Source: Verrucomicrobiota bacterium (GTDB taxonomy: Bacteria; Verrucomicrobiota; Verrucomicrobiia; Chthoniobacterales; Terrimicrobiaceae). Taken from it: 64,000 nt of DNA. Shown here piece by piece: positions 1-64,000 of this stretch (its first letter is position 1; each line of letters starts with the position of its first letter). A program made the translations under genes and the position numbers. A model generated the notes under the pieces. It saw nothing but the letters and a program-made list of their open reading frames with translations. It did no database searches and was not told the origin of the DNA. The stretch lies in contig JAPLTF010000062.1 of NCBI GenBank assembly GCA_026398275.1, positions 1 through 64,000 of the forward strand. The letters run 5' to 3'.

Positions 1-12
1 AAAGTTGCAGAG

Positions 13-104
13 CACAGGGGGAACGGGCGTCCCGCCCGTTTAGAGACTGGAAATCGCATCGGAGTGATGTGCCTCACACGGGCGGGACGCCCATGCCCCC
101 TGTG
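13..104. repeat. Imperfect inverted repeat of the GGCGGGACGCC family
   Basis: Arms of 27 bp lie at 13-39 and 78-104 and match at 24 of 27 positions. Each arm has the core GGCGGGACGCC (26-36 inverted, 81-91 direct) flanked by CACAGGGGG-like sequence. The same core recurs near 21.9, 23.4, 24.5 and 48.9-49.0 kb, always between genes, so this is a dispersed REP-like palindrome. The transcript could fold into a long hairpin before gcvT. In 105-354 I see only another copy of the arm word CCGTGTGAGG and no gene or riboswitch. Confidence 0.75.
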
Positions 105-354
105 AAGATCCGCGAAGTTGCAACTATCGGAGATGCGCCCGTGTGAGGTGGGTGCAGGACAAATATCTTCCAGCACCAAGTGGGGCAGCGCCCTGGGAAA
201 ACGGGTATTTCAGAGACGAGGGCTGAAGGCCCATCATAGAGAGATATGCGAAAACAGATCACCGGCCCGGTCGGCCACACTTGGCGGACAGCGGGAAATC
301 AGAAAAAATAGTCCTTCATCATTGCGAATCCCTCGGGCATATTTTGCGCCCAAC

Positions 355-1413
355 ATGAGGACACCATTATTTGACTCCCATCTCGCCGCCGGCGGGCGGA
401 TGGTTGACTTTGCAGGCTGGGATATGCCGGTCCAGTATTCCGGGATTCTCGCCGAGCACAAGGCCGTCCGGGAAGAGGCCGGGGTCTTCGACATTTCGCA
501 CATGGGGGAATTTTTTGTCAGCGGCCCCGGGAGCGCGGCCTGGCTGGATTCGTTGCTCACCAATCGTGTCGCGGCTCTCTCGGATGGGCAGGCGCAATAT
601 TCGCTCATGCTCAACGAGCTGGGAGGGGTGATTGACGACCTGATCGTCTACCGGCTCGGAGCGGACAATTTCCTGCTCGTGGTGAATGCCTCGATGATTG
701 ATGAAGACGCTGCCTGGATGAAGGAGCGGATTATGGATGGCGTCGAATTCAAGAACGCGAGCGCGGACTTTGCGGCCCTGGCGATCCAGGGTCCTTTGGC
801 GGGCGGCATTTTTGAGAGGCTGTTCGGCCGGAAAATGCCCGCGGAGCGGAACCGGGTCCTCCAGATCGGCGACGACTACGTGGTCACGACCGGCTACACC
901 GGCGAGGCGGGGTTCGAGTGGATCGTGCCCGCCGGCGAGGCTGCCGCCGCATGGCTGCGGTCGCTGGCTGCGGGCGCGAAACCCTGCGGGCTTGGCGCGC
1001 GCGATACGCTTCGCCTGGAAGTATGCTATCCGCTCAACGGTTCCGACCTCGCGCCCGACCGCACCCCGCTCGAGGCCGGGCTGGGATTTTTTGTGGATTT
1101 TGAAAAGCCGGACTTTGTGGGAAAGGCGGCCTTGGTTGCGCAGAAAGCCGCCGGGGTTCCGAGCCGGCTCTGCGCTCTGCGGGTGACGGAGAAGACCCCG
1201 CCGATCCGCCCCCACTATCCGGTTTGGGTCGGTGGCAAACCGGTGACCGAGACGACCAGCGGGGCCTTGTCGCCATCGCTCGGCGACGGGATCGCGCTCG
1301 CCTACCTTCCATCCGAATTCTCCAAACCGGGCCAGGAAGTGGAAATTGAAGTGCGCGGGCGCAGATTCCGCGCTTGCGTTCGCAAAAAACCCCTTTACCA
1401 AAAAGAAACATGA
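355..1413 (+). CDS. gcvT: Aminomethyltransferase, glycine cleavage T protein
   Basis: This 352-residue protein is the T subunit of the glycine cleavage system. It takes the aminomethyl group from the lipoyl arm of GcvH and passes the one-carbon unit to tetrahydrofolate, releasing ammonia. The N-terminus (TPLFDSHLAAGGRMVDFAGWDMPVQY) and the stretch DISHMGE are typical of the family, and length is normal. The frame stays open upstream to 118, but that extension has no family similarity, so the ATG at 355 is chosen. The stop overlaps the gcvH start as ATGA, so translation is probably coupled. The order T-H-P in one operon is common. Confidence 0.93.
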   Translation: MRTPLFDSHLAAGGRMVDFAGWDMPVQYSGILAEHKAVREEAGVFDISHMGEFFVSGPGSAAWLDSLLTNRVAALSDGQAQYSLMLNELGGVIDDLIVYRLGADNFLLVVNASMIDEDAAWMKERIMDGVEFKNASADFAALAIQGPLAGGIFERLFGRKMPAERNRVLQIGDDYVVTTGYTGEAGFEWIVPAGEAAAAWLRSLAAGAKPCGLGARDTLRLEVCYPLNGSDLAPDRTPLEAGLGFFVDFEKPDFVGKAALVAQKAAGVPSRLCALRVTEKTPPIRPHYPVWVGGKPVTETTSGALSPSLGDGIALAYLPSEFSKPGQEVEIEVRGRRFRACVRKKPLYQKET

Positions 1414-1780
1414 ACGAAAACCTCCTCTACGCCGAAAGCCACGAATGGATCCTCATCGAGGGAGACACCGGCACGGTCGGCATCTCCGATCACGCCCAGG
1501 CTGAACTCACCGACATCGTCTTTGCCGAACCGCCTGCGGTCGGGAAAATCCTTGCTGCCGGCGAAGTCGCGGCCGTGGTGGAATCCGTGAAGGCGGCCAG
1601 CGACATTTATAGCCCGGTTTCCGGGGAGGTGATCGAACGGAATGCGGCGGTGGAAGAGAATCCCGCCCTGCTGAACACCGATCCGTTCGGGGCCGGCTGG
1701 ATTTATAAAATCCGTCTCTCGAACCCGGCCGAAGCCGCCGCCCTCAAAGACCCCGCCGCCTACAGCGCGCAGATCGGGGC

Positions 1781-1784
<4 letters not shown>
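1410..1784 (+). CDS. gcvH: Glycine cleavage system H protein (lipoyl carrier)
   Basis: A 124-residue lipoyl carrier that shuttles the aminomethyl intermediate between the P, T and L proteins. The lipoylation motif [17 protein letters not shown] is intact, with the modified lysine at residue 61, and the N-terminus YAESHEWI is typical. The start ATG overlaps the gcvT stop by four bases, and its own stop overlaps the gcvP start in the same way, so the three proteins are made from one tightly coupled transcript. No lipoate-attachment gene and no L protein is present nearby. Confidence 0.95.
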
Positions 1785-4576
<2,792 letters not shown>

Positions 4577-4585
4577 ACTCATTCC

Positions 4586-7500
4586 ATGCTCACCCAGAAT
4601 CCTTTTCTACAACTCACCCTTCCGCGCGCGATCAAAGCCATCTCGAGGGTCGAGGCCCAGGTTTGGACTGAGGTGGTTGCCGTCGAATGCGCGTTCGGCG
4701 GGTCGTTTGCCGAGCCGATCCCGTTCGATCAGGCGAGGAAGCTGGCTTTCCGTCCGATCCGCCTGCCGTTTCATTGGGGGAAGGTTTTCGACCAGGGTTG
4801 GTTCCGCCTCAAAATCCCGGCACAAAAATCCCGCGAGCCGCTGTATCTGCATTGGAACGACCAGGGGGAAGGCACGGCCTATATCGACGGCGTGCCTTTC
4901 TACGGGTTCGATGTCGCGCACCGGTATTGCGCCATCCCGCACGATGCCCGCGAGATGTTCATCGAGGGGCTCTGCCTTCAGAGTGCGATCTGGCATCCGA
5001 CCGCGACCGGGCTCAACGACCCGAAGGGAAGCCGCCTGACCGGCGCGTCGCTGATGCGGCGGAATCCGCTCGCATGGGACGTTCTCCACGATCTGAGGGT
5101 GCTCTTCGAACTCGCGATCGAGGAGGGCAAGTCGAGCAATCCGGCAAACCCGCCGCACGCCGGCGGCGTCGGATACCGGACCCCGATTGAAAATGTCTCA
5201 GTGCTTTACCGGCGGCTGCTCCGGGCGCTCGACGATGCGGTGAACGCGCTCGACGCCGGCGGACTGCAGGCCATAAAAAGCTCGCTGGCCGGGGCCTACG
5301 AATCGTTCGCCGGCCAGCATGAGCGGATCAGCGCGGTCCTGACCGGGCACGCGCACATCGACCTCGTTTGGCTCTGGCCGGAGCGCAGCAGCGAATACAA
5401 GGCGGTCCACACGTTCTCGACGATGGACCGTCTCATGGACCTCTATCCGGAATTTGTTTTCGGCTATAGCCAGCCGGCGAGCTATGAGGCGGTCGAGCGG
5501 ATCAGCCCGAAGCTTATGGAGCGGGTGACGCGGCGGATCAAGAGCGGACGCTGGGAGCCGGTCGGGGCGACCGAGGTCGAGTCGGATACGCTGATGGCCT
5601 GCGGCGAGGCACTGGCGCGGAGTTTTCTGGTGGGACAGAAAGGCTACCGAAAGATCCAGGGGCGGCCGTCGCCGGTGCTGTGGATTCCGGACGTCTTCGG
5701 ATACTGCGCGTCCCTTCCGCAGATCATGCTCCAGGCCGGGGTCGAATATTTTTTCACGACGAAGCTGACGTGGTCGAACATCAACCTCTTCCCCTATAGC
5801 AGCTTCATCTGGCGGGGGAACGACGGGTCCGAGGTGCTTGTGCATGTGACCCAGGAAAACGGCTACAATCAGGTCGCGGGACCCGAGGAATTGCGGCGCG
5901 GGGCGCGGGCTTACCGTCAATCCGATGTGCATGATGAATTCCTGGCTCCGACCGGATACGGCGACGGCGGCGGCGGCGTCACCGAGGAGATGTGCGAGCG
6001 CGCACGCCGGGTGAAGTCGCTTGCGGGAATGCCCGCGGTGGGCTGGGGGAGGGTGGAGGATTTTTTCAGGCGGCTCGACAAGAAGCGAGCGAACCTTCCG
6101 AAGTATCAGGGCGAGCTTTACCTCGAATACCACCGCGGAGTGCTCACCTCGCACGGCGATCTCAAGGCGCAGTTCCGGGCGACCGAGCGGGCGCTGCAAA
6201 CATGGGAGGCCGCGCGCTGCGCGACAGGTGGCGGGACGATTCCGGAGGAGCCCTGGAAGCGGATGGTTTTCGCGCAGTTCCACGACTACATCCCCGGGAG
6301 TTCGGTCTGGGAGGTTTATGAGGAGGGCTTGGCGCAGCTGAAGGCCATTGCCACACACGCGATCTCCCAAGCGGGTCGGGAACTGGCCAAAGGATCTGCC
6401 CCCGGGCTGTTCAATCCGCTGCCCATCGAGCGGACCGTTGTGCTGGAAGGCGGAGCCGTGAAGCTCGGACCGCTGAGCGGCGGTCCAGTGGAAAGCCTGC
6501 CAGCCGCCGTGCCTGCCGGCGAGGTGACGGCATCCAGCCGGGGCCTCAAGAGCGGTCTTGTTTCCGCCGCATTTGATGCAAAGGGGCAGATTTCCGCGCT
6601 CTCGTTCGGCGCAGAAAAAATTCCGTTGAGCGGTCCGCTGGGATCCCTGGTCGTCTCCCCGGATTTTCCTCATCTCTTTGAAGCCTGGGAAATCGACCTC
6701 CAGACGCTCTCGCTGGGCAAGGCGGTCGAGACGTCCGCCAAAGCCACGGTATCCGGAGGTGGAGCATTTGAGCGGACCGTCGAGTTCCGTCGCAAGATCG
6801 GCGCTGCAAGCGAACTGGTCGTGCGCTACCGTCTCGACGCCTTTCAGCCGGTGCTGCACATCGAGTATGAGATCGATTGGCACGAGGAGCGGATGCTTTT
6901 GAAGGCTTTGTTCCCCACGTCGTTCGACGGCCGCATGGCCCGGTTCGGCGCGCCGTTCGGCAGCGTGCTGCGCAGCCAGCAGGCGGGGCCGTCGCGCGAT
7001 GAGGCCATGTTCGAAGGGGCCGCCAGCCGGTGGGCGATCGTGAGCGATGACTCCGAAAGTGCGGGCCTCGCTGTGATCACCGAGGCCAAATACGGATTCT
7101 CGTGCCGCGAGGGAACGCTCGGGGTTTCGCTCCTGCGCTCGCCAAGCGTCACCGGAGAGGATCCCGATCACAAGCGCCTCTTCCTTCCCACGCTGCGGCG
7201 AGGCGGCGTGCGTCCGCAGTTCTCGGACCAGGGAACCCATTTGATCAAGCTGGCGCTCGCATTTCACGGCCCCGGTCAACCGCGCGCCCATCTCGCGCCG
7301 GCATTGGCGGAAACGCTTTTCACTCCTCCGATCGCCTGCCCAACAGGGAATGTGGATGCCGGATTCCTCGGAATCGATGGCGGTGAGAGCCTGATCCCAT
7401 GCTGGGCAAAACCCGCCGACGATGGCTGCGGCTGGATCCTGCGCCTGCACGAGACGCTCGGCCGCCGGGGAAAAGCGAAGCTGAAGCTTCGCGACGGGCT

Positions 7501-7609
7501 CGCCGGATCTCGCCTCACCCTGTCGGAGGAGTCCAAGGGCAAGCCCATCAAGGGGGCGTTGGAATTTTCCCCCTACGAGCTCCTCAGCATCCGGATCGCG
7601 CGCAAATAG
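4586..7609 (+). CDS. Alpha-mannosidase, glycoside hydrolase family 38
   Basis: A 1007-residue zinc-dependent alpha-mannosidase of normal family length. The catalytic domain starts near residue 250: HAHIDLVWLWP gives zinc ligands H257 and D259, and WIPDVFGYC carries the probable nucleophile D369. The last ~400 residues are the beta-sandwich part of the family. There is no signal peptide, so it should act in the cytoplasm on mannosides taken up or released there. It follows gcvP by 9 bp on the same strand. The linkage it cleaves cannot be read from the sequence. Confidence 0.88.
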   Translation: MLTQNPFLQLTLPRAIKAISRVEAQVWTEVVAVECAFGGSFAEPIPFDQARKLAFRPIRLPFHWGKVFDQGWFRLKIPAQKSREPLYLHWNDQGEGTAYIDGVPFYGFDVAHRYCAIPHDAREMFIEGLCLQSAIWHPTATGLNDPKGSRLTGASLMRRNPLAWDVLHDLRVLFELAIEEGKSSNPANPPHAGGVGYRTPIENVSVLYRRLLRALDDAVNALDAGGLQAIKSSLAGAYESFAGQHERISAVLTGHAHIDLVWLWPERSSEYKAVHTFSTMDRLMDLYPEFVFGYSQPASYEAVERISPKLMERVTRRIKSGRWEPVGATEVESDTLMACGEALARSFLVGQKGYRKIQGRPSPVLWIPDVFGYCASLPQIMLQAGVEYFFTTKLTWSNINLFPYSSFIWRGNDGSEVLVHVTQENGYNQVAGPEELRRGARAYRQSDVHDEFLAPTGYGDGGGGVTEEMCERARRVKSLAGMPAVGWGRVEDFFRRLDKKRANLPKYQGELYLEYHRGVLTSHGDLKAQFRATERALQTWEAARCATGGGTIPEEPWKRMVFAQFHDYIPGSSVWEVYEEGLAQLKAIATHAISQAGRELAKGSAPGLFNPLPIERTVVLEGGAVKLGPLSGGPVESLPAAVPAGEVTASSRGLKSGLVSAAFDAKGQISALSFGAEKIPLSGPLGSLVVSPDFPHLFEAWEIDLQTLSLGKAVETSAKATVSGGGAFERTVEFRRKIGAASELVVRYRLDAFQPVLHIEYEIDWHEERMLLKALFPTSFDGRMARFGAPFGSVLRSQQAGPSRDEAMFEGAASRWAIVSDDSESAGLAVITEAKYGFSCREGTLGVSLLRSPSVTGEDPDHKRLFLPTLRRGGVRPQFSDQGTHLIKLALAFHGPGQPRAHLAPALAETLFTPPIACPTGNVDAGFLGIDGGESLIPCWAKPADDGCGWILRLHETLGRRGKAKLKLRDGLAGSRLTLSEESKGKPIKGALEFSPYELLSIRIARK

Positions 7610-7713
7610 CAATCGGGCTCAGTCCGCCAGACCGGGGCGCAGCTCGTCGAAGATCACATGGCTGATCGCGGTTTCTTTTTCCTTACGGGTTGCGGAGGGA
7701 GTTGGGAAATAGT

Positions 7714-9606
7714 ATGAGGTTGATGCTCATGGCCTCTTCTTCGACGTCCAATCTTCCCCGCTGGTTCGGAACGATTCTCTGGGGAAACTCAGTCGCCCTC
7801 TCGTGGATGTGGGGGCTGGGGCTGTTTTTCTCCGTCCAGTTCACCACGCAATTCGGGGTATTCGGGCTCCTGACATTTGCGATCCCGAATTTTCTCGGCC
7901 TGCTGTGCTTCGGGCTTGTGACGCACCATCTGGCGCGCCGGCAGCCGGGGTCGGAGTCGCTCGCGCAATTCTTTGCCTCCTGGTCGCGGCCGTTCCGGCT
8001 GGTCTTTTTCCTCTACCAGATCCTGGCGATCACGCTGACGATCTTCGCGTTCCTGCGCTACGTGTGGCAGCCGCTGGGGCTTGAGCCCTGGCTGCTCTAT
8101 CTGCCGCTGACCCTGCTGGTGATCCTGGCCGCGGCGATTCTGTTCGGGGAGGAGTTTGACATCAAGCGGATCAAGTTCAGCCACGGGGTCCTGTTTCTTC
8201 TCATGGCACCGGCGATCGCATTTCTGATCATCTTTGCGGCCATGAAGGGGACCGGTCCGCTGTCGTTTCCGAGGCTGCCGACAAACGACTGGAACTACTG
8301 GGGGTATGCGGTTCCGATCATCATCGGATTTCTCGTCGGGCCGTGGCTCGACCTCCAGCAGTGGCAGCGTGCGATTCAGATGCACCGGGAGCGGGTCTCG
8401 ATCGCGGCCGGATACTGGATCGGGTCGACCCTGTTTTTCCTCCTGCTCATGTTCCACGGGTTGATGACCGTCTGGGCGCTGAACTGGGGCGAGGCGGCGG
8501 CGTTTATCCGGGTGGGGATCACCGGGCACAATTACGGCGAGGGGATCCTGACGAGCCTGTTTTCGCAGGCCGGTCCATGGACGTTCGCAGCTTATGGAAT
8601 CTTCGTCTCCGTCTGCGTGCTCACCACGCTCGACAGCGGCTACGTCGCGCTGAGATGGTTTTTGCAGTCGAATGCGAACACGAGCAACCATCCGATTTTT
8701 TCGCTGGTTTCCACAAAGCTGCTCACATCGCCGATTCCGGTGTTTCTGCTCTGCGGCCTGGTGGCCCTGGCGGGGACGCTGCTGAAGTTCGAGCTCGAGT
8801 TTTTCATGATCTTCTACGCGACATTTTTTGTCGGCTACTCGACGCTTGCGATCGTCCGCTGCTACCTCGTGAGCCGGGCCAACGCGATCCCGCAGATCAA
8901 GATGTTCTGCATCGGGAGCCTGGCCGTCGTGATTTTTTCCTACGGCTATTTCCTCCGCTCTCCGTTCTTTCAGATCCTGGGCTCACTTCTGCCGCTCGGG
9001 TATGTAATCTGGCTGCTGATCAAGCCGAGCTCCTCGGAGGAGTTCCTGAGCGACAAGGACGAGCTGGATGCGCAGGTCTCCGACTCCGCGCCGAGCGCGG
9101 GGGCTGTGATGAGTCCGCCGGAAGGGGAGGCTCAGGCCACGCATGTGATCCCCACGGCCGACGACATCGCCGCGTTCACGCACAGCCTCGGGGGGCACTT
9201 CGAGGGCAAGTGGTTTGTGCATTCCTTCGTGGCGACATATGGGGACACCAATTCCGTCGGCAACGTGTATTTCGGGATGTATGCGATGTGGGTCGGGAAA
9301 ACCCGCGAGCTCTTCTTCAACCGGCTGATGCCGAAATTCAATCTCAAGAGCACGCCGTTCTACATCCTGACCCGCTCGTTCGAACACAAGTTTGTGCGCG
9401 AGACGCGCGAGTTTGAGACCGTGAGCGTGAAGATCCGGGTGGCCGGCTACAACCGGAAGTTTGCGACCCTCGAGCATGAGATCTTCGACTCGGCGGGGCA
9501 CGTTCTGGGCCGGGGGAAACAGACGCTGCTCTTCGTCTCCTCCAGTGACTATAAAATGCTGGATATCCCGCCCGATGTGTATTCTGCGTTCATTGCGCAC
9601 ACTTGA
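7714..9606 (+). CDS. Multi-spanning transporter-like protein fused to a hot-dog thioesterase domain
   Basis: 630 residues. The first ~440 form about 11-12 hydrophobic segments with the loop GPWLDLQQWQRA, resembling the sodium:solute symporter / APC fold; the substrate is unknown. After a polar linker, residues ~480-625 read as a 4HBT hot-dog domain: YGDTNSVGNVYFGMYAMWVGKTRELFF corresponds to the YxDTDxxGHVxY...RxEFL signature of acyl-CoA/acyl-ACP thioesterases, closest in feel to CalE7-type enzymes. The ATG at 7714 follows a GGAGGG about 15 nt upstream; an open TTG start at 7690 is less likely. It leads a tight run with the GH75-like lipoprotein (27-bp gap) and two ketosynthase genes, so an acyl-related role is plausible. 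The fusion itself is unusual. Confidence 0.68.
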   Translation: MRLMLMASSSTSNLPRWFGTILWGNSVALSWMWGLGLFFSVQFTTQFGVFGLLTFAIPNFLGLLCFGLVTHHLARRQPGSESLAQFFASWSRPFRLVFFLYQILAITLTIFAFLRYVWQPLGLEPWLLYLPLTLLVILAAAILFGEEFDIKRIKFSHGVLFLLMAPAIAFLIIFAAMKGTGPLSFPRLPTNDWNYWGYAVPIIIGFLVGPWLDLQQWQRAIQMHRERVSIAAGYWIGSTLFFLLLMFHGLMTVWALNWGEAAAFIRVGITGHNYGEGILTSLFSQAGPWTFAAYGIFVSVCVLTTLDSGYVALRWFLQSNANTSNHPIFSLVSTKLLTSPIPVFLLCGLVALAGTLLKFELEFFMIFYATFFVGYSTLAIVRCYLVSRANAIPQIKMFCIGSLAVVIFSYGYFLRSPFFQILGSLLPLGYVIWLLIKPSSSEEFLSDKDELDAQVSDSAPSAGAVMSPPEGEAQATHVIPTADDIAAFTHSLGGHFEGKWFVHSFVATYGDTNSVGNVYFGMYAMWVGKTRELFFNRLMPKFNLKSTPFYILTRSFEHKFVRETREFETVSVKIRVAGYNRKFATLEHEIFDSAGHVLGRGKQTLLFVSSSDYKMLDIPPDVYSAFIAHT

Positions 9607-9633
9607 GCCGGGCGGCCGGCTCCGATCGATCCC

Positions 9634-11007
9634 ATGAGCAGATCCAGGCGTTCCAAAATCCGGATTGTCCGGCTCTCCGGATTTGTGCTGGCGGGGATGC
9701 TGCTGACCGGATGCCCGACAAGGCCGCCGGCACCTCCGCCCACGCCGACGCCAACGCCCGCCCCTTCGCCGGTCGCCACGCCAACGCCGGTGCCGACCCC
9801 TCCTCCGGTCCCCTCGATCCCACGCAAGCCGTTGGCCACCGCAAAGCTCTTCAACGGGCTGGCGCTTCAGGCGAAATTGATTCCGGAAAAAAGTTCCGCG
9901 CTTGCCTCGCAGGACCGGCTGGATCTCGACGCGTATCAGGTCGAGGTCACCGTCCGGGCCCGGCTCCCCCGAGCAAGCGATTCGGCCAGGGATTTTCTCA
10001 AAAACGATCCGTTGCTTCCCGGCGCGTTCAACGACTTCGACGGCCTTCTGGCCATCGCGAGGGTCTCGCCGTTTTTTGACAAGCTATATGCGCTCAAGCT
10101 CGCGCAGATCGAGCGCGAGATCGGGCGGTTGGACGTGATCCTTGCCCGGCACAACTTTTACGATTGCGAGACGATCCTGGATGTGGAGAACCCGGTCACC
10201 GGCAGGCGCGCCGTGCTGGCGGTCGGCGACATGGATGTCAACGTGGACGGGTCGGATGGCGATCGCAATGTCTCGGTGGACGGCTCGTCGCAATTTTTCC
10301 TTCCACAAACGAGCTACCGGTGGCCGAAGCAGACGGATCGGGAAAATCCATTCGTTCCCGTCGAGCAGGCCCGGCTGAATGCGCTGAAGGCCGAGCTCTC
10401 CGCGGGGCCAACGGCAGTGCGGAAGAAGGAAATCGAGGAGGCCATCGATATCGCGAAGCGCCGCATCTTCGACATGAAGAAGTGGAGCTTCCTCATCTCC
10501 GAGACCGATCCCTTCATCGTGCTGCCGGGGTTCATGATGCGGGACAAGGACAACCCGTTCTCTCCGGCGATCGGAGATTTTGCGCTCGTGATCTTCGGCG
10601 GCAAGGCGTATCCCGCCGTGCTCGGCGACGCGGGGCCATCCCTCAAGCTGGGCGAGGCCTCGCTTCTGCTCTGCCGGGAGATCAACGCGCGCTCCTCCGG
10701 GCTCGCAGGAGCCGTGAGCGACCTCAAGGTGGCCTATCTGGTTTTTCCCGGAACCGCCGGGGAGCACACGCCGCCGGATCTCGAAACCTGGCGGGCCAAA
10801 TGCGGGCAGTATGCCAGTGAGCTCGGCGGGCTGAAGGTTCCGATCCATAGCTGGCCGAATCTCGTGAAGCCCTGGCCCACGCCGACTCCCACACCAACGC
10901 CAATCCCCACACCTGGGGCAACCCCCGAGCCCACTCCGACAACTGCCCCATCAGCTTCCCCGGGCGAACCGCTTGTGGTCACACCTCCGGTTCCTTCGGT
11001 GAACTGA
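9634..11007 (+). CDS. Lipoprotein with proline/threonine-rich linkers and a GH75-like domain
   Basis: 457 residues. A lipobox LLTGC puts the lipidated cysteine at residue 27. A Pro-Thr repeat linker follows (~28-63) and a second one closes the protein (~420-445). The central domain carries GH75 (chitosanase) hallmarks: GDMDVNVDGSDGD (compare DMDIDCDG), PQTSY, ETDPFIVLPGF and YPAVLGDAGPSLKLGEAS (compare GDxxxxxxxGEAS), with Asp and Glu of the last motif as candidate catalytic residues. It may bind or cut an amino-sugar polymer at the cell surface, but activity is not certain. It lies 27 bp after the transporter-thioesterase gene and 13 bp before the ketosynthase. Confidence 0.62.
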   Translation: MSRSRRSKIRIVRLSGFVLAGMLLTGCPTRPPAPPPTPTPTPAPSPVATPTPVPTPPPVPSIPRKPLATAKLFNGLALQAKLIPEKSSALASQDRLDLDAYQVEVTVRARLPRASDSARDFLKNDPLLPGAFNDFDGLLAIARVSPFFDKLYALKLAQIEREIGRLDVILARHNFYDCETILDVENPVTGRRAVLAVGDMDVNVDGSDGDRNVSVDGSSQFFLPQTSYRWPKQTDRENPFVPVEQARLNALKAELSAGPTAVRKKEIEEAIDIAKRRIFDMKKWSFLISETDPFIVLPGFMMRDKDNPFSPAIGDFALVIFGGKAYPAVLGDAGPSLKLGEASLLLCREINARSSGLAGAVSDLKVAYLVFPGTAGEHTPPDLETWRAKCGQYASELGGLKVPIHSWPNLVKPWPTPTPTPTPIPTPGATPEPTPTTAPSASPGEPLVVTPPVPSVN

Positions 11008-11020
11008 ACGATTGCCCGCC

Positions 11021-12229
11021 ATGGGGACTGCCCGATCCGCTCCGACGACAACATCTCCGCAGACCTGCCCGGTCATCACCGGCTTGGGATGTCTGAGCCC
11101 GCTCGGGTGTGATGTCCCATCGACCAGCGTGGCGCTGGAGGCTGGCGCGGATGGGATTTCTCGGGTCCGGCTGTTCTCCGTGGATTCGTTTCAGGCCCGA
11201 ACCGCCGGGCAGGTTCCTGAGGAATTCGAAGCCAACTTCAAGAAACTTCATGGCGGCGGCGCGGAATGCTCAAGGGCTGCAAAGCTCGTGTTTTTGGCGA
11301 TGCATGAGGCGCTGGCGGCACGTCCGGAATTTGTCCCGGAGGTGGTTGTGGCGGGAACCACAAGCGGAGGCATGGATTTCGGCGAACTGTTTTTTCGCGG
11401 GCAGGCTGCCGGAATGACGCAGCGGATGGCGCGTCATTGGCTTCGCGGATATGTGCCGCAGCAGCCGGTCCTCGAAGCGATGGAGGCCTTCGGTTTTGAC
11501 GCGCCCGTGCGGGTCGTCTCAAACGCGTGTGCGTCCGGCACGAATGCGCTCTGCCTTGCCGCAGGCCTCGTCAGGAGCGGACGGGCAAAGCGGGCCATGG
11601 CAATCGGGTTCGATGGGCTGGCCGAACTGGTGTTTGCCGGCTTTGATTCCCTCCGTGCGTCCACCACGGAAAAGTGCCGGCCATTCGACTCGGCGCGCAC
11701 GGGGCTCGCGCTGGGCGAGGGGGCCGCATGCTTCCTGATCGAAGCGCCCGATGACGTGCCGCGTTCGGTCGTGCGCGCATCCGTGGCCGGCTGGGGATTC
11801 GCGAATGACAACCACCACCTCACGCAGCCCGAGCCCTCGGGCGCGGGTCCAAGACTCTCGATGGAGCGCGCGCTCGCGGACGCCGGATGGACCGGTGTGG
11901 ACTATATCAACGCGCACGGGACGGGGACGCCATTCAATGACTCCAGCGAGGCGGCCGCCATCCGGGCCGTGTGCCCGTCCGCCCCCGTGAGCAGCACCAA
12001 AGGAATGACCGGACACGCGCTCGGGGCCGCAGGTGCCATCGAGGCCGCTTTCTGCGTCCTGGCGATGGAAGGCGGCTTTCTTCCTCCGAATATCAACCTC
12101 CGCGAAACCGACAGCGGCCTGGACATTGTCGCGAATACCTCCCGCTCCGCCCGCCTGGGCCGCGTGCTGTCCAACTCCTTCGGATTCGGCGGTTCGAATG
12201 CCACGGTTCTCCTGGAGAAAGTGCCATGA
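11021..12229 (+). CDS. Beta-ketoacyl synthase (KAS II / FabF-like), catalytic
   Basis: 402 residues, thiolase fold. It performs decarboxylative condensation of a malonyl-thioester with an acyl chain. The Cys-His-His triad is complete: C170 in VSNACASGTNA, H299 in NAHGTGTPFND and H332 in KGMTGHALGAAG. The end SNSFGFGGSNATVLL is typical. An upstream TTG (11012) is possible; the ATG at 11021 is preferred. The stop overlaps the next gene by ATGA, giving a ketosynthase/ketosynthase-like pair as in type II polyketide or aryl polyene systems. No acyl carrier protein, acyltransferase, ketoreductase or dehydratase lies nearby, so any partners must be elsewhere. It is not next to the fatty acid genes at 24.5-27 kb. 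Confidence 0.85.
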   Translation: MGTARSAPTTTSPQTCPVITGLGCLSPLGCDVPSTSVALEAGADGISRVRLFSVDSFQARTAGQVPEEFEANFKKLHGGGAECSRAAKLVFLAMHEALAARPEFVPEVVVAGTTSGGMDFGELFFRGQAAGMTQRMARHWLRGYVPQQPVLEAMEAFGFDAPVRVVSNACASGTNALCLAAGLVRSGRAKRAMAIGFDGLAELVFAGFDSLRASTTEKCRPFDSARTGLALGEGAACFLIEAPDDVPRSVVRASVAGWGFANDNHHLTQPEPSGAGPRLSMERALADAGWTGVDYINAHGTGTPFNDSSEAAAIRAVCPSAPVSSTKGMTGHALGAAGAIEAAFCVLAMEGGFLPPNINLRETDSGLDIVANTSRSARLGRVLSNSFGFGGSNATVLLEKVP

Positions 12230-13254
12230 AGGATCAACCGCTCTCGATTCTTGGCGTCGGATGCGTGACGGCTCTCGGGCGGGAATGGGAGACCGTCTGG
12301 CAGAAAATCTGCGCTGGGGTGCCCCCGGAGCCCGAGTCCCTGCCATGTCCGGGGAGCCTGCCTGTCGCTGTCTACAAGACCGCGCTGCCCGGCGTTCCGG
12401 ATGCCATCAGCGCGCGTTTGCGGCGGTCCGGACCGATCTCGTATTTAGCCTGCGCGGCGGCTGCGGATGCCGTTCTACAGGCAGGGCCGCTTCCCTGCGG
12501 GCGGACGGCTTTGGTTTTTGCAGCATCGGATGGAGCGGTTTCCTACACCCGGCGGTTTTACGAGGAGGTGGTGGGGCGCGGGGCCGGCAGCCCGCTGCTT
12601 TTTCCGGAGACTGTCTACAATGCCCCCGCCAGCCATGTTGCGGCGATGCTTGGCCTGGATGGGACAGTGCTGACTCTCGTGAATGATGCGACCGCCGGCA
12701 TGGATGCGCTTTCTACTGCTGCCGACCTCATTTCTTCGGGCGATGCGGATCGTTGCCTTGTTGTCGCCGCCGAGGAGCTGGATTGGATTTCGTGCGACGG
12801 ATACCGGCGGTGGAAACTGGCGGCATCCGGTTCCGGAGATGGGGCCGTGCTCGCCGAGGGGGCGGTCGCGCTCGTGCTGGGCCCGCCGTCTGCTTCCTGC
12901 GTGCAGATCTCGAGGATTCATCCGGGCAGGACACTGCTCCGTCACCGGGCCGCCGGACAAACGATCCGGCAGGTTCTTGCGGAGCTGGCGGATGGAGCGA
13001 CTCCCGACCTTGCTGTGCTTTCCTCCACCGGCTCACGGACGGGGATCGTCGAGGAATCGCTGGTGCGGGAGTGCTTCCCGCGCGCCCGCCTCCTCTTTCC
13101 GAAGCGCGTTGCCGGCAACGCGTTTGCCGCATCCACTCTTTTGCAATGCCTGTGTGCCTGGCAGGAACTGCAGTGCGGAGGGCAGGCGATTGTCCCGGTG
13201 CTGGGTTCGAGCGGGCAGGTCGGAGGCGCATTCCTGAAAGGCCCGGAGATCTGA
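12226..13254 (+). CDS. Degenerate ketosynthase (chain-length-factor-like partner)
   Basis: 342 residues with the thiolase fold (LGVGCVTALG at the N-terminus; the C-terminal strand is recognisable), but with no catalytic residues. The active-site cysteine is replaced by Ala155 in LVNDATAGMDA, the first His motif reads SSTGSRTG, and the second reads KRVAGNAFAAS with Asn for His. It is also ~60 residues shorter than its neighbour. The ATGA overlap with the intact ketosynthase suggests equal synthesis and a heterodimer, as for chain length factors of type II PKS. Known CLFs usually have Gln at the cysteine position, so Ala here sets it apart. It is not a simple pseudogene, because the frame is clean. 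Confidence 0.7.
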   Translation: MKDQPLSILGVGCVTALGREWETVWQKICAGVPPEPESLPCPGSLPVAVYKTALPGVPDAISARLRRSGPISYLACAAAADAVLQAGPLPCGRTALVFAASDGAVSYTRRFYEEVVGRGAGSPLLFPETVYNAPASHVAAMLGLDGTVLTLVNDATAGMDALSTAADLISSGDADRCLVVAAEELDWISCDGYRRWKLAASGSGDGAVLAEGAVALVLGPPSASCVQISRIHPGRTLLRHRAAGQTIRQVLAELADGATPDLAVLSSTGSRTGIVEESLVRECFPRARLLFPKRVAGNAFAASTLLQCLCAWQELQCGGQAIVPVLGSSGQVGGAFLKGPEI

Positions 13255-13504
13255 ACCCGAAAACGGCGGAAAGAGGCCCGCGAATTACAGAATCCCCGCG
13301 AATGGGAACGACTTTCAGCTGGAAAACATCACCCGCATCTTCCCGCGTTCATTCGTCCGTCTTTCTCGTCAGATTTGCGTTCATTCGCTTGATTCGCGGG
13401 CAAAGTCCGGGTCCGGGCTCAAATCGCACCGAAAACGCTGGAAGCGATCAGAAGTTTTGTGGAATATGCCCCAATTCACCGGGAGACCGCGGTGTGCCAA
13501 TTCT

Positions 13505-14428
13505 ATGAAAAAAGAAGTCATTCCCCACGCTGGCTGGAACCGCAATCTCTCCCTCGCCAACGACCATGCCGAGGTTGTTGTCACACTGGACGTCGGCCCC
13601 CGCATCCTCAGCTACAAGCGCCCGGACGGCGAAAACGTTTTTAAAAACTACGACGATCAGCTCGGGGGATCGGGCGAATCGGATTGGAAAATCCGTGGCG
13701 GCCACCGGTTCTGGATCGCCCCCGAGGACGAGGTGATCTCCTACCATTTGGACAACCATCCGGTCGATTACCGGATCGAGGAGTTCACCGAGGAGATTGT
13801 GATCGATTCCCTCCAGTCGCAGTCCGGGCGGATCATGAAAACCCTGGGCGTCACGCTGGCGGACAACGATTCGCACGTGACCGTCCGCCACACGGCGAGG
13901 AACGACGGCGACGAGCCGATCCAGATCGCATCGTGGGCGCTCAGCGTCATGAAGCCGGGCGGCGTCGAAATTATTCCGCAGCCGCCCCTGGGGGTGCATC
14001 CGCGCGACCTGCTTCCCAACCGCGGCATCGTTCTCTGGCCCTACACCGATCTTTCCGACGCCCGCTGGCATCTGGGCCGGGAATTTTTCACCCTCCGCCA
14101 GAGCGGGGGATTTCCTCCGACCAAAATCGGGCTGGCGCACCGGGAGAAGTGGATCGCCTACGTCATCGAGGACTCACTTTTCATCAAGACTTTCGACCAT
14201 GTGACCGGCGCGGTCTACCCCGATGGCGGATGCAACTTCGAGACGTTCACGAACGACGAGATGCTCGAGATCGAGTCCCTGAGCCCGCTTGCGGCCCTGG
14301 CCCCGGGCGAGTCGGTCTCGCATACGGAAAACTGGTATCTCTTCCCGATCGGCGGCGAGGCGCAGATCGAGTCCGAGGAGGCGCTTGCCAACTGGCTGAA
14401 ACCCTTCCTACAACGAGCGGGGGTCTGA
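13505..14428 (+). CDS. DUF4380-like, galactose-mutarotase-fold protein
   Basis: 307 residues, no signal peptide. The pattern HAEVVVTLDVGPRIL, GGHRFWIAPE, an all-beta layout and the end SHTENWYLF resemble DUF4380 / aldose-epimerase-like beta-sandwich proteins, whose role is poorly known and may be sugar binding or epimerisation. The ATG at 13505 is chosen over an open start at 13457 because the family-like part begins there (MKKEVIPHAGWNRNLSL). The 250-bp gap before it (13255-13504) has no gene that I can see. The lipoprotein gene follows after 3 bp and is probably cotranscribed. Confidence 0.55.
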   Translation: MKKEVIPHAGWNRNLSLANDHAEVVVTLDVGPRILSYKRPDGENVFKNYDDQLGGSGESDWKIRGGHRFWIAPEDEVISYHLDNHPVDYRIEEFTEEIVIDSLQSQSGRIMKTLGVTLADNDSHVTVRHTARNDGDEPIQIASWALSVMKPGGVEIIPQPPLGVHPRDLLPNRGIVLWPYTDLSDARWHLGREFFTLRQSGGFPPTKIGLAHREKWIAYVIEDSLFIKTFDHVTGAVYPDGGCNFETFTNDEMLEIESLSPLAALAPGESVSHTENWYLFPIGGEAQIESEEALANWLKPFLQRAGV

Positions 14429-14431
14429 GCG

Positions 14432-14920
14432 ATGAAAATGAAAAATTGGAAATTCGAGGTGTCCCGGCTGCTGGCCGGGTTGTGCGTGCTGCTGGCGATC
14501 TCCGGTTGCGAGACCGTGGACGTGAACGCCGGGGCAAGGGCGGAGATGAATGCCGCGATCGCAAGCGAGCAGCCCGGCGACTATTTCATCGGCCGCCGGA
14601 TGTATAAGCAGGATTACAAAATGTGGGGCTGGGTCCGCGAGCCGGGCAAGCCGTGGAAAACCGCCAGGCACGTGATGTTCAACGAGCAGATCAAGCTCGC
14701 TCCGGACCGCGAGGCCGGGAAGCTCGGGTCGGACAACAATTACGAATACCGTCTGACCGGCGGCTTCTCCGGCCAGCTCATCTACGAGCCGGCCAGCGAC
14801 CGCTTCTATCCCGAGTTCGTCCTGAAAGGCTACGAGCTGAAGTCCACGACTCCGGCTCTGATCTACAGCACGAAGCGCGAGGAAGATCCCGCCGTCCGGA
14901 TCCTGGCGCCCCCGCTGTAA
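14432..14920 (+). CDS. Small lipoprotein of unknown function
   Basis: 162 residues with a positively charged start, a hydrophobic core and the lipobox LAISGC (lipid on C26). The mature part is polar, with RRMYKQDYKMWGWVREPG, and has no domain that I recognise. It starts 3 bp after the DUF4380-like gene, so the two form a unit. Its stop is 1 bp from the stop of the convergent SulP gene, leaving no room for a separate terminator. Confidence 0.6.
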   Translation: MKMKNWKFEVSRLLAGLCVLLAISGCETVDVNAGARAEMNAAIASEQPGDYFIGRRMYKQDYKMWGWVREPGKPWKTARHVMFNEQIKLAPDREAGKLGSDNNYEYRLTGGFSGQLIYEPASDRFYPEFVLKGYELKSTTPALIYSTKREEDPAVRILAPPL

Positions 14921-14921
14921 T

Positions 14922-16646
14922 TCAGTCCTTCAGGATTTCGTTCGCCCTCGCGAGCGCATGGTCGAAATGCGCGCAGAGGTTTTTGCGGCCGATCACCTCG
15001 ACAAATCCCGACCTGCGCAGCATGTCGAGCGGCTGGCGGTGCAGCCCGCTGAGGATCACGGTTCCCTTCTGCTTTTGCATCCGCTCGGTGACGCTTTCCA
15101 GCGTGTTCAGCGCCGTGGCATCCATGGCGCTGACAAGGTGCAGGCGGAGGATCAGGACTTTCGGCATCTTGTTCAACCCCTCCATGGCATCCTCCATCTT
15201 CTCCGCCGCCCCGAAGAGGAACGGCCCGAAAATCCTGTAGACGAGCACGCCGTCCGGGATGGTTTTCCCCTGGGCCATCTGCTCCGGGGATTCCAGGATG
15301 TCGTCCTCGGTGACGCGGGAGACCTCGGTGGTTTGCGAAACGCGCTTGATGAATAGGATTGCGGCCAGGACCATGCCGACCTCGACGGCGATCACCAGAT
15401 CGAAGATGACCGTCAGCGCGAACGTGGTGACCAGCACGGCGGCATCGCTCAGGGGCATCAGATTGAGTCGCTTCATCTCGTGCCATTCGCCCATGCGGAA
15501 CGCGACGACCACAAGGACGGCGGACATCGCCGCGACCGGAACAAAGGCGGCTCCTTTAGCGAAGAGTATGACGACGAGAAGGAGCGTGGCGCTGTGGATG
15601 ATGCCGGAGATCGGTGACCTGGCTCCATTGGTCACATTCGCCGAGGTGCGCGCGATCGCGCCCGTGGCCGGCAGACCACAGAAGAACGGGCAGACGATAT
15701 TCGCCACCCCCTGCGCGATGAGCTCGGTGTTGCTGTCATGCCTGTCGCCGGTCATCCCGTCGGCCACCACGGCGGAGAGCAGCGACTCGATCGCTCCCAG
15801 CAGGGCAATCGCCGTTGCCGGGCCGATGAGATCGCGGACCTGGCTCCACGTAAACTCCGGCCAGTGAATCCCCGGCAGGCCCTGCGGGATCGCGTTCGCA
15901 CCGTATTTTGCCCCGATCGTCGCCACATCGAATCCGTGCTGCAGTCCGGCCACCATCACGACCAGCGTGGCCACCACCATGGCCACGATCGAGCCGGGGA
16001 TCTTTTTGATTCCGAGGCGCGGCCAGAAAATGATGACGGCCACGCACGCTGCGGCCACGGCGAGGTTCACCGGGTTTGCGTGCGGGAGATTTTCCCAGAG
16101 CCACTGGATCTTTTCCAGAAACTCGCGGGGCGGCGGGGTGTCCGCGCGGATGCCGAGAAAATCCGCGGCCTGCGTGGACATGATCGAGACGGCGATGCCG
16201 GTTGTGAATCCGCTTGTGACCGGCCACGGGATGAATTTGATCAATGCCCCCATCCGGGTCAGACCCATGACGACGAGGATGACCCCGGCCATGACGGTGG
16301 CGAGCATGAGTCCTCCGAATCCGTGCTGTTCGATCACCAGGAGCACGATGGGAACAAACGCGGCGGTCGGCCCGCCGATCTGGACGCGGGTTCCGCCGAG
16401 CAGCGAGATGAGAAAACCCGCGATGATGGCGGTGAACATCCCCAGCGCCGGGGCCGGAAAAGGTGTCTGGGTTCCCGCAGGCACGCTCGCGATGCCCAGC
16501 GCCAGAGCCAGCGGCAGCGCGACCAGTCCGACCGTGACGCCGGCCATCAGGTCCGAGCCCAGATCGCTCCGGTTGTATCCCCGCGAAAGGACCGTCAGGA
16601 TTCTTGGCGCAAAAACCGGTTTTGTCTGACTCGCCTGATTGCTCAC
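14922..16646 (-). CDS. SulP-family anion transporter with STAS domain
   Basis: 574 residues. The membrane part has ~10-12 spans, including GVTVGLVALPLALALGIASV and FPAPALGMFTAIIAGFLISLLGGTRVQIGGPTAAF pieces typical of SulP/SLC26. A cytoplasmic STAS domain covers residues ~440-565 (VLILRLHLVSAMDATALNTL). Members carry sulfate, bicarbonate or dicarboxylates; the substrate cannot be told here. Its start overlaps the upp stop by ATGA, so it is the second gene of an upp-sulP unit, an arrangement without an obvious functional link. Confidence 0.88.
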   Translation of the reverse strand: MSNQASQTKPVFAPRILTVLSRGYNRSDLGSDLMAGVTVGLVALPLALALGIASVPAGTQTPFPAPALGMFTAIIAGFLISLLGGTRVQIGGPTAAFVPIVLLVIEQHGFGGLMLATVMAGVILVVMGLTRMGALIKFIPWPVTSGFTTGIAVSIMSTQAADFLGIRADTPPPREFLEKIQWLWENLPHANPVNLAVAAACVAVIIFWPRLGIKKIPGSIVAMVVATLVVMVAGLQHGFDVATIGAKYGANAIPQGLPGIHWPEFTWSQVRDLIGPATAIALLGAIESLLSAVVADGMTGDRHDSNTELIAQGVANIVCPFFCGLPATGAIARTSANVTNGARSPISGIIHSATLLLVVILFAKGAAFVPVAAMSAVLVVVAFRMGEWHEMKRLNLMPLSDAAVLVTTFALTVIFDLVIAVEVGMVLAAILFIKRVSQTTEVSRVTEDDILESPEQMAQGKTIPDGVLVYRIFGPFLFGAAEKMEDAMEGLNKMPKVLILRLHLVSAMDATALNTLESVTERMQKQKGTVILSGLHRQPLDMLRRSGFVEVIGRKNLCAHFDHALARANEILKD

Positions 16647-17266
16647 GTGCCGAAATACCTGTCTCCCGCATCCCCGAGCCCGGGAACAATGTAGGCTTTT
16701 TCGTTCAGTTCCGCATCGAGCGCCGCAAGAAAAATCGGGACATCCGCATGGCGCGACTGGAACAGCTCGACTCCCGGTCGCGCTCCGATCAGCGCCAGCA
16801 TCCGAAGGTTTTTTGCCCCCGCGGCTTTGAGCTTGTCCACCGCATCCGCCGCGCTCTGGCCGGTGGCGAGCATGGGGTCCACGAGGAAGATGTCCGAGTT
16901 CTCCAGCGGCGGAGTTTTGAAGTAGTAGCTCTGCGGCTCGAACGTGTCCTCGTCCCGGTAGAGCCCGACATGCCCGACACGCGCGTCCGGAAACACCTGG
17001 AGCAGCGCCTCCGCCATCCCAAGACCGGCGCGCAGGATCGGGATGATCACGAGCGGGCGTGCCAGTTCATGCCCGGTGCAGGACGACAGCGGGGACTGAA
17101 TCGGAACCTCCTTCAATTTCAAATCGCGCGAGGCCTCGACCCCTACAATCACCGCGAGTTCCCGCAACGCCCTGCGAAAATCGCCCAACAAAGTCTCCCT
17201 GCTTCTGAGGCGGGAGACGCCCACCCTCACCATGGAATGCTCCACAACCCGACACCCTGAAATCAT
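16643..17266 (-). CDS. upp: Uracil phosphoribosyltransferase
   Basis: 207 residues. It makes UMP from uracil and PRPP in pyrimidine salvage. The PRPP loop is DIFLVDPMLATGQSA, and the uracil-binding end GLGDAGDRYFGT is complete. The N-terminal part (VEHSMVRVGVSRLRSRETLLGDFRRALREL) matches the HPLVxHKLxxLRDxxT region of the family, which supports the ATG at 17266. A GTG at 17302 is in frame but would add 12 unrelated residues. The gene overlaps the SulP gene that follows. Confidence 0.92.
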   Translation of the reverse strand: MISGCRVVEHSMVRVGVSRLRSRETLLGDFRRALRELAVIVGVEASRDLKLKEVPIQSPLSSCTGHELARPLVIIPILRAGLGMAEALLQVFPDARVGHVGLYRDEDTFEPQSYYFKTPPLENSDIFLVDPMLATGQSAADAVDKLKAAGAKNLRMLALIGARPGVELFQSRHADVPIFLAALDAELNEKAYIVPGLGDAGDRYFGT

Positions 17267-17364
17267 GGAAAAGAAGGTTAAGCAAAGTCCCGCCGCTTGC
17301 ACAGGAGGAAAAGGCCCTCTCGTGCGCGCGTAACGCCAGCGATTTTTGGGCGGATAAGCTCGCG

Positions 17365-17395
17365 GCCCGGAGGGAGCGTTGCCCTCCCTCGCGCT
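17365..17395. repeat. Short GC-rich inverted repeat between a GT9 gene and upp
   Basis: GGAGGG (17369-17374) and CCCTCC (17382-17387) can pair around a 7-base loop downstream of the GT9 gene, which is read leftwards. There is no T-run on either side, so it is at best a weak terminator. The rest of 17267-17443 shows nothing clear. Confidence 0.3.
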
Positions 17396-17443
17396 CCTTA
17401 TGTGTCAGCGATCCGGTTTATTCCCCTGCACGGAAGCTTCCTG

Positions 17444-18775
17444 TCATGGCACCGTCGCACCGCTTCTCACTGACAGGGCCTCAGAGACCGCTTCCAGAAC
17501 GGTCTCCACGGAGATGCTTTTCATGCAGACATTGTCGCGGCACGAGGTCTGACGGTTGTTGGTGGCGCTCACGCAGGGGCTGCAGGCCAGGCCCGCCGTG
17601 ATCGTCTTGCAGCGGGGGAGAAGGACCCCGAAGAGCCGGGGGGTTTCCGGGCCGAAGAGCACGACGGTGTTGACGCCGGTGAGCGTCGCAAAATGAGCGG
17701 GGCCGCTGTCATTTGTCACCAGCACATCCGCCAGGTTGTAGAGGGCGAGGAGTTCGCGCAGGGTGGTTTTCCCAGCGGTGCTGAAAGCCCGCCCCGACCC
17801 CACGGCCTTCGCGCTGTCCGCCGTCTTGGTGGCTTCCGCAGGTCCGCCGGTGAAGGCGATGAACACGTCCGGAGACAGGGCGAGGATCCGTTTGGCCAGT
17901 TCGATGTAGTTCGCATCCGCCCAGCGCCGCAGCGGAAGCAGATCGCTCGCGTTGGCGTTCAGCAGGACGAGAGCGCGCGGTTTCTGCCCGCACTCACGGG
18001 AGAGCAGGCTGGTCATGGATTCGGTCTCAGCCGCAGTCGGAATGAATCGGGGCGGCTCAAAGTGGTGGGGATCCGGAGGCACCCAGTTGAACTGGGGGAA
18101 GGCCTCCGGAGGCATGTCAAGGGCAGCGACGAGGCTGCGGAACGTGCTGCTCGTGTGAAGGTGCGGGTTGTATCTGGGCCGGTGGGTGAACAGGGTTCCC
18201 CGCCAGGGGCCTTCCATGAAATACGCGTGAAATCCCACGCGCTTCGGAATGCCGGTCAGGAAGCTGAACGCCGCCGTGGCGCGCGCAAAAAATTCCAGAT
18301 CAATCAACGCCTCGAGTTTCAGACGGCGGATCTGCATCAGCCGTCGCATCGCGCTCAGGACAATTTTGTCGAGGCTGCCGGTGTTGATCGTCAGGACATT
18401 TTCCACCGGGATCAGATCGTGGGCGTCGAGGATGAAACGGTTTTCGTCAAAAACGAGAAAATAGACATTTTCCCTGCCGAACCTCGTGACCGCATCCCGA
18501 ATGGCCGCGCCGGCGAGAACAGTTGATCCCTGCTCGGCCAGTTTGACGAAGAGCAGTCCTTTTCTGCCGGTGGACCCGGATTTTGGAAAGGGCCCGGACA
18601 GAAGGCGAAGGCACTCGCAGGCGAGGCAGGCTGCGCCACCAACCCACCGGTCCATCCGCTGAAAAAGCCGTGTGTTTGAAGCCAGGCCGGCCATCAGACG
18701 GGCGGGAGGGATATTTCGGGAAGACGCATCCGAAAACCCATATCCTCCGGCACTCCCGCGCGCAACACTCTTCAT
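17444..18775 (-). CDS. Glycosyltransferase family 9 (heptosyltransferase-like)
   Basis: 443 residues. The family transfers heptose or related sugars to the lipopolysaccharide core from ADP-sugars at the inner membrane face. The N-terminal Rossmann half starts with GRKGLLFVKLAEQGSTVLA. The C-terminal donor-binding half has ADVLVTNDSGPAHFATLTG and FGPETPRLFG, and a cysteine-rich end (CSPCVSATNNRQTSCRDNVCM) as in many GT9 proteins. The first ~60 residues are poorly conserved, so the start may be later (Met28). It is divergent from the lipoprotein gene at 18878, with ~100 bp between for both promoters. Acceptor and sugar are unknown. Confidence 0.8.
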   Translation of the reverse strand: MKSVARGSAGGYGFSDASSRNIPPARLMAGLASNTRLFQRMDRWVGGAACLACECLRLLSGPFPKSGSTGRKGLLFVKLAEQGSTVLAGAAIRDAVTRFGRENVYFLVFDENRFILDAHDLIPVENVLTINTGSLDKIVLSAMRRLMQIRRLKLEALIDLEFFARATAAFSFLTGIPKRVGFHAYFMEGPWRGTLFTHRPRYNPHLHTSSTFRSLVAALDMPPEAFPQFNWVPPDPHHFEPPRFIPTAAETESMTSLLSRECGQKPRALVLLNANASDLLPLRRWADANYIELAKRILALSPDVFIAFTGGPAEATKTADSAKAVGSGRAFSTAGKTTLRELLALYNLADVLVTNDSGPAHFATLTGVNTVVLFGPETPRLFGVLLPRCKTITAGLACSPCVSATNNRQTSCRDNVCMKSISVETVLEAVSEALSVRSGATVP

Positions 18776-18877
18776 TGGTTGGCGGGGAGCGATATTTGGT
18801 TTTGCAAAGCCCGCGGGTCGGGAGTATGACTCGACAGTCGGACACCGGTCCGGTTTTCAGAAAACTCCACATTATCC

Positions 18878-19393
18878 ATGAGCCACTTTTCTCCCCGCCT
18901 GATCCTTCTCGCTGCCATCGCGCTCATCGCGGGAGGCTGCGCATCCGGCCCGCAGGTTGACCCGGCGGTCACTTCGTCCGCGACCTCCCGTGGAGTCAAT
19001 CCCGGAACCGTTCTCAAAATGTCGAACGCCCGCGTTTTGGACTACGACGACATTCTGAACCTTGTGAGCAAAGGCGAGCCGTCGAGCACAATTGTGGCCT
19101 ACCTCAACAGCACGCGGAAGGTTTACGACTTCAGTTATGCCCAGCTGGCCGGGTTGAAATCCGCCGGAGCCACCCCCCAGCTTCTCAACTATCTCACCGA
19201 GACGCAGGGCTTCTACGGAAACAATTCGCCCCGCCAGAAATCCAGGGTGGCGAAGATGCAGAAGGACCAATACTACAACAGTCCTTACTACCAGGATAAA
19301 CAGCCGTTTGCCTACAATGCGCCGGCTATCGATGACTGGTATGACTCGGGTTACGAGGAGTCGCTTTACAGCCCATTTTCCTTCAACAACTGA
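18878..19393 (+). CDS. Small lipoprotein of unknown function
   Basis: 171 residues with the lipobox LIAGGC (C21). The central part (YDDILNLVSKGEPSSTIVAYLNSTRKVYDFSYAQLAGLKSAGATPQLLNYL) looks like a compact helical domain predicted to sense or bind at the envelope. The C-terminus is rich in Tyr and Asn (YYNSPYYQDK). I do not recognise a function. The 233 bp that follow (19394-19626) hold no convincing gene. Confidence 0.6.
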   Translation: MSHFSPRLILLAAIALIAGGCASGPQVDPAVTSSATSRGVNPGTVLKMSNARVLDYDDILNLVSKGEPSSTIVAYLNSTRKVYDFSYAQLAGLKSAGATPQLLNYLTETQGFYGNNSPRQKSRVAKMQKDQYYNSPYYQDKQPFAYNAPAIDDWYDSGYEESLYSPFSFNN

Positions 19394-19626
19394 GCGATGC
19401 CGATGGGCGTAGATCGCCGGTGGCGCCAGCGGTTCCTTCTGCCCCCTGTGCCGCTCATCAAGGTGACCGGGCGCATCCTTGGTGCCGAGGTTGAGAAGCA
19501 TGAGTGGAGGAAGATTCACTCCAGGCGGGCGAGTTGCGCCGTGCCCGGGGATCTGCGCGGGCGGGATGGGGCGCTGAGATTTTATTTTGAATCCGGACAG
19601 GCGACGGAACTTTTCCTGTTCAAGTT

Positions 19627-21933
19627 TTGCGGACAACCGTGACCGGCATCTTTCCGTTCCTGCGGCAAAGGCTGCCGTTTCTCGGGCTGCTGCTCGCAGC
19701 GATCGCGGGAATTCTATTTTCCGATTTTGTGGCCTCGCCGTCCGGGGTCTTCTGTGCGCTTGCCGCGGTGTTTCTCCTGTTGGCTTTGTGTCTCGCACGA
19801 GGCCCGTGGATATATCTCTCCGTGGCGTGTGCGTTCGCGTGCGTGCATGTCTGGCAGACGCGGGAGTCGACGTCGCAGGAGCTTGCGGCATTGGTCAAGG
19901 CCGGCCGGTTCCTCGTCGTGGCCAGGGGAAGCGTCTTCTCCGATCCCGTTGCCTATGGTGCGGCGCATGAGCGCTTCACCATGCGGGTGGAGTCGTTGGA
20001 GATTGAGGGGAAGGCGCTTCGCCCCTCGGCAAGCGTGGCGGTTGTCACCCCGGCACCTGCTCCGGCTCAGGGGGATCAAGTCACCGTCACCGGGAGCCTG
20101 CAGGTCATCGCTCCACCGCGGAATCCCGGGGAATTCGATGCGAAATCCTGGATGGCGCGCAACGGCGTCACCTGCCAGATCGACGTTGCGGCGGCCGGGG
20201 ATGTCCTCATTGACAGGAAGGCTCCGGACTATGCGCTGATCAGCATCGCCAACCGCTCCCGGAAGTGGATGGAGCAAACCCTGAGGCTGGGGATTTCGGA
20301 TGACCCCGTGGTCTGCGATTTTCTTGCCGGAATGGTCCTCGGAGTGACCGCCTCGATACCCGACGCGCTCCAGCAGGAATTCCGGAACACGGGAACGTAT
20401 CACCTGTTTTCCGTCAGCGGGCTTCACGTCGGGATGATCGCCCTGATCCTCTGGCAGGCGCTCAAAATCGGTGGTGTCAGCAGGCGATGGGCGGTTCTGG
20501 TGATCATCCCCGCGCTGTTTTTCTATGCGCTGCTCACCGGGTGGAAGCCTTCGAGCCTGAGGTCGGCGGTGATGTCCGCAATTTTTCTGATCGGGATGAC
20601 ATCCTCGCGCCAGCCGGTCCCGATCAACTCGCTCTGCGCCGCAGCCTTTCTCATTCTTGTGCAGTGGACGAACGAGATCTTCAACCCGGGGTTCCAGTTG
20701 TCGTTCCTTGTGGTGGCGGCCATCCTGTTGCTTGCTGTCCCCCTTCACGACTTGATCCGGAAGCACTGCCATCCGGATTCCTTCGTTCCCCGCCAGCTCT
20801 GGACGAGATCGCAGAAGTGGGCATGGGAGGCCGTGGAAGGTCTTGGCGGGCTTGTCTCCGTGTCGCTTGCGGCGTGGGTGGGATCGCTTCCGCTGACCCT
20901 TTGGTATTTCCACATGGTGTCCTTCTCGGCACTGCCGGCGAACCTGCTCATCGTGCCGCTGGCGTTTGTGATCATGGTGACCGCCGCACTCGCGCTCTTC
21001 GGCGGGGTGTTCCCGGGCACGCTGGCCGCGATTTTCAACAATGCGAACTGGGTGTTTTCGAAGTTGCTTCTGGGAACCGTCCACCTGATATCGTGCCTGC
21101 CCGCATCGTTCGTCTATGTGGGGAGCCCGGCCCCGGCACCGGTGAGCGTCACGGTTTTTGATTTTGGCGCGGGCGGTGGCGCGGGCATCGAATCGGCCGG
21201 GAGGATCTGGCTGATCGATTGCGGTCCGAAGCATGAGTTCGGCGGAGTGTTGGCGCCCTGGCTGCGCAGCCGCGGCAAGCCCGCGCCGGAGGGAGTGATT
21301 TTGACGCACGGCGATGCGCGCCACATCGGGGGGGCTGGGGAACTGGTAGGGAGCAATCCGCCTGGCGTCATTGTCGAGTCGATGCTCGATGACCGGTCCT
21401 CGCAGAGGAACCAGCTCGCGAAGCGTCTGCTGGAACTTCGGATTCCGAAGTCCCTGCACCGGGCAGGAGACACGATCCGGATTTCCAAGGACGCCACCCT
21501 GCGGGTGCTGTATCCTCCACCGGGAATCCCGCGCGATGTGGCCGATGACAAGGCCCTGGTGCTGAGGTTGGACACCGCGCGGACGAGAGTGCTTTTTCTG
21601 TCCGATGCCGGACCGGCAACGCTTGAGTGGCTCGTTCAAAACGCGCCATCCGAGCTGCCTGCGGACGTCATCATCAAGGGAGCGCCGCGCTCGGGAGTGC
21701 CGATGGATACGGCGTTCGTCGATGCTGTCCGGCCAGGCCTGATCGTTTCGACGGCAGCGCATTTTCCCGAGAGCGAGCGGATGGATGAGAGTTGGAAGCG
21801 GCTCGTCGAGGCCCGCGGGATCCGGGTTTTCCGTCAGGATCTCTCCGGTGCGGTGCGGATAGATATCAGGCCGCAGGGATACGAGGCGTCCGGATTTTTT
21901 GACGGGTCGCGATTTTCCGCGCCCTTGAAGTGA
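19627..21933 (+). CDS. comEC: ComEC/Rec2-family DNA uptake channel protein
   Basis: 768 residues. ComEC forms the inner-membrane channel for single-stranded DNA in natural transformation. An N-terminal OB-like region (DUF4131), a multi-spanning Competence domain with HLFSVSGLHVGMIA, and a C-terminal metallo-beta-lactamase-like domain are present in the usual order. The last domain is altered: the metal motif HPDADH reads HGDARH, and the DxGQGDA loop reads DFGAGGGAG, so nuclease activity is doubtful. The start is uncertain: TTG at 19627 or GTG at 19639. No other competence gene is near. The IS4 element begins 20 bp after the stop. Confidence 0.82.
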   Translation: MRTTVTGIFPFLRQRLPFLGLLLAAIAGILFSDFVASPSGVFCALAAVFLLLALCLARGPWIYLSVACAFACVHVWQTRESTSQELAALVKAGRFLVVARGSVFSDPVAYGAAHERFTMRVESLEIEGKALRPSASVAVVTPAPAPAQGDQVTVTGSLQVIAPPRNPGEFDAKSWMARNGVTCQIDVAAAGDVLIDRKAPDYALISIANRSRKWMEQTLRLGISDDPVVCDFLAGMVLGVTASIPDALQQEFRNTGTYHLFSVSGLHVGMIALILWQALKIGGVSRRWAVLVIIPALFFYALLTGWKPSSLRSAVMSAIFLIGMTSSRQPVPINSLCAAAFLILVQWTNEIFNPGFQLSFLVVAAILLLAVPLHDLIRKHCHPDSFVPRQLWTRSQKWAWEAVEGLGGLVSVSLAAWVGSLPLTLWYFHMVSFSALPANLLIVPLAFVIMVTAALALFGGVFPGTLAAIFNNANWVFSKLLLGTVHLISCLPASFVYVGSPAPAPVSVTVFDFGAGGGAGIESAGRIWLIDCGPKHEFGGVLAPWLRSRGKPAPEGVILTHGDARHIGGAGELVGSNPPGVIVESMLDDRSSQRNQLAKRLLELRIPKSLHRAGDTIRISKDATLRVLYPPPGIPRDVADDKALVLRLDTARTRVLFLSDAGPATLEWLVQNAPSELPADVIIKGAPRSGVPMDTAFVDAVRPGLIVSTAAHFPESERMDESWKRLVEARGIRVFRQDLSGAVRIDIRPQGYEASGFFDGSRFSAPLK

Positions 21934-21942
21934 CCTGGCTCA

Positions 21943-21953
21943 GGCGGGACGCC
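21943..21953. repeat. Left target-site duplication of the IS element
   Basis: GGCGGGACGCC directly abuts the left IS end. It is identical to 23389-23399 on the other side. An 11-bp duplication fits the IS4 family. The duplicated word is the core of the dispersed palindrome. Confidence 0.9.
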
Positions 21954-22006
21954 CAATACTGTTGCTTTAGCACTTTACACATCTGATCGTCTGGCGAGAA
22001 TGAGGC

Positions 22007-23194
22007 ATGGCCCGACATGCGCAGTCCCTTTCGACCGGATATGACAACACCCAGCACCTGAGCATGGGGGTTCTGGCGTTGTGTTTTCCTGTTGTGGAGG
22101 TCCAACGCATCATTGAGCAATGCGGCAAGGCCAGCCGCCGGGTCCGGGATCTGCCGGCTGTGGTGGTGGTTTTTTATGTGATGGCGATGAGCTTGTTCCC
22201 GGCGGTGGGCTATCAAAGCGTGCTGCGCTGGCTGCTCTGCGGTCTGCAGTGGCTGGGGTCGGGCAACTTCCGGCTCAGCGGCAAGGGTTCCTTGAGCCGG
22301 GCGAGGCAGCGCCTTGGCGAAGAGCCCGTGAAGCGGGTGTTCGAGCAAATGGCTGCGCCCCTGGCTGACGCCAACCTGCCGGGCAGCTATTGGAAAGGTC
22401 TTCATGTGGTCGCATTGGATGGCAGCACGCTGGCCCTGCAGGACACCGCCTCCAACGAGGCGGCCTTCGGGCGCTCATCGAACCAGAACGGCAAAGCCGC
22501 CTATCCCATGAGCCGGTTTGTCGCTCTGGCCGAAGTGGGCACCCACATGATCTTTGCAGCGCGCCTGGGGCGTTACGACACGTCGGAGATCGAACTGGCC
22601 AAGACGCTTGTTGACCATTTGCGCCCCGGAATGCTTTGTCTTGCCGACCGTCTCTTTCCTGGCACTCCGCTGTGGAAGAAGGCGGCGGCGACCGGATCCC
22701 ATTTGCTTTGGCGGGCCAAGACATCGCTTCAACTAACCCGCATTGAGGACCTGCCCGACGGATCATGGCTGGCGCGCTGGACTCCGTCGCAGGGGCGTAA
22801 AGGCGCCTCCCCGGACCTGGTGGTTCGGGTTGTCGAATACCGCCTCAACTCGCGAGACGGGGAGATCTACCGCCTGATCACCACTCTCACTGATCCCGCC
22901 TTTGCCAGCGCACAAGAGCTGGCCGGGTTCTACCCGCAGCGCTGGGAGGTGGAGCTGACGATCAAAGAGGGCAAGAGCATCCTGCGTCAAAAACAACTCA
23001 CCCTGCGCAGCAAAGTGGCCCCCTTGGTGCGCCAGGAATTTTGGGGGCTGCTCCTGGCCCACTATATGGTGCGTAAAATGATGGCCAGAGCCGCGCTGGA
23101 CCGCGGCATTGATCCCGACGGACTCAGCTTCCAGAACAGCGTGGAAATCATGAAATCCACTCACACAGGCCCTGTCCTGTCCTTTTCCCCCTGA
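22007..23194 (+). CDS. IS4-family transposase, frame ends early at a CCC-TGA
   Basis: 395 residues up to the first stop. The DDE triad is D138 (VVALDGST), D214 (LCLADRLFPG) and E316. E316 is part of FYPQRWEVELTIKEGK, which fits the IS4 YREK spacing Y-(2)-R-(3)-E-(6)-K exactly. The frame stops at TGA 23192-23194, but the next frame continues from GAG 23193 with EARKSVIGTMLRDIGFS and a basic tail typical of the family, ending with TAA at the first bases of the right terminal repeat. The joined protein would be ~455 residues. The N-terminal half is complete, so only the last 60 residues are split off. Confidence 0.88.
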   Translation: MARHAQSLSTGYDNTQHLSMGVLALCFPVVEVQRIIEQCGKASRRVRDLPAVVVVFYVMAMSLFPAVGYQSVLRWLLCGLQWLGSGNFRLSGKGSLSRARQRLGEEPVKRVFEQMAAPLADANLPGSYWKGLHVVALDGSTLALQDTASNEAAFGRSSNQNGKAAYPMSRFVALAEVGTHMIFAARLGRYDTSEIELAKTLVDHLRPGMLCLADRLFPGTPLWKKAAATGSHLLWRAKTSLQLTRIEDLPDGSWLARWTPSQGRKGASPDLVVRVVEYRLNSRDGEIYRLITTLTDPAFASAQELAGFYPQRWEVELTIKEGKSILRQKQLTLRSKVAPLVRQEFWGLLLAHYMVRKMMARAALDRGIDPDGLSFQNSVEIMKSTHTGPVLSFSP

Positions 23195-23375
23195 GGCAAG
23201 GAAGTCGGTCATCGGAACCATGCTGCGAGACATCGGCTTCAGCAAAGCGGGCTCCAGCCGTGGCCGGAGCAAAGAACGAACCATCAAAAGCAAGCCGAGG
23301 CCGAAGTTTCCGGTGAGAAAATTGGGTGCCCGACCAAAGACGGCGGCGACATCATTTGTGATCGAAATTGCTTAA
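23189..23375 (+). other. Transposase C-terminal extension in the +1 frame, with possible shift site
   Basis: At 23189 the sequence CCC-TGA ends the zero frame. A slip of one base forward (CCC to CCT) gives GAG and an open stretch of 60 codons (23193-23372, stop 23373-23375). The encoded tail (EARKSVIGTMLRDI, then RGRSKERTIKSKPRPKFPVRK) is rich in Arg/Lys like IS4 transposase ends. CCC-UGA is a known +1 frameshift context in at least one Listeria phage. The other explanation is one extra C in the run of five C at 23187-23191, by mutation or sequencing error. Confidence 0.6.
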
Positions 23376-23388
23376 AGCAACAGTATTG

Positions 23389-23399
23389 GGCGGGACGCC
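23389..23399. repeat. Right target-site duplication of the IS element
   Basis: GGCGGGACGCC starts on the base after the right IS end and repeats 21943-21953 exactly. It continues into TG as in the other palindrome copies, so the right half of the original repeat follows here. Confidence 0.9.
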
Positions 23400-23432
23400 T
23401 GCTCCACGCCGCTTATGCCAGCGTCATTCGGC

Positions 23433-24509
23433 TCAGGCCGCGACGACGTTGATGTCTTCCGGCTGGATTCGGGCAAAAACCGTTTCGCCCTCATGGAAGT
23501 CCATCTCCTCCTGCCCGTCATTTGCGAGGAGGGCACCGAGCTCGAGCCCCCCCTGCACCGAGATCGTGAGGTCGTCGACAGCGCCCTTGAAAATCTCCAC
23601 GGAAATGCGCCCCGGGAAACAATTGTCTCCGCCGGGGTTGGCGCGATAGAGGCGGATTTTTTCCGGGCGGAGGGAGAGGAGGATTTTTTCGCCGGCCGCC
23701 TGGGGACCTGACTTGAGGCGCAGCTCGAGGCCGCCCTCGAGCCGGCAGAGCGGCCGCCCGTCCCCGTTCGAGACCACATCCGCCTCGACGATGTTCGTCT
23801 CGCCGATGAACGTCGCGACGAACCGCGTGGCCGGGCGGTAGTAGATCTCGTTCACCGTGCCGATCTGTTCGACCCGTCCGGCGTTCATCACGGCGACGCG
23901 GTCGCTCATGGTCAGCGCCTCCTCCTGGTCGTGCGTCACGAAGATAAACGTGATGCCGAGGCGCTTCTGAAGCTGCTTGAGCTCGACCCGCATCTGGATC
24001 CGGAGCTTGGCATCCAGGGCGCTGAGCGGCTCGTCGAGGAGAAGGACCTTCGGCTCGCAGACAATCGCCCGGGCGAGCGCGACCCGCTGGCGCTGGCCAC
24101 CGGACATCTGCGCCGGCTTCCTGTCCACAAACTGGCCGAGGGCGGTCATCTCCACAACGAGGTCGACCCGGCGCTTGATTTCCGCGGCCGGAACTTTCTT
24201 CATCCGCAATCCGAATGCGATGTTCTCAAAAATCGTCAGGTGCGGAAAAAGCGCGTAGCTCTGGAATACTTGGTTGACGTCCCGCTTGTAGGGGGGGGCG
24301 AAGGTCACATCATCACCCCCGATCAAAACGCGTCCCGTGCTGGGCGTATCGAAGCCGCTGATGAGCCGGAGGCAGGTGGTCTTCCCGCACCCCGAGGGGC
24401 CGAGAAACGTCATGAACTCGCCCTCCTTGATTTCGAAACTGACATTTCGCAGGGCGGTGAAATTCCCAAAGGTCTTACTGACATCCCGGAGCTCAACCAT
24501 GTTTGCCAT
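23433..24509 (-). CDS. ABC transporter ATPase, PotA/FbpC-like
   Basis: 358 residues. Walker A GPSGCGKTT, signature MSGGQRQRVALARA, Walker B VLLLDEPLSALDAK and the switch His in FVTHDQEEAL are all intact. A C-terminal TOBE-type region (~240-350) follows, as in PotA, the ATPase of spermidine/putrescine importers, and in related iron or sulfate systems. No permease or binding-protein gene lies beside it, so it is an orphan here and its substrate is unknown. It sits downstream of fabH on the same strand, with 63 bp between that include part of a GGCGGGACGC repeat. Confidence 0.85.
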   Translation of the reverse strand: MANMVELRDVSKTFGNFTALRNVSFEIKEGEFMTFLGPSGCGKTTCLRLISGFDTPSTGRVLIGGDDVTFAPPYKRDVNQVFQSYALFPHLTIFENIAFGLRMKKVPAAEIKRRVDLVVEMTALGQFVDRKPAQMSGGQRQRVALARAIVCEPKVLLLDEPLSALDAKLRIQMRVELKQLQKRLGITFIFVTHDQEEALTMSDRVAVMNAGRVEQIGTVNEIYYRPATRFVATFIGETNIVEADVVSNGDGRPLCRLEGGLELRLKSGPQAAGEKILLSLRPEKIRLYRANPGGDNCFPGRISVEIFKGAVDDLTISVQGGLELGALLANDGQEEMDFHEGETVFARIQPEDINVVAA

Positions 24510-24510
24510 T

Positions 24511-24521
24511 GGCGGGACGCT
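24511..24521. repeat. Partial copy of the GGCGGGACGCC repeat
   Basis: GGCGGGACGCT matches the dispersed core at 10 of 11 bases and lies in the 63-bp gap between fabH and the ATPase gene. The flanking palindrome arms are missing. Confidence 0.55.
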
Positions 24522-24572
24522 AACCTCTGGAGTGGCTCAAAGCCATGAAATTTCTGACCGGAAATCCCAGGA

Positions 24573-25589
24573 TCACCACTGCACAACGGAGCTCGCGTAG
24601 GTGAGCCCTCCGCCGAAGACGACCAGGAGGATGTAGTCCCCGACCTGGAAGCGGCCCGTGCGGTTCGCCTCGTCCAGTGCGATCGCCACGGCGGCCGCCG
24701 AGGTGTTGCCGTAGCGGTCGAGATTGATATGAAACTTGCTCATCGGCACATTCAGCCGCGACGCCATCGCTTCGATGATGCGGATGTTTGCCTGGTGGGG
24801 GATGATGCATTTCAGGTCGTCGGTCGTCAGCCCGCTCTGCTCCAGCGCCTTCTGGGCGGCCTTCATCATCGACGTGACCGCCTGCTTGAATGTCTCGCGG
24901 CCGTTCATGTGAAGCGTGTTGAGCTTTTGGTCCGCGTTGTCCCTGGTGATCGGGACGGCGCACCCGCCGCCCGGCATGTGCAGAATGTCCCCGAAATTGC
25001 CATCGCTGCCCATGTAGGTCGTGATCACCCCGTGGGAGCCCTCGCGGTTCCGCAGCACCGCAGCGCCGGCACCATCGCCGAAAAGCACGCAGGTGTTCCG
25101 GTCCTGCCAGTTGACAATCGAACTGAGCTTGTCGGCTCCGATCACCAGCACGGTGCTGTAAGTGTGGTTGGCGATGAACTGCTGCGCGATCTCCACAGAA
25201 TAGAGAAATCCCGAGCAGGCGGCGTTGACATCGAAGCAGGCGGCATTTTTAGCGCCGATCAGCCTCTGGACATGGCAGGCGGTGGATGGGAAGAAGGTAT
25301 CGGGCGTGATGGTGGCGACCAGAATCAGATCAATCTCATCCACGGTGACCCCGGCGTTTTCCATGGCCCGCTTCGCCGCGGCCGCCGCCAGGTGGCTCGT
25401 GAACTCGCCCTCTTTTGCGATGCGCCGTTCGCGGATCCCGGTCCGGTCCATGATCCACTGGTCATCGGTATCAACGATGGCCTCCAGGTCGGCATTCGTC
25501 AGAATCCGTTCCGGGACGTAGCTGCCGGTGCCGATGATCGAGACCGTGCGGTTAGGCTGTGGCGTTTTGGCCGTTGGTGACTTTTTCAT
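24573..25589 (-). CDS. fabH: 3-oxoacyl-ACP synthase III
   Basis: 338 residues. FabH starts fatty acid synthesis by condensing acetyl-CoA with malonyl-ACP. The triad is complete: C125 in VNAACSGFLYS, H265 in IIPHQANIR and N295 in DRYGNTSAAA. The N-terminus GTGSYVPERILTNADLE is typical after a 15-residue extension. Its start overlaps the plsX end by 38 bp, so the two are translationally linked. The order yceD-rpmF-plsX-fabH is widely conserved and couples ribosome and lipid synthesis. Confidence 0.95.
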   Translation of the reverse strand: MKKSPTAKTPQPNRTVSIIGTGSYVPERILTNADLEAIVDTDDQWIMDRTGIRERRIAKEGEFTSHLAAAAAKRAMENAGVTVDEIDLILVATITPDTFFPSTACHVQRLIGAKNAACFDVNAACSGFLYSVEIAQQFIANHTYSTVLVIGADKLSSIVNWQDRNTCVLFGDGAGAAVLRNREGSHGVITTYMGSDGNFGDILHMPGGGCAVPITRDNADQKLNTLHMNGRETFKQAVTSMMKAAQKALEQSGLTTDDLKCIIPHQANIRIIEAMASRLNVPMSKFHINLDRYGNTSAAAVAIALDEANRTGRFQVGDYILLVVFGGGLTYASSVVQW

Positions 25590-26586
25590 GGTGTGATTTT
25601 ATCGCTTCAACGATGCGCCGGTTGACCTGCTGCCCGACCGCGGCCCGCGCCACCCGGATCGCATTCCGGAGGGCGCGCGGCGAGGAATTGCCGTGGGCCT
25701 TGATGCAGATTCCGTTGACGCCGAGGAGCGGCGTGCCGCCGTATTCGTCGGTGCTCGTCCGGTCTTTGATCGAGCGGAATGCGCCGCGGCAGAGGAGGGC
25801 GCCGAGCAGGCGGATGGGATTTTTTTTCAGCTCCTCGCGGAACCATCCGAAGAACGATTTCGCAAGCCCTTCGATGGTTTTGAGGACAATGTTGCCGACG
25901 AAGCCGTCGCACACGACGACTTCGACAGGTTTCCGGAAGATCGAATGCCCCTCGACATTTCCGGCGAAGTTGACCGGGGCGGCGGAGAGCAGCGCATGGC
26001 ATTCCTTGGCGAATTCGGTTCCCTTCGAGGCTTCCGTTCCAATGTTGAAGAGCCCGACCTTGGGTTCGGGACAGTTCAGAAGTTCGCGGTAATAAATGCT
26101 GCCCATGACGGCAAATCCGACGATGTGTTCGGGTGCGGGATCGATGTTGGCGCCGCCATCGATCAGGAGAAAGACGCCATTGTCCGCAGGAATCAGAACG
26201 GCCAAGCCCGCCCGGTCAATGCCCGGCAGGGTTCTGAGCTTGATCGTGGCAGCGGCCACAAGGGCACCGGTGTGGCCGGCGGAGACAATCGCGTCCGCCT
26301 CGCCGCTCTTCACGAGGTCGACCGCCCGGCTCACCGAGGAATCTTTTTTCTTCCTGACGCTGTCGATGCCACTGTCGCTCATGTCCACGACCTGGGAGGC
26401 ATGGTGAACGGAAATCCGATCCGACAGCCCCTCGGTGTCATGGCGCAAAAGCTCCGCACGAACTTTTTGCTCGTCTCCGACGAAAACGATGGAGACATCG
26501 GCAAAGTCGCGCAGAGCGGCGACCGCTCCTGCCACAGGATTGCCCGGAGCAAAATCCCCGCCCATCGCATCTAGGGCAATTTTCAT
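25552..26586 (-). CDS. plsX: Phosphate acyltransferase
   Basis: 344 residues. PlsX makes acyl-phosphate from acyl-ACP for phospholipid synthesis at the membrane. The start MKIALDAMGGDFAPGNPVAGA, the stretch IVSAGHTGALVAAATIKLRTLPGIDRA and the end SPRALRNAIRVARAAV are all family typical, and length is normal. It lies 24 bp after rpmF and overlaps fabH by 38 bp. Confidence 0.95.
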   Translation of the reverse strand: MKIALDAMGGDFAPGNPVAGAVAALRDFADVSIVFVGDEQKVRAELLRHDTEGLSDRISVHHASQVVDMSDSGIDSVRKKKDSSVSRAVDLVKSGEADAIVSAGHTGALVAAATIKLRTLPGIDRAGLAVLIPADNGVFLLIDGGANIDPAPEHIVGFAVMGSIYYRELLNCPEPKVGLFNIGTEASKGTEFAKECHALLSAAPVNFAGNVEGHSIFRKPVEVVVCDGFVGNIVLKTIEGLAKSFFGWFREELKKNPIRLLGALLCRGAFRSIKDRTSTDEYGGTPLLGVNGICIKAHGNSSPRALRNAIRVARAAVGQQVNRRIVEAIKSHHEKVTNGQNATA

Positions 26587-26610
26587 GCGGGAGAAACCCG
26601 GCCCGCCGGA

Positions 26611-26793
26611 TTATTCGGCACCAATCGTCAGGACCTGCCTCTTATTATAATATCCACAGGACGGGCAGGCGATATGCGGGAGCACGCTGGCTCCGCATTG
26701 CGGGCATTTGCCAAGTTTCGGTGCGCGCCAGCGGTTCGCGGCCTTGCGTGTGCGAAGCCGCATCTTTGATGTTTTGCGTTTGGGGACTCCCAT
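26611..26793 (-). CDS. rpmF: 50S ribosomal protein L32
   Basis: 60 residues, [18 protein letters not shown] at the start. Two CxxC pairs (CPQC and CPSC) make this the zinc-binding form. It lies 13 bp after yceD and 24 bp before plsX on the same strand, its usual place. The C-terminus runs slightly past the second CxxC, which is normal. Confidence 0.96.
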
Positions 26794-26806
26794 AAATGTT
26801 TTGTAA

Positions 26807-27247
26807 TTAGTTTTTTAGCTTGTCTAGTGCATCCCATGCCGACGCACCCTTTTCCGGTGGATGCAGGCTGGTGCGCGGGGCACCGGCAGGGCACTCTGCT
26901 CCCGAATCGCATTTGGGATGCGGAGGCAAGAGGAGATGAATATCTTCCCGAACGAACGGGGTCAAGTCTATCTGTTCGCGTCCGGTAAGTTCGGTTTGCA
27001 GGGAAAACGGATCCGCGACGACGTCGATTTCCATGTCGGCGAGGCAGACGACGCACTGCATGCGGACGCGCACGGAGACCCGGCCGGTGGCAAAAAGCCC
27101 CCCTTCGCTCATCCCGACATCCAGCGAATACGACAGGGGGGAAACGGGAACGGCACCTGCCTCCTGGAGACCCAGGCCGGCGGGATCCTCATCCCCCTCC
27201 AGGTGGAGGGTGTCCCCCTGGGGTATCTGGCGAATATGCACTTTCAT
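26807..27247 (-). CDS. DUF177 / YceD-family protein
   Basis: 146 residues from the ATG at 27247 ([12 protein letters not shown]); seven extra residues are possible upstream. The family is linked to 23S rRNA accumulation and is nearly always encoded beside rpmF, as here (13 bp). The conserved part is [18 protein letters not shown] with its cysteine pair and the later [20 protein letters not shown]. The end (WDALDKLKN) is the usual W-x-L-x-x-L tail. Confidence 0.85.
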
Positions 27248-27336
27248 GGGCCTGCACTTGGTTAACACTGCATCACTCAGGGGTCAACGTGGTTCATGGA
27301 AACAACGCATTTTGGCCGGGCTTCGGCCCGACCCGC

Positions 27337-28323
27337 TCAGGAAGGTCCCTGTATGAACGGAGCGACCTCGGCACGATAGAAGCGTCCGAGTTCCTCATGC
27401 AGGGCGGGCTCCAGGGGCGGCATGCCCGTCGCCTGGGCATTTGATGTGGCATGGGCGGGCCGGCTGGAGCCGGGGATCACCACCGAGACCGCCTTGTGAT
27501 CCAGCACGAATCGCAAAGCCAGCTGGGGGAGACTCATCCCGTGCGGCACCATGCTTTGAACCTTCGCCACGATCTGCAGACCGCGGTCGAGAGGGAGCCC
27601 GCAGAAGGTGATCGCTTCATTCGCATGTGGAGTGACGGGGGAGGGGCTTCCCGTGTAGCCGGACGGAATGGGCGGGCCCGTGAGATGCCCGCCCAGCAGG
27701 CCATCGGCCAGGGGAAGCCGGACGATGATTCCCACACCTTTTTCCATCGCGAGAGGGAAGACGTCTTTTTCCGGTTCCTGGCGGAGGACATTGTAGATCA
27801 ATTGCAGCGAGGCGAGCCCCGGCTGCTCCAGGCAGAGCAGCGCCTCCTCGACCGACTCGACACTGGCGCCGAAATTCCGGATTTTTCCATCGGCTTTCAG
27901 CCGGCGAAGCCAGTCAAAGATTTCCCCGTTTTTCAGGACGTCCTTGGGAACGCAGTGCAGCTGGGTGAGGTGGAGGGCGGAAACTCCGAGGCGCTTGAGA
28001 GAGGATTCCGTGGCGGTTCGAATGGCATCCCACGTGTAGCCCGAGGGATAGATCCCGCTGGCCCGCCCGACCTTTGTGGCGACGAGAAAGTCCCCTTTGC
28101 GGTCCTTCAGAAAGTGGCCGAGAACCTCCTCGCTGCGGCCGTTTCCATAGACATCGGCCGTGTCGAAAAAATTCACGCCGGAGTCCGCCGCCGCGATGAG
28201 AATACTGCGCGCGCGCAGGTCGCTCAGCCCGCTCCAGTCGGTGCCGCCCAACTGCCAGCACCCCAAACCGATTTCCGCAACAGAGAGGCCGGTCTTGCCG
28301 AAGAGGCGCGCGTTCATAGCCAA
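27337..28323 (-). CDS. Aldo/keto reductase
   Basis: 328 residues, NADPH-dependent TIM-barrel oxidoreductase. The catalytic tetrad is present: D54 and Y59 in DTADVYGNGRSEEVLG, K84 in VATKVG and H123 in LTQLHCVP. The N-terminus LFGKTGLSVAEIGLGCWQLGG and the cofactor-binding end VSVVIPGSSRP are typical. The substrate is unknown. It is divergent from the HAD gene (~110 bp between). A UUCG-capped GC hairpin just downstream (27317-27330) lacks a U-tract. Confidence 0.87.
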   Translation of the reverse strand: MAMNARLFGKTGLSVAEIGLGCWQLGGTDWSGLSDLRARSILIAAADSGVNFFDTADVYGNGRSEEVLGHFLKDRKGDFLVATKVGRASGIYPSGYTWDAIRTATESSLKRLGVSALHLTQLHCVPKDVLKNGEIFDWLRRLKADGKIRNFGASVESVEEALLCLEQPGLASLQLIYNVLRQEPEKDVFPLAMEKGVGIIVRLPLADGLLGGHLTGPPIPSGYTGSPSPVTPHANEAITFCGLPLDRGLQIVAKVQSMVPHGMSLPQLALRFVLDHKAVSVVIPGSSRPAHATSNAQATGMPPLEPALHEELGRFYRAEVAPFIQGPS

Positions 28324-28434
28324 TGTAGAATGGGGCTTTGCCCGCGGATTATCAAAGGAAATATTCCATCGTCAGGCGGTTGGTTTCCGAATTTTTTGAT
28401 CGCCAGAGCGGCCTCATGGGTGCAGCGATGGGGC

Positions 28435-29316
28435 ATGTCCACGCCTCAGAATACGATCGCGATCATCTACGACTACGACCAGACGCTCTCTCCGACCTAC
28501 ATGCAGGATGAGGCCTTGTTTCCGGTCTTCGGAATCAACCCCGCCAATTTCTGGCAGCGGTGCGGCGAACTGGTGCACGGCCAGGGCTACGACAATGAGC
28601 TGGCCTACATGAAAGTCCTCCTCGATTGCCTCGAGATGGACCGCCCGACCAATGCGAAGCTCCGGGAACTCGGCGAGCGCCTGAACTTTTACAAAGGGCT
28701 CCCGGAGATGTTCGAGGAATTCCAGAGCGGCTTGCTGAGCGGCGAACACGGGGCGCACGGGATCAACGTCGAGCACTACATCGTCTCCTCGGGCTTGAAG
28801 GCGCTGATCGAGGGCAGCCGGCTGGCCCCCTATATCCGCAAGATCTTCGGATGCGAATTCGCCGTGGATGAGCGCGACAGAATCACGTTCCCGAAGCGCG
28901 TGATCAGCCACACACAGAAGACGCAGTTTCTCTTCCGCATCAACAAGGGTATGCTGGAGATGGATGAGGATGTGAACGACCACATGTCCCCGGAGCTTCG
29001 TCCGGTCCCGTTCCAGAACATGATCTATGTCGGGGACGGTCCAACGGATGTGCCATGCTTCACGGTGATGCGCAGGAACGGGGGACAGGCGATCGCGGTC
29101 TACAATCCCGATGACCCGACGCGCTCGAGCTTCAAAAAATGCTACCAGCTCTGCACGCATGCGGACCGGGTGAAAAACATCGCGCCCTCCGACTTCCGCC
29201 AGGGGAGCCACCTCAGGCTCCTGCTGGAGGAGATGGTTCAGGAAATTGCGGAGCGGATCGTGCAGCGCCGGCGGGATGACCTCGAGGCCGGCACGGTCAA
29301 AGCCCCGAAATATTGA
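28435..29316 (+). CDS. HAD-superfamily phosphatase
   Basis: 293 residues. Motif I is IYDYDQTLSP, with nucleophile D13 and general acid D15; motif IV is YVGDGPTDVPCF. A phosphoserine-phosphatase-like cap domain is likely between them (~20-130). The frame stays open far upstream, but the ATG at 28435 gives the expected MSTPQNTIAIIYDYD start. The FAH-family gene follows after 6 bp, so the pair is probably one transcript. The substrate is unknown. Confidence 0.78.
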   Translation: MSTPQNTIAIIYDYDQTLSPTYMQDEALFPVFGINPANFWQRCGELVHGQGYDNELAYMKVLLDCLEMDRPTNAKLRELGERLNFYKGLPEMFEEFQSGLLSGEHGAHGINVEHYIVSSGLKALIEGSRLAPYIRKIFGCEFAVDERDRITFPKRVISHTQKTQFLFRINKGMLEMDEDVNDHMSPELRPVPFQNMIYVGDGPTDVPCFTVMRRNGGQAIAVYNPDDPTRSSFKKCYQLCTHADRVKNIAPSDFRQGSHLRLLLEEMVQEIAERIVQRRRDDLEAGTVKAPKY

Positions 29317-29322
29317 GCGGCT

Positions 29323-30126
29323 ATGAAAATCCAAAGGTATCTCGACAAGAAGGATGAGGTGGGATTTTCCTGCCTGCTGCCGGACGGGAGTTCGGAGAAG
29401 CTGGCCGGCGGTCTGGAGAGCGGATTTTTCCGGACCGGCGAAGCCGCCGATGTCGCCAAGGTTCTCGCGCCGGTGATCCCTCCGGCGGTCTACTGCACGG
29501 GGCTGAACTACCGGAAGCACGCGGAGGAAACCGGCGCGCGCATCCCGCAGTTTCCGGTGCTGTTCATGAAGGCGGCCTCGGCGGTTCAGAACCCCGGGGA
29601 TCCGATCCTGATTCCCACGAGGCTCGCGAGCCATGAGGTGGATTATGAGTGCGAACTGGCTGTGGTGATCGGGAAGCGTGCAAAAAATGTCTCCAAAGCG
29701 GAGGCGATGGATTATGTGGCCGGCTTCACCTGCGCCAACGATGTGAGCGCACGCGACTGGCAGGTCCGGTTCGGTGGAAGCCAGTGGTGCCGCGGGAAAA
29801 CATTCGATACATTTCTGCCTCTCGGCCCATGCCTGGTGACCCCGGATGAGATCCCCGATCCCAATTCCCTCGCCATCCGCACGATCCTCAACGGGGCCAC
29901 GATGCAGGAGGAGAGCACGGCAGATATGATTTTCGACGTTCCCTCATTGATCGAATTCTTCAGTGGCAGCACGACGCTTCTCCCGGGAACGGTCATCCTC
30001 ACCGGCACGCCGAGCGGGGTCGGCATGGCCAGAAAGCCTCCCGTCTGGCTGAAGCCCGGCGACTCGGTCACCATCGAGATCGAGAAGATCGGCCGTCTCA
30101 CAAATCCCGTGGCGCTGGAGCCCTGA
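29323..30126 (+). CDS. Fumarylacetoacetate hydrolase family protein
   Basis: 267 residues. The family cleaves or isomerises beta-diketo acids with a divalent metal. Seen here: YCTGLNYRKHAEETG, the metal-ligand region HEVDYECELAVVIGK, the stretch VAGFTCANDVSARDWQ and the end TGTPSGVGMARKPPVWLKPGD. The closest known roles are 2-hydroxyhepta-2,4-diene-dioate isomerase and related catabolic steps, including sugar-acid pathways, so a link to the sugar island to the right is possible but unproven. Six bp separate it from the HAD gene. Confidence 0.85.
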   Translation: MKIQRYLDKKDEVGFSCLLPDGSSEKLAGGLESGFFRTGEAADVAKVLAPVIPPAVYCTGLNYRKHAEETGARIPQFPVLFMKAASAVQNPGDPILIPTRLASHEVDYECELAVVIGKRAKNVSKAEAMDYVAGFTCANDVSARDWQVRFGGSQWCRGKTFDTFLPLGPCLVTPDEIPDPNSLAIRTILNGATMQEESTADMIFDVPSLIEFFSGSTTLLPGTVILTGTPSGVGMARKPPVWLKPGDSVTIEIEKIGRLTNPVALEP

Positions 30127-30430
30127 TCTTAACTTGTAAGCCCCGTCCGCAAGGCGGTGAACCGTGCGTGGTCGAAAAAGTCCGTCTGCACGCGGGGACA
30201 GGCTTTTCTGAATCGAAAGAAGGATCAGGGAGAAACTGCAACATCTTCTGGACCTCTAAACGGATCGTCTGATTGCGGCCAATCCGGGCAAATACCATTC
30301 CATCCCGCGCGAGATTATTCCCGGGTAAGATTGCTATGTTGAGATAGGTATTGCAGCATGACGCGAAACGGGATACTTGAGCCATCCGATTAATGAATCG
30401 AGTCCGCGCCTGTCCCTTCTTCGTCATTTC
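30127..30430. other. Intergenic region before the AraC-family gene
   Basis: About 300 bp with no gene. I see no clear copy of the direct-repeat operator found elsewhere in the island, so the regulator may not control itself through it. A possible start of transcription could lie near TTGAGATAGG (30334), but no convincing -35/-10 pair stands out. Confidence 0.3.
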
Positions 30431-31372
30431 ATGAACCGCCCAGAGCGAACAGTCAGTAACCGGATCAACAAAGCCGATTATCTGCTGCGGCGCGTGGCGC
30501 GGCTGCACATGCTGCGCTGGGCGGACCTGCCGAAAGGCCACACCCCTCCCTTGGCGGTCGTGCGTGCGACCGATCACCCGGCGTATCCGTCCCATCGCCA
30601 CGAGTTTTGGGAGATCGTGATCGTGACCAGCGGCAGCGGCCTGATGGCGTTCGGGCCCAAGACGCTGCCGATCCGGGCGGGTGACGTTTTCGTGATCGCC
30701 CGCGACCAGAAGCACGCCTACCAGGAAACATCCTCCCTGGACGTCGTCAACATCGCGTTTGACCCGGCTTACATCGGATCCCTCCACCCCCTGCTCGATG
30801 ACTGGATGAGCCACGACGCGCTGTTTGAGGTGGGGCCGCGATGGAAGCCCGGGGAGACACCCGGGGAATGCCTGCACCTTGGATCCTCCGAGTTTGCAAG
30901 GGCGATGGACCTGGTGCAGCGCATGGAAGCCGAGCTGGGGAACCTCAGCGCGGAGGCGCGTGTCGCGGTGTGCGCCTATTTCCTGCTTTTGATCACGCTG
31001 CTGCGGCGGCACTGCCTGCCCTGGACGCCTCCGGGCGGCGCCGCGCCCGACATCAGGATCGGCCGCGCGCTGGAGTTCATCAATGCGCACTTCGCCGAGC
31101 CGATCACAATTGACGACATCGCCGCGCGCAGTCACGTGTCGCGACGGCACTTTTTCCGGCTTTTCGAGAAGGCGGTCGGCGTGAGGCCGATGGAATACCT
31201 CAAGAAAGTGCGGCTGAACAAAGCGGCTTCGATGCTTCTGACCACCAACGCCAACGTCACCGAGGCGGCGTTCGCCTGCGGGTTCGGCGACAGCAATTAC
31301 TTCAGCGCCCTTTACCACAAGGAATTCGGCATTTCACCCAGCCAGTTCAAGCGCGACGGGCAGGTCGGCTGA
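30431..31372 (+). CDS. AraC-family transcriptional regulator
   Basis: 313 residues from the ATG at 30431; a TTG at 30377 would add 18 residues. An N-terminal cupin-like sugar-sensing domain (SHRHEFWEIVIVTSGSGLM, ~45-170) is joined to two helix-turn-helix motifs in the last 100 residues: TIDDIAARSHVSRRHFFRLFEKAVG and NVTEAAFACGFGDSNYFSALYHKEFGISPSQF. Such proteins usually activate sugar-use genes and bind tandem half-sites 21 bp apart. Direct repeats of exactly that kind precede several genes in the island to the right, so this is the best candidate for their regulator. The inducer is not known. Confidence 0.9.
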   Translation: MNRPERTVSNRINKADYLLRRVARLHMLRWADLPKGHTPPLAVVRATDHPAYPSHRHEFWEIVIVTSGSGLMAFGPKTLPIRAGDVFVIARDQKHAYQETSSLDVVNIAFDPAYIGSLHPLLDDWMSHDALFEVGPRWKPGETPGECLHLGSSEFARAMDLVQRMEAELGNLSAEARVAVCAYFLLLITLLRRHCLPWTPPGGAAPDIRIGRALEFINAHFAEPITIDDIAARSHVSRRHFFRLFEKAVGVRPMEYLKKVRLNKAASMLLTTNANVTEAAFACGFGDSNYFSALYHKEFGISPSQFKRDGQVG

Positions 31373-31589
31373 AGACCGGCGTTGATTTCAAGATTTTTGG
31401 CTTGCCGGTCAAGGTGCGGGAAATGCGCAGGATACCAGCTTGGCGGGGCAAAATCCCTCGTCGCAGCCGATGCCAATCAGAATGCACGGACAGTCACCAT
31501 TCAAGGAATTCAGATCCCTTATGCCCGGCAAATCGGCCTTCCCCGATGGTGTCCGGCACACCCGACCGATGGCATTATCGCACGGATTT

Positions 31590-31617
31590 ACGGCGCGATT
31601 TTCAAGGTGTCTGGCTG
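31590..31617 (+). promoter_or_regulatory. Weak copy of the 21-bp direct-repeat operator
   Basis: ACGGCGC (31590-31596) and CTGGCTG (31611-31617) are 21 bp apart and end 45 nt before the WbsX-like start. The first half fits the consensus well (6 of 7), the second poorly (4 of 7). It was found by looking at the expected position, so the support is limited. Confidence 0.3.
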
Positions 31618-31662
31618 CGGGTTCCGGTAGGTTGGGGGCGTGAGTAAACCAAAAATAAGCGA

Positions 31663-32847
31663 ATGAACAAATTCCACACATCCAAGGATCGCACGCGGGT
31701 CGGCTGTTACTATTTCCCGAATTACCACGTTGATCCCCGCAACGAGAAGGTCCATGGTCCCGGCTGGACCGAGTGGCAGCTGGTCAAACTCGCGATGCCC
31801 CGCTTCCCGGATCACCAGCAGCCGAAGGTCCCGCTCTGGGGTCACGAGGACGAGGCGGATCCTTCGGTCATGGAACGGAAGATCGGCGCGGCGGCCGACC
31901 ACGGCATCGATCACTTCATCTTCGACTGGTATCACTACGAGGACGGCCCGTATCTGGAGCGCTGCCTGGAACAGGGATTCCTCAAGGCGGCCAATGTGGA
32001 CCGGATCGAGTTCGGCCTGATGTGGGCGAACCACGACTGGATCAACATCCACCCGATGAGCCGCAGCTTCGGCAAGGAGTTGCTCTATCCGGGGCAGGTC
32101 TCCCCGCGAATGTTCCGCACCATCACGGACCTCATCATCGACCGTTACTTTTCCCATCCCTCCTATCTCCTGGTGGAAGGCTGTCCCTATTTCTCCGTCT
32201 ATGACCTGGCAAAATTCATCGCCATCCACGGATCGGTGGATGCCACGCGGAAGGCGATCGACGGTTTCCGCGAGCGGGTGCGCGCGGCCGGCTTCCCCGA
32301 CCTGCATTTCAACGCGGTGGCCTGGGGCCAGCCGGTGCTGCCGGGCGAGCTGGTGATCAAAAACCTGCCGGAACTCATCGCCGCGCTCGGCTTCGACAGC
32401 GTGACCAGCTATGTCTGGATCCACCATGTCGCGCTGAACAAGTCCCCCTTTACGCCCTTCGACGAGGTGCTGGCCAAGTATCTCCAGACGTGGAACCGCA
32501 TGGAGGAGGAATACGACATCCCGTATTTTCCCAACATCACCATGGGCTGGGACAACTCGCCGCGGACGTTGCAGTCGGATGTGTGGGAGCCTCTGCCGGA
32601 ATCGACCTTTTCCAATTGCATCGGCGGCAACACCCCCGAGGCCTTCCGCCGGGCGCTGGAGATTTACCGCGATCGGTTGAGCTGCCGCCCGGGCCCGAAC
32701 TTCATGAGCATCAACGCATGGAATGAATGGACCGAAGGCAGCTACATCGAGCCGGACACGAAGAACGGCATGGGTTACCTGGAAGCGATCGCGAAGGTCT
32801 TCGGATCCGTTGCCAGCCCGGTGCGGCGTGCGCTGGCGATCTCGTGA
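31663..32847 (+). CDS. WbsX-like (GH99-related) glycan-active protein
   Basis: 394 residues, no signal peptide. CYYFPNYHVDP at the start and MSINAWNEWTEGSYIEPD at the end are the marks of the WbsX (PF14307) group, which shares the GH99/GH71 barrel fold; members are annotated as glycosyltransferases but several probably hydrolyse glycans. HFIFDWYHYEDGPYLERCLE and GLMWANHDWIN lie in the expected barrel strands. It is the first enzyme gene after the AraC regulator and is followed 29 bp later by a GH71/GH99-like gene, so it likely heads the operon. Confidence 0.78.
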   Translation: MNKFHTSKDRTRVGCYYFPNYHVDPRNEKVHGPGWTEWQLVKLAMPRFPDHQQPKVPLWGHEDEADPSVMERKIGAAADHGIDHFIFDWYHYEDGPYLERCLEQGFLKAANVDRIEFGLMWANHDWINIHPMSRSFGKELLYPGQVSPRMFRTITDLIIDRYFSHPSYLLVEGCPYFSVYDLAKFIAIHGSVDATRKAIDGFRERVRAAGFPDLHFNAVAWGQPVLPGELVIKNLPELIAALGFDSVTSYVWIHHVALNKSPFTPFDEVLAKYLQTWNRMEEEYDIPYFPNITMGWDNSPRTLQSDVWEPLPESTFSNCIGGNTPEAFRRALEIYRDRLSCRPGPNFMSINAWNEWTEGSYIEPDTKNGMGYLEAIAKVFGSVASPVRRALAIS

Positions 32848-32876
32848 AGAGGAAGCGAGAGAGGCGACCCAATTTT

Positions 32877-34799
32877 ATGAAACATGCAATGGAATCCCGG
32901 CCGATCCGCCGGGCTATGTTGATCTTTTCCGCCGTCATTGCGATGGCTGCGCGGGGAAGTGCCCAGGATGCCGCGGACGGGGCCGCGAAGCCAGAGTCGA
33001 TCAACGAGGGCGTCCCGTGGCCCGCGACCGACGCGCTGGGGCGCGAGCTTCCGCTCACTGCGGAAGTCGGGCCGCCGAAAAAGGACCGGTTTATGGGGAT
33101 CTTTTACCTTTCATGGACCGGCGACGAATTCAGCTACGGCCCTTACGACGTGACGAAGATCCTGGCCGAGCAGCCCGACATGGAGACGGCCCCGAGCTTC
33201 CGCCACTCGGGACCGAAGACCTGGCACATGGCGCACTGGGGCGAACCGCTGTTTGGCTACTACAAGCTGACGGACCCGTGGGTCATCCGCCGCCACATGC
33301 ACCTGCTGGCCGATGCCGGGGTTGACACCCTCGTGATGGACGCGACCAATGGCGACATCTACGAGGACATGCTCAACCAGTTCCTGCCCGTGCTGCTGCA
33401 AATCCGCAAGGAGGGCGGGCGCACCCCGCGGATCTGTTTCATGCTCAACACGGACATGGGCAACATGGCCAGGCAACTGTTGGAAAAGTTCTACCGTCCG
33501 GGGCGCTTCAATGATCTGTGGTTCCACTGGGAGGGGAAACCGCTGATGCTCTGCGACCCCGCAGCGGCTGGCCCGGAAGTCAGGGACTATTTCACCCTGC
33601 GCACCGCCTTCTGGCCCGGCAGTCCTCCCTACAAGAACACGCCCTACGCGTGGCACTGGGAGTCCGTTTACCCGCAGGCCTACGGTTTCACCACGGATCC
33701 CAATGTGGCCGAGCAGATCAACGTCTCGCCCGCGCAAAACATGAACTGGGAGACCGGAGCCTGCGAACTGATGCACACCGGCAAGGCGCGCGGACGCGGT
33801 TTCCACGGCGGCAAGCAGGACCCGTCCATCGAAGCCATCCAGCGCGGGCTCAATTTTCAGGAGCAGTGGGACCGCGCGCTCAAGGTTGACCCGAAGTTCG
33901 TCATGATCACTTCCTGGAACGAGTGGATTGCCGGGCTCACGCATTCCATGCGCTCCGGCTGGGTGCAATGCGACTCGTTCAACGAGGAGTTCAGCCGCGA
34001 CATCGAGCCGATGAAAGGAGGCTTCGGGGATAATTTCTACTACCAGGCCATCGCCAACATCCGGCGCTACAAGGGCGTGCCGGAAATCCCTGTTGCCGGC
34101 TCGTTCACGCCGGGCGGCCAGAAGAGGGTCATCGACATCGACGGATCCTTCGACCAGTGGAAAGAGGTGGCTCCGGAATACCAGGGGCACGCGGGCAATA
34201 CGATCCCGCGCGATCACGACGGGTTCGGCCGCGCGCCGAAGACCCGGATCACCGTCCCGAGCCCGGCCTTCGAGGGCAACGGGGCCACCTGGCGCGGGCA
34301 GGATGGGCCGCGCTACACCAACAAAACGGGCCGCAACAGCCTGCTTTGCATGAAGGTGTGCCGCGACCACAACAACGTCTACTTCTATGTGCGGACGGAA
34401 AAACCGATCACGCCCTCAACCGACCCGAACTGGATGACGCTGCTCATCCGCACCGGGAACCCGGCCAATCACACCTGGAACGGATACGACTTCATCGTCA
34501 ACCGTGTCCCTCCGGGCAAAGGCGGCGCGCTGCTGGAAAAAAACAACGGCGGCTGGAATTGGCTGCGGGCGGCGGACGTCAGGTTCAGGGTTGAAGGCAA
34601 CGAGATGCAGATGGCCGTGCCGCGCTCGGCAATGTTCAAAATGTCGGAAACCCGCAACGAGCGGCTGACGGCTGACCCGCTGACCTTCGACTTCAAGTGG
34701 CTGGACAACATCAAAATGCCGGACGACCTTTCGGTGCTTTACACTGATGGAGACACCGCGCCGCTCGGGCGTTTCCGGTTTCGTTACATTACCAAATAA
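32877..34799 (+). CDS. Secreted GH71/GH99-like glycoside hydrolase with C-terminal beta-sandwich (copy 1)
   Basis: 640 residues with a signal peptide (RRAMLIFSAVIAMAARGSAQ). The barrel part (~65-410) has DRFMGIFYLSWTGDEFSYGPYD, the strand AGVDTLVMDATNG and the end FVMITSWNEWIAG. The SWNEW motif is shared with the GH99/WbsX group. Residues ~425-640 form a beta-sandwich starting VIDIDGSFDQWKEV, like CBM9/DOMON carbohydrate-binding modules. A close paralogue lies at 35591-37438 and is alike over the whole length, so this is a tandem duplication with one small gene between. The ATG at 32877 is chosen because it precedes the signal peptide. The exact activity is unknown. Confidence 0.72.
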   Translation: MKHAMESRPIRRAMLIFSAVIAMAARGSAQDAADGAAKPESINEGVPWPATDALGRELPLTAEVGPPKKDRFMGIFYLSWTGDEFSYGPYDVTKILAEQPDMETAPSFRHSGPKTWHMAHWGEPLFGYYKLTDPWVIRRHMHLLADAGVDTLVMDATNGDIYEDMLNQFLPVLLQIRKEGGRTPRICFMLNTDMGNMARQLLEKFYRPGRFNDLWFHWEGKPLMLCDPAAAGPEVRDYFTLRTAFWPGSPPYKNTPYAWHWESVYPQAYGFTTDPNVAEQINVSPAQNMNWETGACELMHTGKARGRGFHGGKQDPSIEAIQRGLNFQEQWDRALKVDPKFVMITSWNEWIAGLTHSMRSGWVQCDSFNEEFSRDIEPMKGGFGDNFYYQAIANIRRYKGVPEIPVAGSFTPGGQKRVIDIDGSFDQWKEVAPEYQGHAGNTIPRDHDGFGRAPKTRITVPSPAFEGNGATWRGQDGPRYTNKTGRNSLLCMKVCRDHNNVYFYVRTEKPITPSTDPNWMTLLIRTGNPANHTWNGYDFIVNRVPPGKGGALLEKNNGGWNWLRAADVRFRVEGNEMQMAVPRSAMFKMSETRNERLTADPLTFDFKWLDNIKMPDDLSVLYTDGDTAPLGRFRFRYITK

Positions 34800-34853
34800 A
34801 TTACCAATTCAGAGCTTATGCGAAGCGGGCTCGCCTTTTGTTTCAACCCTTTT

Positions 34854-35489
34854 ATGAACATCACCAAACCGATTCTTGCCCTGTTGGCCGCGTTGGTCGT
34901 TCCTTTCTCCGCATCCCACGGACAGATCGCGAGCACGGCGTTGGATTTTTCCTCTCCGCTCCCCTGGGGCTATGGCTCCTGTCAAATGCGATGGGACCAA
35001 AGCCCCTCCTCCATCAGGTCCAGGGGCGACGATGGCATGTCGAAGAAGTGCGGGGACCACTTCGCGGTGATCGACGCGGGATTGTGGACGCCCATGGGCG
35101 ACGTTCCCTACATCCGCAGTCTGGTCAGCCAGACGATTTGGCCCGTCGGCACAATCGGGCCGAAGGACGTGGGCAAGACGGTCAAGTTCAGCGCTCTCTT
35201 CGGATGGCAAGGCGGCGAGCCGGCACGTGTGCAAGACATTTTCGTTGCGAGGCACACCGGGTTTTTAGTCGGTGACAAGGGTGTTGCGCCTCTCGATGGT
35301 CAGCAGGAATTCGCCTTCGAGTCCGTGAACGAAAAGGACTGGGGCGAGGTTTCTTCCACCTACACGATCAGGCCGGAGGACGCGGGCGAGGAACTCAAGA
35401 TCGTGGTGACAGTGCTTTCCAAGCAGGAAATGGGCGAAGGTCTTCCCGTGATCGCGACTTCCGACTGGAAGATCACCGTTTCCGACTGA
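34854..35489 (+). CDS. Small secreted protein, island-specific family (copy 1)
   Basis: 211 residues with a signal peptide (MNITKPILALLAALVVPFSASHG). The rest looks all-beta. Shared with the genes at 52726-53385 and 39158-39423 are DFSSPLPWG, DVGKTVKFSALFGWQGGE and the C-terminal VIATSDWKITV. I know no function; a glycan-binding or scaffold role is a guess from the context. An ATG at 34818 is also in frame, but 34854 begins the signal peptide. It lies between the two paralogous GH71/GH99-like genes. Confidence 0.6.
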   Translation: MNITKPILALLAALVVPFSASHGQIASTALDFSSPLPWGYGSCQMRWDQSPSSIRSRGDDGMSKKCGDHFAVIDAGLWTPMGDVPYIRSLVSQTIWPVGTIGPKDVGKTVKFSALFGWQGGEPARVQDIFVARHTGFLVGDKGVAPLDGQQEFAFESVNEKDWGEVSSTYTIRPEDAGEELKIVVTVLSKQEMGEGLPVIATSDWKITVSD

Positions 35490-35518
35490 GCATGATCCGC
35501 CTCCGGCGAGGCTGCTTC

Positions 35519-35546
35519 ATGTCGCCCCGGCACAGACAATTGGCAC
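35519..35546 (+). promoter_or_regulatory. Direct-repeat operator candidate (site E)
   Basis: Half-sites ATGTCGC (35519-35525) and TTGGCAC (35540-35546) are 21 bp apart. The second ends exactly 44 nt before the ATG of the GH71/GH99-like copy 2, as at sites A, B and D. A CTAAGG lies where a -10 element would be expected. The spacing fits an AraC-type activator. Confidence 0.6.
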
Positions 35547-35590
35547 CATTGTCGTGGCGTTGGCCGCAGCAGCACTGCTAAGGTTCAACG

Positions 35591-37438
35591 ATGCCCGGTC
35601 ATCAATCTCTCAAGCAACGCCTGTCTGCTTTGGCGGCATGCGTGCTGGCCACATCGCCGCTCCTCGGCTCCCCGGATTCCATCAACCCCGGCTTGCCCTG
35701 GCCGGCGACCGATGCGCTGGGTCGCGAGCTTCCGCTGGCCGCCGAAGTCGGGCCGCCGAAGAAAGACCGGTTCGTCGGGATTTACTACGTCGGCTGGACC
35801 GGCGACGAATACAGTTATGAGCCTTATGATGTGACGAAAATTTTGGCTGAGTATCCCGACGCACCAAAGGCCCCGAATTTTCCGCACCGGGGGCCGAAGA
35901 CGTGGCACCTGGTGCATTGGGGTGAGCCGCTTTTCGGTTATTACAAACTCACCGACCCATGGGTCATCCGTCGACACATGAAACTGCTTTCCGATGCTGG
36001 GGTGGACACGCTGGCCCTCGACGCCAGCAACGGCGAGATCTACGAGGACATTTACCGCCAACTGCTCACCGTCATGGACCAGATCCGCAAGGAAGGCGGG
36101 CACCCGCCGAAATTCTTTTTCTTTGCGTCGCACGCCGTCGGAAAAACCTCGACGGAGTTGCTGGAGAAGTTCTACAAGCCGGGGCACTTCCGGGATCTCT
36201 GGTTCATGTGGGACGGCAAGCCGTTGCTGATGGGCATGAGCAATCCTGATCCAGAGGTGAAGGAGTTTTTTACCATTCGGGAAGCGGCCTGGCCGGGTAG
36301 GCCGCCATACAAAAACACCCCCTACGCCTGGCATTGGGAGAACGCCTATCCCCAGACATACGGTTTCACCGAGGACCCCAACGTGGCCGAGCAAATGAAT
36401 GTCTCGCCCGCGCAGAACATGCACTGGCAGACGGGCGCGCTCGAAATGATGCAGACCGGCGAGGCGCGCGGGCGCGGGTTCCACCAGGGCGCGAAAGACC
36501 CGTCCCTCGACGCCATCCAGCGCGGGCTCAACTTCCAGGAACAATGGGACCGCGCGCTCAAGCTCGATCCGAAGTTCATCATGATCACCTCCTGGAATGA
36601 ATGGCTCGCCGGACTGGGCGATTCTTTCCAGGTGCACTACGCGCTGTGCGACATGTTCAACGAGGAATTCAGCCGCGACATCGAGCCGCTCAAGGGCGGG
36701 TTCGGGGATAACTATTACTACCAGGCCATCGCCAACATCCGCCGCTACAAGGGCGTTCCGGAAATCCCCGAAGTCACAGTGCCCAAAACGATCGACATCG
36801 CCGGGTCCTTCGACCAGTGGAACGACGTCGGCCCGGATTTCCAGGGGCACACGGGCAACACCATCCACCGCGACCATGACGGGTGGGGCCGCGCGCCGAA
36901 AACCCGCGTCACCCCGTCCACCCCGCCTTTCAAGGGCGACGGAAAAATCTGGCGCGGGCAGGACGGCCCGCGTTACGTCAACAAAACGGGCCGCAACAGC
37001 CTGCTGTCGATGAAAGTGGCCCGCGACAAGGATTACCTCTACTTCTACGTGCGGACGGAAAAGCCGATCACGCCGCAGGCCGACCCGAACTGGATGACGC
37101 TCCTCATCCGCACCGGCGACCCGACCCATCACACCTGGAGCGGCTACGATTACATCATCAACCGCGTCCCGCCGGGCAAGGCCGGCGCCGTGTTGGAGAA
37201 GAACAACGGCGGCCGGAATTGGCTGAAGGCGGCGGACATCATGTTCCGGGTGGAAGGCAATCAGATGCAAATGGCCGTGCCGCGTCTTGTCCTCGGTCTA
37301 ACAGGCGATCCGGTTCAGTTCGATTTCAAGTGGTTGGACAACATCGCGCTCCCGCTGCCGGACGACCTGTCGGTGTTCTACACCGACGGCGACACCGCGC
37401 CGCTCGGGCGGTTCCGATTCCGTTATATCACCAAGTAA
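35591..37438 (+). CDS. Secreted GH71/GH99-like glycoside hydrolase with C-terminal beta-sandwich (copy 2)
   Basis: 615 residues, paralogue of the gene at 32877. Signal peptide near residues 1-25 (SALAACVLATSPLLGS). The barrel motifs match copy 1: DRFVGIYYVGWTGDEYSYEPYD, AGVDTLALDASNG and FIMITSWNEWLAG, then the beta-sandwich starting TIDIAGSFDQWNDV. The C-terminal end GDTAPLGRFRFRYITK is identical to that of copy 1. It has its own operator candidate 44 nt upstream. The sulfatase gene starts 2 bp after its stop, so the two are one operon, which suggests joint action on a sulfated glycan. Confidence 0.72.
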   Translation: MPGHQSLKQRLSALAACVLATSPLLGSPDSINPGLPWPATDALGRELPLAAEVGPPKKDRFVGIYYVGWTGDEYSYEPYDVTKILAEYPDAPKAPNFPHRGPKTWHLVHWGEPLFGYYKLTDPWVIRRHMKLLSDAGVDTLALDASNGEIYEDIYRQLLTVMDQIRKEGGHPPKFFFFASHAVGKTSTELLEKFYKPGHFRDLWFMWDGKPLLMGMSNPDPEVKEFFTIREAAWPGRPPYKNTPYAWHWENAYPQTYGFTEDPNVAEQMNVSPAQNMHWQTGALEMMQTGEARGRGFHQGAKDPSLDAIQRGLNFQEQWDRALKLDPKFIMITSWNEWLAGLGDSFQVHYALCDMFNEEFSRDIEPLKGGFGDNYYYQAIANIRRYKGVPEIPEVTVPKTIDIAGSFDQWNDVGPDFQGHTGNTIHRDHDGWGRAPKTRVTPSTPPFKGDGKIWRGQDGPRYVNKTGRNSLLSMKVARDKDYLYFYVRTEKPITPQADPNWMTLLIRTGDPTHHTWSGYDYIINRVPPGKAGAVLEKNNGGRNWLKAADIMFRVEGNQMQMAVPRLVLGLTGDPVQFDFKWLDNIALPLPDDLSVFYTDGDTAPLGRFRFRYITK

Positions 37439-37440
37439 CT

Positions 37441-38994
37441 ATGAACATCCGAACTTTGATTTCCCATCGTGCGGTCTTGGCCGCGACCATCCTCTGTTTT
37501 TTCCATGCCACCGGACTGACGGCGCCGGCTTCGGGTGAGTCGGCGGAATCCCGCCCCAACGTCATCGTCATCATCAGTGACGACCAAGGGTATGCCGATC
37601 TTGGCCTCCACAACTTCCGGAAGGACATCAAGACGCCGAATCTTGACCAGTTGGCGCGCGGCGGCGTTCTCTTCACCGACGGCTATGTCACGGCGCCGCA
37701 ATGCTCGCCTTCAAGGGCTGGGCTGCTGACCGGGCGCTACCAGCAAAGGTTCGGACTGGACTCGATTTCCGAACTGCCTCTTCCTCTCGGTGAGCAGACG
37801 ATAGCCGATCGTCTCCGTCGGGCGGGTTATGCCACTGGCATGGCGGGCAAGTGGCATTTGAGTTTCCCGAGCACAGTGACGCTTGGGGGATCCGAGACTG
37901 CGGAAGAGAAGGCTGAACTTCCCTTTGCCCCCGGTTCGCGAGGCTTTGAGGATTTTTTCTGGGGTAACTGGTACGACTATTGGGCGAATTACACGCTCGA
38001 CGGGAAATCCCTCAAGCCGCAAGGCGAAGCGATCAAGACCGATTCGAAAAACGAGAAGGATTATTACTTGGATGTGCAGACCGAAGCGGCTTTTTCGTTT
38101 ATCCGCCGCCAGGGCAAAAAGCCTTTCTTCTTTTACCTGGCCTACCTCGCGCCGCATACGCCGCTGATTGCCACGAAGAAATATCTGGATCGGTTTCCCG
38201 GCGACATGCCCGAGCGTCGCCGGACAGCGTTGGCGATGATGTCCGCGATGGATGAAGGTGTCGGCCGCATCACGGGGTTGCTGAAGGAGAAGGGCCTGCT
38301 CGACAACACCATTATCGTCTATCTCAGTGATAACGGCGCTCCTCTGGGCGTTCACACAGGCTCGACGCTGGAGGATATTCTGCCGACATGGGATCCTAAA
38401 GGCATGTGGGACGGCTCGCTCAATGAGCCGGCGCGCGGGGAGAAGGGCATGCTTTCGGAGGGCGGAATCCGCGTGCCCTTCATCATGTCGTGGCCGGCAC
38501 GTCTCTCGAAAGGGACGGTTTTTCGCGAGCCCGTGATCGCTCTCGATGTGGCTTCCACGGTCATTGCGGCCGCCAACCTCCCGCCCGACCCCAACTTGGA
38601 TGGCGTGAATCTTTTGCCCTACCTCGCCAAATCCGGCGCTGCGATGCCAGGCCGCGACATTTTCTGGAGATTCTGGAATCAAACGGCCGTGAGATCCGGA
38701 GATTGGAAAATGATCGTCGCGGCTGACTACAAGCTCCTGTTCAATCTCAAGGACGATCCTGGAGAGACGAAGAACGTCATCGCCGCGCATGCGGACATCG
38801 CGAAAGCGCTGGAGCTGAAGCTGGCAGCTTGGAACGCGGAGATGAAGCCGCCCGGAATCCCGAGGAAGCCCCTCAACCCACAGGAAGACAAGTGGTATCC
38901 CTATTACTTCAAGGATCCAAAGTCGCGGATTTCACCGGACGTTCCGCAGCTGCCGGATGGTGTGCAAGGTCATCGGCCCGGAAACAGGAACTGA
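37441..38994 (+). CDS. Secreted type I (formylglycine) sulfatase
   Basis: 517 residues with a signal peptide (~1-30). It hydrolyses sulfate esters. The maturation motif CSPSR has its cysteine at residue 88 (APQCSPSRAGLLTGRYQ) and must be converted to formylglycine. Metal ligands are seen in VIIISDDQGYADLG-like sequence near residue 41 and in YLSDNGAP; TGMAGKWHL carries the usual Lys-His. It belongs to the alkaline-phosphatase-like fold, probably subfamily S1. No maturase (anSME or FGE) is encoded here. It follows the GH71/GH99-like copy 2 by 2 bp, and the sulfated sugar it acts on is unknown. Confidence 0.88.
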   Translation: MNIRTLISHRAVLAATILCFFHATGLTAPASGESAESRPNVIVIISDDQGYADLGLHNFRKDIKTPNLDQLARGGVLFTDGYVTAPQCSPSRAGLLTGRYQQRFGLDSISELPLPLGEQTIADRLRRAGYATGMAGKWHLSFPSTVTLGGSETAEEKAELPFAPGSRGFEDFFWGNWYDYWANYTLDGKSLKPQGEAIKTDSKNEKDYYLDVQTEAAFSFIRRQGKKPFFFYLAYLAPHTPLIATKKYLDRFPGDMPERRRTALAMMSAMDEGVGRITGLLKEKGLLDNTIIVYLSDNGAPLGVHTGSTLEDILPTWDPKGMWDGSLNEPARGEKGMLSEGGIRVPFIMSWPARLSKGTVFREPVIALDVASTVIAAANLPPDPNLDGVNLLPYLAKSGAAMPGRDIFWRFWNQTAVRSGDWKMIVAADYKLLFNLKDDPGETKNVIAAHADIAKALELKLAAWNAEMKPPGIPRKPLNPQEDKWYPYYFKDPKSRISPDVPQLPDGVQGHRPGNRN

Positions 38995-39085
38995 TGGTCG
39001 TATCGAGTCCTCCCGGCAATCACTTCCCGTGTTTGCGAGCATTCGGGCATCCGCATGGCCTGATTTGGCGGCGCTCCGGGCTGGG

Positions 39086-39113
39086 TTGGCACTTTGACGC
39101 TATCAATTGGCAC
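39086..39113 (+). promoter_or_regulatory. Direct-repeat operator candidate (site A)
   Basis: Two perfect TTGGCAC half-sites (39086-39092, 39107-39113) are 21 bp apart. The second is followed by ATGCTTCAAGG and ends 44 nt before the ATG at 39158. The whole 80-bp leader is nearly the same as that of the gene at 52726-53385 (site B). A TTAAAT in the -10 position follows. Because the gene behind it is broken, the site now probably serves the beta-helix gene. Confidence 0.65.
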
Positions 39114-39157
39114 ATGCTTCAAGGCACCCGTCCGCCGGGAGAGTTAAATTTGCAGGC

Positions 39158-39423
39158 ATGAAAAACTTTTTTGCCACTTGCTTTATTGTTTTCTCAGCTT
39201 TTTCTTTGGGGATACCCTCGTGCAAGGAATGGAGAACGGGCAGAATTTCGAGTTCGGGTCGGTCCGCGAAAAAGAGTGGGAAAAGATCTCCATCAGCTAC
39301 AAGATCCGCCGCGAGGACATCGGCCAGGATTTGCGGTTCCTGGTCCAGGTTCAGTCCAGAAACGAGGTCCCCGGTTTGCCCGTCCTCGCGACCGCGGACT
39401 GGAAGGTGACGGTCACCCCGTGA
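39158..39423 (+). pseudogene. Internally deleted copy of the small secreted protein family
   Basis: It begins like the gene at 52726-53385 (MKNFFATCFIVFSAFS), then jumps straight to the last third (LGDTLVQGMENGQNFEFGSVREKEW...LATADWKVTVTP) in another frame. About 120 codons are missing, with the junction near 39201-39206, where both parent segments are rich in C and T (TTTTTC / TTCTTCC), so a short-homology deletion is likely. The ATG frame runs on as unrelated sequence. The leader and operator are intact. Confidence 0.8.
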
Positions 39424-39521
39424 CCCGAGCGCTGTTCCGCTGCTGACCCTTCTTGGCCGGACTGCCCGATCCGGTGATGTGCCGGATCAAATTCCATCAA
39501 AAAAAACCAAAGACGAATCCG

Positions 39522-41111
39522 ATGACATCGAGACACTCCCTCCGTGCGATTGCGCTGGTGTTCCTCTCTGCGCTGCCCGTGGCAGCCGAATCCCAGCCCC
39601 CGGCCAAGTCCAACATCTCGCTTCTTGAATATGGCGCGCGCTTCGACGGCGTGACCGACGACACCGAGGCATGGAAACGCGCGATCAAAGATGCGCTCTC
39701 CGGCCCGTGGGGAGCGGTGATCAAAGTTCCCGCCGGGCGCAGCGTGGTGAGCGAAACTCTCGTGGTTGAGATCACCGGCAACGAGGGGCTGGCCATCAAC
39801 GGTGAGGGTGCCGACATCAGCGAAATCATCTGGACCAAACCCGTGGACGGGATTCGCGTGGAGTTGGTCGATGGTTCCGCCTCCACTCGGGACGAGGGCG
39901 GGACCGGCGCCAAGTTCAAGATGTCCGGCGTCTCGCTGATCCAAGGCACTCCCTTCGTCAAGGTCGACACCACCGATCCCGTGCCGGCGGGCAGCACGCA
40001 ACTGCATCTGGCCACCACCGAGGGACTGCAGCCAGGCATGCACATCGACAGTTTCTGCCAGCGGATGTCCAACATCCCCCAGACCGCCACGATTGCCCGC
40101 ATCATCGATGACAAGACCGTGGAGCTGACCGAAAAAACCACCGGCCCGATGCCGGAAAGGGTGAGAAGAGGCGAAGAGTTGACCACTGAGAATAAGGCGC
40201 TCTACGAAATCGTGTTTGTTCAATATGCCGGCACGGCCCTGAGTATACGCGGTCGGTCGAACCAGCAACTCGGGGTGGAACCGCCCGAACTCATGATCAG
40301 CGATGTCAGCATCCACGGAGGATCGGGTGGCAGCGCTTTGACCGCTGGCAGCTGTTGGCGAGACGGGATTGTCTTGAAAGACCAGACCACCTTGCGGATC
40401 ACCGACACCGCGATCCGGTTCTCACGCGTTTCGCCCGTAGGCACGGGCATCACCATCTCCGGTGATCGGTCCAAGTCTCGATTGGTATCCGATCACCATC
40501 TGGAAAACGTCCGGATCCAGTGGGGCGAGGTCGGAATCTCGGTCTGCAACGGCGATGCCAATTTCGAAGGTTTGATGATCATGAACAGCACGATCGTGGG
40601 AAGCCGGCGCGCCGGAATCCTGGCTGACAATGGCGGCAGTTATTCCGGGCAACTGACCGTGACGGGCTGCCACATCAACGCCGGCGAAGCGGCCATTAAA
40701 ACGAATGGCATACTGGAAGTCGGTCTGTGCAACAACTACATCATCGCCGGCCATTCCCCAAGCCCGCGCCCGCTGGCCGTCGGCTTCGATTTCAAGAACA
40801 CAGCGTCCATGACCATCACCGGCAACCTGTTCAACTTCAACCCCGCCAATCCCGCGGGAGGCTGGGGGATCATCGTGGACTGCGACGAGAAATGGGGCGG
40901 ACGGACGATTCCCGCGGTGATCGCCAACAATTCCATTTTCAACCCGCCCACGGGAGGACTCTCGTTCCGCAACCATGCGACCAATATTCTGGTCAACGGC
41001 AATTCCATTGTCACGGCCGGCAAACCGGTCGAAGTGGCCGGAACCGCCAAGGTGAACGTCGGCATCAACCAGATCAACGGGGAGATGGTCACCGGGCTTG
41101 AAAAGAAGTAG
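39522..41111 (+). CDS. Secreted right-handed beta-helix protein, pectate-lyase-3-like (copy 1)
   Basis: 529 residues with a signal peptide (HSLRAIALVFLSALPVAAES). The start of the mature part, [20 protein letters not shown], is the hallmark of the pectate lyase 3 / GH28-like superfamily, and the rest shows parallel-beta-helix rungs (ITGNLFNFNP, ILVNGNSIVTAG). Substrate and whether it is a lyase or a hydrolase are unknown. A paralogue lies on the other strand at 53492-55045, nearly identical in the last ~45 residues. The ATG at 39522 precedes the signal peptide; the frame is open to 39453. The URO-D family gene follows after 12 bp. Confidence 0.75.
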   Translation: MTSRHSLRAIALVFLSALPVAAESQPPAKSNISLLEYGARFDGVTDDTEAWKRAIKDALSGPWGAVIKVPAGRSVVSETLVVEITGNEGLAINGEGADISEIIWTKPVDGIRVELVDGSASTRDEGGTGAKFKMSGVSLIQGTPFVKVDTTDPVPAGSTQLHLATTEGLQPGMHIDSFCQRMSNIPQTATIARIIDDKTVELTEKTTGPMPERVRRGEELTTENKALYEIVFVQYAGTALSIRGRSNQQLGVEPPELMISDVSIHGGSGGSALTAGSCWRDGIVLKDQTTLRITDTAIRFSRVSPVGTGITISGDRSKSRLVSDHHLENVRIQWGEVGISVCNGDANFEGLMIMNSTIVGSRRAGILADNGGSYSGQLTVTGCHINAGEAAIKTNGILEVGLCNNYIIAGHSPSPRPLAVGFDFKNTASMTITGNLFNFNPANPAGGWGIIVDCDEKWGGRTIPAVIANNSIFNPPTGGLSFRNHATNILVNGNSIVTAGKPVEVAGTAKVNVGINQINGEMVTGLEKK

Positions 41112-41123
41112 GAGCATCAAGAT

Positions 41124-42134
41124 ATGAAAAAGCGTCAAGATATGAACCACGTGGAAAGATTCCGGGCGGTGATGAATTTCCAACCGGTCGACCGGCTGCC
41201 GATGTGGGAGTGGGCGATGTGGTGGGACAAGACGATCAAGCGCTGGCACGGCGAAGGTCTGCCGCAGGATCTCGCCTGTCACCAGGTCTTCGACATTTCC
41301 GCCTTCTTCGGCCTCGACCCCTACCAGCAATTCTGGTTCAGCACGACCGAGGCGACGATCGAAGCGACCCAGCACCACGTCGAGGGAGCGGTCGAAACGA
41401 TGGACGATTACCGGCGAATCAGGCCGGCCCTGTTCCCCGACCACGGCAGGGCGATTGAGACCATGCGCCCCTGGGGCGAACGGCAGGCCCGCGGCGAGGC
41501 GGTCGTGTGGAGCACCCTCGAGGGTTTTTTCTGGTGTCCCCGCACCTTGATGAACATCGAGCGGCTCAGCTACGCCTTCTACGACCAACCGGAACTTGTC
41601 CACGCGATCAACCAGGACTTGTTGGAGTTCAACCTCGGTCTGGTGCGGCAAATGACCAAGGTCTGCGTGCCCACCTTCATGACCCTGGCCGAGGACATGA
41701 GCTACAACCACGGCCCGATGATTTCAAAGGCCACCTTCGACGAATTCCTCGCCCCCTATTACCGCCGCCTGATCGCGGAACTCCGCGAGCACGACATCAT
41801 GCTCATCGTTGATACCGACGGCGATGTCACCCAGATGGTGCCTTGGCTGTTGGACACCGGGGTGGCCGGAGTCCTGCCGCTCGAACGCCAGGCCGGTGTC
41901 GACGGGATGAAGCTGCGCGAGGCCTTTCCCGGGCTGCGCATGGTGGGCCACTTCAACAAAATGGTGATGAACTGCGGCGAGGACGCGGTGCGCGCCGAGT
42001 TCGAGCGCCTGCGGCCGCTGGTGAAATCCGGCGGCTTCATCCCGAGCGTCGACCACCAGACGCCGCCCGGCGTTTCGATCGAGGAATACCGTTCCTACCT
42101 GCGGATTTTCACCGAGTTCGTGAACAACCCGTGA
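41124..42134 (+). CDS. Uroporphyrinogen decarboxylase (URO-D) family protein
   Basis: 336 residues, no signal peptide, so it is cytoplasmic among secreted neighbours. The barrel has ERFRAVMNFQPVDRLPMWEW at the start and VDTDGDVTQMVPWLLDTGVAGVLPLE in the second half. In this divergent branch, roles range from corrinoid methyl transfer (MtaA/CmuA type) to unknown, and heme synthesis is unlikely. Such genes often accompany glycan clusters in Verrucomicrobiota and Planctomycetota, where O-methyl sugar demethylation is one guess. No corrinoid protein gene is near. It sits between the beta-helix gene and GH116. Confidence 0.75.
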   Translation: MKKRQDMNHVERFRAVMNFQPVDRLPMWEWAMWWDKTIKRWHGEGLPQDLACHQVFDISAFFGLDPYQQFWFSTTEATIEATQHHVEGAVETMDDYRRIRPALFPDHGRAIETMRPWGERQARGEAVVWSTLEGFFWCPRTLMNIERLSYAFYDQPELVHAINQDLLEFNLGLVRQMTKVCVPTFMTLAEDMSYNHGPMISKATFDEFLAPYYRRLIAELREHDIMLIVDTDGDVTQMVPWLLDTGVAGVLPLERQAGVDGMKLREAFPGLRMVGHFNKMVMNCGEDAVRAEFERLRPLVKSGGFIPSVDHQTPPGVSIEEYRSYLRIFTEFVNNP

Positions 42135-42175
42135 CGAATCGTGGCAATGTCTCCGGGCAACCGAGCCCTTCCGGC

Positions 42176-42203
42176 ATGGCGCGTGGACACTACAGATGGG
42201 CAC
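42176..42203 (+). promoter_or_regulatory. Direct-repeat operator candidate (site C)
   Basis: Half-sites ATGGCGC (42176-42182) and TGGGCAC (42197-42203) are 21 bp apart, followed by CCGCTTCAAGGCG as in site D. A good -10 box TAGAAT lies at 42230-42235. The distance to the GH116 ATG is 65 nt, one repeat length (21) more than the 44 nt seen at sites A, B, D and E. Confidence 0.6.
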
Positions 42204-42268
42204 CCGCTTCAAGGCGGTGGCAATCGTGATAGAATACTCATGGTATCCGCAGAAGATCTTATCCTCCC

Positions 42269-45200
42269 ATGAGCAAAACCCCATTCGCCCTCCTAGGCCT
42301 TATCGTCCTGCAGGCCGGCATTGCTTTTGTCGATGCGAAGGCCTGCGGCTTACGCACCTTTGAAGGCCAGAACCTAACGGCGATCGACTTTCCGGTCGGA
42401 GCACTGGGCGGATCGGTTATTCGCTTGGACGGCCAGGCCCAGCGGAGGTGGTGGCATATCTTTAACAACTTCGAGGAGCGCCCCGGGAGCGGATTTGTGC
42501 CCAACAGCTTTTTTGCGATCCGCACGCGCCAGGGAAATTCCACGGTGGTTCGCGCCCTGCAGACCGCGCCGGTGGGTCCGTTCGAGCCGATGCAGAGCTT
42601 GAAGTTCCGCTGCGCGTTTCCGTTTGCCTGGTATGATTTTGCCGACGGAAAACTCCCTGTCTCGGTCTCGCTGGAGGCCTATAGCTTCCTGATCCCGATG
42701 GATCTCAAAAGTTCGGCCATTCCCAGCGCTGTCTTTCGCTACACGGTGAAAAACACGGGGTCACTGGCGGTTCAGGTGAGCCTGCTGGCGGCCCAGCAAA
42801 ATGCGGTGGGCTTCAATGGCTGCGATCCAGTAACGGGTCCGGACAATCGGCAACACGCGGGATACGGCACGAACAAAAACCGGATCATTTCAACCGGCGG
42901 TCGAACCGTTTTGCAGATGACCGGTGCGGCGGGCAGCATGGCCTTGTCTGCGGGCGAGACCGCCATGACTTCGAGTGCGGATTGGAAAGACCTCACGACG
43001 CTGCATGCCGACTTCGAGGAAAACGGACAGATCACCGGTGCGGCGGAAGCCGCCAGTCCGGCTAAGGACGAATCCGATCTGCGTGCGAGTGTGTTGTTTG
43101 AGGATTTCGAGTCAGAGAACTATGAAAACTGGACGGCGACAGGCACGGCCTTCGGCAATGGGCCTGTCGAAGCCTCAAAGATGCCCGCGTATCAGGGCAA
43201 TGTGGGTGCGCATGGGAAGAGGCTGGTTAACAGCCACAATGCACGCCAAGGTGAAAACTTTATGGGCGCCGATGCCCATACCGGAACACTGACCTCCGGG
43301 CCTTTCAAGATTGAGCGCCACTACATTACCGCCCTGATTTCCGGGGGAAAAGATACAGGGAAGACCTCCCTGCAGCTTCTGATTGATGGCGAGGTGGTGG
43401 CCAGCGTCGCGGGGAACGATGGCAACAAGATGGAATGCAAAAGCCTGCCCGTTCAAAAATTTGAGGGGCAGACTGCACAACTTCGCATCGTGGACGATTC
43501 ATCCGAAGGCTGGGGGAATATCGGGGTTGACCAGATTGTCTTCTCGGACAAACCGGAAGCGGGATCGCAAGAGCCAGGGGTAACGGTTGACGGCGCGCTG
43601 GCGAAGGAGTTCGAGCTGAAGCCCGGCGAAGAGCGCTCGGTGACTTTTGTCCTGAGCTGGCATTTCCCGAATGGCACTTTTGGCCTGAGAGACAACCCCG
43701 ATTGGTTTTTTCCGGAGGGCGGTTGCCAGTATGAGAACTGGTGGCCCGACGCCATGGCGGTGGATGAATACGTGGCGGCTCATTTCGGCGAGTTGGACCG
43801 CAAGACGCGTCTTTACCAGGCCTCGCTGTATGAATCGAATCTGCCCGGCTATGTCATCGACCGAATTTCCTCAAACATTGCCGTGTTGAAATCGCCCACG
43901 GCGTTTTGGACAAGGGGCGGTTATTTCGGCCTCTGGGAAAGCACATCCAGCAAGGAAGATTGGTTTGGCAACGCCAAGCATGTCTACCACTATGCGCAGG
44001 GCCACGCCCGTCTTTTCCCGGAACTCGGCCGCTTGTTAAGAATCCAAGATCTGAGGACCTTGTCTCCGGAAGGTCTTTTCCCCGCCCGCGACGGGGACAA
44101 GTTCAATGCGATGGACGGGCATTTTGGCACGATCCTTGGCATTTATCGGGAACATCTCCTGTCGACCGACGATTCCTTTCTCAAAGGGGTATGGGAGAAG
44201 ACGCGCAAGGCGATGGATTATGCCATCGCGACCCATGACAAGGACCAGGACGGGATGCTCTCAGGCTCGTTTGGCACGACTCTCGACTGCGCTATTTCCG
44301 GCACATCGCCCTGGATCGGTTCGCTCTACATCGCTGCGCTTGAAGCCAGCGCGCGCATGGCAGCGACCGTTGGCGATGACGGGGCGGCCAGGCGCTACAC
44401 CGCTCTCTATCAAACCGCCCGTGTGAAACAGGACGCGGAACTGTGGGACGAGAAGCTCGGCTACTACAAGGAGAAGACGGAAAACTTGCCAGGCGCGCAC
44501 GTGATGGGGGATGCCCTTTCGATCGACATGCTCCTTGGCCAGTGGTGGGCCAATCAAGTCGGTCTTGGGCAAATCTACCCCGCGGAGCGCACAAGGTCGG
44601 CATTGAAGAAAATTTACGAACAAAATCGCTTCACCGATGTGCAAGGCCTCTACCCCACGAAGTGGCGGGATTTCCTTGGAAAGGGCGACACCGGTTGGCA
44701 GATGTTCCACTATCCCGGCCCCGTGCCTGCCAACACGGTTCTTTATTACGATGAGGTCATGAGCGGCTTCGAATACGGCGCAGCGGCCGCCATGATCCAA
44801 TACGGGCTGGTAACGGAAGGGCTCGACATCATCAAGGCGATCCACGACCGCTACGACGGTCGCCTGCGCGCGCAAGGGGAGGTCCACATGGAACACATGT
44901 CCACGGTGTTCGGCTGTGGAAGTCCGGTGGGCGAGGATGAATGCGGCGATTTCTACGGACGCGCCATGAGCAGTTGGTCGGCCCTGCTGGCATTGCAAGG
45001 CTTCCAATACGATGGACCGCAACAGTCAATTGCCTTCAAGCCGATATGGCAGCCGGAGGACCACACCTCATTTTTCACCGCCGCCGAGGGCTGGGGAGTC
45101 TTTGTTCAAAGCCGCAAAGACGGTATCCAAACCGAGCGCCTCGAACTCAAATACGGCCAATTGGAACTTCGCGAGCTGGTTTTCGAGGTGCCTGCCGCGA

Positions 45201-45343
45201 AGACTGATGCCAAGGCAACCGTGAAAGCAGGCGGTCGCCCGTTGGCCGCCAAAACCTCGGTCCACGGCACCGAACTCCGCCTCAACTTGGATCAGCCGGT
45301 TGAACTGAAAGCCGGTGAAACCTTACTCGTTGAAATCCGGTGA
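42269..45343 (+). CDS. Secreted GH116-like glycosidase with an inserted beta-sandwich module
   Basis: 1024 residues with a signal peptide (KTPFALLGLIVLQAGIAFVDA). The N-terminal beta-sandwich (FPVGALGGSVIRLDGQAQRRWW) and C-terminal helical barrel (NIAVLKSPTAFWTRGGYFGLWE, DFYGRAMSSWSALLALQGF) are those of GH116, the GBA2 family of beta-glucosidases/xylosidases. Residues ~270-435 hold an extra module (FEDFESENYENWTATGTAFG ... GWGNIGVDQIVFSD) also known from levanase-like GH32 enzymes. Where the family usually has NTYDxE with the nucleophile Glu, this one reads TTLDCAISG, so catalysis may differ. It has its own operator candidate (site C). Confidence 0.72.
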   Translation: MSKTPFALLGLIVLQAGIAFVDAKACGLRTFEGQNLTAIDFPVGALGGSVIRLDGQAQRRWWHIFNNFEERPGSGFVPNSFFAIRTRQGNSTVVRALQTAPVGPFEPMQSLKFRCAFPFAWYDFADGKLPVSVSLEAYSFLIPMDLKSSAIPSAVFRYTVKNTGSLAVQVSLLAAQQNAVGFNGCDPVTGPDNRQHAGYGTNKNRIISTGGRTVLQMTGAAGSMALSAGETAMTSSADWKDLTTLHADFEENGQITGAAEAASPAKDESDLRASVLFEDFESENYENWTATGTAFGNGPVEASKMPAYQGNVGAHGKRLVNSHNARQGENFMGADAHTGTLTSGPFKIERHYITALISGGKDTGKTSLQLLIDGEVVASVAGNDGNKMECKSLPVQKFEGQTAQLRIVDDSSEGWGNIGVDQIVFSDKPEAGSQEPGVTVDGALAKEFELKPGEERSVTFVLSWHFPNGTFGLRDNPDWFFPEGGCQYENWWPDAMAVDEYVAAHFGELDRKTRLYQASLYESNLPGYVIDRISSNIAVLKSPTAFWTRGGYFGLWESTSSKEDWFGNAKHVYHYAQGHARLFPELGRLLRIQDLRTLSPEGLFPARDGDKFNAMDGHFGTILGIYREHLLSTDDSFLKGVWEKTRKAMDYAIATHDKDQDGMLSGSFGTTLDCAISGTSPWIGSLYIAALEASARMAATVGDDGAARRYTALYQTARVKQDAELWDEKLGYYKEKTENLPGAHVMGDALSIDMLLGQWWANQVGLGQIYPAERTRSALKKIYEQNRFTDVQGLYPTKWRDFLGKGDTGWQMFHYPGPVPANTVLYYDEVMSGFEYGAAAAMIQYGLVTEGLDIIKAIHDRYDGRLRAQGEVHMEHMSTVFGCGSPVGEDECGDFYGRAMSSWSALLALQGFQYDGPQQSIAFKPIWQPEDHTSFFTAAEGWGVFVQSRKDGIQTERLELKYGQLELRELVFEVPAAKTDAKATVKAGGRPLAAKTSVHGTELRLNLDQPVELKAGETLLVEIR

Positions 45344-45380
45344 GCTTTCCCGATGGCAGCGCCATTAACCAAAAGGGAGG

Positions 45381-45463
45381 ATGATGGTTGAGGGTTGAGG
45401 GACTCCGAGCGGCCTAGGTTTGACCCATCAACTCTCATCAATCAACCTTCAACTCTGTTTTTA
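45381..45463 (+). terminator. GGTTGA-rich inverted repeat with T-run, possible terminator
   Basis: GGTTGAGGGTTGAG (from 45386) can pair, using several G-U pairs, with CAATCAACCTTCAACTC (45440-45456), followed by TGTTTTT. The loop is long (~38 nt). It lies just past the GH116 stop. Repeated GTTGA words on both arms also make it a possible mobile or palindromic element. Confidence 0.4.
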
Positions 45464-45473
45464 GCACCAGATC

Positions 45474-45950
45474 GTATGATCGAATATGGGACGGCCCCTC
45501 TTCCTGACGCCACCAAGGTCGTCAATCCCGCTTGGCGCAAGCTCGATCAGGCGGTGCGCCGCGAGTCGGCCAAGCTCAAAAACCTGCAGTCCCAACTCGT
45601 TTCGCGCACCCTGCCCATGAAGGCCGACGAGGAAAAGGCGCGGCGTTTCGAGAGGGAAACCGGAGCGCTCCTCCTGGAGATCAAAGCCAAGGAAGTGCAA
45701 CTCGAAACCGACAAACAATCGCGCAAAACCACCACACGACGCCCGCTCGCTCGTGCGCCAAATCCCGCGCTCTGCCGCCGATCTCATCCCCGCCCCATCG
45801 GCTCAAACCCTCACTGTTCGCCTGCACGCCCTGAGCAGCCCCATCCATGACGCCGCCCTCCAGCACCTCTGCGCCGAACTCAACGCCACCGAAACCCCAT
45901 TCCCAGGAACTTCCCTACGCCTCCTTTTTCAGCCCGTAGGGCTCCCGATT
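45474..45950 (+). pseudogene. Degraded transposase-like fragment
   Basis: The first part (IEYGTAPLPDATKVVNPAWRKLDQAVRRESAKLKNLQSQLV) and a second part in another frame (ARSLVRQIPRSAADLIP ... HALSSPIHDAALQHLCAELNATETPFPGTSLRLLF) resemble the C-terminal region of large transposase-like proteins common in Planctomycetota and Verrucomicrobiota (from memory, not searched). They are separated by a deletion and frame change near 45735. There is no N-terminal part and no ends of an element. The rest of 45951-46147 shows nothing. Confidence 0.5.
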
Positions 45951-46147
45951 CTTTCCATGGGATTCAGGAGCCCTGAGGCTTTGCCGAACCGGCCCTCGGG
46001 CAACGGGGGCATTGACGCCGGTTGTTTTTCCGTCGCGTTTTGGCCAAGGCAAGCTGCGGCATTGAGCCAGACCGTTGCGAGGAGTCGGGAAGCGGTCAAC
46101 GGGGTAGGGTATAGGCGTATAGTGGGCCAACCTCCAAACAACCCCAC

Positions 46148-48652
46148 TTACCCCAGTCGATTCCTGCGGCGCAGGACCACGACGGTCGTCAAGCTGAAGG
46201 CCAGGAGCGCCCAAGTCGCGGGCTCGGGGACGACGGTGAGGTCCCCCGTGACCTGGCTGAAGGTGAAGCTGCGCCCGTTGTTAAATGAGGAGGTCCAGAT
46301 ATCTCCAGACTGCCCCCATGTGACAGCGTAAATCCCGCCGGTCAGGTTGATGCCGGCGAAGTTCCCGGTCTTGGTGAGCGGGGTGAGGGTCGTCACGGAG
46401 GAGAAGAGGTCGTAGGTTCCTTCGGCAATAACAGCTCCGATGTTCAATGTCAGATTGCCGCCGTAGGTCAGCAACTGGCCATCGCCGATATTGATCCCGT
46501 CAAAGTTCGTTCCACGGGTTCCCGTCGCAACTTCCATCAGCGTGTTTCCCGCCAATGTCAGCGTGCCGTTGACCGTCAGCACGCCGGGGGAGTTGCCGGG
46601 GCTGAGGGTGCCGCCGGCGTTGACCGTGACAGATCCGCGGACCGTGCCGTTGCCGCCGAGCGTGCCGCCGGTTTGCACGGTGAGCGCGCTGGCTGCTGCC
46701 GTGGAGCCGTTGAGGAGCAGCGTTCCGGCGGTGATGGTGGTCGTGCCGGTGTAGGTGTTGGTGCCGGAGAGTGCCAGCGTGCCCGCACCATCCTTGATCA
46801 AGCCCTGCCCGCCTTGGATATCGCCGCTGAAGGTGTCGGTGCCGGAAGTCTTGTTAACCGTCACCGTCCCGTTGACGCCATAGAGCACGCCCGCACCGGT
46901 CAGACCACCGATCGTGCGGTTGATGCCGGTGGGGGCAAAAAAGCTGGTCAGGTTGACCGCCGCCCCGGAGGCGATAGAGACGGCGCTGTTGGTCGGGATC
47001 CCGCCGACGCCGCAGATTCTCAATGTGCCGCTGGTGACCGTGGTGGCCCCGGAGTAAGTGGCCTGCTCCCAGAGACGGGCATCAGCCGAAGAGGCCGTCA
47101 ACCCGCTGGAACCGGCCAGCACCACCCCCCCGGCAGATGCGTAGCTTCCCGTGAGCACAAATCCACCCCCGTTGATGGTGAGCGTCGAGCTGTTGCCGGT
47201 CCCCAGATCTCCCCCGTTCACGGTCACCGTGCCGGTGCGCGTCATGTTCGCGTTCACATTCAGCAGCCCGCCGCTGTTCACCGTGACCGCTCCCGCCGCG
47301 TCGCCCAAAGCGTTGGCATGCGATGCGGTCAGCGTCCCGTTGTTGACCGTCGTGCCGCCCGCGTAGCTGTTGGAACCGGAAAGGGTGAGGGTGCCGGTGC
47401 CGCTCTTGGTCAGGCTGCCGCTGCCGCTGATTGCTCCCGAAAGCGTCTGGTTGGCCGAGGTGGCGATCCCCAGGACCGACGAAGAGCTGCTCAGCGAAAC
47501 CGCACCGCTGTAGCTGCCGGCGTTAAATCTCCCCGCCCCGCCCAGTTCCAGCACGCCGTTGCTGACGGTCAAATTGCCAGGGAAGCTGATGTTGTTGTTC
47601 GCGTTGGTAAGACTCAGGGTGCCTGCGCCATCCTTGATGAAGGTCGACATGGCCTCAATGGTGCCGCCGTAGGTGTCGGTGCCGGAAGTCTTGTTCACCG
47701 TGAATGTTTTGGAGGCGTCTCCGATGAGCCTTCCCGTGCTCGCACCGGTCAAACCGCCGACCGTATTGTTCTGGTTGCCTGCGAGCAAGTTCCCCGAAAG
47801 TTCCAGCGCCGTATTGGTGGGAAGAGCGCCCCCTCCCATCAAGGCCAAGTCGCCGCCTGCATTGATCACCGTCGCGCCGGTGTAGGTATTAGCCGACCAA
47901 AGATAACTCCGCGCGCCATTGACCGTCAGGCCGCCGGAGCCAGCCAGGCTGGTGGTTATAACCCCAGCATTTTCAAGCACAAAGCCGGCCCCATTGTTGA
48001 TCAACTGTGGAGACCCACCTTGCGTTCTCAGGGTTCCACCATTCACGGTAATAAGCCCGGTGCGCGTGACCGTGCTCCAGTCCACATTCAAAATACCACC
48101 GGTATTGATTGTGATCGCCCCGGCCCCGTCACCCAAGGAAGTGGACCGAACCGAGATCAGATTCCCGCCATTGATCGTGATGTTGCCGCTGAAGGTGTTG
48201 GTAGCGAATCCATTTCCCGGGTCGAGGTATACCGTGCCCGCGCCGCTCTTGATCAGGCCGTTGGTGCCGGCGAGAACGGAGTAGATGATGTTGATTCCGG
48301 TATTGGAGCCATTGATCGTCGGGCTGGAACCTGCCAGCGTGATGGTGCCGCCGGTGATGGTCGTCAAGGCGTCAATGGTGATGGTGTTGGCGTAAACCGT
48401 GCCGCTGACAGTCGGGGTCGCTGCCCCGCTGAACAGGGCGGTGTTTCCAGAACCGTTGGTGCTGTCCCACGGGGTTCCACTCACGCCGGACCAGTTGGTG
48501 GCGTTGATGTCCCACGTCGCGCCGCCGGCACCGGTCCAAGTGCCGGTGGCCGCCTGGGCCAATTGCGGCGCGAGAAGCCCAGACAGAAGGATGGAGATGC
48601 CTATGGCTGAGAGCAAGGTTGCAACTCGTGAAGTGTGAATCATGTTTTTCAT
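46148..48652 (-). CDS. PEP-CTERM protein with autotransporter-associated beta-strand repeats
   Basis: 834 residues with a signal peptide (ATLLSAIGISILLSGLLAPQLAQA). The long middle part repeats units such as LIKSGAGTVYLDPG, FIKDGAGTLSLTNANN, LTKSGTGTLTLSGSNSYAGGTTVNNGTL and LIKDGAGTLALSGTNTYTGTTTITAGTLLL, the PATR repeat of autotransporter-like beta-helices. The end VVPEPATWALLAFSLTTVVVLRRRNR is a PEP-CTERM sorting signal, so it should be handled by an exosortase and leave the cell or stay at the surface. No exosortase is in the window. The ATG at 48652 begins the signal peptide. A role in holding enzymes or binding glycan is a guess. Confidence 0.85.
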   Translation of the reverse strand: MKNMIHTSRVATLLSAIGISILLSGLLAPQLAQAATGTWTGAGGATWDINATNWSGVSGTPWDSTNGSGNTALFSGAATPTVSGTVYANTITIDALTTITGGTITLAGSSPTINGSNTGINIIYSVLAGTNGLIKSGAGTVYLDPGNGFATNTFSGNITINGGNLISVRSTSLGDGAGAITINTGGILNVDWSTVTRTGLITVNGGTLRTQGGSPQLINNGAGFVLENAGVITTSLAGSGGLTVNGARSYLWSANTYTGATVINAGGDLALMGGGALPTNTALELSGNLLAGNQNNTVGGLTGASTGRLIGDASKTFTVNKTSGTDTYGGTIEAMSTFIKDGAGTLSLTNANNNISFPGNLTVSNGVLELGGAGRFNAGSYSGAVSLSSSSSVLGIATSANQTLSGAISGSGSLTKSGTGTLTLSGSNSYAGGTTVNNGTLTASHANALGDAAGAVTVNSGGLLNVNANMTRTGTVTVNGGDLGTGNSSTLTINGGGFVLTGSYASAGGVVLAGSSGLTASSADARLWEQATYSGATTVTSGTLRICGVGGIPTNSAVSIASGAAVNLTSFFAPTGINRTIGGLTGAGVLYGVNGTVTVNKTSGTDTFSGDIQGGQGLIKDGAGTLALSGTNTYTGTTTITAGTLLLNGSTAAASALTVQTGGTLGGNGTVRGSVTVNAGGTLSPGNSPGVLTVNGTLTLAGNTLMEVATGTRGTNFDGINIGDGQLLTYGGNLTLNIGAVIAEGTYDLFSSVTTLTPLTKTGNFAGINLTGGIYAVTWGQSGDIWTSSFNNGRSFTFSQVTGDLTVVPEPATWALLAFSLTTVVVLRRRNRLG

Positions 48653-48935
48653 AAGGGAGTGGTTTTGGGGTTCTGCGTTTAATTTCCTCGTCAACGGCAA
48701 GGTATGGTTTCCAACTGAGGATGACTATGGATCAAGAGGGATTTTCATACCTTCAATCACGGGCCATATATCTTTGAAATAGCGCCATCGCGCGCCGGCT
48801 CCCGGGCGTGATGCCGCAGCCGGCGGCGCCGCTTCGATGCGAATCCGTCGCGGGCGCAGGTGCAGGGCAAACGCATTAAAAATGGGCGTGCGAACCACGG
48901 CTTTCCGGGGAGCATACCCGTCTCGGGTGGTTTTC

Positions 48936-49016
48936 GGCGTCCCGCCGAAAAATCGTGTCGGCGGGACGCCAGCCCGAGCACGCACGCAGGCGCGCGTCTT
49001 TCACAGGCGGGACGCC
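48936..49016. repeat. Cluster of three GGCGGGACGCC repeat cores
   Basis: Cores at 48936-48946 (inverted), 48960-48970 and 49006-49016 (direct). The last has the full frame CACAGGCGGGACGCCTG then CGCCCCCTGT. The first two make a hairpin around AAAAATCGT. This lies in the 420-bp gene-free stretch 48653-49072, between the PEP-CTERM gene and the end of the GH2 gene; I see nothing else there. Confidence 0.75.
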
Positions 49017-49072
49017 TGCGCCCCCTGTTTTGAGCCGGTCGATTATCGTCTGATTATCTCCGAGAGATGGTG

Positions 49073-51178
49073 TCAGGGGGTGTTCCAGGTGCATTCATCG
49101 CTCAATTCCCTGTCGCCGAATCGAGCCTTCGCGGTGATCCGATTCGCGCCGGATGCCAGAGACACGCCTTTCCAGATGAAAATGTTTTTGTCGTCGCTGC
49201 TCGCCTTGCCGAGCGGCTTGCCGTTCACGGACAACGCCACCGTTTCCGCATTGGAGTAAATCTTCACATCCGTGACATTGCCGGTCCGTTCGGTGAAGCG
49301 GCGACTGGTGATGTAGACAACCGGCTGGTCACCCCAGCTGGCCTTGTAGAAATAGAAAGCGTCCTTCTTCAGCTTGCGGTCACTGGTCACGAGGCCCTTG
49401 TCGTTGCGGCACAGCACACCGCCTTCGTCGCGACCGGCAGACACGAAGTCGAACATGTTCCAGACGAAACTTCCCCAAATGAACGGGCGCTCCTCAATGG
49501 CCGCCCAGGCCTTCTCGTGAACGATGTTCTGCCACTCCTCCGGATGCCACTCACCGGCGGTTTTGAGCGGTTGCTTGCAGTTTTCCTCGTGGTGGAAGGG
49601 ATTCGCCCCGGCGCCATATTCGCTGATGCAGATGCCACCGCTGCGGCTCGTGAAACGAATCTGGTCGAACATCGGCCCGGCGTCTTCCGGAGTGCCGAAA
49701 TACCAGCCCGGATAGAGATTCCAGCCCAGCAGGTCTGGGATTTTAGGCAGTTCCGGCCGCTTCAGATAGACCCTCGGATCGGTGGGGCGCGGCAAGATTT
49801 TTTCAGCATCCCATGCATTGGAATCCTGCGCGGCAGTCGTCGGCCGCGTGGGATCCTCGCCGTTGGCGACGATCCGCAGATCCTGCATGATTTCATGGGT
49901 GTCCGGGGTCGTGGGTTGGAGCTCGTTGAAGAGTCCCCAGACGAAAATCGAAGGGTGGTTCACGTTCTGGCGGATGAGGTCGATGAGCTGGCCGCGCGTG
50001 GTTTCTGAAAACTCCGGGCCGGGCGTGATGTAAAGCACCAGCGGAATCTCCGCCCACACCAGCAGGCCGGCAGCATCGCACATCGAATAGAAATCATCGC
50101 TGTGCTGGTAGTGCGCGCAACGCACGGCGTTCGCCCCCATTTCCAAGATCAACGCCAGGTCCCGCTCATGATCGGCGCGGCTCAGCGCCCAGCCTTTATT
50201 CCAGACGTCCTGGTGGCGGCACACTCCGCGAATTCGATACGGTTTTCCGCTGAGGAAGAATCCCTTGTCCGGATCGATACGACAGGAGCGCAGGCCAATC
50301 CGCTGCTCGACGGAATCGCGGACTTCCCCCTTGTCCGAAATCTCCGCCACCGCCCGGTAAAGATAGGGATCGGCACGGCCACTCCAAAGGTGTGGCTTCG
50401 GCAATTTGAGCCGCATCCGATAGGGCGGAGTGATGCCGGGCTCGATGTAAACCTGGCGCGACTCCTGCACGGCGACCTTGCCCTGGGCATCCAACAGCTT
50501 CACCGTCAGCGTGCGTTCTGCCGCGGTCTTGCCGCCATTGGAAACATGCGCCGTCACGTCGATAACAGCCTCTTCGTCCGAAACTTGGCTCTGCAGCCAG
50601 GCCACCCCGGGCGAGGCGTGATCAACCGGTGTGAAGCACACCTCGTCGGTCATCAGCAGATTCACCGGGCGATAGAGCCCGCCAAACACGCAAAAGTCGC
50701 CGGCCAAGGGCGCGATGTCCGGTTCGGGAGCATTGCTAACGCGGACGGCCAATGTGTTTTCTCCGGCCGCGTCCAGCGCACCGGTGATTTCATAACAGAA
50801 CGCGCTGAAGCCGCCACGGTGTTGTCCGAGCTTCCGGCCGTTGAGAAACACATCCGCCACCGATCCAGCCGCCTCGAAACGCAGGAAATAGCGCTTGCCG
50901 TTTTCAGGTTGCAATTTCAGTTCACGCCGATACCAGCCCGGGCCGCGATAGTAGTTCTTGGTGACCTGGGCCTCGTCCCAACCCCAGCAGTGCGGCACGG
51001 TGATCGGCTGCCATCCGCTTTCGGAGAATCCCGCTTCCGCGGCGCCTGTCACATCACCTTTTTGAAAGCGCCAGTCATCGGTCAAAGTCCGGCTCTCCCT
51101 CGAATATGCGTTCATGATCGCCAAAACAATAATCATCGGAGCGATCAAATTTAGCTTCAAAGTGCTGTTGTTATGCAT
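49073..51178 (-). CDS. Secreted GH2 glycoside hydrolase (beta-galactosidase-like)
   Basis: 701 residues from the ATG at 51178, with a signal peptide (LIAPMIIVLAIMNAYS). The order is sugar-binding jelly roll, immunoglobulin-like domain, then the TIM barrel. Acid/base Glu419 is in FVWGLFNELQP and nucleophile Glu520 in ICISEYGAGANP; FFLSGKPYRIRGVCRHQD starts the barrel. It is short for a beta-galactosidase and lacks the last two domains, as in many bacterial GH2 members. Its start overlaps by 8 bp the end of a truncated GH116 gene, so a deletion has fused the two units and GH2 now relies on that gene's promoter. Confidence 0.85.
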   Translation of the reverse strand: MHNNSTLKLNLIAPMIIVLAIMNAYSRESRTLTDDWRFQKGDVTGAAEAGFSESGWQPITVPHCWGWDEAQVTKNYYRGPGWYRRELKLQPENGKRYFLRFEAAGSVADVFLNGRKLGQHRGGFSAFCYEITGALDAAGENTLAVRVSNAPEPDIAPLAGDFCVFGGLYRPVNLLMTDEVCFTPVDHASPGVAWLQSQVSDEEAVIDVTAHVSNGGKTAAERTLTVKLLDAQGKVAVQESRQVYIEPGITPPYRMRLKLPKPHLWSGRADPYLYRAVAEISDKGEVRDSVEQRIGLRSCRIDPDKGFFLSGKPYRIRGVCRHQDVWNKGWALSRADHERDLALILEMGANAVRCAHYQHSDDFYSMCDAAGLLVWAEIPLVLYITPGPEFSETTRGQLIDLIRQNVNHPSIFVWGLFNELQPTTPDTHEIMQDLRIVANGEDPTRPTTAAQDSNAWDAEKILPRPTDPRVYLKRPELPKIPDLLGWNLYPGWYFGTPEDAGPMFDQIRFTSRSGGICISEYGAGANPFHHEENCKQPLKTAGEWHPEEWQNIVHEKAWAAIEERPFIWGSFVWNMFDFVSAGRDEGGVLCRNDKGLVTSDRKLKKDAFYFYKASWGDQPVVYITSRRFTERTGNVTDVKIYSNAETVALSVNGKPLGKASSDDKNIFIWKGVSLASGANRITAKARFGDRELSDECTWNTP

Positions 51179-52460
51179 CGGTTGAATGAGTAGCCTCGGT
51201 TTGGTGATTCCTTGCGGTCCGGCCGGCGAGCGCGGTGACATCAAAAGATGCCTCGCGCATTTTGCTGCTGTTAGGGCCGCTGACGCTTTGCACGACCTGT
51301 CCGTCCACCAGCAGCCGGACGGCGGTTTCGGCGTGTGCGCCGCCGCCGATCAGGAAGGTGATGAAGTTGCGTTCGATGGTGAACGGTTTGCTGACGAGTT
51401 TGCCGGTCGCCGCATCGCGGAGGCGCGAGTCGGTCGGGGGGTCGGGCGGCACGGCAGGATCCCCCGGAGCCGAGCCATGCGAGTTGACCGCGCGGTCGCC
51501 CATCATGCCGGTTTCGCCCACATGGGCGGGCATATTCTGTTTGGCGACGGGTCCCTTGCCGAAAGCCGTGCCCTCGACCTCCCAGCCGTCATACGCCGGT
51601 TTCTCGAAATCCTCGAACACGATGTCCGGGCGATTGGATTTCCGCTCCGCTGGATATTCCGCCCGGCTCACCAGCATGACTGTTCCGTTAGACGAGGTCA
51701 CCGAGTTGGTGCGCAGGAGGCCGGGAAAGTTGCCGATGGTGTCGATGAGCACCGGGTTTTCCAGCCATCCGCCGATCTCGACTTCCACCGGCTTCGTGCC
51801 GGTGTTTTCCACGCGGTAACTCATGATGATGGCGGGATAGCTTGAGTCGTCGTAGTTCAGCGGGCTGAACGGCGAGTAACCTTCCAGGGTCACTTTAACC
51901 GGGCAGTCCGGGTCGGAGTAGCTAACTATACCGAAGGGATAGGCGCCGGTGAAAACAACGTCTTTCCAGCCCTTGCGGTCAAGGGTGCGGACCTGTTCCT
52001 TGCCGTCAACGGTGACTTTGAGCGCGAAGCCCTGCGCGAACGGGGATGGCTGGTCCCTCACCGGCTCGACATAGTTGCCGCCCTGCCAGGCACCGAGCCC
52101 CTTGGGAAGCCCGTGCCATGAACGATTCTTGTATTGGATCTGGCGCGGTTTTACGCCATTGAGCGGCCGGTTGAAAATGTCCCAGTTCCAGAGCTTCCCG
52201 TCGCCGCCGAGATAGACCAGGCCGCCGGTGGTGATGCCGCCGACCGGCATCCCGATGTTCATCAGGGCATCGCCTTTGTAACTTCTCGGGGTGCCTCGCT
52301 CGAACAACGATCTCTCCCATTCCGGGGAAAGCTTCTTGTCGGCGGGAATGACCGCCGACCAGGCTTCGGTCGGGAGCTTTTTGAACTCAACGGCGCTTTC
52401 AGCGGCAACCGCCGCTCGTATTCCCAAGAGACCGAGAAGGACAAGGAGGAGGGGTTTCAT
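51171..52460 (-). pseudogene. Truncated GH116-like gene (catalytic domain lost)
   Basis: 429 residues. Signal peptide (KPLLLVLLGLLGIRAAVA), then a good GH116 N-terminal domain (MNIGMPVGGITTGGLVYLGGDGKLWNWDIFNRP) and the same inserted module as at 42269 (FEDFEKPAYDGWEVEGTAFGKGP ... ITFLIGGGAHAETAVRLLVDG). The module breaks off at DVTALAGRTAR; the last 12 residues (NHQTEATHSTDA) come from sequence just before the GH2 gene. The junction is near 51210. The ~500-residue catalytic barrel is absent, so no activity is expected, although the secreted sandwich part could still bind sugar. Confidence 0.8.
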
Positions 52461-52725
52461 CGTGGTGCAGGCGGAACAGAAACACTAGTAGCGCAAACGA
52501 CAAAGAAGCACTTCATAACGCCATAGCTCAGCACTCCCGGCCGGTTCGCGCCTCGAAACGGAGGCCAAAAAAGCAAGAGGTTTAGTGGCGTTCATAAAAG
52601 CAATGGTTCTGCACTTTACCGGTTCTGCTCGCACCCCACAGCCCGTCGCTCCAGTCCATTGCACTGCCAGCCCCGTTGAAGGTGAGCGTCAAAGCGGTTG
52701 ACCCCGAAAAGAGCAGCGCCCCGGG

Positions 52726-53385
52726 TCACGGGGTGACCGTCACCTTCCAGTCCGCAGTCGCGAGGACGGGCAAACCGGGTGCCTCGCTTCTGGACCGGAC
52801 CTGGACCGAGAACCGCAAATCCTGGCCGATGTCCTCGCGGCGGATCTTGTAGCTGATGGAGATCTTCGCCCACTCTTTTTCCGGGACCGACCCGATCACC
52901 CACTCCCTTTCCCGGACCGACCCGAACTCGAAATCCTGCCCGTTCTCCAATCCTTGCGCGAGAGTATCCCCCAGGAAGAAGTCGCAGGAAAGGGAGAGGT
53001 CGTTGCCGCGTTCCAGTTCACCCCCATACCATCCGAACAGCCCGCTGAACTTGACGGTTTTTCCCACGTCCTTGTCGGTGATGAATCCCAGAGGCCAGGC
53101 CACGCGACTGACGATGGTGCGAACGTAAGGATTGGTTTCGCTTTCGACAGGTTGCCATTCGCCCGCCTTGATCACCGCGAAATACTCCCCGCTTTTGTCC
53201 GACATCCCCTCGTCTCCCTTCATCCGCAACTGGCCCGGAGTCGCGCCCCATTGCATCATGAGGGAACCGGGACCCCACTGCACCGGTGCGGAAAAGTCCT
53301 GCTTCGCATCCTCCAACTGCCCGAGGCAATGCGATGCGGAAAAGGCCGAGGCAACAATGAACCAAGCGGTAAAGAAGTTTTTCAT
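52726..53385 (-). CDS. Small secreted protein, island-specific family (copy 2)
   Basis: 219 residues with a signal peptide (KNFFTAWFIVASAFSASHCLG). It shares DVGKTVKFSGLFGWYGGE and VLATADWKVTV with copy 1 and the broken copy at 39158. A 30-bp tandem duplication (52869-52898, 52899-52928) gives GSVREREWVIGSVPEKEWA, absent from the other two. It has operator candidate B, 44 nt before the ATG. An earlier ATG (53436) is in frame but overlaps the operator, so 53385 is preferred. Function unknown. The 265 bp between it and the truncated GH116 gene (52461-52725) hold no other gene. Confidence 0.62.
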   Translation of the reverse strand: MKNFFTAWFIVASAFSASHCLGQLEDAKQDFSAPVQWGPGSLMMQWGATPGQLRMKGDEGMSDKSGEYFAVIKAGEWQPVESETNPYVRTIVSRVAWPLGFITDKDVGKTVKFSGLFGWYGGELERGNDLSLSCDFFLGDTLAQGLENGQDFEFGSVREREWVIGSVPEKEWAKISISYKIRREDIGQDLRFSVQVRSRSEAPGLPVLATADWKVTVTP

Positions 53386-53429
53386 TGAGACAAACTTAGC
53401 TCTCCCGGCGGACGGGCACCTTGAAGCAT

Positions 53430-53457
53430 GTGCCAATTGATAGTGTCAAAGTGCCAA
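53430..53457 (-). promoter_or_regulatory. Direct-repeat operator candidate (site B)
   Basis: On the minus strand, TTGGCAC half-sites occupy 53451-53457 and 53430-53436, 21 bp apart, followed by ATGCTTCAAGG. The second ends 44 nt before the ATG of the small secreted protein copy 2. Sequence and spacing match site A, which precedes the deleted copy of the same gene. Confidence 0.65.
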
Positions 53458-53491
53458 CCCGGTTTTCGGGTATATTACAGGCGCGTCCCTC

Positions 53492-56680
<3,189 letters not shown>

Positions 56681-56718
56681 CCCGGCAGATAGGCCAGGTC
56701 GAAGACTGAGGTTCACTT

Positions 56719-59544
56719 TTATTGCCCGGTGAGATTCGATTTGAACTGATAGTTGCCCGACTCCAGGGCCAGCACAACTCGATCACCTTCCTGTCGGAGA
56801 ATGCGAACGCCCGCCGCGCGGGACAGGGGTTTTCCGCCTTCGCTTGCCGAATCGGCTGAGGCCGCTGGCAGCCAGGCGGTAGCGGTGGTGTTTGGTGGGA
56901 CGCGGATCGCCCACTCGAAAGCGCCGTGCCGGCATTGCCAGGCACTTTCAATTCTGCCGTAAGGCGAGTCGTGCCACGCTTGCGCTTGTTCGAGTTGACG
57001 GAATCCATGAGGCTTGAGGTGGATTTGCTTGAAGCCCGGCGCAGCGGGACGAATGCCCGCGACGCTCTCGTGGAACCAGGCCGCGAATCCGCTGTGCATG
57101 GGATGATTCAGCGAATGGAAGATCCGTTCTCCGGCCTTCACCTCGTTGGCGATCTCGGGCCAGGTGGTGAAGCCCTGATTGATGGTGTAGGCGTGACCCG
57201 GCCACTGGTCCTGCTTGAGCGCGGTGATGGCGAGTTCGTCGTAGCCATGCTCCGCCAGTTGCGTGAAAAGCGGTCGCCCGCCGTGGATGCCAACCATGGC
57301 ATGCCCTTTGTGTTTGTCGGTCACCTCGCGCGCGAGCGACTTCGCAACCGACTCGGTTTGACCGTCCGGCGGCAAATCAAAGCGTAATGCCATGGCATCG
57401 GCAGTTTGAGAGCCATAGCCGCCTGTCGCCGCGTTGAAAAACTTCTTGTTGAACGCGGTTTTCGTCTCCGCGGCGAGGTTCGTGAAATACTCCGTATCTG
57501 CGGTCTTGCCGAGTTGCCGCGCGAAGTCCGCCATGATGCGCAGCGTGCCATAATAAAAGGCGGTGGACGTGAGCGGAACCGGACATTCAATCTTTTCGTT
57601 GCCGACGGGCGGACACCAATCACCATAGCCACGCACCACGATGCCGTCCTCGCGCAGGCCCTTCACATAATCAATCCACCGCCGCAAATGTCCGTAGTGC
57701 CGCGTGAAAACCTCCGTGTCTCCGTAGTAGGTTTGCAGATACCAGGGCAGCAGAACGTAGGCCGAACCCCAGTCAGGCCGCGCCTCCTGACCAAGCCGCC
57801 GGCCCACGGCGATGTCGCAGGGGATCCCGGGCGTGGCCTTCTGGCCAAAATAGGTCTCTCCGCCCCGGCCCAGCACGGTCTCGATGTCGTCCACGAACTT
57901 GGTCCAGAGCTGCGCCATGTCGTAGTTGAAGATCGTCGTCTCGGCGACGGCGTGGGCGTCGCCGAGCCAGGCGCATTTCTCGCGGTGCGGGCAGTCCTCC
58001 ATCACACTGTGCATGTTGTCTTCGATGGTCCAGAGCGAGGTCTGGTAGATCCGGTTCAACATCTCGTCCGAACAATGAAACGCCCCGCGACGCGGCGCAT
58101 CGGTATGGACATGCACGCCCACGAGGAAATCCTTGGCTGGCTCTGCCGGCAAACCCGCCACTTCGACATAGCGGAAGCCATGATAGGTAAACCGCGGCTC
58201 CCATGTCTCCACGCCGCCGCCTTTGCAGACATAAACTCCCGTCTGGTCCTGGCCGGTATACATGATGCCCGTGGAGGCGTGGTCGAGGTGCTTGCCATCG
58301 GGCGCGAGCACTTCGGCAAACTTGAGCGTGAGGGTCGTGTCCGCGGGGGCCTCCAATTTGATCCGCGCCCAGCCGGCAATGTTTTGGCCGAGATCGAAAA
58401 TCCATCTCCCGTTCCCGCAGTCGATGACGCGCGTGGGCCCGATGGTCTTGGTGCAACGAATCGGCGGAATCATCTGCGCCTGCAGGCGGGCCGTGACGGG
58501 TTTGACCACGAGCGCGTGCTGCCATTGTGAATCGTCGTAGCCGACGCGACCCCAGCCGGGTCGTTCCAGCCGCGCATCGTAGGTCTCTCCTCCATAGACA
58601 TTATCGTAAAGGATCGGGCCTGTGGCCGCTTTCCACGAGCCGTCGGTGACGATGGTCTGGCTCGTGCCGTCGCTGTAATCCACCACAATTTTCGCAATGA
58701 CCACTGGCGGGCCGTCGGCGAGACGATCCGCAGGGTAACCGTGGGCATGGTTCTGTCCGAAGAACCCATTGCCCACCATAAACCCGACGGCGTTCCGTCC
58801 ACCGGCCTTGAGCTGATCGGTAATGTCATGCGTGACGTAAAACGCCCGCACGTCATACGTCGTCTGGCCGGGGTCCAGCACGGCGTCGCCGACGCGCGCG
58901 CCGTTGACATACAGCTCCGAGTAGCCCAAGCCGCAGACGTAGGCGCGGGCTCGGACGATGCCGGGCTTCAACTCGAACTCGGTCCGGAACATCGGCGAGG
59001 GGAACGATTCCAGCAAGCTCGGCTCCTTCATCGTATAAATTTGGATCGGGCGCTTTGCGAGCGGCGAATTCCGTGAATCCTTTTCAAGGCGGATCCAGCT
59101 CGCGTCCTGCCAGTCCGCCGGGTCAGGAAGGCCGATTTCCCACTTCGCCACCGGCGACCACTCGCTCGCCTGGCCGGCGGCGTCCCACACCTTTACCCGC
59201 CAGAAGCACTGCTGCCGCGCGACGAGAGGTTTGCCGGCGTAGCGCACCAGGATGCTCTGCTCGGACTCCACGCGCCCGGTGTCCCACAAGTCGCCCTTCC
59301 CGCGCTGGAGCAACTCCGGCGAACTGGCAGCGAGGACGCGATAGGCCGTCTGCTTTTGCCCGCGCTCCTTCGACTGCAACTGCCAGCTCAAGCGCGGCGT
59401 GCGGTCATCCATGCCGATGGGATTCCCGCGGTATTCGCAGCGCAAACTCCCTGGCGTGACTTCCGCAGGGCAGGTTGAAACCGCCATTAGGATCGCGGAA
59501 GCGGAGGCTGCCGCCCGGAAAACGGTGGAATTAGTAATGCTCAT
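56719..59544 (-). CDS. Secreted alpha-L-rhamnosidase, GH78
   Basis: 941 residues with a signal peptide (AAASASAILMAVSTCPAE). The domain order is N-terminal fibronectin-like (LRCEYRGNPIGMDDRTPRLSW), Bac_rhamnosid_N (VRARAYVCGLGYSELYVNGARVGD), the concanavalin-like part and the alpha/alpha-toroid. The catalytic region EDCPHREKCAWLGDAHA holds the conserved Asp/Glu cluster, and the end GRIESAWQC is the family's C-terminal beta domain. It releases terminal L-rhamnose, so the target glycan likely has rhamnose side groups. The stop is 38 bp from the GH1 stop. Confidence 0.92.
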   Translation of the reverse strand: MSITNSTVFRAAASASAILMAVSTCPAEVTPGSLRCEYRGNPIGMDDRTPRLSWQLQSKERGQKQTAYRVLAASSPELLQRGKGDLWDTGRVESEQSILVRYAGKPLVARQQCFWRVKVWDAAGQASEWSPVAKWEIGLPDPADWQDASWIRLEKDSRNSPLAKRPIQIYTMKEPSLLESFPSPMFRTEFELKPGIVRARAYVCGLGYSELYVNGARVGDAVLDPGQTTYDVRAFYVTHDITDQLKAGGRNAVGFMVGNGFFGQNHAHGYPADRLADGPPVVIAKIVVDYSDGTSQTIVTDGSWKAATGPILYDNVYGGETYDARLERPGWGRVGYDDSQWQHALVVKPVTARLQAQMIPPIRCTKTIGPTRVIDCGNGRWIFDLGQNIAGWARIKLEAPADTTLTLKFAEVLAPDGKHLDHASTGIMYTGQDQTGVYVCKGGGVETWEPRFTYHGFRYVEVAGLPAEPAKDFLVGVHVHTDAPRRGAFHCSDEMLNRIYQTSLWTIEDNMHSVMEDCPHREKCAWLGDAHAVAETTIFNYDMAQLWTKFVDDIETVLGRGGETYFGQKATPGIPCDIAVGRRLGQEARPDWGSAYVLLPWYLQTYYGDTEVFTRHYGHLRRWIDYVKGLREDGIVVRGYGDWCPPVGNEKIECPVPLTSTAFYYGTLRIMADFARQLGKTADTEYFTNLAAETKTAFNKKFFNAATGGYGSQTADAMALRFDLPPDGQTESVAKSLAREVTDKHKGHAMVGIHGGRPLFTQLAEHGYDELAITALKQDQWPGHAYTINQGFTTWPEIANEVKAGERIFHSLNHPMHSGFAAWFHESVAGIRPAAPGFKQIHLKPHGFRQLEQAQAWHDSPYGRIESAWQCRHGAFEWAIRVPPNTTATAWLPAASADSASEGGKPLSRAAGVRILRQEGDRVVLALESGNYQFKSNLTGQ

Positions 59545-59589
59545 GCGATTTAAAATATAGCCCTGCCTCGAAACAAACCCTCAGCGGCA

Positions 59590-59617
59590 GCGCCATTAAT
59601 CAATGGTGAAGTGACAA
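59590..59617 (-). promoter_or_regulatory. Direct-repeat operator candidate, weaker (site G)
   Basis: On the minus strand, TTGTCAC (59611-59617) and ATGGCGC (59590-59596) are 21 bp apart and end 45 nt before the GH78 ATG. A TATATT box follows at the -10 position (59554-59559). The first half lies inside the last codons of the upstream GH2 gene, which limits the support. Confidence 0.45.
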
Positions 59618-62600
59618 CACGCCCGCAGGATCCGCGTTCCAAGCCTCGACGGTCGCGCCACCCGTGTTGTTCACTTCAACCGTGCGAGACTCGCCGGGGT
59701 CAAGCCAGAAGAAGTTATCCGAGGCCAGGAACGTGTCCGCGTGGCCCGGCAGATTGACGTTCACCGCCACCGCCGGCAGTTTCCCTTGGTTTGTGACCAC
59801 CAGCGTGCCCTTCTTCGCCTGCATCGCAAGCTCCGTCCTCGGCAAGCGGAACAGGCAGCCTTGCACCGTTTCGAAATTCATCCAGTAAAAGGTCCGGTCC
59901 GCCAGGGCACCGTGCTCGCGCACTTCCACCACAAACAGCAGCGGCGTGGAGCGCGCCTGCTCCTTGGTTAAGGTGAATTCGCCCAGCTTCGCCACGCGGC
60001 TGATCGCGCCGACGCCCTTGTAGGATTCCCGTTTGATTTCGGCCAGTTGGCTGTCATAGGCCCGGGCCACCACTTCCCACGCCCCGCCGTCTTTGAGCGC
60101 ATCGGCGTCGTCCAGCAAGAACACGGGCAAGGACGAGGCTGGCTGCTCGATGTAAACTTCGTCGTCGTTGTCAAAATGGAAGACCGCAAGGCTTTCAGCC
60201 GTTTTCGTCGCCGGCGCGTCCGGAACCACTCCCGCCAACGAATCCGTCCCCCGGCTGATGCTCAGCTCGTCCACCGCGCCGTCGCATCCTACAGAACCGT
60301 CGATGCGCCCCAGCCGCAACGGGTGCTCGTCAAACGCCAGTTCCGTCGGCGATGTCTGGGCGAGTGCCTTTTGACCGTCCACATACAATTCAAAGCCCTT
60401 CCGCTCCAAACGGAATGCCAGATAGTGCCATTGCCCGGCCTGCAGCGGCGTCGAAGACTGGAAATCGCCGACGCTGGGCATAAACACCGAGACCATCCCG
60501 CTGTTCGGCACTGTGTAGATGCTCCAGTGTTTCCCGGTTTTCGGCGCGACCGACAGGATGCTGTTGAAGCCAGCAAGAGTGTTCAGTTTCACCCAGCAGG
60601 CAAAGGTTACCGGCCGCTCCTTGAGGTTCCCCGGGATCGAGATCAACTGGCTGTTATTGGCCAAGTTGATGGCTTTCCCAAACCTGCCCGGAATCAAATC
60701 CGGCGCGACGGCGGATTCTCCCGCGAGGTTGACTGTGGTGAACAACATGCAGGCGTGAAGCGGGGCAAATGCCTGCCGGAAGAAATAATGCCCGATCTTG
60801 GGCGCACCGTAGTAATCCACGGTGGACCAGGTGGCCTGGGGCCACGCATCGTTGAGCTTGTAGTAGAGCGCCCCGGTGCAATCCGGCCAGCGGGTGCGGG
60901 CCCGCTCCAGCGTGTGGCGCACCGCGGTGACTTGGGCGACTTGCGACCCCAGCACCATGGATTTGAGGCTGTCGGGTTGGCCCATGAGGCCGGAGAAACG
61001 GAGCAGGAAATTCCAATGAGGACTTTCCGACCCGTCTTGCTTGCGCGGCTCCGCAGCAAGACGGTCGGGTGGAAAATGAAAGGGGGTGTGATGGATCAGG
61101 CTACCGCCGGGCGAGGGAGGCCAGACAGCCATTTCCTCTTGAGGCACGTAGCGAGCCATGGATTCGAGAACCGGCAGACTGTGGATGCCGAACTCCCCCA
61201 GGAAAGCGGAGGTCATGTTCATGTTGTAATCGAACGGGCGCGGCTGGAAGATACAGGCGTAGCTGTGCAGGCTGCCTCCCCATGGGTCGGAGCGGTGGAA
61301 GGGGCGCGTGCCGTCCAGTTCCACCGCGCATCTCCCCATCATGTCGATGGCCTCGCCGAAAGGCATGGGGGATTCATTTCCGCCGCCATACATCGCGAGA
61401 GACGGGTGGTTGCGGAGCCGCAGCGTGTTGCGTCGCACCGTCTCCTCAAGCACAGGGTAGGGCTGCACCGAGTGGCTGTTCCAAGCGGTCGGCCACTCCT
61501 GCATCACGAGGATGCCCTTGCGGTTGCACAGATCGTAGAACTCGTCGGTTTCCGGCATCCCGCCGCCCCAGGCGCGCAGCATTTGCACGTGCTGCAGTTT
61601 GGCGAGCGTGAGCAAGCGGTCGTAGCGCGCCCGCGAGAAATCCATGGCGTAATCCATGGTGCACCAGCCGGTGCCTTTGATGAAGGTGGGTCGACCGTTG
61701 ATGACGAAGGTCCAGTCGTAGCGGTCGGAGCGCGGGCCGCCCGGCAAGGGCGCCATGGCGATGGTGCGCAGGCCAAACGTGGTCTGTTTGACGTCAGACA
61801 CTCCGCTCTCCGGTTCAAAGGCGAGTTCCAGACGGTAAAGGTTCTGCTCCCCCAAGCCGTTCGGCCACCAGAGACGCGGGGACGGGATGTCAAACCGCAA
61901 GTGGACCGGTTTCGGCTCCGTTCCCTCACCGGCGATCGGCAGGACGAAATGATGGCTTTCGCCGCTGAAGTTCTCCGGCGTGACCGTGCCGACGAGCCTT
62001 CCGGACCAGCCGGCGGCGGGCCCTTGCAGTTCGGTCACCAAGCCGACGGTGCCTTTTTCAAGATCATGCGTCGCCACAAAAGGCGGAGTCATGCGGACGG
62101 CAGGGGCGCCTTCCACCCGCACCGACCTCCAGATACCCAGTGGCGGGATGCTGCCGTAAAGCCAGCCGAAAGTGTTGTTGAACACCACGGTCGTCCTCCA
62201 ATGCCAGACATTCCAGACCCGCCCGTCACCGGGTGCTGGATCGAGTTTCACGATCAGCGTGTTCTGATCCTGAAGGAGGGCTCCGATGTCGAACTCAGGA
62301 CCGCCGAACATCCCCTCGTGCTTCCCGAGCAATTTCCCGTTGAGCCAGACTGTGGCCCGGGTGGCCACGCCGTCAAAGATGAGCTTTTCCTCCCGGCTGC
62401 CGACCGGCCGCGGAAAACTGCGCTTAAACCACCAATGCCGGAAACTAGACTCGCGGGCGATGAGATCGTTTTTGCCGACGTTCGGGTCGGGAATTTTGCC
62501 GGCTTTCTGAAGGGCGGTGTGGACGCTGCCGGGAACTTCGGCGGGGATCGCATCCTGCCAATCCCCGGACAGGCGGTCTGCTTCCTCTCCTCCGTCGGCC

Positions 62601-63562
62601 ATTTGCCAAGTGCCGTCCAGCGAAACAACGGGCACGCCCGCGACACGCTCAGCCTCCCCCTTCTGCAAGGTCACCTTGATGGCAGGGGAGTCCATCGGCG
62701 CCGGGCCGGGCTTGAAACTCTCCCGGTCAATCTCATCCATGGAGATTTTTTTCACCACGGCAACAGCCGGTTGGTTCAAGCTGGCGGCATCGTCGACCGC
62801 GCCGTCGGCGTTCAGGGCATCCATGCGCCAGAGCCCGAGCGTTTCTTGATCCGCCACCGGGGCTTGCCCTGGATCAGCTGAGACCGTCCGGATGCCGCGC
62901 GAGATGCGAAGTTCGTCGATCAGGCCAAGGCAGGTGTGCGCGCCGGCGTGATAGCCGTAGTCCCCCATGGGCAAACCGGCGTTGTAGCCGCAATCCCCCA
63001 TGGGCAAACTGGCGGCATGGCGGACATAGCCGATGGTAAGCGGGCCCGCAGTCCGGGCCGGCTTGCCCAAAGGCGCAATTGCACGATCCGCCACCTGAAC
63101 GCCGTCGATGAAGAGGCGCGCGCGCTGCGGTTCGAATTGGAAGACCACGTGGTGCCAGCGGTCGTCGGTGATATCCCGATCGGATTCGATGACGTTCGGT
63201 GCGTAGCCGGGCAGGGAAACCGCCAAGACCCCGGTGGTGACCTCCGAATAGAGACTCCAATGCCCGCCGGAATCGCTGGACTCGTTTGCCGCGATGATGT
63301 TGCGGGCCGCCGCTTTGCCGCGAAGCCGCACCCAGCATTCCACCGTCAGGGGCGGTTCACCGTAGGCAGGGTGCTCCCTGACGGCCAGAGTTGACTGGTT
63401 CGCGTCCAAGGCTTGGCCAAACCTGCCCGGTGCCAAGGGATTGGATTGCCCAACCGAGGTCATCGGGGCGATCAGCAGCGCCAGTGGCAGCGCTACGCGG
63501 AGGCATGGGAGATTTTTCATGAACAAGGCGGCTGACCGTATCCGGACGAAGCTTGTTTTCAT
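59600..63562 (-). CDS. Large secreted GH2 enzyme with two LamG-like domains
   Basis: 1320 residues. Signal peptide in the first ~40 (CLRVALPLALLIAPMTSVGQS). A LamG/concanavalin-like domain (~45-260: PLTVECWVRLRG, HWSLYSEVTTGVLAVSL, LIDELRISRG) precedes the GH2 core (~300-950), and a second LamG-like domain (~965-1130: PVTFACWVKLNTLAGFNSIL, HWSIYTVPNSGMVSVFM) is inserted before the last beta domain. The core has the acid/base in MYGGGNESPMP and the nucleophile in FLGEFGIHSLP, closest to beta-mannosidase / exo-glucosaminidase types. A 33-bp tandem repeat sits in the first LamG part. It lies downstream of another GH2-like gene on the same strand. Confidence 0.82.
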   Translation of the reverse strand: MKTSFVRIRSAALFMKNLPCLRVALPLALLIAPMTSVGQSNPLAPGRFGQALDANQSTLAVREHPAYGEPPLTVECWVRLRGKAAARNIIAANESSDSGGHWSLYSEVTTGVLAVSLPGYAPNVIESDRDITDDRWHHVVFQFEPQRARLFIDGVQVADRAIAPLGKPARTAGPLTIGYVRHAASLPMGDCGYNAGLPMGDYGYHAGAHTCLGLIDELRISRGIRTVSADPGQAPVADQETLGLWRMDALNADGAVDDAASLNQPAVAVVKKISMDEIDRESFKPGPAPMDSPAIKVTLQKGEAERVAGVPVVSLDGTWQMADGGEEADRLSGDWQDAIPAEVPGSVHTALQKAGKIPDPNVGKNDLIARESSFRHWWFKRSFPRPVGSREEKLIFDGVATRATVWLNGKLLGKHEGMFGGPEFDIGALLQDQNTLIVKLDPAPGDGRVWNVWHWRTTVVFNNTFGWLYGSIPPLGIWRSVRVEGAPAVRMTPPFVATHDLEKGTVGLVTELQGPAAGWSGRLVGTVTPENFSGESHHFVLPIAGEGTEPKPVHLRFDIPSPRLWWPNGLGEQNLYRLELAFEPESGVSDVKQTTFGLRTIAMAPLPGGPRSDRYDWTFVINGRPTFIKGTGWCTMDYAMDFSRARYDRLLTLAKLQHVQMLRAWGGGMPETDEFYDLCNRKGILVMQEWPTAWNSHSVQPYPVLEETVRRNTLRLRNHPSLAMYGGGNESPMPFGEAIDMMGRCAVELDGTRPFHRSDPWGGSLHSYACIFQPRPFDYNMNMTSAFLGEFGIHSLPVLESMARYVPQEEMAVWPPSPGGSLIHHTPFHFPPDRLAAEPRKQDGSESPHWNFLLRFSGLMGQPDSLKSMVLGSQVAQVTAVRHTLERARTRWPDCTGALYYKLNDAWPQATWSTVDYYGAPKIGHYFFRQAFAPLHACMLFTTVNLAGESAVAPDLIPGRFGKAINLANNSQLISIPGNLKERPVTFACWVKLNTLAGFNSILSVAPKTGKHWSIYTVPNSGMVSVFMPSVGDFQSSTPLQAGQWHYLAFRLERKGFELYVDGQKALAQTSPTELAFDEHPLRLGRIDGSVGCDGAVDELSISRGTDSLAGVVPDAPATKTAESLAVFHFDNDDEVYIEQPASSLPVFLLDDADALKDGGAWEVVARAYDSQLAEIKRESYKGVGAISRVAKLGEFTLTKEQARSTPLLFVVEVREHGALADRTFYWMNFETVQGCLFRLPRTELAMQAKKGTLVVTNQGKLPAVAVNVNLPGHADTFLASDNFFWLDPGESRTVEVNNTGGATVEAWNADPAGVLSLHH
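62943..63008. repeat. 33-bp tandem duplication inside the first LamG domain
   Basis: Units 62943-62975 and 62976-63008 differ at only a few bases and keep the frame, giving LPMGDCGYNAG and LPMGDYGYHAG in succession. It lies in a loop before LIDELRISRG. Confidence 0.85.
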
Positions 63563-63600
63563 GTCTTTTTCGCTTTCCCGTGTGAAGTCATTCGCTGCTG

Positions 63601-64000
63601 CTAGCGCGGGGTCAGGCTGAGCGCCGGGGCGTTCCACGCGCCAACGGTCAGGGTGGTCAACTCCCGGTCCGCGCCATCGGCGGCCGGCGTGCGATGCAAT
63701 TGAAGCAGCCGCTCCTCGTTCGGCTCCAGCCAGAAGCCGCTGTCCTCGGGATACCAGGTGTTGGAAGCCTCGCCCGTTGACAACTCGACCCCCGCCGCCG
63801 GACGGTCGCCGGCGTTGCGGACGCGGACGGCCCAGCCCGCCCCGTCCCGGCGCAGTTCCGCCTCGAGCCGGGTTGCCGGGCGGTCAAACAGGCAGCCCGG
63901 GCGGTCGGCGAAGTCGAAGAAATAGATGTTGCGGTCGATCAGCTTGCCGCCGGCCGTCAGCTCCATTTTCAGGAACAGCGGCCGCTCGCATTTTTCCGGC
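63601..64000 (-). CDS. GH2-type glycoside hydrolase, C-terminal end only (cut by the window)
   Basis: The frame is open to the right edge (PEKCERPLFLKMEL ...), so 133 C-terminal residues are visible. They form a beta-sandwich: RNIYFFDFADRPGCLFDRPATRLEAEL, then GFWLEPNEERLLQLH and the end VGAWNAPALSLTPR. The arrangement matches the end of the GH2 gene at 59600 (FYWMNFETVQGCLFRLPRTELAM ... FFWLDPGESRTVEV ... AWNADPAGVLSLHH), so a second, related GH2 enzyme is likely. It lies 38 bp upstream of that gene's start and is probably in the same operon. Confidence 0.6.
   Translation of the reverse strand, partial: PEKCERPLFLKMELTAGGKLIDRNIYFFDFADRPGCLFDRPATRLEAELRRDGAGWAVRVRNAGDRPAAGVELSTGEASNTWYPEDSGFWLEPNEERLLQLHRTPAADGADRELTTLTVGAWNAPALSLTPR

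Follow-up and report, generated by a model that had tools for sequence, protein, structure and literature searches.

Layout of the four-gene locus

The window analysed here is a 64,000-nucleotide stretch, positions 1 to 64,000 of contig JAPLTF010000062.1 of a Verrucomicrobiota bacterium (assembly GCA_026398275.1). Recomputing coordinates on the window gave four open reading frames, all on the forward strand and spaced by 27, 13 and -4 bp, exactly as in the preliminary description. The first two, here called module A, encode a transporter-like/thioesterase fusion (7729..9606) and a GH75-type lipoprotein (9634..11007). Module B consists of KS1, a ketosynthase (KS) of the ApeO type assigned by Pfam, invariant residues and tree (11021..12229), and KS2, a dead, chain-length-factor-like ketosynthase of 342 aa assigned by Pfam and alignment (12226..13254). 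KS1 and KS2 join in a 4-bp ATGA overlap. For the fusion gene, the end first given at 9606 was retained and the start was not: homologues open at a later in-frame ATG and share a start reading MA..., so the true start is probably 7729, with 7714 a less likely upstream ATG.

The whole four-gene order recurs in two further genomes of the genus and the four genes are under purifying selection, so the array is more than chance. Since the order is common to three genomes and the gaps in the window are short, co-transcription is likely in this genus. Two further genes follow on the same strand: one for a DUF4380-like protein (13505..14428; sub-threshold Pfam match) and one for a small lipoprotein (14432..14920). 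In relatives the KS pair stands elsewhere, often followed by these same two genes as at 13505-14920 of the window; the DUF4380-like gene comes after the pair in several of them, and the small lipoprotein lies after or near it in families f1, f5, f6 and f7. In family f8, an OstA-like gene, named by eye and with no Pfam match, follows the KS pair. Farther along the window, an IS4-like transposase gene was noted by eye (22007-23194), as were two pairs of similar-looking paralogues (39477-41111 with 53492-55045, and 32877-34799 with 35642-37438) in what looks like a polysaccharide-degradation region.

KS1 and KS2 are a gene pair of the ketosynthase/chain-length-factor type

Cys170 (11528-11530), His299, Lys327 and His332 of KS1 are invariant in 15 homologues, and C170, H299 and H332 make up the Cys-His-His set of an active ketosynthase. 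KS2 carries Thr156 (in the motif NDATAG) at the Cys position and lacks both His motifs. By Pfam it matches the N-terminal ketosynthase domain only, the C-terminal domain being unrecognisable, and at 342 aa it is intermediate in length. The Cys is absent from every aligned KS2 homologue, and a FPETVYNAPASH-type block is conserved in all of them. The 4-bp overlap of KS1 stop and KS2 start is shared by the majority of 31 loci, which represent several families. KS2 evolves faster than KS1 (dN/dS by NG86 of 0.19-0.26 versus 0.11) and is still under purifying selection. KS2 is thus an adjacent KS homologue that has no Cys nucleophile and is kept by selection, as expected of a chain-length factor (CLF). 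The AlphaFold model of KS2 had a mean pLDDT of 38, too low to use. Scanning the genome contigs with the single KS2 sequence returned one locus (L142).

One comparison is with the KSalpha/KSbeta/ACP set of actinobacterial type II polyketide synthases (PKS). Both have adjacent KSalpha and KSbeta genes, a dead KSbeta and a dedicated acyl carrier protein (ACP). Actinobacterial KSbeta typically carries Gln at the Cys position, whereas Thr, Ala, Ser or another residue is found here; moreover, the ACP is unlinked in this system and no cyclases were seen. A diverged stand-alone KS pair was also observed in another genome (L140 8210-10419, G015), about 3 kb from SDR, alpha-oxoamine-synthase-like (serine palmitoyltransferase-like) and GNAT-like genes.

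Homologous pairs lie within aryl-polyene-type clusters

In lineages other than those where the pair is detached, its homologues occur inside clusters of the aryl polyene (APE) type. The L223 cluster contains genes for an AMP-ligase, a tryptophan-halogenase-like flavoenzyme, LolA, an ACP (44% identical to an E. coli APE ACP), a ketoreductase (KR; 36% identical to ApeQ), KS2, KS1, a ligase-like protein, a dehydratase-like protein and an MMPL protein. Large parts of such a cluster are present in L216, L224, L225, L227, L229 and L230, and also in L248-L250, which belong to the window's own order and have a more diverged KS pair; ORFs in these relatives' loci were drawn by a codon-score caller, and some boundaries are still rough. 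The contiguous clusters, which look aryl-polyene- or flexirubin-like (L223, L224, L225, L248, L249 and L250), come from multiple families of the class, including the window's own family and order, and several include a tryptophan-halogenase-like flavoenzyme.

In the tree, KS1, the cluster KSs and E. coli ApeO fall on one side and FabF, FabB and ApeR on the other (branch support 96/94), with ApeO a long branch within its side. The tree rules out KS1 as a FabF; the genome has FabF-like copies of its own on contigs C27 and C56. Judged by its residues, its position on the ApeO side and the homologous pairs inside APE-type clusters, KS1/KS2 is a ketosynthase/chain-length-factor pair of the aryl polyene (ApeO/ApeC) type, which bears out the earlier reading of the two genes as an active plus an inactive ketosynthase of this kind.

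We compared the system part by part with the APE synthase of E. coli CFT073 (ApeO-ApeC, ApeE/F, ApeQ, ApeI/P and ApeL/M/N). An active KS of the ApeO clade with an inactive, shortened partner and an ApeE/F-type ACP are common to both; LolA, MMPL/RND export genes and an acyltransferase have counterparts in the window's relatives. The KS and CLF genes are adjacent and overlapping here, whereas ApeC lies far from ApeO in E. coli, and the parts in the window's own genome are spread across three or more loci. Here there is also a tryptophan-halogenase-like flavoenzyme, and no ApeR-like KS was recognised.

Aryl polyene clusters are already known in Verrucomicrobiota, an APE-type cluster having been reported for Oceaniferula flavus (PMC9865893). 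Verrucomicrobia are unmentioned in the main text of a type II PKS catalogue (PMC10132072). As judged from L223-L225 and L248-L250, and not gene by gene from PMC9865893, such clusters share the KS-CLF-ACP core with the window's lineage; theirs are contiguous, whereas in this lineage only KS and CLF have stayed side by side.

Candidate further parts are scattered in the genome

Searching the window's own genome for ACPs gave five matches. One, at positions 43765-44031 of contig C65, is of the APE ApeE/F type, 42% identical to the ACP of the L223 cluster and 41% to an E. coli APE ACP. The preliminary description had suggested looking for unlinked partner genes, and such an ACP thus exists. It sits among unrelated genes in this genome and in relatives alike: the ACP gene (L150 7765-8031, minus strand) adjoins a glycogen-phosphorylase-type gene and points away from an S4/FtsJ-type methyltransferase gene, and several relatives share this arrangement.

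The KS pair and this ACP co-occur. Both were present in 32 genomes and neither in 11, with two and one discordant in either direction (p 6.6e-8, shared ancestry ignored); the genomes had been picked with KS status known and ACP status not known, and the ACP calls rest on the correct query residues 1-70, the last ~18 query residues being wrong. The exceptions are G002, which has the ACP without the KS, and G045 and G053, which have the KS without the ACP (the G045 assembly is 84% complete). KS and ACP are jointly absent in parallel within genus g2 and families f2, f12 and f6.

The tryptophan-halogenase-like flavoenzyme is encoded at positions 114480-115712 of contig C37 and also co-occurs with the KS pair (28 both, 5 neither, with 2 and 1 discordant; p 3e-4, shared ancestry ignored). 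It had no match in G047 and G026, both of which have KS and ACP. A small lipoprotein follows the flavoenzyme, and 2.4 kb upstream of it lies an SDR reductase, 42% identical to ApeQ, that may or may not belong to the KS pathway. In relatives from families f6 and f8, the flavoenzyme is the first gene of an operon that also encodes a small lipoprotein, an MMPL exporter and LolA and, in some, an LpxL-type acyltransferase; completeness varies. These are the same kinds of gene as those for E. coli ApeM, ApeL and the acyltransferases, for which a role in delivering the polyene to the outer membrane has been proposed (PMC8253772). The operon (flavoenzyme, small lipoprotein, MMPL, in some the LpxL-type acyltransferase, then LolA) was also seen at loci without ketosynthases (L257, L258, L259, L266, L268 and L269).

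No dedicated ApeI-type dehydratase was detected in the genome with PF22818, the sole, sub-threshold match being an LpxC-FabZ fusion. The gene for this fusion lies at L185 6960-8261 (contig C72); LpxC-FabZ fusions are known from Bacteroidota. Other genes of related kinds were noted in this genome. Contig C56 carries a type I polyketide synthase of 2063 aa (L117 12196-19766), and the next gene there encodes an LpxL-like acyltransferase that has an additional domain at its C-terminus; contig C102 carries KSIII, ACP and MaoC-like genes within a sugar/O-antigen-like locus (L151 8916-10601).

The KS pair, ACP and flavoenzyme therefore do not form a contiguous cluster in this genome but lie on three contigs. 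The scatter is no assembly artefact, because they are also apart on one contig of G006, an assembly of three contigs: on its 3.76-Mb contig the KS pair is at 2.610, the flavoenzyme at 2.529 and the ACP at 2.495 Mb, that is, 34 to 115 kb from one another, with 0.73 Mb between the fusion and the KS pair. None of the papers listed in our literature search described a dispersed APE pathway.

The transporter-thioesterase fusion and the GH75-type lipoprotein

The final 130 residues of the fusion (~9211-9591) match the hot-dog thioesterase family PF13279 (2e-10). The nearest solved relatives of this domain are the thioesterase 5vpj, DynE7, CalE7 and an 'ACP-polyene thioesterase'. With the enediyne polyene thioesterases CalE7 and DynE7 it shares, in addition to the hot-dog fold assignment, the Asn/Arg motif DTN..GNVY....Y..W.G..RE. 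Unlike them, it is fused to a polytopic symporter-like domain and has no linked type I enediyne PKS.

The membrane half had no Pfam match, including PF00474, in any of 14 members examined. Its profile matched L148, a PF00474 symporter protein, at 70 bits and other transporters at no more than 1 bit, with controls that include own-genome symporters, two of five mis-framed. A divergent origin within the sodium:solute symporter superfamily is therefore probable, through the single intermediate L148. At E <= 1e-20, the phylum sample of 387 genomes has the fusion in 10, all within the same class, and its high conservation extends to genomes that lack a KS pair altogether. None of the papers listed in our literature search described a symporter-thioesterase fusion. 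As with KS2, the AlphaFold model (mean pLDDT 40) was too low to use.

The lipoprotein has its Cys27 encoded at 9712-9714, and the catalytic Asp332 (10627-10629) and Glu341 (10654-10656) are both invariant among homologues. The window protein itself had no Pfam match. GH75 (PF07335) was matched by 11 of 12 of its homologues (best 6e-13), so that the family profile is reached via these and not by the window protein alone. Homologues also match the viral chitosanase V-Csn (3e-13), and E341 and D332 are the counterparts of E157 and D148, the catalytic residues mutated in that enzyme. The lipoprotein has this catalytic pair and the motif GD.GPS.K.GE in common with the fungal and viral (V-Csn) GH75 chitosanases, from which it differs as a bacterial lipoprotein with a long N-terminal region. 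Of 197 genomes of the order, 186 have a homologue, whether or not KS genes are present. The lipoprotein gene is directly 3' of the fusion in families f1, f2, f7, f9 and f13, and not in the f12 loci read. No polyketide genes are conserved near the fusion-lipoprotein pair in the relatives' loci read.

The two modules are joined in one genus only

The fusion occurs together with a close KS2 homologue in ten of the sampled genomes. Module A adjoins module B in three of them (G000, G001 and G003, out of four genomes of the genus), and the two are unlinked in the other seven (G006, G009, G010, G012, G047, G051 and G055). The fourth genome of the genus, G002, has module A, no KS and other genes at that site. 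Across 58 genomes, the presence of the fusion and that of KS2 are independent (Fisher p 0.78). Modules A and B are two old, unrelated modules, joined only by rearrangement in one genus.

These data do not bear out the view of the four genes as one system that the preliminary description had put forward. Homologues of the two pairs are mostly unlinked, with adjacency in one genus only; as regards the joining of the pairs, this is the outcome that the preliminary description had named as refuting its view. A role of the thioesterase as release enzyme for the KS product is likewise unsupported, because the fusion and the KS pair are unlinked in 7 of the 10 genomes and independent in presence. The lipoprotein had been taken as a pointer to an envelope destination; it is uninformative in this respect, occurring in 186 of the 197 genomes regardless of KS.

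Discussion

The reading that we favour, at a probability of roughly 0.78, is that module B is the core of a dispersed aryl-polyene-like pathway and that module A is an independent envelope unit, the two having been joined in one genus. The KS/CLF anatomy and APE-type ancestry of the pair are observed. So are the ACP and the flavoenzyme at unlinked loci, and the tendency of both to occur where the pair does. As predicted from sequence, KS1 and KS2 would form a ketosynthase/chain-length-factor heterodimer in which KS1 carries out decarboxylative condensations and KS2, as the non-catalytic partner, shapes the cavity and sets chain length. The pair would act on the APE-type ACP encoded on contig C65, probably joined by FabG-like reductase and FabZ-type dehydratase activities and, as we propose, by the tryptophan-halogenase-like flavoenzyme of contig C37. 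The product may be a polyene-like acyl chain for an envelope lipid. In module A, the fusion is most likely an acyl-thioesterase anchored in the membrane and carrying a symporter-like domain, and the lipoprotein most likely a surface glycoside hydrolase.

It is unlikely that the four genes act as one unit, in which the chain made by KS1-KS2 would be released by the membrane thioesterase and then moved to, or acted on at, the envelope by the transporter domain or the lipoprotein. The order common to three congeneric genomes and the short gaps, with the co-transcription they make likely there, are what such a unit would look like; polyene (enediyne) thioesterases are the nearest relatives of the hot-dog domain, and a thioesterase, ApeK, is likewise encoded in the APE cluster of E. 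coli (PMC8253772). Against this stand the joining in a single genus, the separation in 7 of 10 genomes that have both modules, the independent presence over 58 genomes, the high conservation of the fusion where the KS pair is absent and the presence of module A without KS in congeneric G002.

We consider it similarly improbable that KS1-KS2 is an auxiliary fatty-acid elongation pair working on the housekeeping AcpP and feeding membrane or lipid A synthesis. KS presence tracks an APE-type ACP distinct from AcpP, homologues of the pair lie inside APE-type clusters, and KS1 groups with ApeO, not FabF. These points outweigh the lack of a detected dedicated dehydratase in the genome, the solitary position of the pair in most of the order (with the by-eye OstA-like neighbour in f8) and a presence across most of the order that suggests a general role. 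That KS2 is a functionless, decaying duplicate of KS1 is very hard to sustain: its catalytic residues are lost and it evolves faster than KS1, but its dN/dS is 0.19-0.26, the FPETVYNAPASH-type block is present in all its homologues and the overlap with KS1 is kept over many families.

Building on the dispersed-pathway reading, we tentatively suggest, at somewhat less than even odds, that a minimal type II PKS (KS, CLF, ACP and flavoenzyme) has come apart, its genes being retained at scattered sites, like core genes, throughout an order of Verrucomicrobiota, where it may make an undescribed polyene-like envelope lipid that cluster-based mining cannot see. A conserved but unclustered synthase in common soil bacteria would escape such genome mining. 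It would be a natural example of secondary metabolism whose pathway genes have become dispersed and core-like, and it gives a testable prediction for poorly studied bacteria: a KS-CLF pair and a distantly encoded ACP should together make an aryl-polyene-like lipid.
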